A stretch of 35,720 nucleotides of DNA, taken from positions 1 through 35,720 of the forward strand of contig DASRZP010000074.1 in assembly GCA_035686305.1 (NCBI GenBank), given 5' to 3'. Numbering within the stretch: position 1 is the stretch's first letter; the number at the start of each line of letters is the position of its first letter. The translations under genes were made by a program, and so were the position numbers. Below are positions 1-35,720 of this stretch, in pieces. The notes beneath the pieces were generated by a model. It did no database searches. It had not been told where the DNA came from and was given only the letters and a program-made list of their open reading frames with translations. This DNA comes from Thermodesulfovibrionales bacterium. Its GTDB lineage: Bacteria > Nitrospirota > Thermodesulfovibrionia > Thermodesulfovibrionales > UBA9159.

Positions 1-65
1 GCGCAAAGGGTTTTATAATGGTGATCCTTTCTGGTAAACTTGAGAAAAATTCGGCAGGAGCAGAG

Positions 66-314
66 ATGTTTAAACTGATAAGCAGGCTCATCTGTCTCGT
101 CGTCATCGCCGTTGTTGTCTTTCTCGTCCTGTCTTTCATGAGCGGCGGAGAAAAGTTCAGATGGTTCGGAAAAAAGATCCAGGACGAGAGCGAGAAGGTC
201 GGCGAGAAGGCAGACCGGCTGAGACAGACGGGCGAAAGGGTCCTCAAAGGCGTCGAAAAGACAAGAGAGACGCTCGATCATTTCATGGGCAAAAAAAGTG
301 AAAAATCTCCTTGA
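66..314 (+). CDS. small single-pass membrane protein with coiled-coil tail
   Basis: I do not recognise a family. The protein of 82 residues has one hydrophobic segment at about residues 7-25, followed by a charged, Glu/Lys/Arg-rich stretch that looks like a helical or coiled-coil cytoplasmic or periplasmic tail. An in-frame ATG exists at 18, but the ATG at 66 is preceded by GGCAGGAG at a good distance and begins directly at the membrane segment, so 66 is preferred. The last 17 bases overlap the lolD start, which suggests translational coupling. The first 18 bases of the window (reading ...RVL-stop) may be the end of another upstream gene. Its role beside lolD is unknown, and lolC/E is not visible. 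Confidence 0.6.
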   Translation: MFKLISRLICLVVIAVVVFLVLSFMSGGEKFRWFGKKIQDESEKVGEKADRLRQTGERVLKGVEKTRETLDHFMGKKSEKSP

Positions 315-972
315 GGCTCGGGGTATAGAAAAATCTTTTCGTACTGACGCAGGGGAACTCAGGATATTGAAGGGTGTTGACCTCTTGCTTCAGGGGGGCG
401 AGGTTGTCGGGATCGTCGGGGCATCTGGCGTCGGAAAGAGTACGTTTCTCCACATCCTCGGCGCCCTTGATGAACCGACGGCGGGAAAGATATTCTATGA
501 GGGCAATGATATTTTTAGTCTGGATTCCTCCTCCCTCGCCTCATTCAGGAACAGGACGATCGGTTTCGTCTTTCAGTTTCATCACCTCCTGCCCGAGTTC
601 ACGGCGCTCGAAAACGTGATGATGCCGGGCCTCATAGCAGCTCAGGACTTCGATGAACTGCAATCCCGTGCCGAGCAGCTCCTCGCAGACCTTGGGCTCT
701 CCGGAAGGAGAGATCACAGACCGGGCCAGCTTTCAGGAGGCGAGCAACAGAGGGTTGCTGTTGCGAGGGCGCTGATCCTGAATCCCAAGGTTGTGCTCGC
801 TGACGAACCGACAGGAAACCTCGATACGGCGACAGGCGAGGAGTTGTTCCAGCTCCTCCTGAGGATACATGAAGAGAGGGGCACGACGTTCGTCATCGTG
901 ACCCATAACGAGTCCCTTTCGAAACGGTGCCACAGGATTGTTCAGATGGAGGATGGGAGGCTGAAGGGTTGA
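298..972 (+). CDS. lolD: LolD-type lipoprotein-releasing ABC transporter ATPase
   Basis: This is an ATP-binding subunit of the MacB/LolD class, which powers release of lipoproteins from the inner membrane to the LolA chaperone. The sequence shows Walker A GASGVGKST (41-49), a Q-loop in FVFQFHHLLPEF that is typical of LolD, the signature LSGGEQQRVAVARAL, Walker B VVLADEPTGNLD and an H-loop THN. Length (224) is normal. The start is GTG at 298, overlapping the preceding small gene. Without the permease in view, other members of the family (MacB-like, FtsE-like) cannot be wholly excluded, but the FHHLLPEF loop favours LolD. Confidence 0.87.
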   Translation: MKNLLEARGIEKSFRTDAGELRILKGVDLLLQGGEVVGIVGASGVGKSTFLHILGALDEPTAGKIFYEGNDIFSLDSSSLASFRNRTIGFVFQFHHLLPEFTALENVMMPGLIAAQDFDELQSRAEQLLADLGLSGRRDHRPGQLSGGEQQRVAVARALILNPKVVLADEPTGNLDTATGEELFQLLLRIHEERGTTFVIVTHNESLSKRCHRIVQMEDGRLKG

Positions 973-989
973 ACCCGAGGCTAAGGTGA

Positions 990-1038
990 AGGTTGAGGCT
1001 GAGAACGCCAAATCTCAACATTATCTCAGCCCTAGCCT
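990..1038. terminator. imperfect inverted repeat between convergent genes, possible bidirectional terminator
   Basis: The arms AGGTTGAGGCTGAGA (990-1004) and TCTCAGCCCTAGCCT (1024-1038) pair at 12 of 15 positions around a 19-base loop. It lies exactly between the ends of lolD and the convergent small gene. There is no clear T-run, so intrinsic termination is an inference. Confidence 0.4.
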
Positions 1039-1198
1039 AATTCTTTTCCGTTATCGACGTAACCTGTTCAATGGGGATTACGATCCAGCCGGTCTCGCCC
1101 TCGAGATAGACCTCCACCTCATTCATCTCAACGAGTCTGCCGGTATAAACGATCTCATTTGCCGTCACATCAACAATCTTATTGATCAGATCATTCAT
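1037..1198 (-). CDS. small protein with Sm/Hfq-like beta-rich pattern
   Basis: The protein of 53 residues begins MNDLINKIVDV. The ATG at 1198 is chosen because GGGGAGATGAG precedes it; a longer in-frame opening to 1252 lies inside the neighbouring coding sequence. The alternating hydrophobic pattern, GRLVEMNEVEVYLEGETG and a final IPIEQVTSI resemble the beta-strands of Sm-like folds (strand, Gly-Arg-Leu turn, then IPxxxIxSI). This is a pattern resemblance only. It follows the YihY gene, whose stop codon lies at 1202-1200, so it is probably the last gene of the der-yihY operon. Confidence 0.55.
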   Translation of the reverse strand: MNDLINKIVDVTANEIVYTGRLVEMNEVEVYLEGETGWIVIPIEQVTSITEKN

Positions 1199-1199
1199 C

Positions 1200-2027
1200 T
1201 CATCTCCCCTTTTTTGAGGTCCCGAGGTTGTGGACCAGTTCAGCTCCCACAAGGAATATGCACGATGAATAGAATACCCACAACAAGAATATCACAAATG
1301 CCGAGAGGGGGCCATAGATGGTGCCCAGTCTGACGACATTCATCACATAGAGTGTAAAGAGGTGCTTTGCCGCCTCAAGGAAAATGGCCGTGAAGAATGC
1401 CCCTGACACCGCGTGAAAAAGCTTCACCCTCTTCTTCGGTAAAAAGAGATAGAGGGTCATGGCATTGAGCTGTACCAGGAGCAGGGGGATGACAAAGCGA
1501 ATGAAAAAGCCGGTCACCTCGCTTATCTGAAGTCTCGGAAAGAACTCCTTCAGGGTCTTGAGCATCGACATCAACGACGTGGCGCTGAAGGAGATCAGGA
1601 GGAAGGCTATGATCAGGGTGATGACGACTAAGGAGAGAATGAAGGATACGAAAAAGGACCTCCCCTCTTTTGTCTTAAAGGTTACGTGTATGGCCTTTTC
1701 GAGGGATGAAAACAGTTCATACGACAGAAACCCGTAGAGGAGCAGTGATAGTCTGCCGAGGCCCTTGTGGGTGATGATGTTGCCGAGTTCCGTCGTTATC
1801 TGAGAGGTGATCTTCGGAAAGAAGCTTACGAGCTTCGACAAGAAAAAATGATAGAACTCCCTGTTCTCGCCCAGGAAATATCCGAAGATCGTCACGAGCA
1901 AGAGACAGAACGGAACGATGGCCATCATGGTGAAGAAGGAGATCGAGCCGGCAAGCATCGGCCCGCCATCCCTGAAAAAATCGACAAAACTTCTGAAGAT
2001 GAGCTGTATGATTCGTATGAGTATCAC
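1200..2027 (-). CDS. YihY/BrkB family inner-membrane protein
   Basis: This polytopic membrane protein of 275 residues carries the hallmarks of the YihY/virulence factor BrkB family (formerly called ribonuclease BN). An early segment reads GGPMLAGSISFFTMMAIVP, followed by several long hydrophobic helices and a late GTIYGPLSAFVIFLLWVFY motif. Family function is unsettled; a transport or envelope role is assumed. The start is a GTG at 2027 in a GTGA overlap with the stop of der, indicating translational coupling. The product is complete and of normal length. Confidence 0.82.
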   Translation of the reverse strand: MILIRIIQLIFRSFVDFFRDGGPMLAGSISFFTMMAIVPFCLLLVTIFGYFLGENREFYHFFLSKLVSFFPKITSQITTELGNIITHKGLGRLSLLLYGFLSYELFSSLEKAIHVTFKTKEGRSFFVSFILSLVVITLIIAFLLISFSATSLMSMLKTLKEFFPRLQISEVTGFFIRFVIPLLLVQLNAMTLYLFLPKKRVKLFHAVSGAFFTAIFLEAAKHLFTLYVMNVVRLGTIYGPLSAFVIFLLWVFYSSCIFLVGAELVHNLGTSKKGR

Positions 2028-3346
2028 GCAGGATTCTTCTGCTTCACATAGACCCTGATCGGCGTCCCCCGAAAGGAGAAGCGCTCTCTGAGGCTTCTCT
2101 CGAGATAGCGAATGAAGGCATCCTTGAGACCCTCGGGCTTGTTTGCAAATACCACAAAGGCAGGGGGTCCTGTCCCCACCTGGGTGATATAGTTAAGCTT
2201 GATCGCTTTCCCTTTATAGAGCGGCAGGGGAGGGAGGTGATCGAGCGTCTTCTTCAGGAAAACATTCAGTTCAGCCGTAGGTATCCTCTTCTTCCGTTCC
2301 TCCATGACCTCGTCGATCAGGGGAAATACTTTCGTGACCCTCTTCCGTTCGAGTCCTGAAATGGTCAGCATCGGCGCATGAGTGAAGAACCAGAGCTTGC
2401 TCTTGAATTCGTTCTGATAGTGTTTAAAGACCGTCTCAGGGTCCTCAAGCAAATCCCATTTGTTCAGGAGAAAGACAGCACCCTTCCCGTATTTCTCGAT
2501 AATGCCGGCTATGCGCTTGTCCTGTTCGACGATCCCCGACGAGGCATCGAGGACAACGAGGGCGACATCGCACCGCTCAATGCTCCGTATCGCCCTCACC
2601 ATCGAGTAGCGCTCGAGGGAATAACCGATCTTGCCCTTTCGCCTGAGGCCTGCCGTGTCGATGAAGAGATACTTCTTACCGTAATAGGTGCAGACGGAAT
2701 CGACGGAATCCCTTGTAGTCCCGGCCACCGGACTGACGATCATTCTTTTCTTGCCCGTCAGGGTATTCACGAGGGTGGACTTGCCTACGTTCGGTCTGCC
2801 CACAACAGCTACCTTGGGATAATCGATCGCCTCTTCCCCTGGCTGCCTTTCCGGAAGGAGCGTGACAAGGACATCCATGAATTCTCCGAACTCGTATCCG
2901 GTCTCTGCGGAAAGGGCGAAGAGTCTATCGACTCCAAGCCTGTAGAAATCATAAAGCCTGTCCTCCCTTGAAGGCGCATCGACCTTGTTCACGACCCACA
3001 AGACCTCTTTCCCTGAGGCCCTGAGGAGCTTCGAGAGTTCAATGTCGTTCGGGTTGAGTCCTTCCTTGCCGTCCATGAGATGGATGATGAGATCAGCCTC
3101 ATCAATCGCAAAGAGCGCCTGTTCTTTGACCTCGAGGAAGATGTCTTCTGAGGGCTCAGGGTAGAAGCCCCCGGTATCGACGACGATAAAGGACTTCCCT
3201 TCCCACTCGGCGTCCAGGTAATTCCTGTCCCGAGTAACGCCGGGAATGTCCTCGACGATGGCGGCTTGAGACCCTACCATCCTGTTAAAGAGGGTTGACT
3301 TCCCGACATTCGGTCTGCCTACAATGACGACAAGGGGCTTTGCCAT
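2024..3346 (-). CDS. der: ribosome-assembly GTPase Der (EngA)
   Basis: Der is the tandem-G-domain GTPase needed for 50S subunit maturation. Two P-loops GRPNVGKST are seen at 10-18 and 183-191, with switch II motifs DTGGF and DTAGL, specificity motifs NKVD (120-123) and NKWD, and a C-terminal KH-like domain from about 350 to the Lys/Arg-rich end. Length 440 is typical. It is followed by the yihY-family gene in a 4-base overlap and preceded at 16 bases by the RidA-family gene, so the three form a minus-strand operon. Confidence 0.96.
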   Translation of the reverse strand: MAKPLVVIVGRPNVGKSTLFNRMVGSQAAIVEDIPGVTRDRNYLDAEWEGKSFIVVDTGGFYPEPSEDIFLEVKEQALFAIDEADLIIHLMDGKEGLNPNDIELSKLLRASGKEVLWVVNKVDAPSREDRLYDFYRLGVDRLFALSAETGYEFGEFMDVLVTLLPERQPGEEAIDYPKVAVVGRPNVGKSTLVNTLTGKKRMIVSPVAGTTRDSVDSVCTYYGKKYLFIDTAGLRRKGKIGYSLERYSMVRAIRSIERCDVALVVLDASSGIVEQDKRIAGIIEKYGKGAVFLLNKWDLLEDPETVFKHYQNEFKSKLWFFTHAPMLTISGLERKRVTKVFPLIDEVMEERKKRIPTAELNVFLKKTLDHLPPLPLYKGKAIKLNYITQVGTGPPAFVVFANKPEGLKDAFIRYLERSLRERFSFRGTPIRVYVKQKNPA

Positions 3347-3362
3347 AGGATCTCGTGGAGGG

Positions 3363-3842
3363 TTAGATGATGGTGTTCTGTCCCATCATTTCGAAGATGA
3401 AGTCGATCTCGATGGGGGCATTCAGGGGAAGGACAGAGACGCCTACTGCGGCCCTCGCATGTCTGCCCTTGTCGCCAAAGATGACACGAAGTAGGTCCGA
3501 TGCGGCATTCAGGACCTTGGGCTGCTCAAAGAAGTCTGGTCCCGATGCTACATAGCCCGTGACTTTTATGCACTGTACAATGGCATCAAGGCTTCCGGCG
3601 GTTGCCTTTATGACGCTCAGGGCGTTCACAACGGCCTGTCTTGCAGCTTCCTGGGCCTCTCCAAGGGATACCCCTTCTCCGACCCTTCCCGTATGCATTA
3701 GTGTTCCCTCCTTCAGGGGAAGCATCCCGCTGAGGAACAGGAGGTTGCCCGTCCTGACAGCCGGCACATAGGAACCCAGAGGGGGCGGGAGGCCCGGCAG
3801 TATGATGCCCAGTTCTCTTAATCTTTCTTCGGGTGAAGTCAT
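3363..3842 (-). CDS. RidA/YjgF/YER057c family protein
   Basis: RidA-type proteins hydrolyse reactive enamine/imine intermediates from PLP enzymes; this longer variant is common and its substrate is not defined. Family features are VPAVRTGNLLFLSGMLP near the N-terminus and a C-terminal stretch with ARAAVGVSVLPLNAPIEID, containing the usual Arg. The start at 3842 (MTSPEERLRELG) matches the family. An upstream TTG at 3878 would add 12 residues encoded by a hairpin and is less likely. The protein has 159 residues and lies upstream of der. Confidence 0.82.
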   Translation of the reverse strand: MTSPEERLRELGIILPGLPPPLGSYVPAVRTGNLLFLSGMLPLKEGTLMHTGRVGEGVSLGEAQEAARQAVVNALSVIKATAGSLDAIVQCIKVTGYVASGPDFFEQPKVLNAASDLLRVIFGDKGRHARAAVGVSVLPLNAPIEIDFIFEMMGQNTII

Positions 3843-3850
3843 GCTGATTT

Positions 3851-3877
3851 TGCAGGGCAAGCCTCTGGAGGCCTGCA
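3851..3877 (-). promoter_or_regulatory. hairpin immediately upstream of the ridA-family start codon
   Basis: In the minus-strand transcript TGCAG-GCCTC (3877-3868 plus loop) pairs with GAGGC and CTGCA (3865-3861 and 3855-3851), leaving a five-base bulge. The stem ends eight bases before the ATG at 3842, where a ribosome site should lie, and no clear Shine-Dalgarno is seen. It could reduce translation, or be a remnant repeat. Confidence 0.3.
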
Positions 3878-3955
3878 AAAGCGCTATGCCCCTATTATAT
3901 ATCTCTCAGGGAGCACTGGCAAGGTGAAATTTCTTGGCGAAGATTCTGTCAATGC

Positions 3956-3993
3956 TGGCAATATTGCCAAAAAGATGCCTGATGCTTTAGAAT
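3956..3993 (+). promoter_or_regulatory. rpmE promoter with a perfect 14-bp palindrome over the -35 box
   Basis: TTGCCA (3964-3969) and TAGAAT (3988-3993) are separated by 18 bases, a plausible sigma70 promoter. The perfect palindrome TGGCAATATTGCCA (3956-3969) covers the -35 element, the usual place for a repressor operator. The regulator is unknown. Confidence 0.45.
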
Positions 3994-4017
3994 AGATTAG
4001 ATCTTTAGAATAGATTA
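3985..4017 (+). repeat. two tandem copies of a 15-bp direct repeat upstream of rpmE
   Basis: CTTTAGAATAGATTA occurs at 3985-3999 and again at 4003-4017 with an 18-base period, ending 11 bases before the Shine-Dalgarno AAGGAGG. It overlaps the likely -10 box and transcription start. Confidence 0.75.
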
Positions 4018-4040
4018 AATTCTTGATAAGGAGGAGCGAG

Positions 4041-4241
4041 GTGAAAGAAGGAATTCATCCAAACTATAAAGAATCAAAGGTCGTATGTGCCTGTGGCGAG
4101 ACCTTTATGACAAGATCGATAAACCCCGTCATCCATGTGGATATCTGTTCAAAGTGCCATCCCTTCTTTACGGGCAAACAGAAGCTTGTGGATGCCGAAG
4201 GAAGGGTACAGAAGTTCAAGAGAAAATACGCGAAGCAGTAG
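4041..4241 (+). CDS. rpmE: 50S ribosomal protein L31
   Basis: L31 is a small zinc-binding protein of the large ribosomal subunit that bridges to 30S. The protein has 66 residues, starts [11 protein letters not shown] and has the family motif [12 protein letters not shown]. Four Cys ligands (C16, C18, C36, C39) make it the zinc-containing form. The GTG at 4041 is chosen because AAGGAGG lies just upstream; an in-frame TTG at 4023 precedes that site and is unlikely. The rpmE-DUF1385-prfA-prmC order is conserved in many bacteria. Confidence 0.95.
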
Positions 4242-4253
4242 ATAGGGTTATCC

Positions 4254-4296
4254 AAAAGCCGTTAGTCTGGCTTCTTGTGACTAACGGCTTTTTTTT
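4254..4296 (+). terminator. strong intrinsic terminator after rpmE
   Basis: AAAAGCCGTTAGTC (4254-4267) pairs perfectly with GACTAACGGCTTTT (from 4279) around an 11-base loop, and the stem runs into eight consecutive Ts ending at 4296. It separates rpmE from the DUF1385 gene, so some read-through or a second promoter is needed for the downstream genes. Confidence 0.93.
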
Positions 4297-4327
4297 GGGT
4301 AAGAATGAAAATTCTGAGAAAAGGAAG

Positions 4328-5299
4328 ATGAACAACAGAGCACAGGCAAAAAGCGAGAGGGGAATCGATACATTCGAAATCCTTCTTCCCTGTGATCTCT
4401 CGGTGAATAACGTGAAGAATATAGGGGGACAGGCAGTAATAGAGGGCGTGATGATGAAGGCACCAAGCTGCTGGACGGTTGCGGTGAGGGACCAGAAGGG
4501 CGAGATACATCTGAAGAGGGAGACCACAAAGAAGCTGCCGGCCTTCCTGAAACTTCCTGTTGCGAGAGGGACAGTGGCCCTCTATCAGGCCCTCTCCATC
4601 GGCATCAAGGCCCTTGAGTTCTCGGCGAGCAAGGCTTACAGTGACGAGCATGAAAAGCCGATGAGCCCGCTCACGATGGGTTACACCATAGCCATTGCGG
4701 TACTTATCGGCATCGGCCTGTTCATATTCCTGCCGCTCTACGCAACGAAGCTTGTTGGCCAGGTACTCGATGTCGTGTCGAAGAGTTCCGTTGTCTTCAA
4801 TGTCGTCGACGGAATTATCAGGGTCCTGATTTTTCTCTCTTATCTCTTTGCCGTTGGTTTATGGAAGGACATGAGAAGGATCTTTGAATATCATGGGGCA
4901 GAGCATAAGGTCATTCACGCTTATGAGGCAGGCAGGGAGCTTGATGTCGAGAATGTCAGATCCTTCAGTCCTCAGCACCCGAGGTGCGGCACGAGTTTCC
5001 TCCTCATCGTTATGGTCATAAGTATATTCATGTTTTCCTTCATACCGCAGGTGTGGCCTTTCTTGGAGAAGTTTCTCTCGAGACTTGTCCTGATCCCCAT
5101 GATCGCAGGGATCTCGTACGAGCTTCTGCGGCTGTCGGCAAAGATAAAACATAATCCTGTTATGCATGCCCTTGTCCTGCCGGGGCTTATGCTGCAGCGA
5201 CTCACTACGAGGGAACCCGATGACTCGCAGATAGAAGTCGCTATTGTGGCCGTAAAAGAGGTTTTGAAGCTCGAGGAAGAACATGTTAGAGAAGCTTAG
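4328..5299 (+). CDS. DUF1385 (YqhQ-like) membrane protein
   Basis: A conserved membrane protein of unknown function, regularly found next to prfA. Family landmarks are [14 protein letters not shown] near the N-terminus, the [14 protein letters not shown] motif, and [12 protein letters not shown]. Three or more membrane segments are evident after residue 110. The His/Glu-rich conserved motif suggests a metal site, but that is inference. The reading frame is open far upstream through rpmE and its terminator, so the true start must lie after 4296. ATG 4328 (AAAAGGAAG before it) is used; GTG 4403, nearer the conserved block, is an alternative. It overlaps prfA by 17 bases. Confidence 0.82.
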
Positions 5300-6347
5300 C
5301 TCGATAGAGAAGAAATACGATGAACTGACCCAGCTCATGATGAGTCCTGACGTGCTCTCATCTCCTCAGCAGTACCAAAAATTATCGAAGGAGCAGGCAG
5401 AACTCCAGCCCCTTGTCGAAAAGATACAGGAGTACAAGAAACTGCTCTCTGATATTGAAGGCGCAGAAGAGATCCTGAGCGGCGGGGACGGAGACCTGCG
5501 CGAGCTTGCCCAGGCAGAGATCGAGGAGCTGAAGGAGAGGAGGCCGAAAATAGAGGATGACCTCTTGATCATGCTCCTACCGAAAGACCCGAGGGATGAG
5601 AGGAGCGTAATCCTCGAGATCCGGGCCGGCACCGGCGGCGAAGAGGCAGCGCTCTTTGGCGCCAATCTCTTCAGGATGTACGCAAAGTATGCTGAGGCCA
5701 GGAGATGGAAGGTCGACGTCATCGACTCGAATCCGACGGGTCTCGGGGGGTTGAAGGAGATCATAGCATCTATCGAAGGCAAAGGCGCTTATAGCAGACT
5801 CAAGTACGAAAGCGGTGTGCACCGGGTCCAGAGAGTTCCCGTAACCGAGGCCTCAGGCAGGATTCATACCTCTGCCGCCACTGTTGCTGTCCTCCCTGAG
5901 GCCGAGGACGTAGACATCAGGGTGGAGGAGAAAGACCTGCGGATAGACACGTTCTGTGCGTCCGGTCCGGGCGGGCAGGGTGTCAACACAACGTATTCAG
6001 CTGTAAGGATTGTCCATATCCCGACGGGCATGATCGTCCAGTGCCAGGACGAACGTTCGCAGATAAAGAACAAGGACAAGGCGATGAGGGTCCTTCGTTC
6101 AAGGCTCTATGAGCTTGAGATCGAGAGGCAGGAAAGAGAACGAGCCCTTGAGCGGAAAAGCCAGGTTGGGACTGGAGACAGGAGCGAGAGGATACGGACG
6201 TACAACTTTCCCCAAAACAGGGTCACCGACCACCGGATAGGGCTGACACTCCACAGGCTTGAGCAGGTGCTTGAAGGCAGCCTCGATGAGATCATTGATG
6301 CATTGACCGCACATTACCAGACGGAAAGACTGAAGGAGCTGAAGTAG
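5283..6347 (+). CDS. prfA: peptide chain release factor 1
   Basis: RF1 reads UAA and UAG and triggers peptidyl-tRNA hydrolysis. The catalytic GGQ lies at residues 230-232 in [13 protein letters not shown]. The tripeptide anticodon loop reads PVT within [17 protein letters not shown], the PxT form of RF1 rather than the SPF of RF2. At 354 residues it is full length. The start ATG overlaps the DUF1385 gene, with GAGGAAG upstream. prmC, whose product methylates the GGQ glutamine, follows in a one-base overlap. Confidence 0.97.
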
Positions 6348-7228
6348 TGAGGTCTGTTGAGGGCTTGAGGAGAGTTGCAACGGCCCTGAGCGGATATGGC
6401 ATTGAGGACGCCCATAAAGAGGCTGAACTCATCCTTTCTGCCTGTTTGGGAATAGAGAGGGTCTCCCTTTATCGTGACAACCCCTGTCTCTCCGTGGTGC
6501 AGCAGGAAGAACTGAAAAGTATCCTTGAACGGAGGCAGAGAAGGGAGCCCGTCCAGTATGTCATCGGTCACGTCGATTTCTGCGGACTCAGGATCGAAGT
6601 GGGCCGGGGAGTTCTTATCCCCCGCCCTGAGACAGAACTGATTGTTGAGGAGGTGCTGAAGGCAGTAAAGCATAAAACGGCTGACGTAAACTATGGAGAA
6701 GGGTTATCACGCACCACACATCGCACGTCACCGACTATCCTCGACCTTTGCACCGGAAGCGGCTGCCTAGCCCTTGCCCTTGCAAAACATCTTCCCGAAT
6801 CTGAGATCTTTGCCACGGACATCTCTCAGAGTGCACTGGATTACGCGAAAAGAAATGCGCGGATAAACGGCATCCGCAATATCACCTTTCTCAAAGGCGA
6901 TCTTTTTAAGGCGGTAAAGGGGATGACCTTCGATGTCATCGTCTCAAACCCTCCCTATGTCAGACGTCCTGATATAGGGATCCTCCGTGAGGAGATCAGA
7001 GAATGGGAGCCCCCGGAGGCCCTTGACGGCGGCGAAGACGGTCTGATTTTTTACCGGAAGATCATTTCGCGCTCACGATGGTATCTGAAGAATGACGGCT
7101 TTGTCGTCATGGAACTGGGACAGGGGGAATCAGAAGAGGTGGTCAGGATAGCCAAAGAGTCAGGTTTTTCCTCGGCTTTCTTAACAAAGGATTATGCGGG
7201 CATTGAGCGGGTGCTTTCCCTGGCATGA
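6347..7228 (+). CDS. prmC: release factor glutamine methyltransferase PrmC (HemK)
   Basis: PrmC N5-methylates the Gln of the GGQ motif in RF1/RF2 using SAM. The sequence shows an N-terminal helical domain, the PETE linker region, SAM motif I DLCTGSGC (133-140) and the NPPY substrate motif (201-204). Length 293. The region between RPETE and motif I is slightly long (about residues 108-128, rich in Thr/His). The start is GTG at 6347 in a TAGTG overlap with the prfA stop, with AAGGAG upstream. Its substrate RF1 is the preceding gene. Confidence 0.95.
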   Translation: MRSVEGLRRVATALSGYGIEDAHKEAELILSACLGIERVSLYRDNPCLSVVQQEELKSILERRQRREPVQYVIGHVDFCGLRIEVGRGVLIPRPETELIVEEVLKAVKHKTADVNYGEGLSRTTHRTSPTILDLCTGSGCLALALAKHLPESEIFATDISQSALDYAKRNARINGIRNITFLKGDLFKAVKGMTFDVIVSNPPYVRRPDIGILREEIREWEPPEALDGGEDGLIFYRKIISRSRWYLKNDGFVVMELGQGESEEVVRIAKESGFSSAFLTKDYAGIERVLSLA

Positions 7229-7291
7229 TTGAAGCCGCCTGACGTCAACTCTTTAATTTTAAAAGCTTTCCGTGATCTTTCCTGAACGACC

Positions 7292-7320
7292 TTGACTTTT
7301 GGAATCTTCTTCATTAAGAT
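7292..7320 (+). promoter_or_regulatory. sigma70-type promoter for atpB-atpE
   Basis: TTGACT (7292-7297) and TAAGAT (7315-7320) are separated by exactly 17 bases, 27 bases ahead of the atpB start codon. It lies in the only gap in the prfA-prmC-atpB series, so the ATP synthase pair probably has its own promoter. Confidence 0.62.
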
Positions 7321-7347
7321 ATCCTGAATTCGCTCTGGAGGAGTTGC

Positions 7348-8019
7348 ATGAAGGAAGAAGCCTTATTGATGGACATCATAGTCAACCCCCACCTAGTACC
7401 GCACTATGTTTCCTATGCCCTTCTTGTGTCCATAATTCTCATCGGTCTTTCCCTGGCGATCAGGGGTTCTCTCTCCCTTGTCCCTCGCGGGATCCAGAAT
7501 TTTCTCGAAATCCTCGTCGAAGCTCTTCTTAAACTATCAGAGGAAAACATCGGCCACAAGTGGGGGAAGTATTTCTTTCCGCTTATCGCTACCCTCGGTC
7601 TTTACATCCTCGTCTGTAATTTCATGGGGCTCATCCCTGGTTTCACAGCCCCCACAAGCAATATCAACATGACCGCATCCATGGCCGTGCCCGTTTTTCT
7701 TGCTACGCACTACTATGGAATTAAGGTGCATGGAGTGAAGTACATCAAACACTTCCTCGGGCCGATTGTATGGCTGGCGCCGATGATGTTTGTCATCGAG
7801 TTTATCGGGCATCTCGTCAGACCCGTCACCCTCTCTGTGCGACTTTTTGGAAACATGATAGCGAAGCATATGATACTCTTTGCCCTTGCACTTCTGGCAC
7901 CTTTAGTTGTTCCCGTCGCTATCCTCGGCCTGGGGGTTCTCGTTAGCCTCATACAGGCTTTTGTCTTCGTGCTCCTCACTTCCCTCTATTTGGCGGGGGC
8001 AGTCGAAGAGGCACATTAA
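7348..8019 (+). CDS. atpB: F0F1 ATP synthase subunit a
   Basis: Subunit a forms the ion half-channels of F0 against the c-ring. The essential arginine is R165 in LSVRLFGNM, and the last helix ([19 protein letters not shown]) fits the conserved aH6. About five hydrophobic helices fill the 223 residues. The ATG at 7348 has GGAGGAG upstream. It is followed by atpE only. The remaining F0 and F1 genes are not in the window, so the operon is split, as in several delta-type lineages. Confidence 0.95.
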
Positions 8020-8047
8020 AGAAAATTCTGAGAAAGGAGGAATTACG

Positions 8048-8395
8048 ATGAAACGATTCGTAACAGTAATGATTCTCGCTCTTGCTCTGGTCTGGCTTTT
8101 AGCCCCTATTGCCTTTGCTGAAGAGGCGGCAGCAGCCCCAACCGGCTCCAAGATATATTATTATGCCTTTGCTGCGCTTGGCTGTGGTCTTGCGATCGGA
8201 CTCGCCGCGCTCGGCACAGGCATCGGTCAGGGTATCGGTCTCAGCAAGGCATGCGAAGGGGTTGCAAGGAATCCTGGCGTCTCCGGGAAGATCACGACAA
8301 CCCTCATCATCGGTCTGGCGATGATCGAGTCCCTTGCCATCTATGCCCTTGTCGTGGTGCTTATCATCCTTTTCATGAATCCTTTCAAACTTTAA
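8048..8395 (+). CDS. atpE: F0F1 ATP synthase subunit c with N-terminal signal peptide
   Basis: The proteolipid of the rotor ring. The two-helix hairpin is preceded by a probable cleavable signal (residues 1-24, ending AFA before EE), which lengthens the protein to 115. Helix 1 has the Gly-rich [18 protein letters not shown]. The polar loop is ARNPG, and helix 2 carries the ion-binding Glu94 in [10 protein letters not shown]. Gln61 and Ser95 accompany Glu94, part of the Na+-type ligand set, although the next residue is Leu. AAAGGAGG lies upstream of the ATG. Confidence 0.95.
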
Positions 8396-8406
8396 TTCTT
8401 CATAAG

Positions 8407-8427
8407 GGGGGCAGCAATCCTGCCCCC
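8407..8427 (+). terminator. GC-rich hairpin after atpE
   Basis: GGGGGCAG (8407-8414) pairs perfectly with CTGCCCCC (8420-8427) around a five-base loop, 12 bases after the atpE stop. There is no T-run beyond TCTCAT, so it may terminate weakly or protect the 3' end. Confidence 0.6.
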
Positions 8428-8485
8428 TCTCATCGACTCTACTAAACCGTTATTTGTAAAGCCACATCGAGCGCGCAATTCTGTC

Positions 8486-8504
8486 ATTGCGGCTTGTCCG
8501 CAAT
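8486..8504. repeat. degenerate short palindromic repeat (GTCATTGCGG type)
   Basis: ATTGCGG-CTTGT-CCGCAAT forms a perfect 7-bp stem with a 5-base loop, preceded by TGTC and followed by CTTTC. This form resembles widely dispersed intergenic repeats of related genomes. It lies in the 470-bp gene-free stretch 8396-8866. Confidence 0.5.
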
Positions 8505-8564
8505 CTTTCTTCCTAGAGGGATTCACGCCACTGAGGTGCAGAAAGTAGCATGAGGATGGCCATA

Positions 8565-8643
8565 TCCGTCATACCCGCGAAGGCGGGTGTCCAAGTTCTC
8601 TTAAGAAGAACAGATTCCCGACTACTACCTCGGGAATGACGGA
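8565..8643. repeat. 79-bp palindromic intergenic element
   Basis: The ends TCCGTCAT and ATGACGGA are exact inverted repeats. Inside are two hairpins, CCCGC-GAAG-GCGGG and ATTCCCG...CGGGAAT, flanking a near-palindromic centre (GTTCTCTTAAGAAGAAC). This is the architecture of a non-autonomous palindromic repeat or MITE. The rest of the 8396-8790 stretch shows no credible gene. Confidence 0.7.
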
Positions 8644-8790
8644 GTATAAGTATTTTCGAGACGAAGGCGGCGGTAAGACGTTCCCCATGACTTCCTTAGT
8701 AGTCCGTATACCCCGAAGTCGCAGATGTCTTGCTAAGGATACTCCTCCACACCGTGACGCCTTTTCTACGCGATTTACAAGGAATCTGTC

Positions 8791-8819
8791 TTGACACGAC
8801 GCGTGACCTTCACTATAAT
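8791..8819 (+). promoter_or_regulatory. consensus sigma70 promoter
   Basis: TTGACA (8791-8796) and TATAAT (8814-8819) are both perfect hexamers with an ideal 17-base spacer. Transcription would start near 8826, about 40 bases upstream of the broken DUF2971 gene, and could continue into hicBA. Confidence 0.85.
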
Positions 8820-8866
8820 TCCTTTGCCTGGAAGAAAGATAACAAGTGATGTTAACCAGGTAATCA

Positions 8867-9562
8867 ATGATTTACAAGTATTGCAGGATCGACGGTTTTG
8901 ATATCCTCATCAATTCCCGTTTACGGCTCAGCAGAATTGCTGGTTTGAATGATCCGTTTGAATTAGCGTTCGGCATAGATGAGGATGGCGCATATCTGAA
9001 TATCCAAAATGAGTACCGGGAAGATCCATATCTAATGCAGACGTGGATCTCCGTCCTGGATGAACGCGGCATTTCCTATGATCAGGCATCACCTGCGGAT
9101 ATTTTGGACAAATTTACCGAGTTCCAAATAAGCGATTTCCGAAGTCTCCCTAACATCCTGAGGGAAAGGTGGAACCAGAGCATGGGAATAGCATGCATGT
9201 CGGAGGCTGTGGATGTAATTCAGATGTGGGCGCACTACACCGACAATCACAAGGGCATTGTCGTGGGCTTATAAGAAAGTGAATTCGTGAGGGATAGGGA
9301 AGCCGTTATTACAGTATGCTATCGAGACAAAATGGTGCTGCTGCCGGTTACTGGACATCCTGCAAGACTGGACGAATATGCGGCGAAGTGCTTTCGTGAA
9401 GTATTGGGCCGAAAAGAAACTAATTGGGGCTATGAGAAGGAAATACGGCTATATGGAAGTCTGCAAGAGCAGGAAAAAGATGGACATTACTACATTGAAG
9501 TGCCAAGGTCAGCCATTAAGGAAGTCTATCTGGGGTTGCGATCAGACGACTTGAAGGTATAA
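8867..9562 (+). pseudogene. DUF2971 family gene interrupted by one in-frame stop
   Basis: The N-terminal part shows the DUF2971 signatures: an early LINSRLRLSRIAGLNDPFEL (Asn-Asp-Pro-Phe-Glu) and a later IQMWAHYTDNHKGIVVGL. The frame then meets TAA at 9272-9274 and continues without frameshift (EFVRDREAVITVCYRD, later YEKEIRLYG) to a stop at 9562. The two halves together make about 231 residues, a normal family length, so one nonsense change or sequencing error explains the break. DUF2971 proteins are often linked to defence or mobile loci; their biochemical role is unknown. It sits behind a consensus promoter and just upstream of hicBA. Confidence 0.8.
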
Positions 9563-9582
9563 TATAGCCGAAAGGAGGAGAC

Positions 9583-9804
9583 ATGACACAAAAATTAACG
9601 GCAATCATAGAAAAAGAAAATGATGGGTACGTTTCTCTGTGTCCTGAGCTTGATATCGCAAGCCAAGGCAATACCATCGAGGCGGCACGTGATAACCTCA
9701 AGGAAGCACTTGAGTTATTTTTTGAGACCGCATCTCGCGAAGAGATAAAGGAGCGTCTTCATGGAGAAATCTTTGTGACGCAGGTCGAGGTTGCTGTCGG
9801 GTAA
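9583..9804 (+). CDS. hicB: HicB-family antitoxin
   Basis: A type II antitoxin of the HicB-like fold, predicted to bind and neutralise the adjacent HicA. The protein of 73 residues reads IIEKENDGYVSLCPELDIAS, the usual first beta-strands with the CPEL(D) turn, then GNTIEAARDNLKEALELFFE. No separate DNA-binding domain is present, so it is the minimal form. A Shine-Dalgarno AAAGGAGG precedes the ATG. It overlaps hicA by 14 bases with antitoxin first, the opposite of the E. coli order. Confidence 0.9.
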   Translation: MTQKLTAIIEKENDGYVSLCPELDIASQGNTIEAARDNLKEALELFFETASREEIKERLHGEIFVTQVEVAVG

Positions 9805-10018
9805 ACTGCGCATACTCTCTGGAAAAGAAGTATGCGAGATTCTTGCTCGATACGGCTTCTCTGAGGTTAGAAGAAGGGGAAGCCACATAATTATGCAAAA
9901 GAAACTTTCCAGCGGCACAATCACTGTCCCCGTCCCAAACCATAATGAAATCAGAATCGGAACCCTGCAATCCATCATTCGTCAGTCCGGAGTTCCCCAC
10001 TCAGAATTTGAATCGTAA
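9791..10018 (+). CDS. hicA: HicA-family mRNA interferase toxin
   Basis: HicA toxins are small dsRBD-fold ribonucleases that cleave mRNA. The protein of 75 residues contains RILSGKEVCEILARYGF, the catalytic His in RRRGSHIIMQ and a basic C-terminal part ending in IRQSGV. All these match the family. The likely start is the TTG at 9791 inside hicB, since no ATG or GTG fits and family members start a few residues before LSGKE. The conserved GSH indicates an intact active site. Confidence 0.88.
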   Translation: MLSGKLRILSGKEVCEILARYGFSEVRRRGSHIIMQKKLSSGTITVPVPNHNEIRIGTLQSIIRQSGVPHSEFES

Positions 10019-10087
10019 GTAAAAGCGGATAAACTCAGGGTTAAGGCAATCTCGATACAGACTGAGAATTGATTGTTCCTATGATTG

Positions 10088-11041
10088 TTAGAAGGCGTCC
10101 TCCTGGAAAAAGGCCTTGAACCGCTCATTGAACGATTCCTTGGTGAAATGAAAGTTCTGTGTGCCGTACACCTCGACGGAATATGCGGCGCAGAGGGAAC
10201 CCATCCTTGCCGCATGGGTAATGTCGCTGTCCGGCAACAGAAGCCCCTTGATGAGTCCTGCCCGGTAGGCATCGCCCGCGCCGGTGGGGTCGCAGACCTT
10301 CTCGGGTTTGACTGCTGGGATCTCGATCACCCTCTTGCCGCCGTTCTCTGCCACTGTTATTGTCGAGCCATATTCACCCTTTGTTGTGACGAGAGCCCCC
10401 GTCTTTTCCAGGATATCATCGATAGTCAGTGCGGTCTTTTTCAGGGTCATCTCGATTTCATAGTCATTACAGATGAATATCCTTGAACCGTCAATCATTT
10501 CGGTCAACTGGTCTGCTGCCCACCCGGGCAGCGACTGACCGGGGTCAAAGATATAATCAATGCTCTTCTTCTTGTACGCTCTCGAGAAGGTAAGCATATC
10601 GTCGAGGTTGCCGGGAGAAATAATCGCAAGGGCGTTGTCGGGATCAAGGGGATCGAAATCGAAGCGTGCAGGGAATTTCATGGCGCCGGGATTAAAGGCG
10701 GTGATCTGATTGTCCGATTGATCGGTCGTTATATACGCTCCTGCCGTAAGTTCGTCGGGAATGATTCTAACGTAGTCTGTGGGGATACCCTGCTTTGAGA
10801 ACCACTCTCCATAGGACTTGAAATCACGTCCTGCGGAAGCGATCACCGTCGGACTTTCACCGAGAAGGGAAAGGGCATAGGCGATATTGCCTGCGGTCCC
10901 CCCAAAATTCTCTCTCATCCCGTTGATCGAAAAACAGACGTTGAGGATATGGATCTTGTCAGGGAATATATGGTCAGAGAATTTTCCCGGGAAATCCATA
11001 ATCCTGTCATACGCAAGGGAACCGGAAACAAGGATGTTCAT
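10088..11041 (-). CDS. PfkB-family carbohydrate (ribokinase/adenosine kinase-like) kinase
   Basis: A ribokinase-superfamily sugar or nucleoside kinase. It shows the N-terminal substrate motif FGGTAGNIAYALSLLG and the C-terminal catalytic/anion-hole motif DPTGAGDAYRAG with its Asp base, in 317 residues. The substrate cannot be told from sequence; related proteins are annotated as adenosine kinase-like. GGAGGAGAT precedes the ATG. It is downstream of the APH-like kinase gene on the same strand, so it is probably the last gene of the uvrC operon. No clear terminator is seen in the convergent gap with hicA. Confidence 0.88.
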   Translation of the reverse strand: MNILVSGSLAYDRIMDFPGKFSDHIFPDKIHILNVCFSINGMRENFGGTAGNIAYALSLLGESPTVIASAGRDFKSYGEWFSKQGIPTDYVRIIPDELTAGAYITTDQSDNQITAFNPGAMKFPARFDFDPLDPDNALAIISPGNLDDMLTFSRAYKKKSIDYIFDPGQSLPGWAADQLTEMIDGSRIFICNDYEIEMTLKKTALTIDDILEKTGALVTTKGEYGSTITVAENGGKRVIEIPAVKPEKVCDPTGAGDAYRAGLIKGLLLPDSDITHAARMGSLCAAYSVEVYGTQNFHFTKESFNERFKAFFQEDAF

Positions 11042-11087
11042 ATCTCCTCCTTATGAATCTTTTTACCCATGAAGCGGGACATTTATT

Positions 11088-12125
11088 CTACAACAGATAG
11101 TCAGGAGCCTCTTCAGGTTCGAACCTCTCAGAGGCAAGGACATTGTTCACAAACCTGAAGATCTTTGCCCGCTGCCCGTCAGTAAGTTCGGGATAGAAAC
11201 GTGGATTCGCTACAACCGCACCTCTGAAGGCATAAAAGGGCCCGAGGACATTCAACAGCTCATCATCGCCGGTGAGTTCTCTGTACCGTTTGAAGAAGAG
11301 TTTCAGGGCTTCAAGATAGGCCCCCTCCAGAGTACTGCGATGCCTCACCGAGGAAAAGATGTAGTTTATGGTGAGTGCTGTGACATCGTCGGCAGCGTCA
11401 CCCCAGGGGCCCCGGCTCCTGTCGAGGAGAACCAACTCCTTCCCCTGGAACCATATGTTGCCGGGATGAAAATCACCATGGACCTGGCAGAGTCTCTTAT
11501 GGAGAGGTTTCAGCCTCGCCCGCCAGTCGATGCACCGCTTCTCAATCTCTGCCATCTCTTCGTACCGCAAAACACCGTCAGGATAGGAATCGAAAACGCC
11601 CATGAGACATTCGCCGTGACCGATAATGTCACGGATCTTCCTCCGGTACAGCGTGCACGAGTCTCTCTTCACGGCATGAATCCGGCTGAGATATGCCGCC
11701 AAAAGAGCTATCTTCTCTCTGTCTCCCTCCGTAAGATTATCTCTCCCTTTCATCTCCTTGAGGTCACAAAAGTAACTGACACCCTCAACCTTCTCCATGA
11801 GGAGAAAATACTCTCTGCCGCCGCCGATCGATCTGAGAGAGCCATCTTCCTTAAGAGAGAGGACATCGATCGGCTTCACATGTCTGGGAAGGTTTCCATA
11901 TTCATCCAAGGCGAGAAGAAAGACCGAGGCCCTGTCGGAGGGGTAGTCATGGCCGAGGCCCTCTGAGGAGATACCTTTCAGGACACAGATCCGCCTCTCC
12001 TTCCCGTTCTCAATCTCGAGGAGAGAGCCGGTCCCGTGGACCCCTGCACCGAGTTTCCTGAATTCTACGAGACGCGTCCCAGGGCCAAGGGCCTCTCTAA
12101 AGTAAGCTTCGAGGGCCTCGCGCAT
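11088..12125 (-). CDS. APH/choline kinase-type phosphotransferase
   Basis: A 345-residue protein with the aminoglycoside-phosphotransferase kinase fold. The Brenner-type catalytic motif reads QVHGDFHPGNIWF, followed by the metal-binding LLDRSRGPWGDAADD. The N-terminal lobe has FRKLGAGVHGTGS and an LKGIS strand. Family members phosphorylate small molecules. The substrate here is unknown, and resistance is not implied. Only one base separates it from the upstream coiled-coil gene, and it begins about 550 bases after uvrC ends. Confidence 0.8.
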   Translation of the reverse strand: MREALEAYFREALGPGTRLVEFRKLGAGVHGTGSLLEIENGKERRICVLKGISSEGLGHDYPSDRASVFLLALDEYGNLPRHVKPIDVLSLKEDGSLRSIGGGREYFLLMEKVEGVSYFCDLKEMKGRDNLTEGDREKIALLAAYLSRIHAVKRDSCTLYRRKIRDIIGHGECLMGVFDSYPDGVLRYEEMAEIEKRCIDWRARLKPLHKRLCQVHGDFHPGNIWFQGKELVLLDRSRGPWGDAADDVTALTINYIFSSVRHRSTLEGAYLEALKLFFKRYRELTGDDELLNVLGPFYAFRGAVVANPRFYPELTDGQRAKIFRFVNNVLASERFEPEEAPDYLL

Positions 12126-12126
12126 C

Positions 12127-12672
12127 TTATTCGAGGGTTTTGAGTTCGCTTTCGATACGTGTCTTGCGCTGGGTAAGCTCGTCCTTTCTCTGCTGGATTG
12201 TGGAGAGTTCCTGCTGGAGCGGCTCCAATTCCCTTTCGAATTGTTTCAACTGCCACCATCGAGGCCGCTTCTGCACCTTCTCGTCTATCGATGACCTCAC
12301 TCGTGCCTCATCATCCTCCGCAGCCTTCAACTCGGCGTTGATGGATTCGAGTTCGGCCCTTAAGGAATCCGCCCTCGCATCTCTTGTCTCGGGCTGCACA
12401 GGAGCAGCCGGTGCCTCCGCCGGTCTCTCTTCGACCGACGGAGCCTTGGATCGGAAGTCCTTCTCAGGGACATCTGCTTCTTCAATCCTCAGGACGTCTC
12501 TTTCGGGCAGGGTGACCATGCCTCCGCCAAAATAAACAACGATATCCTTGTTCTCTTTCTCGTAGGATTTGACACCCGTTATCACGGACCCGTTCTTGAG
12601 ATAGATCTTGTACGCCGCTTCAGAAGAAAGGGGAAACAAAAGGACTACGACTAAGAGCAGTATCTGGACCAT
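12127..12672 (-). CDS. exported protein with short N-terminal beta domain and C-terminal coiled coil
   Basis: No known family is recognised. The 181 residues begin with a signal peptide (about 1-19, hydrophobic, ending SEAA). A region with YKIYLKNGSVITGVKSYE and VTLPERDVLRIEE follows, resembling small Sm/SH3-like exported domains. Then come a Pro/Ala-rich linker and a long Glu/Lys/Gln heptad region (about 105-181), a predicted coiled coil. The ribosome site GGAGG lies in the end of uvrC, six bases upstream. A periplasmic location is inferred. Confidence 0.72.
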   Translation of the reverse strand: MVQILLLVVVLLFPLSSEAAYKIYLKNGSVITGVKSYEKENKDIVVYFGGGMVTLPERDVLRIEEADVPEKDFRSKAPSVEERPAEAPAAPVQPETRDARADSLRAELESINAELKAAEDDEARVRSSIDEKVQKRPRWWQLKQFERELEPLQQELSTIQQRKDELTQRKTRIESELKTLE

Positions 12673-12677
12673 ATCAC

Positions 12678-14465
12678 TCAGAGCCTCCTCAATCCACGCA
12701 AAAGGGTTTCGGCAATCTTTCTGTTGAACCCTTTGATTCTTGCAATCTCCTCAATAGTAGCATTTCTTATGCTCTCTATACTATCAAAATATCGCAAGAG
12801 TTCAAGCCTCCTCTTCTTTCCGATCCCCTTGACCCTTTCGAGAGGCGACTCGCTCATCCTCTTGTCTCTCAGTTTCCTATGGTAGGTTATCGCAAACCTG
12901 TGCACTTCGTCGCGGATCTTTTTCAGAACAAGCGATGGTTGACTTCTATCCTCAAGATCGATCACCTCTGATGAGACTGTTATTGCCCTGTCAGGATCTT
13001 TGGCCACTGCAACAAGCATCGGCGGGTTCCCGTCGCCCCCTGTGATTTTCCTTGTTTCAACGACGCGTTGCGCTATGTCGAGCTGCCCCCTCCCTCCGTC
13101 GATCACGATGAGATCAGGGACGTTTTCGCCGAGGTTGCTCAGGACCCTCGTCACGAGCTCATCCATCATGGCATAGTCATCGATGCCGGAAACTCCCTTT
13201 ATCTTCAATCTTCTGTAAAGGTCTTTTACAAAGTCTCCCCCTGACCAGCAAATAAAGGCGCCGACCGATTCGCTCCCGGAAATCGTTGAAACGTCAAAGG
13301 CACCGATACCTTGGGGCTGACGGGGAAGATGGAGCCGCTCCTTGATCTCTCCGAGAAGTTCATTCCATCCAGAGACCTTTCTGCTTCTGAGCACCTGGGC
13401 GGCGTTTTCATCGGCCATCTTCAGGAGCTCAAGCTTCTTGCCCCTTTTCGGCACGCCGATCTCGACTCTCCCACCTTTCATGTTCCGTAACCATGCCGTG
13501 AGATTCTTCAGGTCATCCGGCCTGCTTCCGGCGACAATCTCTCCAGGAGGGATGATCTCCTTCATATAGAACATCTCGATGAAGCCGTGGAGAATTTCCC
13601 CGATCGGCAAATTTCCCCCATCCGTTATATAAAAGTCCCTTGTGCCGACGAGAATGCCCTTTCTCACAAAAAAGACGTCAAAGAGAGCATCAGTCCCGTC
13701 GGAATAAAAACCTATGACATCGATATCTCCGAGCTCGGGCGCTACGACCCTCTGTGATTCCCATACATGCCGTATATTGTTGATTCGGTCCCTTATCCTC
13801 GCCGCCTCCTCGTACTTGAGTTCGGCAGAGAGCATCGCCATCTTCTCTTCAAGATCCCTGAGGAGTTCCTTCCTTTCACCGCTGAGGAAAAGGCTTACCT
13901 CATTGACTATTTTCATATACTCGTCTCTTGTTATCTTGCCTGAACAGGGGGCGATGCACCTGCCCATCTGGTATTGGATGCAGGGTCGCATCGGTTTATC
14001 GAGGCTGTATCTGCATATCCTGATCGGGAAGTTCCTCCTGATAAAGGAGAGTGCATCCCACATGGTCTGGCTGGGCACGTAGGGGCCGAAATAGCGGGAA
14101 CCGTCCTTTGCTATTCTCCGTATGACCTCCAACCGGGGCCATTCCTCTCCCATCGTGAGTTTCAGGTAGGGGTAGTTCTTATCGTCCCTGAGGATCACAT
14201 TGAACCGCGGCTTATACTGTTTTATAAGATTGGCTTCCAGTACAAGGGCCTCGAGCTCGTTTTCGGTAACAATGTAGGAGAAGTCCTTTATGAGCGTGAC
14301 CATGTGGGCCTTCCTCTGATCGAGGCCCTCGGGTCTCTGAAAATAGGTCTTCAGACGGTTTCTCAGGTTCTTCGCCTTGCCTACATAGATGACCTTTTCT
14401 TTCTGTCCCTTGAAAAGGTAGACGCCCGGATTTTTCGGGGTATGTGAGAGCTTTTCTTCCAGCAT
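12678..14465 (-). CDS. uvrC: excinuclease ABC subunit C
   Basis: UvrC makes both incisions in nucleotide excision repair with UvrA/UvrB. Domains in order are a GIY-YIG nuclease (PGVYLFKGQKEKVIYVGKA), a central Cys-containing region (CIQYQMGRCIAPCSG), a UVR domain (KYEEAARIRDRI), an RNase H-like endonuclease (FDVSTISGSESVG and LIVIDGGRGQLD), and C-terminal helix-hairpin-helix motifs. I start at ATG 14465 (MLEEKLSHTPKNPGVY). A longer GTG start at 14516 would fall inside a repeat element. The protein is 595 residues. Confidence 0.95.
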   Translation of the reverse strand: MLEEKLSHTPKNPGVYLFKGQKEKVIYVGKAKNLRNRLKTYFQRPEGLDQRKAHMVTLIKDFSYIVTENELEALVLEANLIKQYKPRFNVILRDDKNYPYLKLTMGEEWPRLEVIRRIAKDGSRYFGPYVPSQTMWDALSFIRRNFPIRICRYSLDKPMRPCIQYQMGRCIAPCSGKITRDEYMKIVNEVSLFLSGERKELLRDLEEKMAMLSAELKYEEAARIRDRINNIRHVWESQRVVAPELGDIDVIGFYSDGTDALFDVFFVRKGILVGTRDFYITDGGNLPIGEILHGFIEMFYMKEIIPPGEIVAGSRPDDLKNLTAWLRNMKGGRVEIGVPKRGKKLELLKMADENAAQVLRSRKVSGWNELLGEIKERLHLPRQPQGIGAFDVSTISGSESVGAFICWSGGDFVKDLYRRLKIKGVSGIDDYAMMDELVTRVLSNLGENVPDLIVIDGGRGQLDIAQRVVETRKITGGDGNPPMLVAVAKDPDRAITVSSEVIDLEDRSQPSLVLKKIRDEVHRFAITYHRKLRDKRMSESPLERVKGIGKKRRLELLRYFDSIESIRNATIEEIARIKGFNRKIAETLLRGLRRL

Positions 14466-14510
14466 GTATGTCTTACTAGAGTTTCGTATTGTGTTTGAAA
14501 AAGAGGGTAA

Positions 14511-14650
14511 AACCACAGAGGCATAGAGACACAGAGCGCAAGATTGAGAAGGTCCTGCTCAAAAAGACCTCACAACGTCTGAATGTGTTGATCTTTCCTG
14601 CCCTTTTTGTTCCATGTTCCGTTTCTCAGTGCCTCAGCGTCACTGTGGTT
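14511..14650. repeat. 140-bp element with imperfect terminal inverted repeats, upstream of uvrC
   Basis: AACCACAGAGGCATAGAG (from 14511) and its inverted counterpart ending in CACTGTGGTT (at 14650) bracket a 140-bp sequence without a gene. The arms carry ACAGAG-type short repeats. It fills the whole gap between uvrC and the next gene. It looks like a non-autonomous repeat rather than a regulatory region. Confidence 0.65.
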
Positions 14651-14681
14651 CTTTCTCGAACTTCTCCTGGACCCTTTTCCA

Positions 14682-15632
14682 TTACACGTGATTCCGCAGC
14701 ATGAGTTCAAGGGGATGGGTATTCAGGTAATGCTGCCTCTTGAGATAGGGCTCATTGAATTTTCTTACGTAGTGCCTCATGAGGACGATCGGGACGACGA
14801 GCGGTATCAGGCCTGCGTGATACTGACTGATGATCTCGCCTAACTCCCTTTTTTCGTCTGTAGACAGTCGTTCACTGAAATATCCCGCCATGTGCTGCAA
14901 AACATTCGTGTTCTTTTTTGCCGTTGCCGTCAGCCGGAGGCCGTCCATTAATATCTTGAGATATTCGGAGAGAAGCCCTTCGGTCTTATATGCCTTTGCC
15001 CGGGCAACCAATTGCCCGAGGGCGCTGTAATGCCTGGTGCTGTGAGAGAGGATAAGAAGCTTGTGGTCCGTATGGAAGGCTATAAGGTCTCTAACCTTGC
15101 CGCCCCTTCCCCTGAATTCCTTCCATCTCTTGAAGACAAATATTCTCTCGATGAAGTTTTCCCGCAGGTCCGGGTCATGGAGTCTGCCTTCGTCTTCTAC
15201 AGGCATGAGAGGGAACCTGCTCATAAAGGCGCCCGCAAAAACGCCCACTCCTGAGCGGCTTGGGGTTCCCGACTGTCCGTCGACCTTGACGTCTCTCATG
15301 CCTGAACTCGGAGATCTGCTCTTGAATACGAAACCGCAGAGGTCCTGCCTTTCGAGTTCCCTGAGTTTCTTCTCCGCCCAGTGGAGAATCCTTTCCGTGT
15401 GATCGATTCCTGTTTTGACGGTAACAAGCCTGGGTGAAGAGGGATCGCCGGCAAGACGCATCGCCTCCCTCGGTACTGGAAGACCGCTTTCGACTTCGGG
15501 GCACACGGGTATCCAATCAACATATTTCCCCAGGGTGTCGGTGAGGAAGTGGTCTAACTTGTGCCCGCCGTCGTACCGGACTTTCTCGCCGAGAAGGCAC
15601 GAGCTTATCCCGATCCTGATCTTTTGTTCCAT
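14682..15632 (-). CDS. DUF523-DUF1722 fusion (TudS-like Fe-S protein plus YbgA-like domain)
   Basis: The N-terminal DUF523 domain (about 1-150) has three Cys in family positions: C12 in ISSCLLG, C44 in VCPEVESGLPVPREAM and C99 in LCGFVFKSRSPS. In the characterised relative TudS, three such Cys hold a [4Fe-4S] cluster that removes sulfur from thiouracil. The C-terminal DUF1722 domain (about 190-316) resembles E. coli YbgA, with FHTDHKLLILSHS and a final HPLELMLRNHV. The physiological substrate is unknown. Start ATG 15632 (MEQKIRIGISSC) is chosen; the in-frame ATG at 15677 lies in a hairpin loop. Confidence 0.85.
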   Translation of the reverse strand: MEQKIRIGISSCLLGEKVRYDGGHKLDHFLTDTLGKYVDWIPVCPEVESGLPVPREAMRLAGDPSSPRLVTVKTGIDHTERILHWAEKKLRELERQDLCGFVFKSRSPSSGMRDVKVDGQSGTPSRSGVGVFAGAFMSRFPLMPVEDEGRLHDPDLRENFIERIFVFKRWKEFRGRGGKVRDLIAFHTDHKLLILSHSTRHYSALGQLVARAKAYKTEGLLSEYLKILMDGLRLTATAKKNTNVLQHMAGYFSERLSTDEKRELGEIISQYHAGLIPLVVPIVLMRHYVRKFNEPYLKRQHYLNTHPLELMLRNHV

Positions 15633-15666
15633 TTTCTTATTATAAGCGACCAGCGCAGAAATGAAG

Positions 15667-15688
15667 AAGCCCGGCATGTGCCGGGCTT
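15667..15688. terminator. perfect GC-rich hairpin, terminator-like
   Basis: AAGCCCGGCA (15667-15676) and TGCCGGGCTT (15679-15688) pair fully around a two-base loop, followed by TTC on the plus strand. It lies upstream of the DUF523 gene, so on the minus strand it could stop transcripts arriving from the 15.9-26 kb block. Confidence 0.5.
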
Positions 15689-15760
15689 TCGGTTCGCTGC
15701 GAAAAATAGGGATGTGTCCCTAATTCTCTCTAATTCTCCTAATTCGGCGTGTGCCGGAAC

Positions 15761-15825
15761 GAAATAGGGACAGCAACCAATTCAAGATGAGCTCAAAAAC
15801 AATAACGGTCGCTGTCCCTATTTTC
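15761..15825. repeat. REP-like palindrome with AATAGGGACAGC arms
   Basis: GAAATAGGGACAGC (15761-15774) and GCTGTCCCTATTTTC (15811-15825) are inverted with a 36-base centre. A smaller relative, AGGGATGTGTCCCT, lies near 15708-15721, and short TAATTCTC repeats lie between. Such GGGACAG-ended palindromes recall REP elements mobilised by RAYT transposases. No RAYT gene is present here. Confidence 0.6.
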
Positions 15826-15861
15826 TTACCAAAGAGAACCGTCCTTTTCACTTTCCCTTTT

Positions 15862-15879
15862 AGAGGGCAACCACCCTCT
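15862..15879 (-). terminator. short hairpin downstream of the 63-residue orphan
   Basis: AGAGGG (15862-15867) pairs with CCCTCT (15874-15879), followed on the minus strand by AAAAGG, 12 bases past the stop codon. It lacks a T-run and is weak evidence for termination. Confidence 0.3.
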
Positions 15880-15890
15880 CCATCTCACCC

Positions 15891-16082
15891 TCAGTACTGT
15901 TTTCCGAAGACATTAACGCAGGTCGGACTCTGGTTAGACCACACAATGGTACCATAAGTGTTTATCGGTCCAACAAGCGGTTTTGGATCTCTCATCGGCG
16001 AGATCGGTTTACCTTCTGCATCAACGACCTGAACAGTATCATCTTCGTAAATCCTGACACACAAATATTTCTTATCCTTCAT
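15891..16082 (-). CDS. hypothetical 63-residue protein
   Basis: No family recognised. The protein begins MKDKKYLCVRIYEDDTVQVV. It contains two Cys and several Gly/Pro turns, has no signal peptide or membrane segment, and ends NVFGKQY. The ATG at 16082 has a good AAGGAGGGC ribosome site; an upstream TTG at 16118 is not needed. It lies 97 bases after the FecR/barrel gene and could be its last operon partner. The strong ribosome site and sensible composition favour a real gene, but function is unknown. Confidence 0.55.
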   Translation of the reverse strand: MKDKKYLCVRIYEDDTVQVVDAEGKPISPMRDPKPLVGPINTYGTIVWSNQSPTCVNVFGKQY

Positions 16083-16178
16083 TTCTTTGCCCTCCTTCAC
16101 TTTTTGCTTTCTTGGCAATGCTCAAGCGTTACCTAACGCGCAGAAACGATCTCTTCTCACCTCCTTTCCTGATGTGAC

Positions 16179-19100
16179 TTAGAACGCCAGCGTGAGTTTA
16201 AGAAGAATCAGGCGATCCGGAAAGATTCGGGGATTCCCGGGGTCTGTGTCCTGAAATTTGAATTTTTCATCAAACAGGTTTTTTGCCTCCAAAGAAATCA
16301 TGCCGAACCTTTTTGGCAACCGGTACCTTATTGCAGCGTCGAAGACCCAGAAATCATCCTTTCCCGGTACTAGTGCATAATTTCCCGGCCCAGTGGGAAC
16401 AAAATCACCCTGTTGGTTCACGTAGGTCGCTTTCACGGTTGCACTAAATCCTGAAGGGTCAAAGTATCCAACCGTGATGGGAACTCTATGGGTCCGAAGT
16501 TTTGTGAATTGCTCGACCCCTACAAACAGCGCATCGGCCTCCCTGCTGAACCACTCGTAGAAGTATTCGGCGCTTACCGCAACCCTCAATGTGGGTGTCC
16601 AATAAAGATAAGCCCTTCCCAGTTTCTCTTGCCAGTCACGACTGATCGCCACGGGCGTTGGGCCGGTCACATCAATAATCTTGTGATCCAGGTCGCGGGC
16701 AGATATTTCTGCGCCGGCAGAGAGATTGGCGGAAATCTTTTGGTCCACACCAATACCATAACGCCAAGCCTCGTCTCCTGTGAGGTCATCAAAGAACTGG
16801 TTGAACCCCGCGATCTCTGTAGGCTCAAGAGACGGATCGATATCTGCTATCGATATGAAAGGCCTCTGCAATGTCCTGAAAACCGCTGCGCGGACAGTGG
16901 TACTAGGCAACGGCTGCCAAGTCAATCCCAGTTTCGGGTTGAACTGGTTGCGGCCTTCGCCTTCATAGGCGCCTTCCAGAAAGTCTCCGCTGCCGCCGAG
17001 AGTCAAACTCAGATTCTTCTGAACGTCGATCTGTGTATATAGATAGATATTGGTGAAGCGGTTCTTGAGATCCTCCGGTGAAGGAACGCCAGAGAAGATG
17101 CTGGTCAATGTCTGGTCCAATTGACGATGCCCTATGCCTGCGGTTATATGAAAGGGACTTATCTTGTAGAGATAACGGACTTCACCGACATAGTTGTTTG
17201 CCTTCCCGTTGATCTGAAAGATATCAGGGAAGACAACGGTATCAGTAGTAGCATGCTGGTAAATAAGAGAGGTAAGAAGTTCGGATCCTGGTGCGAATGA
17301 ATGGCGCAGCCCCAGCCTGAAGGAGTCTATATCCTCTTTCTGCCTTAAGGTAGGGGTAAAATTCTCGGGATCAAAACGAAGCTCCAAATCCCCCTTGGTC
17401 GTGTTTGTATTTCGGTATTCAGCCTGAATACTGGTATTTTCTGAAAGACTATACTGCGCAAATACATTGTAAATATTGGTCTTGAGGTCGTTGTTTTCCC
17501 TGAAACCATCCGTCTCGTAATGGAATTGACCGAGGCTAAAGGACAGCTTGTCGTGTACGCCGGAGACAATCACCTCATCTCCAAAGGTGCTGTTGCTCCC
17601 CACTGCACCGTCGAGTTGCAAAGCAATCCGGTTCCTATTGAAGAGGGGATTGAATTCATTAAATGAAGGCTGAGCAGGTCCTGTACCTTCGAGGATAAAG
17701 AGGTTGCTCTCTGCCAACTCAGGCCTGACAGGCGTTATGTTGATGGGCTGAAGCAGTTGGGACTGAAGCAGTTCATTCACCCTCGCGATCTCGTGGCGCG
17801 GCAATGCGGAATAGGAGTCTGACAGGAACCTGTGGGCAGAAAAACTTGCAGGATCGGCGTTTACAGAGTTCGCTGCCTCCTCAACAGCAAGCTGCTGGAA
17901 GCCGAGATCACTGTAGATCCCGGAGAGGTTCGCGCTCCTTGCTGCGAGGTCTTCATCGAGCAGTAACCTCGACCGGTAAACCGCCCTGTCGTCATTCAAT
18001 TCGATAGCCTTCTGAAGGTCATAGAGCGCCTCGACAGGCCGGTTGATGCTCTGCTTTCGGATGGCATCATAGAAGTAGGAAGTGGGGTCCAAAGGATCGA
18101 GTTCCTTTGCCATCGTGAACTGGTCTGATGAGACCTTGTCCCGCTTCTCCTCATAGTAGGCCTTTCCCAGATAGCTCCTGATGAGTGAGTTGTCGGGGTC
18201 GAGCCCTGCTGCAATCTCGATGTCGCCCCTCCCGTCAGAGAGATCGCCCTTCCGGATCCTCGCGAGCCCCAGTCCGAGCCGGGGAAGGGGATCGGCCTCG
18301 TCCAGTTCGATCGCTTTATGAAAGGCGTCAACAGCCGTCGTAATCTCTATCTGAGTGAGATAGGCAAATCCGAGAACTGTCTGCGTCCTTGCAAGGGCGG
18401 GATTCAGGCCAGCAGCCTGCTTCGCTGCCTTCAGCGCTTCATCAAGGTTACCGAAAGAGAGCCATAACTCAGATAGCCTTGCCCAGGCCAGGGCATTCTC
18501 AGGTTCCAATGCGACTGCCTCTTTGAGGGTTTTGAGCGCGCCCTGGAGGTCGAAGTTCGCCTGCTGAGCATAGGAGAGTGCTATTCTGGCGCAAGCTGAT
18601 TTTGGGTCAGCCTCGACAGATCTCCTCCCTAAATCAAGGGCACGCTCCTTTTCGTTTTGCACTACGGCAATGACCGATTGGAGGGCAAGGGCATCGCTGT
18701 TTCCCGGTGTTGTCTTGAGCGCTTCATCGATCTCTGCCTTCGCTTCATCGATGCGTCCAACAGAAAGAAGAAGCGAGACCCGGGCGCGCCAGTCGGTCTT
18801 GAGAGCGGTCTGCAAATCACCAGGCCGATATGAAAAGACCGGCGGATAGTAGAGGGTCCATTGGACAGCATCCCGTGGCCGTGCCACGACCCGGATGACA
18901 GGCGCCTGATCTGCCATGGCAACTGCCGATTGACCGCGGTCGAGCATGATGCTGCCCGCCTTGTTTTCAGCAAGGACCCGGCCCTCAAAGAGCGAGATGA
19001 AGGTCTTGTCCCTCTCGACCTTCACGAGGAATTCCGTCCCCTCTACTGTTGCGTTGACAAAGGGTGTGGTCACCTTCAGGCTGCGACGGAAACGGCTGAA

Positions 19101-19457
19101 GAAGTGTACCGCTCCATCAATAAGGTCGATGAGAAAGGTCTTTTCCTTTTCGGGCATGGAGAACGTAACGGTTGTCTTCTGGTCGAGACGGAGTATCGAT
19201 TCGTTGGCGAGCATGATCTCCGACCTGCTCCGTTCGAGCACCCGGACCATATCTCCGGGACAGAAGGTGTCGCCAAAATGAGTGGGTTCCCACTGTGTCG
19301 TTCCCACTCTCCGAACCTGTACACTCCCCTGGACCGAGACCACTCTTGCGACCCACTGAACGCATGTCTCGGCAACGGCAGGGGAAGGAAGCAAGAACAA
19401 TGTGAAAATCGTCGAAAATATTACAACAATAAGAAGACTGGCCTTGACTGGCTTCAT
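16179..19457 (-). CDS. FecR domain - TPR - outer-membrane beta-barrel chimera
   Basis: The protein has 1092 residues. A signal peptide (about 1-29, ending VAE) is followed by a FecR-like domain (about 35-190: VVSVQGSVQVRRVG, GDMVRVLERSRSEI, VEGTEFLVKVERD, ISLFEGRVLAEN). TPR repeats run from about 215 to 560, with LDEALKAAKQAAGLNPALA-type units. A C-terminal region of about 490 residues of alternating strands closes as a TonB-receptor barrel, with SLEAKNLFDEKF and a final LTLAF ending in Phe. No plug domain or TonB box is seen. The FecR part would be periplasmic, unlike the classical inner-membrane anti-sigma FecR. The CHASE2 cyclase gene lies 62 bases upstream. Ligand and role are unknown. 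Confidence 0.85.
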   Translation of the reverse strand: MKPVKASLLIVVIFSTIFTLFLLPSPAVAETCVQWVARVVSVQGSVQVRRVGTTQWEPTHFGDTFCPGDMVRVLERSRSEIMLANESILRLDQKTTVTFSMPEKEKTFLIDLIDGAVHFFSRFRRSLKVTTPFVNATVEGTEFLVKVERDKTFISLFEGRVLAENKAGSIMLDRGQSAVAMADQAPVIRVVARPRDAVQWTLYYPPVFSYRPGDLQTALKTDWRARVSLLLSVGRIDEAKAEIDEALKTTPGNSDALALQSVIAVVQNEKERALDLGRRSVEADPKSACARIALSYAQQANFDLQGALKTLKEAVALEPENALAWARLSELWLSFGNLDEALKAAKQAAGLNPALARTQTVLGFAYLTQIEITTAVDAFHKAIELDEADPLPRLGLGLARIRKGDLSDGRGDIEIAAGLDPDNSLIRSYLGKAYYEEKRDKVSSDQFTMAKELDPLDPTSYFYDAIRKQSINRPVEALYDLQKAIELNDDRAVYRSRLLLDEDLAARSANLSGIYSDLGFQQLAVEEAANSVNADPASFSAHRFLSDSYSALPRHEIARVNELLQSQLLQPINITPVRPELAESNLFILEGTGPAQPSFNEFNPLFNRNRIALQLDGAVGSNSTFGDEVIVSGVHDKLSFSLGQFHYETDGFRENNDLKTNIYNVFAQYSLSENTSIQAEYRNTNTTKGDLELRFDPENFTPTLRQKEDIDSFRLGLRHSFAPGSELLTSLIYQHATTDTVVFPDIFQINGKANNYVGEVRYLYKISPFHITAGIGHRQLDQTLTSIFSGVPSPEDLKNRFTNIYLYTQIDVQKNLSLTLGGSGDFLEGAYEGEGRNQFNPKLGLTWQPLPSTTVRAAVFRTLQRPFISIADIDPSLEPTEIAGFNQFFDDLTGDEAWRYGIGVDQKISANLSAGAEISARDLDHKIIDVTGPTPVAISRDWQEKLGRAYLYWTPTLRVAVSAEYFYEWFSREADALFVGVEQFTKLRTHRVPITVGYFDPSGFSATVKATYVNQQGDFVPTGPGNYALVPGKDDFWVFDAAIRYRLPKRFGMISLEAKNLFDEKFKFQDTDPGNPRIFPDRLILLKLTLAF

Positions 19458-19519
19458 CGCTCACAATCCCGTTATATTGTCCCCGTACTTTGCAACATTA
19501 AGATCGATTCATGCCTGCG

Positions 19520-21760
19520 CTATTTTTTGTCCATATGTACAGCTCCCTCCCACGACTCGCCGGGTGGGTCTTCCTTGTGATGTTCGCAGAGGTCCAGATA
19601 GAAGGTTGACGGACCATCTTTCCCCAAGACCTTGATCGCCTCATGAAATCCCCTGATGGCCTCGTCCCAAGACCGTCTCCAGAAAGCATCGAGGGCCCCG
19701 GAGAAGATCGCACAGGCATCTCTTTGTTGCTCATCGGACTCTTCCATACGGCAGATCAATTCATGGACAATCATCGGCTGTGTCTTTCCGACCATCAGGA
19801 ATTTGCCTATCTGCCTTGTGAGCAGGCCTTTAACCTGATCGAGGACATCATCGGACGCAAGGATCCGTGTGCCCACGTATTTATTCAGCCCTTCTATCCT
19901 TGTAGCAGTGTTCACAATATCTCCTACAGGGCGATATTCATAATGGTCGAAGGCGCCGATGTTCCCGAGCAGTATATTACCAGAGTGCAAACCGATTCTG
20001 GTGGGGAGTTGCAGGCTGCCGGAGGACCGGTTGAATTCGCGGAGTGCACCGGCAATATCAAGAGCCGCCAGGCACGCCTCACCCTTCGGCGTTATGCCGG
20101 GTTCTGTTGCCACCCATATCGCCAATGCCGAGTCTCCTACGACATTCGATACGATTCCTCCGTGCTTCTTTATCGGCCTGAAAACAGCCTCGTAGTATTT
20201 GTTCATAAAGCAGCCGAGTTTGTCGGGATCCATGGTTTCGGATAAGGAGGTGTAATGCTCTGCATCGGTAGACAGGCAAACACCGTAGACGAGCTGGTCG
20301 CTTGCAGCGAGGTTCACAATATCCTTTGATAACCGATCGACCACTTCGTTGGGGAGATAGTACTCGAAGGCCTTCCGGATATTCTGGCGCTCCCTGTTCG
20401 AATCGATATACTTCCAAAGGAGCGAGCTGTTAAAGGCGAGGAAGGTCTGGAAGAAGAGAGGGATGACGACCGGATACCAGATGCCGTATGTCCTAAAAAG
20501 ATAGGTGGAAGCCGCGAGATAAAGTACGCTGAGCCCTGCAATGCTCAACACGGCTATAATACTTGAGGAAAACCGGCAGGAGATGCCGATCACTGTTCCC
20601 CAGAGCAAAAGAACGGCGACATGGAAGGGGAGGCTGACCGGGCGAAGAGGCATATCTTCTAGCAGGTTTGAAAATGCGGTGGCGGCTATCTCGACGCCGC
20701 TGATATCAAGTCCGTCCGATCGCGAAAAGACCGTGTTAAAGCCGTCTTTCTGTTCAGGCTGCACAAGTTCAGAAAGTCCTACGAAGACAACCTTGCCCTT
20801 TACGTCAAGCTCTTTGCCGCCGGTCAAGGCTTGATAATAGGGTACCGTAGGAATGGTTCGGGGTGGTCCGTAGAAATTCAGATACCGGCTATTGGGACTT
20901 TCATACATCTTTATGAGAGCCCTGACCATTTGATGTTTTTTCAGCTCGACGGATAAGCTCTTTGGATCCCTCAATTCCTGAAGCATTTTTCTCGCAATCT
21001 GCGGATCTCTCCCGAAGATCTCCCTCACTCCTGACATGAACCTCTTTACGCTTCTCGCGGCAATCAACGCACTTCTGTCACGAAATGACTCCTCGATCGG
21101 GTAGGGACTCGTCTTTTCGAGTAAAAGGATGAATTCATCATGGGCCTGCATTGCGAAGAGCTGGAAGGCCACAACCGGCAGGGTCGGCGTATCACCCGCT
21201 CCGGTCTTGAATGTCCAGTACTGGCTCACCTTGACAGGCACCTTGGGCAGGGGAAAAGGAGCCAGGGCAAAAGCATATCGTTCAAGGAGGGGAATCGGCG
21301 GCACCAATCTCGTAATCGTGAGGTCTCCGGCCTGTGCTTTTTCTTTGTCAGTAAGGGAAAGCCTCTCGACTCTGAGACGTTCAGTAAGTATGACATTATG
21401 GGCTTTCTCCAAAGCCTCAGAAAAGAGGGTATCACCTTGAGGGGGACCGGGGTCTTCAAAAAACATATCAAAAGCGATGGCTGCAGCACCCTTCTCGATC
21501 AGATTCTCGATGAGACGGGCATGGAAAGAGCGTGGCCATTTTCTCGGGTCGATAGGAAGACCGAGGCTGTCGGCTGATAACTTGTCCAAGCCGACAACGA
21601 CGACATCTGAAGGGGCCTTCCTCACTCCCCTTAAGTGGAAGAGTATCTCCAGCCCCACGTTTTCTTCGATGTCGAGGCCGAAAGAAGAAAAGCTTATCAC
21701 CAGTCCGACGATGCCAGTGAGTAAGCCCAGGGTTACCCCTTTCAAGAGACGAGACGTCAA
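19520..21760 (-). CDS. CHASE2-domain class III adenylate/guanylate cyclase
   Basis: Domain order is an N-terminal membrane helix (about residues 6-26 of the 746), an extracytoplasmic CHASE2 sensor (about 35-350, with GAAAIAFDMFFEDPG and VFVGLSE), three closely spaced membrane helices, a class III cyclase domain, and a short TPR-like tail. The two metal-binding Asp are in STDAEHYT and VVGDSALAIW, and the VN/ATR transition-state residues are in GDIVNTATRIE. The Lys that normally selects adenine is Asn (SNVVGD). The preferred start is TTG 21760, in a TTGA overlap with the preceding gene; an ATG at 21835 lies 79 bases inside that gene without a ribosome site. Confidence 0.86.
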   Translation of the reverse strand: MTSRLLKGVTLGLLTGIVGLVISFSSFGLDIEENVGLEILFHLRGVRKAPSDVVVVGLDKLSADSLGLPIDPRKWPRSFHARLIENLIEKGAAAIAFDMFFEDPGPPQGDTLFSEALEKAHNVILTERLRVERLSLTDKEKAQAGDLTITRLVPPIPLLERYAFALAPFPLPKVPVKVSQYWTFKTGAGDTPTLPVVAFQLFAMQAHDEFILLLEKTSPYPIEESFRDRSALIAARSVKRFMSGVREIFGRDPQIARKMLQELRDPKSLSVELKKHQMVRALIKMYESPNSRYLNFYGPPRTIPTVPYYQALTGGKELDVKGKVVFVGLSELVQPEQKDGFNTVFSRSDGLDISGVEIAATAFSNLLEDMPLRPVSLPFHVAVLLLWGTVIGISCRFSSSIIAVLSIAGLSVLYLAASTYLFRTYGIWYPVVIPLFFQTFLAFNSSLLWKYIDSNRERQNIRKAFEYYLPNEVVDRLSKDIVNLAASDQLVYGVCLSTDAEHYTSLSETMDPDKLGCFMNKYYEAVFRPIKKHGGIVSNVVGDSALAIWVATEPGITPKGEACLAALDIAGALREFNRSSGSLQLPTRIGLHSGNILLGNIGAFDHYEYRPVGDIVNTATRIEGLNKYVGTRILASDDVLDQVKGLLTRQIGKFLMVGKTQPMIVHELICRMEESDEQQRDACAIFSGALDAFWRRSWDEAIRGFHEAIKVLGKDGPSTFYLDLCEHHKEDPPGESWEGAVHMDKK

Positions 21761-23238
21761 CGGACAATCCCTGCATTCATCCGCATCTTGAGATCGAGGA
21801 AAAGGCCACGGATCGTATTCCAGAGTTGACGGCATATGAAACCGGGATGCAGGGTCCGCATGAAGATATCACGATAGGGAGCGCTCCCACTAAAGGTGTC
21901 CCATAAAACACTGCTCATGCTTTCTTCGCGAACCTCGCTCTGCTGTTCCTTGGATACCATAAGCAGGATCCCCAGGCGCGCTACCCTGCTCCTTTGGACC
22001 AGACGGGTAATCGCAAAGATGATCTTGCCGAACTTATTGTCTGATGAGAGGGCCTGACAAGCCGGCCAATACGAACGCTCGAAATCTTTAGCAGATATGC
22101 CTTCGAAGACGACGGTCCTTGCGGCAGCCTTGGCAGTGGAATAGGCGGCGCCAATGCCGTCTTTATATAACCGGGTCACTCCTGAATCTCCGATAAAGAC
22201 GATCCGATTTGCGAAAGGTCTGACAGCGCCCCGGACATTCATCAGGGGAGTGCAATGACAGAAATCAGCCGGTATAGCCCACCCAGCAGGAAGGCACTCC
22301 TTCACCTCAGGGGAAGTCAGAAAGGACTCTACGAGAGTCTTATCGATGTTCTCGCCCACGAGACAGACTGTCACATAGTCGCCCTTGGGGATAAGGGCGG
22401 CAAATTCCAGACGGGGGATATTGAGAAGGAAGACGTGCATGGAGCTTCCAAGGCATTTCTCTATCACCTTCTGTCCCAGGCAGAATTCACCGATATAGGT
22501 CCTGGACCCTTGAGGTGATCTGTAGCCGAATCCCAGATTCTCAAAGATCTTAAGGGTGCTCGTGTTAATGCCTGCCGCAACGACAGCCAGGTCATAGAGC
22601 TGTATCAATCCCTCCCGGGTCCTGATCTGCGGGCGGCCATCTTTCCATTCGATGCCCTCAACCATCGCCCGTATCAAATGGGCGCCTTTTCCCAAGGCCT
22701 GTTCCTGGAGATAACCATCGAAACTCCTCCACCGCATTTCCTTGATCCCACGCGGTCCGCTCCCACGATGTACCGCCGCAATCCTTTTTTCATGGAGGGG
22801 AGTTTCGATGCGGAAGGTACCGACGTCCATATGCATTACGTAGGAGTCTGTGCCCCGTTGCACGACTGTCGGAGGCAGGTTGATTCCCTCGGTGGCAAGC
22901 ATCTGGACCAGCGTCTCCGATATGACCCCGCCGCACATATTGCAGCCGGGCGGGCCTGACCGAGAGAAATCCCTGTGTTCGTATATGTCAACAAGGATGT
23001 CCATCCCCGTCCTTTCCGCCATATCCATGAGAAAATAGGCAAAAAAGGATCCGGCAGGACCACCACCAATAATTCCTACGCGAGAGCCGTTGTCGAGTGC
23101 AAGTCTGACTCCCTTGCCTCGCCTATGCAGGATGACTCCTTCTCTATATCTGTTGCCCCACGGTGTCTCCCCCAAAGAATGATATAACCGTGAAAGAAAA
23201 AACTGTTGGATCAACAAAGTGATTGGAGATGTGTTCAA
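21757..23238 (-). CDS. geranylgeranyl reductase-like FAD-dependent oxidoreductase
   Basis: A flavoprotein of the p-hydroxybenzoate hydroxylase/geranylgeranyl reductase class. The dinucleotide motif VGIIGGGPAGS lies at about 54-64. A CNMCGG pair (C99, C102) follows the substrate-side loop, and the second FAD motif reads VFIGDSGVTRLYKDGIG. A C-terminal extension of about 100 residues is rich in aromatic and basic residues. Family members reduce isoprenoid chains or modify lipids; the substrate here is unknown. The only start near the 5' end is TTG 23238, with a weak AGAAGAGA site, so the first 50 residues are uncertain. It overlaps the cyclase start. Confidence 0.78.
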   Translation of the reverse strand: MNTSPITLLIQQFFLSRLYHSLGETPWGNRYREGVILHRRGKGVRLALDNGSRVGIIGGGPAGSFFAYFLMDMAERTGMDILVDIYEHRDFSRSGPPGCNMCGGVISETLVQMLATEGINLPPTVVQRGTDSYVMHMDVGTFRIETPLHEKRIAAVHRGSGPRGIKEMRWRSFDGYLQEQALGKGAHLIRAMVEGIEWKDGRPQIRTREGLIQLYDLAVVAAGINTSTLKIFENLGFGYRSPQGSRTYIGEFCLGQKVIEKCLGSSMHVFLLNIPRLEFAALIPKGDYVTVCLVGENIDKTLVESFLTSPEVKECLPAGWAIPADFCHCTPLMNVRGAVRPFANRIVFIGDSGVTRLYKDGIGAAYSTAKAAARTVVFEGISAKDFERSYWPACQALSSDNKFGKIIFAITRLVQRSRVARLGILLMVSKEQQSEVREESMSSVLWDTFSGSAPYRDIFMRTLHPGFICRQLWNTIRGLFLDLKMRMNAGIVR

Positions 23239-23323
23239 TGTCTCTTCTTTTTAAACAATTTTTCCATAAAAGAGAGCACTTGTCAAGAAATTTCCTCTGC
23301 CTTCCTCAGGGGAAAAAGGGGCC

Positions 23324-23752
23324 CTATTTTTCTGCAGCCGTCTTCAAATCCTTGAGGAAAGAGATCGTGAGGTCCCTGAGCCTCCAATCGGGAAAGAGAA
23401 ACCTCAGGGTCTTGAGTCCTATGGCGCTGAATACTTCCTTGCTGATCACAATGACCCCTTCCTTCGCTTCCTGGAAAAGAAATTCATGCCTGGCGGAGAT
23501 GCCGAATTTTCCGCTTGACCAGACGATCCGCCTGCCCGGCACAACGCTCTCGATATTCGGTTCAAAATAGACGGGGAAATTGAAAGGATAGATACAGAAC
23601 TTTACCTTGCCTCCTTCTGACAGGATTTCGGTTCTCTTCGGCGAAACGTTCTTCAGAACAGTATTCCAATGGTTCCAGCAGGTAAGGTCGGCGAATGTCT
23701 CCCATACTCTCTTTGGCGTGGCATGGATCACGATGGATTCCTCAATGATCAT
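23324..23752 (-). CDS. SRPBCC (START-like) domain protein
   Basis: A small hydrophobic-ligand-binding fold protein of 142 residues. It has the typical opening IIEESIVIHATPKRVWETFADL, then TCWNHWN, and a WSSGKFGISARHEFLFQE strand region with a long C-terminal helix. Members of this polyketide cyclase/dehydrase group bind or modify lipids and polyketides. The assignment to fold is firm; function is not. It lies between the acyl-CoA synthetase and the geranylgeranyl-reductase-like gene, which is compatible with lipid or isoprenoid work. Confidence 0.8.
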   Translation of the reverse strand: MIIEESIVIHATPKRVWETFADLTCWNHWNTVLKNVSPKRTEILSEGGKVKFCIYPFNFPVYFEPNIESVVPGRRIVWSSGKFGISARHEFLFQEAKEGVIVISKEVFSAIGLKTLRFLFPDWRLRDLTISFLKDLKTAAEK

Positions 23753-23802
23753 CCTGTCTCTTCCTCTCTATCTCCGGTAATCTCCGTCAATAACAGGACC
23801 CT

Positions 23803-25170
23803 TCAACGCAAGAGCGCCTTCAACCCCCTCACCGCCCCTTCCGGAGAGGAATAGACGGGAATCCGCGCCTTTTCCAGGAGTACGGTCAGTCTCGCTGAAA
23901 TCCCGCCCTCCGTCACGTGGAAAACCATGGGCTTTCTTGTGCTCTCCCTGAAGGACTTCGCAAGCCCGGCAAGGTCTTCGGTTATTCCCGGTATATTCGG
24001 CAGGGCGATGATCAGGAAACCGTCGTAGTCATCCCTGAGTTCGTCCAGGACCCTCTTGTAATCCTCGTCAGTGACCTGGGCGGTGAGATCTACCGGGTTG
24101 TTGATGCTGAAGAAAACAGGAAATACTTGTCTTAATCCCTCTTTCTTGTCTTTCCGGACTTCAGTGACCTCGAGCCCCTGCCTCATGCATTCATCCGCGG
24201 CAAGGACGCCTGAGCCCCCGCCGTTCGTTATGATAAGGACTCTCCTGGCTGCTCCCCCATTGCCAAGAGGGGGGGAGGGGAACCTCGGCACTCCCTGATG
24301 GGAAAGTGCCTTTGTCGCATCTATCAGCTCCTCAAAGTCGTTGGCCTCCCGCAATCCGAACTCCTTCAGGATCGAACGAAAGACTTCATATCTTCCGGCA
24401 AGCCTGCCTGTATGGGAGAAGGCCGCCTCCTGGCCGCTGCCCCCCTTTCCTGCCTTGAGGACAATAAGAGGTTTTCTTTCGGAGAGAGCCTTAGCCCTCG
24501 CTATGAACTTCCTTCCGTCAGCGACGGATTCAATATAGGAGACCACCACATCGGTACGGCTATCGCCTGAGAGATAGTCATAGAGGTCTGATTCGTCGAC
24601 ATCAACGGCGTTGCCATAGCCCACAGCCTTTGATATCCCGATATTTGCGGCTCTTATGGCGCTGAAGAGAGCGGTCATGACCCCGCCGCTCTGAGACACG
24701 ACTGCAACATTTCCCCTTTTCGGTCTCTTCAATCTTTCATAGGAAAGGAAGAAGGTGTCAAGCCTCTTGTACGGGTCATAAATGCCCATGCAGTTCGGTC
24801 CTATGATCCTTACGCCGATCTCCCTGCCGGTCCTCTTCACCTCTTCCTGGAGCCCAGTCTCCCCAGCCTCTGCAAAACCTGAACTGACGATGATCACGCA
24901 CTTTGCCCTGCCCTTGAGCTCTCTCAGTATGGCCGGCACTTCCGGTGCGGGCCTCATAACTACGGCAAGATCGACGGAATGGGGCAATGCCTTTATGACG
25001 GGGTAGGCCTTTATTTCCATGAGTTCGTTGTATTTGGGATTGACGGGGAAGACCTCTCCTCTGAATTTAAGGAGGTTCTTGAGCACCACGCCCCCGAGCT
25101 TGATTTCGGTATGCGCGGCACCAACGAGGGCAATGGATCGAGGATTAAAGAAAGGGTCAAGGGAGATCAT
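23803..25170 (-). CDS. ADP-forming acyl-CoA synthetase alpha-type subunit
   Basis: This enzyme class converts acyl-CoA + ADP + Pi to acid + CoA + ATP (or the reverse). The 455 residues comprise a CoA-binding Rossmann domain (PRSIALVGAAH, VFPVNPKY), a succinyl-CoA ligase-like domain (RIIGPNCMGIYDP, VVSQSGGVM), the phosphorylated His253 in AAFSHTGRLAG, and a C-terminal domain with VLIITNGGGSGVLAAD. The ATP-grasp beta part is absent, so it is an alpha subunit that needs a partner encoded elsewhere. It starts in an ATGA overlap with the E2 gene, so the two are translationally coupled. Confidence 0.87.
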   Translation of the reverse strand: MISLDPFFNPRSIALVGAAHTEIKLGGVVLKNLLKFRGEVFPVNPKYNELMEIKAYPVIKALPHSVDLAVVMRPAPEVPAILRELKGRAKCVIIVSSGFAEAGETGLQEEVKRTGREIGVRIIGPNCMGIYDPYKRLDTFFLSYERLKRPKRGNVAVVSQSGGVMTALFSAIRAANIGISKAVGYGNAVDVDESDLYDYLSGDSRTDVVVSYIESVADGRKFIARAKALSERKPLIVLKAGKGGSGQEAAFSHTGRLAGRYEVFRSILKEFGLREANDFEELIDATKALSHQGVPRFPSPPLGNGGAARRVLIITNGGGSGVLAADECMRQGLEVTEVRKDKKEGLRQVFPVFFSINNPVDLTAQVTDEDYKRVLDELRDDYDGFLIIALPNIPGITEDLAGLAKSFRESTRKPMVFHVTEGGISARLTVLLEKARIPVYSSPEGAVRGLKALLR

Positions 25171-26339
25171 GCACTCTCTATGAAGAGCAGGGCCGGATCT
25201 TCAAGATAGGCGATCACCTTCGAGAGAAACACCGAGGCGTCAACGCCGTCGGTGACCCGGTGATCAAAGGTCAAGGAGAGGGGAAGGATCTTTCTGATTA
25301 CGATCTGGCCTTTCTTCACCCAGGGCTTTTCAGAGATCTTGCCTGTTCCGAGGATAGCGACGTCAGGATAGTTGATGATGGGCGTTGCAAAGGTGCAGCC
25401 GAAATGCCCGTAGTTTGTGATGGTGAAGGTGCCTCCCTTCATCTCTTCAGCCTTTATCTTCCGCTCTCGTGCCTTCTGGCTCAGGTCCTGGATCTCGAGG
25501 GCAAGCTCACGGATCGTCTTCTTCACAACGTCCCTGATAACAGGCACCGTGAGACCCTCGGGCGTATCAACGGCAACGCCGATGCTGTAATATCTCTTGA
25601 TGATCAATTCCTCCCGCTCTTCATTTACCGAGGCGTTGAGCAGGGGGTGTTCTGCGAGGGCATGATAGACAGCCTTTATGAAGAAGGGCATGAACGTGAG
25701 ATGGACACCCCTTTCGAGGAGTGCCTTCTTCTCCCGCTCCCTGAGATCCCAGAGTTCTGTGATGTCCGCCTCATCCATGCCCGTAACAAAGGCGGTTGTC
25801 CTTTGGGACAGGATGAGGTTCTTGGCGATCGTTCTTCTCAATCCCCTCAAAGGGACCCTCTCCGCAGCTCCGTACTGGTCTTCGGGGGCCTGCTCTTTCT
25901 GGGAGGCCTTCATGACATCTTCCTGCGTAACGCTCCCATTGGGACCAGATCCTTTTATGCCTTCCAGCGGCACTCCGAGTTCCCTGGCAAGGGCCCGCAC
26001 CGCCGGAGTCGCGAGGATCTCCTCCTCCTCGGGCAAGACACCGACAACGGAAACGGACTTCGGTCTCTCTTCGACCTTCGGCTTCGCTTCAATCGTTTCA
26101 CCCTCTTCTGCGATGGTCATCAAGACCTCTCCCACCTTTGCGATCTCGCCTTCCTCCTTTGCTATCCTCACCACCGTCCCTTTTTTTGGGGAAGGCACTT
26201 CCACGACTGCCTTGTCGGTCTCGATCTCAAGGACAGTCTGGTGTTCTTCGATAACGTCGCCTTCCTTCACAACCCATTTCCGTATCTCCCCTTCAGTCGT
26301 TCCTTCGCCTAAATCAGGCAACACAAAATTGTAAGGCAT
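25167..26339 (-). CDS. 2-oxoacid dehydrogenase complex E2 (dihydrolipoyl acyltransferase)
   Basis: E2 moves the acyl group from lipoamide to CoA. The 390 residues contain a lipoyl domain with Lys43 in EIETDKAVVEV, a peripheral subunit-binding domain (about 109-145: ATPAVRALARELGVPLEGI) and a catalytic domain ending with LTFDHRVTDGVD (His360, Asp364). Only one lipoyl domain is present. GGAGGTGTC lies upstream of the ATG. E1 and E3 are not in the window. It is the first gene of the long minus-strand series, divergent from tsaB, and is coupled to an ADP-forming acyl-CoA synthetase subunit. The specific 2-oxoacid cannot be assigned. Confidence 0.92.
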   Translation of the reverse strand: MPYNFVLPDLGEGTTEGEIRKWVVKEGDVIEEHQTVLEIETDKAVVEVPSPKKGTVVRIAKEEGEIAKVGEVLMTIAEEGETIEAKPKVEERPKSVSVVGVLPEEEEILATPAVRALARELGVPLEGIKGSGPNGSVTQEDVMKASQKEQAPEDQYGAAERVPLRGLRRTIAKNLILSQRTTAFVTGMDEADITELWDLREREKKALLERGVHLTFMPFFIKAVYHALAEHPLLNASVNEEREELIIKRYYSIGVAVDTPEGLTVPVIRDVVKKTIRELALEIQDLSQKARERKIKAEEMKGGTFTITNYGHFGCTFATPIINYPDVAILGTGKISEKPWVKKGQIVIRKILPLSLTFDHRVTDGVDASVFLSKVIAYLEDPALLFIESA

Positions 26340-26548
26340 GACACCTCCTTGCCTCTCGATGATCGTTCACGCACCCTTGGATCGTACCGGAGACCCTCTT
26401 TGCAAAGGGGATCGAGGGTACTAAACGGTCAGCGCCCCGCCGCGCAGATCGTTTTCAGTAAAACTATACACCAAACGGGGTGCTTAGGCAAGACAGGGGG
26501 TTGATCGAGCCCTTGAAAAACACGCTGCAATATATTAGGCTTTTCAGC

Positions 26549-27241
26549 ATGAGAACACTTGGCGTCGAGACATCCACGATGCTTGGCGGTATAGCCATCA
26601 TGGATGACGAAAAAGGCCTCATAGCAGAGATCAGGTTGAACATCAAGACGACCCACTCCGAAAGACTCATGACGGGAATAAACCTGGTGCTCCGGCAGGC
26701 TGGCATGAAGATAGCGGACATTGACGCCTTTGGAATAGCGACGGGACCAGGGTCCTTTACAGGGTTGAGAATCGGATTAAGCACGGTCAAGGGCTTTTCC
26801 TACGCCACTGGCAAACCGGTAATATCGATACCAACCCTTGAGGCCTTTGCCTGGAATTTCCCATACACGAAACATCCTGTCTGTGTCATGCTCGATGCGC
26901 GTAAGGGCGAAGTATACGCCGCAGTCTTCTTGTGGAAGGACAGGGACTTCGAAAGGGTCATGGAAGCGAGGTCAATAAAGGTCGATGAACTTGCAGATAT
27001 CCTGAAAGGACCGGTCGTCTTTGCAGGCGAAGGCGCTGTCATCTACAGGGAAAGTCTCGAAGGACTTGCTCATGCGCAGCCTATCTTTGCACCTCCACAA
27101 TGGTCGGTTCCGTCTCCTTCAAACATAGCGTACCTTGCAATGAAGAAGGCTCAGAAAAGGGAATTTTCAGATCCCCTTGGTCTCACTCCCCTTTACGTGA
27201 GAAAATCGGAGGCCGAGGTAAAGCTCCAGGGAGGGTCGTGA
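26549..27241 (+). CDS. tsaB: tRNA threonylcarbamoyladenosine biosynthesis protein TsaB
   Basis: TsaB is the ASKHA-fold partner of TsaD in making t6A37 of ANN-decoding tRNAs. It shows MRTLGVETST at the start, the conserved IATGPGSFTGLRIGLS motif and VMLDARKGEVYAA. Length is 230 residues from ATG 26549; in-frame sequence upstream to 26480 does not resemble the family. The gene overlaps rimI in GTGA, and the tsaB-rimI order is common in bacteria. Confidence 0.93.
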   Translation: MRTLGVETSTMLGGIAIMDDEKGLIAEIRLNIKTTHSERLMTGINLVLRQAGMKIADIDAFGIATGPGSFTGLRIGLSTVKGFSYATGKPVISIPTLEAFAWNFPYTKHPVCVMLDARKGEVYAAVFLWKDRDFERVMEARSIKVDELADILKGPVVFAGEGAVIYRESLEGLAHAQPIFAPPQWSVPSPSNIAYLAMKKAQKREFSDPLGLTPLYVRKSEAEVKLQGGS

Positions 27242-27705
27242 AAAAAATCCTTATCAGGGATATGCGCGAAGGCGACATTCCCCATGTGGTACAGATAGAA
27301 CGGCTTTCCTTCCCAACGCCCTGGTCTGAAACGTCTTTCCTTAATGAGATCTATAAACTCCGTTCCCTGGCAAGAGTCGCTATTTTTGATGAGGTGATTG
27401 CTGGGTATCTCTGCGCCGAGCAGGTACTCGATGAAGGTCATATCCTTAACCTGGCGGTCCATCCCGATTTCAGGGGGATGGGCGTTGCGAAGGTCCTGGT
27501 GAAACAGGTGATGGAGGAGATGAGGCAGAATGGATGCAGAGTCCTCTATCTCGAGGTCCGGTCTTCGAACGCTATCGCAAAGAGACTCTACGAAAGGTTC
27601 GGTTTCAGAGTCATAGGAACGAGGAAGCGGTATTATGTTACCCCCGAGGAGGACGCCATTATTATGGCAGGCGAAATCCCATGCCCTCCTGCAGATCAGT
27701 TTTAA
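27238..27705 (+). CDS. rimI: ribosomal-protein-alanine N-acetyltransferase RimI family (GNAT)
   Basis: A GNAT acetyltransferase of 156 residues. It has REGDIPHVVQIERLSFPTPW near the start, the acetyl-CoA loop HPDFRGMGVAKVL, then LEVRSSNAIAKRLYERFGF and a final EEDAIIM. This is the RimI pattern (N-terminal acetylation of S18). The start is GTG 27238 in overlap with the tsaB stop, with GGGAGGG upstream; the longer open frame inside tsaB is not used. Confidence 0.9.
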   Translation: MKKILIRDMREGDIPHVVQIERLSFPTPWSETSFLNEIYKLRSLARVAIFDEVIAGYLCAEQVLDEGHILNLAVHPDFRGMGVAKVLVKQVMEEMRQNGCRVLYLEVRSSNAIAKRLYERFGFRVIGTRKRYYVTPEEDAIIMAGEIPCPPADQF

Positions 27706-27728
27706 AATAGTTGTAAAATAAGCAAATA

Positions 27729-27753
27729 ATACTTGACAGTTTTGGTAAAGTAT
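27729..27753 (+). promoter_or_regulatory. type 1-like IscR operator over the iscR promoter
   Basis: The 25-bp sequence has half-sites ATACTTGAC and GTAAAGTAT around AGTTTTG. Against the E. coli type 1 IscR consensus (half-sites ATASYYGAC and GTCRRSTAT, centre TRWWWYA) I count 22 of 25 matches. It contains the -35 hexamer TTGACA, so binding should repress. This predicts feedback control of iscR by its own [2Fe-2S] form. Confidence 0.75.
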
Positions 27754-27761
27754 TTTATATT
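27733..27761 (+). promoter_or_regulatory. strong sigma70 promoter of the isc operon, probably leaderless
   Basis: TTGACA (27733-27738) and TATATT (27756-27761) are 17 bases apart. The expected transcription start (6-8 bases after the -10) coincides with the iscR ATG at 27768, and no ribosome site precedes that ATG. Confidence 0.8.
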
Positions 27762-27767
27762 TCTATC

Positions 27768-28220
27768 ATGCTTAGGTTGTCAACAAGGGGACAGTACGGG
27801 GTCAGGGCCATGTTTGAGATATCCCGGGGTTATCCGGACGATCCTGTCACGATAAGGGAGATTTCAGAAAGGCAGGATGTTTCCGTGCCCTACCTTGAAC
27901 AGATACTGAACAAACTCAGAAGGGCCGGAATCATCAGGAGCGTGAAAGGGCCGGGAGGAGGATATCTCCTCGCAAGAAGGCCGAGGGAGATCACGATAGC
28001 CTCGATACTCAAGGAACTCGAAGGGCCTGTTGCCATAACCTCCTGCCTTGACCCGGAAGAAGGCTGTTCACGCATAGAAGGCTGTGTAACCCATCTCCTC
28101 TGGAAGTCGCTTGGTGCGAAGATCGAGGCCTTTCTCGAGACGATCACGCTCCATGACCTTCTTGCAAGAGAGCCTCTTCTGAAGTTTTCTCACGTCCATG
28201 AGGAGATCGATACGGCGTGA
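27768..28220 (+). CDS. iscR: IscR, Rrf2-family [2Fe-2S] transcriptional regulator
   Basis: IscR senses Fe-S status and represses isc genes when it carries a [2Fe-2S] cluster. The N-terminal winged helix reads MLRLSTRGQYGVRAMFEI with the Rrf2 recognition region VPYLEQILNKLRRAG and a GPGGGYLLAR wing. Cluster ligands are C93, C100, C106 and H109 (E. coli C92, C98, C104, H107), with one extra residue between the first two Cys. The protein has 150 residues. It heads the operon with the TusA-like, IscS-like and IscU genes, and its own operator overlaps the promoter. Confidence 0.93.
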   Translation: MLRLSTRGQYGVRAMFEISRGYPDDPVTIREISERQDVSVPYLEQILNKLRRAGIIRSVKGPGGGYLLARRPREITIASILKELEGPVAITSCLDPEEGCSRIEGCVTHLLWKSLGAKIEAFLETITLHDLLAREPLLKFSHVHEEIDTA

Positions 28221-28471
28221 CCCTCAAATTTGTTGAGAATATAAAGCCTGATGTTACGGCGGATATCGTGTATATGATGTGTCCCATGCATCTTCTCAAG
28301 CTCGATGAGCAGGTGAAGCAACTCGACAAGGGACAGATACTCGAGATCCTCACAGACTATGACGGCGCTTTGGAGGACATACCGGGCTGGTGCGAAAGGA
28401 CGGGGAACGAATTCCTCGGCATCGAGGAGACCGAGGATTACTATAAATTCTATATCAAGAAAGCGAGGTAA
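28217..28471 (+). CDS. TusA-like sulfur carrier protein with CPxH motif
   Basis: TusA-fold proteins carry persulfide sulfur on a Cys in CPxP. The 84 residues show MMCPMHLLKLDEQV (Cys22, with His where the second Pro is usual), then ILEILTDYDGALEDIPGWCERTGNEFL, the normal TusA second half with its GW-C region. The start is GTG 28217 in a GTGA overlap with iscR. Lying between iscR and an IscS-like protein without PLP lysine, it is a candidate sulfur source or relay for IscU, which is an inference. Confidence 0.83.
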   Translation: MTLKFVENIKPDVTADIVYMMCPMHLLKLDEQVKQLDKGQILEILTDYDGALEDIPGWCERTGNEFLGIEETEDYYKFYIKKAR

Positions 28472-28473
28472 CT

Positions 28474-29691
28474 ATGAGGAAATGTTATTTCGACCATGTT
28501 GCGACAAATCCGCTCCATCCTCAGGTCTTCGAGGCGATGATGCCCTACTTCAACGAGGAATTCGGCAATCCCCTCAGTGTGTATGAGGCGGGGATGAAGG
28601 CCCGGAGTGCGATAGAGCATGCCCGCGGCCAGGTTGCATCCCTCATAAACTCCAAGCCCGCAGAGATCATCTTCACAGCCAGCGGGGCCGAATCGAATAA
28701 TTTTGCGCTCAGAGGTATTGCTCTCGCCCGTCAAAATGAGGGCAAGCACGTCATCGTTTCAAGGATGGAACACCATTCTGTCCTCAACTCTGCGCGGTTT
28801 CTCGAGAAGGCAGGTTTCACCGTCACCTATCTCCCCGTCGACAAATACGGCGTTGTCGACCCGGATACGGTAAAAAAGGCGATTACCAAAGAGACCGTCC
28901 TCCTATCGGTCATTCATGGAAGCAGCGAGGTCGGGACGATAGAGCCCATACGAGAGATCTCAAGAATAGCAAAGGAACGGGGTGTGGTATTCCATACCGA
29001 TGCCGTTGCATCTGCCGGCAATGTCCCTCTGGATGTCAAGGAACTCGGCGCAGATCTTGTGAGTATGGCTGCGCATCAGTTTTACGGACCGAAAGGAGCA
29101 GCGGCATTGTTCGTAAGAGAGGGATTGAGGATCGTCCCCTTGATCTATGGAGGCATACAGGAGGGCGGCAGAAGGGCCGGCACGGAAAATGTCCCTGCCA
29201 TCGTCGGGATGGGAAAGGCTGCCGAGCTGGCAAAGACAGAGATGAATGCCAGGATCGGGCATGTGAAAGGATTGAAAGACAGGCTCATCAGCGGGGCACT
29301 GAGCGTTGAGAATGTCTATCTCACAGGACATCCGACTGACAGACTCCCCGGGCATGCCAGCTTCACCGTGGAGTATATCGAGGGAGAATCGATGCTGCTC
29401 CTGCTCGCGGCAAAGGGGATCTCCTCAGCGAGCGGGTCTGCCTGCTCGTCGAAGGCACTGAAGGCGTCTCCTGTTTTACTCTCGATGGGAGTGCCCTCAA
29501 GCCTTGCGCAGGGGTCCATTGTCTTCACCCTGGGCAGAGGGAATTCGATGGAGGATATCGATTATTTCCTTACTGAATTTCCTCCGATCATAAAGAGACT
29601 GCGGGAGATATCTCCCTTTGCGAAAGGATGGGATGAAAAAGCTGAAGGTCAAACCTGTTACACAACGCCTTCTGATTCCCAGGAGCAATAA
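28474..29691 (+). CDS. IscS/NifS-like protein lacking the PLP-binding lysine
   Basis: The fold is that of class V cysteine desulfurases (405 residues; FGNPLSVYEAG, GGIQEGGRRAGTEN). The mobile-loop catalytic Cys is C324 in SGSACSSKA. By alignment to E. coli IscS, H104, D180 and H205 are kept (H100, D176, H201), but Lys206 is Gln202 in AAHQFYGPKG. Thr76, Asn155, Gln183 and Ser203 are also changed to A72, S151, A179 and A199. Canonical PLP chemistry therefore seems unlikely. Archaeoglobus fulgidus IscS, which has Asp at the lysine position, was reported to lack PLP and act with IscU in cluster assembly. A similar scaffold role is inferred. The start ATG 28474 follows the TusA-like gene by two bases. 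Confidence 0.88.
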   Translation: MRKCYFDHVATNPLHPQVFEAMMPYFNEEFGNPLSVYEAGMKARSAIEHARGQVASLINSKPAEIIFTASGAESNNFALRGIALARQNEGKHVIVSRMEHHSVLNSARFLEKAGFTVTYLPVDKYGVVDPDTVKKAITKETVLLSVIHGSSEVGTIEPIREISRIAKERGVVFHTDAVASAGNVPLDVKELGADLVSMAAHQFYGPKGAAALFVREGLRIVPLIYGGIQEGGRRAGTENVPAIVGMGKAAELAKTEMNARIGHVKGLKDRLISGALSVENVYLTGHPTDRLPGHASFTVEYIEGESMLLLLAAKGISSASGSACSSKALKASPVLLSMGVPSSLAQGSIVFTLGRGNSMEDIDYFLTEFPPIIKRLREISPFAKGWDEKAEGQTCYTTPSDSQEQ

Positions 29692-29732
29692 TACTTTCAA
29701 GGCCGACAAATGGACACTGAGGAGGAACATCT

Positions 29733-30104
29733 ATGTATAGCGAAAAAGTCATGGACCACTTCACAAACCCGAGGAACGTAGGGGAGATACCGGACGCCGA
29801 CGGAGTAGGCACGGAAGGGAACCCTACCTGCGGCGACGTCATGAAGATATCGATCAAAGTAGAAAATGGTAAGATCACCGATTGTAAATTCAAGACCTTT
29901 GGTTGCGGCGCTGCCATAGCCGTCAGCAGCATGGTAACAGAGATGGTAAAGGGCAAGACCATCGAAGAGGCTTTGGGGATAACAAAGGAATCAGTGGCAA
30001 AAGAGCTTGACGGACTCCCCCCCCAGAAGATGCACTGTTCAAACCTCGGTGCCGATGCGCTGAAGAAGGCTATTGAGGACTATAGGATGAAACATCCGGC
30101 GTAG
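29733..30104 (+). CDS. iscU: Fe-S cluster scaffold IscU/NifU N-terminal type
   Basis: IscU is the scaffold on which [2Fe-2S] clusters form. Ligands are C33 and D35 in NPTCGDVM, C58 in FGCGAAIA and C102 in MHCSNLGADAL; the HscA-recognition loop reads LPPQK (95-99). The length of 123 corresponds to the stand-alone IscU. GAGGAGG precedes ATG 29733. It closes the iscR operon. No hscA, hscB, iscA or fdx follows; tRNA-Ser is next. Confidence 0.95.
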   Translation: MYSEKVMDHFTNPRNVGEIPDADGVGTEGNPTCGDVMKISIKVENGKITDCKFKTFGCGAAIAVSSMVTEMVKGKTIEEALGITKESVAKELDGLPPQKMHCSNLGADALKKAIEDYRMKHPA

Positions 30105-30141
30105 TAGAACGTTGCATAAGGGAAAGCAGCCACGCCTCACA

Positions 30142-30171
30142 TTTACAAATCGGGATTCGAGCTGTTAATAT
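30142..30171 (+). promoter_or_regulatory. promoter of tRNA-Ser(GCT)
   Basis: TTTACA (30142-30147), 18-base spacer, TAATAT (30166-30171). Predicted start near 30178, six bases before the mature tRNA 5' end. Confidence 0.55.
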
Positions 30172-30183
30172 ACCCTGTTTTGT

Positions 30184-30276
30184 GGAGAGGTGGCCGAGCT
30201 GGTCGAAGGCAGCCGCCTGCTAAGCGGTTGTGGGGGTAACACCTCACCCAGGGTTCGAATCCCTGCCTCTCCGCCA
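30184..30276 (+). tRNA. tRNA-Ser(GCT)
   Basis: The acceptor GGAGAGG pairs with CCTCTCC. The D-arm starts TGGCCGAG, the anticodon loop is CTGCTAA (anticodon GCT, reading AGC/AGU), and there is a long type II variable arm and the T-loop GGTTCGAATCC. Discriminator G and an encoded CCA (30274-30276) follow. Confidence 0.97.
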
Positions 30277-30359
30277 TCGACGGAAGCGGCAAGCACCGGG
30301 TCAGGGCTTTGACTCTGAGCTCACAAAATGCATACAAATACATGAGGAGGTCTCTCGAA

Positions 30360-30887
30360 ATGAGAAGGTTCTTGACGATCGGCCTAGGAGTTGTGCTCGT
30401 TTTCTCTTTCGGTCTCGGAGGTTGCAAAAAGAAGGAGGAACAACCCGTCCCGAAGGCTCCTCAGATGACGCCTGGAGGACAGATGCCACCGCCCGGCCAT
30501 GGCGAAGGTATGGGGATACAAAAAACTGAACTGAAGACAGTCGTGCCAGACAGCGTCAAGGGAAAATGGTCTGCGGTAAAGATCATGGTGGAAGACAAGA
30601 CGAGCAAGAAGACGGAGGAGTATACGATCAATCTCAACAGCGAGTTTAAGATTCCCAACTCTGACCTGAAACTTGCAGTGGGAGATTTTCTGCCGGACTT
30701 TAAGATGGACGCTGGAATGATTACTTCGACTTCCAATATGCCGAACAACCCGGCGGTGGGGATAAAGGTTTTTGAAGGCGATAAGGAGGTATTCAAAGGC
30801 TGGCTCTATTCGAAGTTCCCGACAATCCACCCCTTTGAACATCCGAAATTCGGACTTGCCCTCAAAGAAGGAGTGAAAAAAGGATAA
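30360..30887 (+). CDS. lipoprotein, DUF2155-like
   Basis: A signal sequence with a lipobox ending FGLGGC (Cys about residue 22) marks an exported lipoprotein. A Lys/Glu-rich and then Pro/Gly/Met-rich linker follows. The C-terminal domain contains FKIPNSDLKLAVGDFLPDF and VFKGWLYSKFPTIHPFEHP, which I take as a DUF2155-type domain from memory. Function is unknown. ATG 30360 is chosen because AGGAGG lies 10 bases upstream; in-frame ATGs at 30342 and 30309 would add a non-signal extension. The protein has 175 residues and lies between two tRNA genes. Confidence 0.78.
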   Translation: MRRFLTIGLGVVLVFSFGLGGCKKKEEQPVPKAPQMTPGGQMPPPGHGEGMGIQKTELKTVVPDSVKGKWSAVKIMVEDKTSKKTEEYTINLNSEFKIPNSDLKLAVGDFLPDFKMDAGMITSTSNMPNNPAVGIKVFEGDKEVFKGWLYSKFPTIHPFEHPKFGLALKEGVKKG

Positions 30888-30894
30888 AGGGGCA

Positions 30895-30971
30895 GCGCCC
30901 TTAGCTCAGCTGGATAGAGCGTCGGACTACGAATCCGCAGGTCGGGGGTTCGAATCCCTCAGGGCGCGCCA
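30895..30971 (+). tRNA. tRNA-Arg(ACG)
   Basis: Acceptor GCGCCCT pairs with AGGGCGC. The D-arm has AGCTCAGC, the anticodon stem-loop is CGGACTACGAATCCG with anticodon ACG, and the T-arm is GGGTTCGAATCC. CCA is encoded. This tRNA needs A34-to-inosine editing by TadA, whose gene starts 57 bases downstream. Confidence 0.97.
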
Positions 30972-31027
30972 CTCATCAAGGCAGACCTATTAGCAGCGGG
31001 TCATTCAGAGAGAGGGATGTATATTTT

Positions 31028-31459
31028 ATGGGGCTGGCCCTTGAAGAGGCCGGCCTCGCTTTTTCTGAAGGGGAAGTGCCTGTCGGCGCTGTGCTGGTAA
31101 GTAACGAGGGCATTATTATTTCCAGGGCACGCAACAAGAGGGAATCACTCCAGGACCCTACTGCCCACGCTGAAGTCATGGCATTGAGGGAAGGTGCATG
31201 CAAAGCCAACAGCTGGCGTTTAGCCGGAGCCACCCTATATGTGACCAAGGAGCCCTGTATCATGTGTGCAGGCGCGATGATAAACTCGAGGCTTGGCAGG
31301 CTCGTTTACGGCTGCAGGGACTCGAAGGGCGGAGCCGTCGGCAGTCTTTACAATTTGCTGGAAGACAAGAGACTGAACCATCAGGTCGAGGTTCTCTCAG
31401 GCGTTTTTGAAGAAGAATGCGCTTCTCTATTGAAGGAGTTTTTTGAAGAGCGGAGGTAA
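31028..31459 (+). CDS. tadA: tRNA-specific adenosine deaminase TadA
   Basis: TadA converts A34 to inosine in tRNA-Arg(ACG). Zinc and catalytic motifs are HAE (H47, E49) and PCIMC (C77, C80); VPVGAVLV and the C-terminal helix are as expected. The first ATG gives 143 residues, but the upstream frame reads RDVYFM directly before GLALEEA, which matches the usual N-terminus of the family, and no ATG, GTG or TTG lies there. An ATT at 30989 is the only near-cognate start. So either the protein is slightly short or an unusual start is used. Confidence 0.93.
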   Translation: MGLALEEAGLAFSEGEVPVGAVLVSNEGIIISRARNKRESLQDPTAHAEVMALREGACKANSWRLAGATLYVTKEPCIMCAGAMINSRLGRLVYGCRDSKGGAVGSLYNLLEDKRLNHQVEVLSGVFEEECASLLKEFFEERR

Positions 31460-31537
31460 AGGATCTTTCCGTTCCTGTTTCTTAATGAGGGCCCTTTGTT
31501 TTAAACTAAAAGCGCCCTTTGTTCACTCTTGTTCCAT

Positions 31538-31627
<90 letters not shown>

Positions 31628-31661
31628 GTTTTCAATGAGTTAGCTCGTAAAACAAGAGTCA

Positions 31662-32376
31662 TCAGTTTTCACCTTTTTGGCCGATTGTAACCCTTTTGTA
31701 ACTATCGGCCCTTTCCATCTTCTCTAAAGCTTCCCGGTGTAACTGTGTAACTTTCTCCGCCGCGCTCTTCAGGTCTGCTTCATTTACGATATTGTACCTG
31801 TCGAATACCGAGCGGGTTTTGTGTCCGCTGATCTTCATGCACACTCTTTCCGGGATAGCTGCCCTTACCATGTTTCTAACTGCCGTTCTTCTGAGGTCAT
31901 GGAAAATCTTGTCGTGCCTCTTTAAGTGTTTCCCTTGGCACTTCTCACAGGTAAGGCCCTTGCGCTGTTTCTTCTCTGATATTTTCGTGATCTCTCCGCA
32001 ATCCTTACACTTAAAATGCAGCATTCGGCCCATCTTCAATAACGCTGTATCCCAAGCGTCCCCGAAATCTTTTATCTGTTTCCCCTCTCTAAAGAAGACA
32101 TAAGGGCATTTCGGAAACTTCTCGTCTCTGAGAATCTCTTGATTTAGAAAGGTCTGGTACAGTTCCCCAGAAAGGTAGATAATCCTTGCTTCGTCGTTCT
32201 TTGTGGTTTCGGCTTCAAGAGTTATTTTCCCTTCGATCATATCAACCTGTTTCCATCGAAGGTCAAGAATCTCTTGCAATCTCATACCAGTATGGTATCC
32301 CTGAGCGAGTACAGGTTTTAAATAATCGGGTAGGGCCTCCTTGATCTGTAAATACTCTTCATGCTCAAAGTATCCC
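31662..32376 (-). pseudogene. tyrosine recombinase (phage-type integrase), N-terminal half missing
   Basis: The catalytic domain is present: box I Arg in [13 protein letters not shown], the HDLRR motif, SGHKTRSVF and the nucleophile Tyr in DRYN. Readable homology starts at [19 protein letters not shown] and stops exactly at the left boundary of the transposon (32377). A TGA lies a few codons beyond in frame, so the SAM-like core-binding domain and start are lost. An ATG at 32285 could give a 207-residue fragment. Between box I and HxxR the protein carries CKDC and CEKC pairs 19 residues apart, a zinc-ribbon insertion that is unusual in this family. Confidence 0.85.
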
Positions 32377-32428
32377 TGTGCACGCCATCAGTTTTTGATA
32401 CCAAAATCAGAAAGAATTGGGTAACACT
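32377..32428. repeat. left terminal inverted repeat and subterminal motif of the transposon
   Basis: Starts TGTGCACG. The core CAGTTTTTGATACCAA (32389-32404) matches the right end with one mismatch. Subterminal GGGTAACACT is at 32419-32428. The stop codon of the 339-residue transposase (32409-32407) lies within this end. Confidence 0.75.
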
Positions 32429-33426
32429 TTTCCATTGATGGTCACGGTTATAAATCCTTTCATTCTCAGCCAGGCCTCGACGGCGATGCGCCAGGCCGCT
32501 TGCGGCTGAACCCCTTCACCGCACAGTATATCACTCTGCAGGTTCGTTATCCAAACATAGGCATCCCTCCTTTCCCATTTAGAGAAACTCCTCTTGCCTG
32601 TGAAGTACACCCGGCAGGCATTGTTGCCGTTCAAGCATGGCCGAGGTCGGTGATTGAGATCATGTTCAACCGCCGAGGCATAGGCCTCCAGGTGTTCGCG
32701 CGGACAGGGCTTGTATGCGAGCCTGGCGGCAAGCCCGTTTTTCAGCTCGGCCTGCGCCTCCTCGATCGCGCCGTTGTAAGGTGGATAGTAAACCGGGCTG
32801 TTCAGCGGGAGTACAAAATACTCGGTCAGCACTTCATTGACCGCCGCATGATTGAGATTGCCGCCATTGTCCCGCTTAAGGAACAGGGGTGCCCCAAAAC
32901 GGTTGAAGGTTGCGGTAAGATAGCCTGATATCTCTTCGCCGCCGGGGACGTCTCCCGCCATGGGATCGAACTTATAGCGGGAAGCGAGGTCCTGTATTTG
33001 GCTCAGGTGTGCCTTGTCTGTGTCTCGCGGTCCGTATTCGCACGGGTCCATGGACCAAGCGACGTTCGGCACCTTCCAGCTGATGCGCCTCAGATTCTGA
33101 CGATAAGAGACGTTGAGATCATGCCGAGCCATGGCGACCATTCTCTTCAGCTGTCGCCTTGATATGCTCGTGGCGTAGCGTGCGTATAATGCACCGGTGC
33201 CCTGTGTGCGAGCACTCCCGTGAGACAACTGTTCTATATCCTGCTGGAGCCTCCCCAAATCAGGCGGCTTGACCTTGGGAGGACCCGGCTGCCGCACTAG
33301 AGGCGCATCTGCTTTGCGCCGCAGGCGCCACCGCGTAAAGCTCGGATAGGGCAGCCCGACGGCGCTGCAGATCCCCCGGTAGGGCATCCCGGTCCTCTCC
33401 CTGATCTGGTCAATAAGGACAAGCAT
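32407..33426 (-). CDS. DDE integrase-core transposase, second of the element
   Basis: The 339-residue protein begins with a helix-turn-helix-like region (TGMPYRGICSAVGLPYPSF). It then has a complete catalytic triad: D127 in AWSMDPCEYG, D186 in FLKRDNGG and E222 in PPYNGAIEEAQ, i.e. D-58-D-35-E, the spacing of the rve/IS3-IS481 type. The Asn-Gly before the Glu and the NHRPRPCLNG segment after it support a functional fold. It differs strongly from the other transposase of the same element. It starts five bases after the upstream HTH gene ends, with a weak ribosome site, and ends inside the left terminal repeat. Confidence 0.85.
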   Translation of the reverse strand: MLVLIDQIRERTGMPYRGICSAVGLPYPSFTRWRLRRKADAPLVRQPGPPKVKPPDLGRLQQDIEQLSHGSARTQGTGALYARYATSISRRQLKRMVAMARHDLNVSYRQNLRRISWKVPNVAWSMDPCEYGPRDTDKAHLSQIQDLASRYKFDPMAGDVPGGEEISGYLTATFNRFGAPLFLKRDNGGNLNHAAVNEVLTEYFVLPLNSPVYYPPYNGAIEEAQAELKNGLAARLAYKPCPREHLEAYASAVEHDLNHRPRPCLNGNNACRVYFTGKRSFSKWERRDAYVWITNLQSDILCGEGVQPQAAWRIAVEAWLRMKGFITVTINGKVLPNSF

Positions 33427-33431
33427 ACGAG

Positions 33432-33803
33432 TTAGCGTCTCTTCTTTCGCTTTCGTTTTTTTTCCGCAGAGGCCCTCTTTGTCGCGTTATGAAGCTCATA
33501 GGCATGCAGCATGTCCCGCACTTCCACGGTCTTTTGGGCGACGAAGAGCTGTTCCTGCAGTTCCGCAACCTCTTCCTGCAGCCGCTGCTTCTCCTCGTCC
33601 TGCGGTATGGTGGGCCTGCCGGGAGATCTATCCTCCATGGCCTCCGTCATCGCCTGTAAGGCCCTGCTCTCCCACTCGTAGTAGGTCTTACGGGACACGC
33701 CTAACCGGCGTGCGCCCTCCTCAGCCGTGATCTGGCCGTTGCGCACCGCAAACACTACTGCCGCCCGCTGGCGGGCTCGCTCCTTGTCCCGTGCATCACT
33801 CAT
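33432..33803 (-). CDS. small helix-turn-helix and coiled-coil protein of the transposon
   Basis: The 123-residue protein has an N-terminal HTH (VRNGQITAEEGARRLGVSRK followed by TYYEWE), a Gln/Glu-rich helix (KQRLQEEVAELQEQLFVAQK) that suggests a coiled coil, and a very basic tail. It resembles the OrfA-type DNA-binding partners of IS3 elements in plan but is encoded separately. ATG 33803 is preferred over 33812, because AGGAGG sits one base before 33812 and 10 bases before 33803. It could recruit or regulate the adjacent 339-residue transposase, which is an inference. Confidence 0.72.
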   Translation of the reverse strand: MSDARDKERARQRAAVVFAVRNGQITAEEGARRLGVSRKTYYEWESRALQAMTEAMEDRSPGRPTIPQDEEKQRLQEEVAELQEQLFVAQKTVEVRDMLHAYELHNATKRASAEKKRKRKKRR

Positions 33804-33884
33804 AAGTCTCATTCCTCCTGCGGATCGAGAGAAGATCGGGTTCGCCAGAAGCCCTATAATCGATTTTCTCGACCCGGCCCATAT

Positions 33885-34295
33885 CTAACCATCACCCGTT
33901 TTCCGCAAGGCAGGGCCTTCGGGTTTCATGTCCCTCGACTGAGCCGGCTCTGCTTTCCTTGCCTCCTGCGCCTTCGACAGCGTCCTCTCCAGCCTGCCCT
34001 GAGCCGTACTCGTCAGGAGCGTCAGTCTCTTCTTCTCCAACATCGCCTGAAGCCGTGGAGAGAGCGCCGGCCCTCTGTCCAGGCTCACCCTCGACTCCAG
34101 TGCCTGCAGCATTCCCTCCATCGCCCGCCTCTGCCACTGCGCAAGCACCATCCAGGGGATCGACAGCTCCCGGCATATCTCCGCGGGTCTCCTCCTCTCC
34201 GTCCATACCGACAGCACCGCCCGGCACTTCTCCATCGCCCCGAAGTTCAGCGTCTGCCGCTTCCTCTCGCCCTTTATCTTCTCCGTCTTCTCCAT
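33885..34295 (-). CDS. small HTH protein overlapping the transposase 3' end
   Basis: The 136-residue protein reads AMEKCRAVLSVWTERRRPAE then ICRELSIPWMVLAQW, a probable helix-turn-helix, followed by helical basic sequence. AAGGGAGATGACC precedes ATG 34295. Its whole length overlaps, in another frame, the last 135 codons of the 522-residue transposase and ends seven bases beyond that stop. Because its sequence looks like a normal folded DNA-binding protein, while the transposase tail there is Gly/Glu/Asp-rich and repetitive, this frame is probably the selected one. Confidence 0.68.
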   Translation of the reverse strand: MEKTEKIKGERKRQTLNFGAMEKCRAVLSVWTERRRPAEICRELSIPWMVLAQWQRRAMEGMLQALESRVSLDRGPALSPRLQAMLEKKRLTLLTSTAQGRLERTLSKAQEARKAEPAQSRDMKPEGPALRKTGDG

Positions 34296-35460
34296 GGTCA
34301 TCTCCCTTCTCGTTTAGATTGTAAACTACTTCCTGCGTGATGTCGTCGCTCTCAGCTTCCACCGACAAGCGCAGCCTGCCCTTCTCCGCCCGCAACACCA
34401 CCGATTGCCCCTCCATGCGCCCTACCATGTAAAACGGCAGCCTCGGTTTCCCCCTGAGCGCCATCTCGAGGAGATTGTCCTGGATGCCCTGTTCGATCGT
34501 CTTCCTCAACTCGCTCTGGATCTCAAAGTACCGGTCCGCGGGACACAGCCCGCCGATCCCCTGGTGCGGCCGCTTGTGGTTGTAGTACTTCACCCACTGC
34601 CGTATCCGCTCCCCTGCGTCCTCAAAGCTCTCAAACTGGGCCCTGCTCAGGAACTCCAAGTAGATTGTCTTCCAGAACCGCTCGATCTTGCCCAGCGTCA
34701 TCGGATGGTGAGGCTGTGATTTGATGTGGCGGATACGGTCTTTCTTCAGCTCCAACTCAAAGCGGCTGTTGCCCCGCCAGCTCGTGTACTGCCGTCCGTT
34801 GTCCGTAAGCATCTCCTTGGGCGGGTTGTACTCCGAGGCCGCACGGCGGTACACCTCGATGACGTTCTGCGCCGTCTGGCTCCTGAAGAGCTCCAGCCCT
34901 GTGATGTACCGGGAGTAATCGTCGATATACCCGATCAGGAACGCATAACGGCCCCCGAGGCGGAACGTGAAGATGTCCGTCTGCCATAGCTGGTTCGGCG
35001 TTGACCGTTCGAAGAACCGGGGTCGTGTCATATTGCGCTGCCGCTTCTTGGGTGGGGGCGTCATGAGCGATGACTCGTGAAGCGTCTTGCGAACAGTCTC
35101 GGGACTGGCGGAGAGAAAGAACATCCTCTTTAAAAGCTGCGATATGCGCTTGATGCCGAAGGGCGGATTGGCCTCCTTGATCTCCACGATCTTCTGCTTC
35201 ACCGGTGCGGGAAGGCTCCGCCCCTTGCCGTTGTGGCTCTTGGCGAGCCCGGCTTCCCCCTCACTACGATAGGCCCGAACCCACCGCCCCACCGTTCCAG
35301 TGCCCACTCCGCATTCCTGGCAGATCACCGAGACGGGGACGCTCTCCTCAAGGTGCTTCTTTACTATCTGAAGCTTGAAATCGGCTCCGAAAAAACGCCT
35401 CTTTTGCTCCGGAGCCTTCTTCTTTGCAGTGCTCCTCTGTACTGTCTTTACTGGTTCCAT
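33892..35460 (-). CDS. DDE transposase, IS481/rve-like, first gene of the element
   Basis: Domain order in 522 residues is an N-terminal HTH (FGADFKLQIVKKHLEESVPV, VGTGTVGRWVRAY), a second HTH (NPPFGIKRISQLLKR), then the integrase core with D162 (LWQTDIFTF), D220 (MLTDNGRQYTS) and E260 (GKIERFWKT), i.e. D-57-D-39-E, and NHKRPHQGIGG behind it. After about residue 385 the composition turns abruptly to Gly/Glu/Asp/Ala-rich because this frame runs over the gene at 33885-34295. ATG 35460 is chosen, with GAGAGGAG upstream; a GTG at 35469 is less likely. Confidence 0.85.
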   Translation of the reverse strand: MEPVKTVQRSTAKKKAPEQKRRFFGADFKLQIVKKHLEESVPVSVICQECGVGTGTVGRWVRAYRSEGEAGLAKSHNGKGRSLPAPVKQKIVEIKEANPPFGIKRISQLLKRMFFLSASPETVRKTLHESSLMTPPPKKRQRNMTRPRFFERSTPNQLWQTDIFTFRLGGRYAFLIGYIDDYSRYITGLELFRSQTAQNVIEVYRRAASEYNPPKEMLTDNGRQYTSWRGNSRFELELKKDRIRHIKSQPHHPMTLGKIERFWKTIYLEFLSRAQFESFEDAGERIRQWVKYYNHKRPHQGIGGLCPADRYFEIQSELRKTIEQGIQDNLLEMALRGKPRLPFYMVGRMEGQSVVLRAEKGRLRLSVEAESDDITQEVVYNLNEKGDDHGEDGEDKGREEAADAELRGDGEVPGGAVGMDGEEETRGDMPGAVDPLDGACAVAEAGDGGNAAGTGVEGEPGQRAGALSTASGDVGEEETDAPDEYGSGQAGEDAVEGAGGKESRAGSVEGHETRRPCLAENG

Positions 35461-35461
35461 C

Positions 35462-35501
35462 GATGACACTCCTCTCGTTTACCTCAACTTGGAGTGTCAC
35501 C
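35462..35501 (-). promoter_or_regulatory. inverted GTGACACTCC sites upstream of the transposase
   Basis: On the minus strand GGTGACACTCC and GGAGTGTCATC face each other 18 bases apart, ending at the transposase start. The outer copy is the subterminal motif shared with the left end, so the pair may be a transposase-binding site that doubles as an operator. Confidence 0.45.
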
Positions 35502-35545
35502 CTATTTCCTCAATTCCTTGGTATCATAAACTGGTCGTTAGGACA
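35493..35545. repeat. right terminal inverted repeat and subterminal motif of the transposon
   Basis: Ends in GGTCGTTAGGACA at 35545. The core TTGGTATCATAAACTG (35518-35533) is the inverse of the left core with one mismatch, and AGTGTCACCC (35493-35502) is the inverted subterminal motif. Confidence 0.75.
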
Positions 35546-35644
35546 CCCCCCGTACTTCCGACACAGCTCAGTGACGGTTATGCCCGCTTCCCCCTCCTTC
35601 AGAATGCTTACAATCTGTTCCTCTGTATACCGCGTCTTCTTCAT
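35510..35644 (-). pseudogene. IS3-family orfA, truncated
   Basis: From ATG 35644 (with AAGGAGGCAGGG upstream) the frame reads MKKTRYTEEQIVSILKEGEA then GITVTELCRKYG, the classic first helices of an IS3 OrfA. At the point where ISDATFYNW would be expected it crosses the transposon boundary (35545) and stops at 35510 after foreign residues. The remaining orfA and orfB are absent to the left, so the 3.17-kb element replaced or displaced them. Confidence 0.85.
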
Positions 35645-35715
35645 CCCTGCCTCCTTGTTCGAGTGTCCTATTATGCCAACACTCTACTTACAAGTGGCAC
35701 ATTTTTCGGGGGACA
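35546..35715 (-). mobile_element. 5' remnant of an IS3-family insertion sequence
   Basis: On the minus strand the sequence TGTCCCCCGAAAAATG (from 35715) looks like an IS terminus. It is followed by 55 bases of leader with TAATAG as a possible -10 and then the orfA start. Only about 170 bases remain before the transposon junction. Confidence 0.55.
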
Positions 35716-35720
35716 GGTCC

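Follow-up and report, generated by a model that had tools for sequence, protein, structure and literature searches.

The window (here, the whole 35,720-nucleotide stretch of DNA that was analyzed, from a bacterium of the Thermodesulfovibrionales) carries on its forward strand an operon with the gene order iscR-tusA-iscS-iscU. The third gene encodes a class V protein of 405 residues from the IscS/NifS family, which lacks both the lysine that would hold pyridoxal phosphate (PLP) and the substrate arginine and which we call variant IscS. The relevant features are the following.

27768..28220, + strand: iscR-like gene for an Rrf2 regulator, opening the operon (NCBIfam TIGR00738, above cut-off)
28217..28471, + strand: TusA-family sulfurtransferase gene (Pfam PF01206, 73.1 bits; cut-off, 28.6)
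28280..28282, + strand: TGT codon of the catalytic Cys22 of TusA, in a CPMH motif (CPxP in many relatives)
28474..29691, + strand: variant iscS, IscS-like, without PLP lysine and substrate arginine (alignment, AlphaFold model)
29008..29010, + strand: codon of Ala179, at the site of E. coli IscS Gln183 (alignment)
29077..29079, + strand: CAG, Gln202, where E. coli IscS has the Schiff-base Lys206 (sequence, alignment)
29443..29445, + strand: TGC, Cys324, the retained sulfur-transfer cysteine, E. coli Cys328 (invariant in 138 Arg-less and 64 canonical proteins)
29521..29523, + strand: GTC, Val350, which replaces the invariant substrate arginine (Arg354 in E. coli IscS; alignment)
29733..30104, + strand: iscU scaffold gene (NCBIfam TIGR03419, 206.6 bits, above cut-off)

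The iscR-like protein scores 139.8 bits against the IscR model TIGR02010, under the cut-off, and its place in the operon is kept in nearly all Thermodesulfovibrionia loci. The tusA gene begins with GTG, overlaps the stop codon of iscR, and is separated from variant iscS by 2 bases. The IscU partners have no altered active site, with C33, D35, C58, K99, H101, and C102 (window numbering) conserved across them, and a comparison of the IscU proteins accompanying Arg-less and canonical IscS recovered no divergent site at the thresholds used. Directly 3' of iscU (30184 to 31627) lie the tRNA genes Ser-GCT, Arg-ACG, and Ser-CGA among small genes, including a tRNA-adenosine-deaminase-like open reading frame. 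The right end of the window (31662 to 35469, minus strand) carries part of a phage-type integrase along with several genes that resemble transposases (rve and HTH domains) and is a mobile-element boundary adjoining a tRNA-Ser gene. Genes resembling ADP-forming acyl-CoA synthetases and acetyltransferase fusions occur near this operon (23803 to 25170) and also near a canonical nifU-nifS pair (L237, 5603 to 8311), probably by chance.

The original prediction held that the codon at 29077 to 29079 is CAG, and a direct reading of 29074 to 29079 (cat cag) gives His201-Gln202 within AAHQFYGPKG. Alignment to E. coli IscS (b2530) likewise reproduces the claimed constant offset of 4 residues (H104/H100, D180/D176, H205/H201, K206/Q202, and C328/C324), the loss of four other PLP contacts (T76/A72, N155/S151, Q183/A179, and S203/A199), and the retention of Cys324, His100, Asp176, and His201. 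The same alignment adds a change that the original prediction did not contain, R354/V350, which is the strongest of the substitutions; we take E. coli Arg354 to bind the carboxylate of the substrate cysteine. A further substitution is T13/N12. Thus, of the features that mark a PLP-dependent cysteine desulfurase, the Schiff-base lysine and Arg354 are absent, and Cys328 and the class V fold are present. Variant IscS scores 248.7 bits against the class V profile PF00266 and falls short of the curated equivalog cut-offs of the NCBI models for both NifS (479.4 versus 530.75) and IscS (379.4 versus 643.2). An AlphaFold2 model built from 41 sequences has a mean pLDDT of 89.8; the Cys loop (residues 324 to 327) scores <50, in keeping with its being mobile. 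In the PDB, the model best matches human NFS1, as seen in ISC complexes, and Archaeoglobus fulgidus IscS, with TM scores of 0.88 to 0.91 on the query. From these residue changes, we infer that variant IscS is PLP independent.

About 50 orthologs of the Thermodesulfovibrionia type (64 to 83% identity) all lack the lysine, having Gln or, in a few cases, Met, Glu, Leu, or Ile in its place. The presence of the altered site in every ortholog of the same order that was examined excludes both a sequencing error and a one-off event as its cause. Pairs of orthologs show a dN of 0.11 to 0.24 and a saturated dS of 2.2 to 3.6 (dN/dS, about 0.03 to 0.07), and this low dN against saturated dS shows purifying selection on the gene. 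Together with the retained cysteine, the intact IscU, and the conservation of the operon in more than 100 genomes, this gives good support to the earlier view of a repurposed partner of IscU rather than a decayed gene. A profile search of 296 genomes of the phylum separated an upper group of matches (at least about 590 bits) from lower ones (<540 bits); the upper-group members that were fetched all lack Arg354 and a few of them keep the lysine, and the lower group comprises canonical proteins and some more Arg-less ones. One well-sampled genus of the same order (family f9; G014, G026, G035, and others) yielded no match scoring as high as the Lys-less proteins.

We divided the distinct proteins by the presence or absence of Arg354, so that the arginine is found in 64/64 canonical proteins by definition. 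The Cys328 equivalent is present in all 138 distinct Arg-less and all 64 canonical proteins. At T13, T99, M151, N155, Q183, K206, H337, and R354, the residue is conserved in at least 95% of the canonical proteins and lost from most of the Arg-less ones. Independently of the sorting by Arg354, Lys206 is kept in just 4% and Gln183 in 2% of the Arg-less proteins, as against 64/64 for each in the canonical set. The sites that separate the two sets are the catalytic ones, N155, Q183, K206, and R354. Five distinct Nitrospirota proteins of the same clade (L200, L205, L206, L207, and L213) have the lysine and lack both Arg354 and Gln183, and three of them have tusA nearby. They are possible intermediates of the loss, hinting either that loss of the substrate site may precede that of the lysine or that the lysine can be regained.

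Co-occurrence of the Lys-less homologs with iscU and the TusA-like gene had been proposed as a check, and it proved strongly positive. A same-strand tusA lies within 1.5 kb at 112 of 122 Arg-less loci and at none of 58 canonical ones, counts that are not independent, as the trait changes about twice on the tree (one or two independent pairs), so that Fisher values overstate the association. These 180 distinct loci each have at least 1.2 kb on both sides, and the canonical controls were drawn from the same searches, the same phylum, and archaea. After thinning at 70% identity, the linkage stands at 34/41 versus 0/32. Of the 122 distinct Arg-less loci, 10 have no nearby tusA. A separate search with E. 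coli TusA as query recovered tusA at 155 of 170 undereplicated Arg-less loci, with two matches at canonical loci, of which one belongs to a divergent Lys-less operon and the other lies on the opposite strand (E = 0.01). As this query gives the same picture, a bias of the TusA model toward Lys-less partners is ruled out. In Thermodesulfovibrionia and archaea, tusA precedes iscS, and in other bacteria it follows iscU or iscS; it is this persistence of the linkage across large divergence and rearrangement that carries the weight.

In the TusA partners, Cys22-Pro23 is invariant (124/124 distinct proteins), and the second proline of the motif is Pro in 58 and His in 66; the TusA of the window (CPMH) accordingly has no full CPxP. 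The residues of E. coli IscS that contact TusA (W45 and E49) show no special conservation in the Arg-less proteins, which neither aids nor excludes docking of TusA on variant IscS. At six Nitrospirota loci (L217, L220, L222, L227, L228, and L230), a Lys-less iscS is followed directly by tusA with no iscU nearby; there, the lysine site holds Pro, Gln, or Thr and is preceded by Gln.

The A. fulgidus precedent, which the original prediction named as having Asp at the lysine site, is real: the protein of PDB 4EB5 was matched at 100% identity in one genome (G171). The archaeal relatives mostly have Asp at this site and Leu, Val, Ile, or, rarely, Glu in place of Arg354, and nearly all archaeal Lys-less iscS genes have tusA upstream. 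Often, an open reading frame of about 118 residues lies between the archaeal tusA and iscS, and it belongs to the DsrE family (PF02635, 77.5 bits), with the DsrE cysteine conserved in 32/33. Lys-less loci in Schekmanbacteria, Actinomycetota, Coatesbacteria, and Firestonebacteria also have a dsrE gene; none was found beside iscS at the canonical loci compared. In A. fulgidus, the crystallized copy directly follows dsrE, without tusA, and an 87% identical paralog lies in a tusA-dsrE-iscS-iscU array (L177 and L178); downstream of both copies lie iscU and a small HTH-containing gene. In a subset of archaeal Lys-less proteins (L180, L181, L185, L189, and L195), Asp180, the partner of the pyridine nitrogen, is also replaced by Asn, making the PLP site even more degraded. 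The best tree places the bacterial and archaeal Arg-less proteins in two groups, and a single clade is compatible with the AU test (p = 0.214).

The earlier suggestion to look for a second, canonical IscS or SufS led to a second and a third Lys-containing IscS/NifS in the same genome: a NifS with Lys and Arg adjoins a three-domain NifU, and another canonical IscS lies near rapZ and rpoN-like genes, both in operons other than that of variant iscS. The genome also has dsrA, well over the cut-off, three TusA genes over the cut-off, and several DsrE genes; with dsrA present, sulfide and sulfane sulfur are to be expected. Thus, cysteine-based supply and dissimilatory sulfur metabolism are both present, and the operon of variant iscS is an additional system. 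Most sampled genomes encode further homologs. Two of the DsrE-family genes lie near another tusA on contig 138 (L240, L250, and L251), an arrangement resembling the YTD/dsrEFH type II cluster of sulfate reducers (PMC13293266).

The reading that best fits these sequences and gene contexts, and that we regard as reasonably probable, is a PLP-independent persulfide relay from DsrE to TusA to Cys324 of variant IscS to IscU. Variant IscS would no longer make persulfide from cysteine, and TusA would be loaded with sulfane sulfur by DsrE-type proteins or another inorganic-sulfur source. TusA would then dock on variant IscS and pass the sulfur to Cys324 on its mobile loop, which would hand it to IscU or share it as a ligand of the cluster forming there. 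Variant IscS would thereby be a former cysteine desulfurase turned sulfur-relay subunit, which we likewise hold to be somewhat better than an even proposition. The relay would run opposite to the transfer from IscS to TusA in E. coli, whose two proteins have been crystallized as a sulfur-transfer complex (PMC2854127). Transfer between TusA and DsrE proceeds in both directions in vitro (PMC13293266), and DsrE can be persulfurated by sulfide (PMC3397948). We infer which way the sulfur flows, that the proteins make contact, and that PLP chemistry is absent; co-location gives no direction, and TusA might just receive sulfur or act as a regulator.

The main rival to the relay, with which it can be combined, follows the Archaeoglobus model, in which variant IscS is a structural co-scaffold only, its cysteine ligating the nascent cluster on IscU while free sulfide is the source, and TusA and DsrE have other tasks or serve only in sulfide loading. 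This would fit the published description of A. fulgidus IscS as being without both the lysine and desulfurase activity and providing a Cys ligand to [2Fe-2S] (PMC7585200; PMC9769115), the plentiful sulfide implied by dsrA in the window's genome, and the tusA-less neighborhood of the crystallized A. fulgidus copy beside dsrE. We nevertheless think it unlikely as the whole account because it leaves unexplained both the association of tusA with Arg-less loci, which the canonical loci do not share, and the position of dsrE between tusA and iscS in archaea. It is less probable still that variant IscS is a docking or regulatory subunit working with a canonical NifS or IscS, for instance by receiving persulfide via TusA, with cysteine remaining the ultimate source. 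The Lys-containing NifS and IscS of the window's genome, the additional homologs in most other sampled genomes, and the loading of TusA by E. coli IscS would suit such an arrangement; however, the canonical genes lie in separate operons, and one metagenome-assembled genome with a Lys-less protein (G044), which may be incomplete, has a single homolog.

Noncovalent binding of PLP or PMP, with catalysis of another, Lys-free reaction on a sulfur compound, appears very improbable to us. The equivalents of His104 and Asp180, which stack on or bond the PLP ring, are mostly retained, the fold is predicted to be intact, and a figure legend in PMC9769115 presents the 4EB5 structure of A. fulgidus with PLP. 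Against this, Gln183 and Arg354 are lost, joined in the window's clade by Thr76, Asn155, and Ser203, and the lysine site varies freely (Q, D, E, M, L, I, P, S, T, N, and R), as would be expected of a relaxed site. That the gene is a pseudogene or a product of sequence error, a concern given that the sequence is known from a metagenome assembly only, has a negligible probability and can be set aside: the same changes recur across dozens of independent genomes, with the low dN/dS, the invariant cysteine, and an intact operon.

Among known systems, A. fulgidus IscS (PDB 4EB5, 4HVK, and 4R5F) comes closest, sharing with variant IscS the replaced lysine, the retained cysteine, an iscU directly downstream, and the loss of the substrate arginine (to Leu) and of Gln183 (to Ala), and being a near-best structural match. 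It differs in that Asp rather than Gln replaces the lysine and Asn takes the place of the His before it; it is 42 to 44% identical in the structural alignment and falls in a separate clade near the archaeal canonical IscS in the best tree, for which the AU value given above applies. Methanosarcina acetivorans IscS1 is reported to be without the catalytic lysine (PMC7585200), a published description on which its likeness to variant IscS is based. The E. coli IscS-TusA pair involves the same two protein families and Cys-to-Cys persulfide transfer (PMC2854127), but there IscS is a PLP enzyme and the donor, whereas here TusA is the proposed donor. The minimal ISC system MIS (PMC12192291) resembles this operon in combining an IscS-like protein with IscU without carriers; it is defined by a cysteine desulfurase, whereas variant IscS lacks the catalytic residues and is accompanied by TusA, which places it outside MIS. 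The TusA-DsrE(FH) sulfane relay of dissimilatory sulfur metabolism uses the same families with conserved cysteines, but its known acceptor is DsrC in energy metabolism (PMC13293266), and here IscS/IscU is the proposed one. The existence of Lys-less IscS in A. fulgidus and M. acetivorans is already known (PMC7585200). We found no paper in the open-access text linking TusA or DsrE with Lys-less IscS and, in the open-access literature, no report of the bacterial family or of Arg loss as its common mark.

The A. fulgidus Lys-less IscS has so far been an oddity without a sulfur source; a family of such proteins in bacteria and archaea, accompanied in almost all cases by TusA and in some by DsrE, identifies the probable donor. 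The ISC, NIF, and SUF systems are described as drawing sulfur from cysteine via a PLP-dependent desulfurase. The placement of tusA beside variant iscS in many bacteria and archaea suggests that these organisms build Fe-S clusters from sulfur that was never in cysteine. We give an even chance to a broader proposal: a cysteine-independent ISC branch in anaerobic bacteria and archaea, in which a PLP-free IscS would receive inorganic sulfane sulfur from DsrE and TusA and deliver it to IscU. Such a branch would have either a single, very early origin or two separate ones, in which the same active site was lost convergently and TusA was acquired on each occasion. The Lys-less family would tie dissimilatory sulfur metabolism to Fe-S cluster assembly, and where genes of these lineages carry the annotation cysteine desulfurase, they probably do not encode that enzyme.
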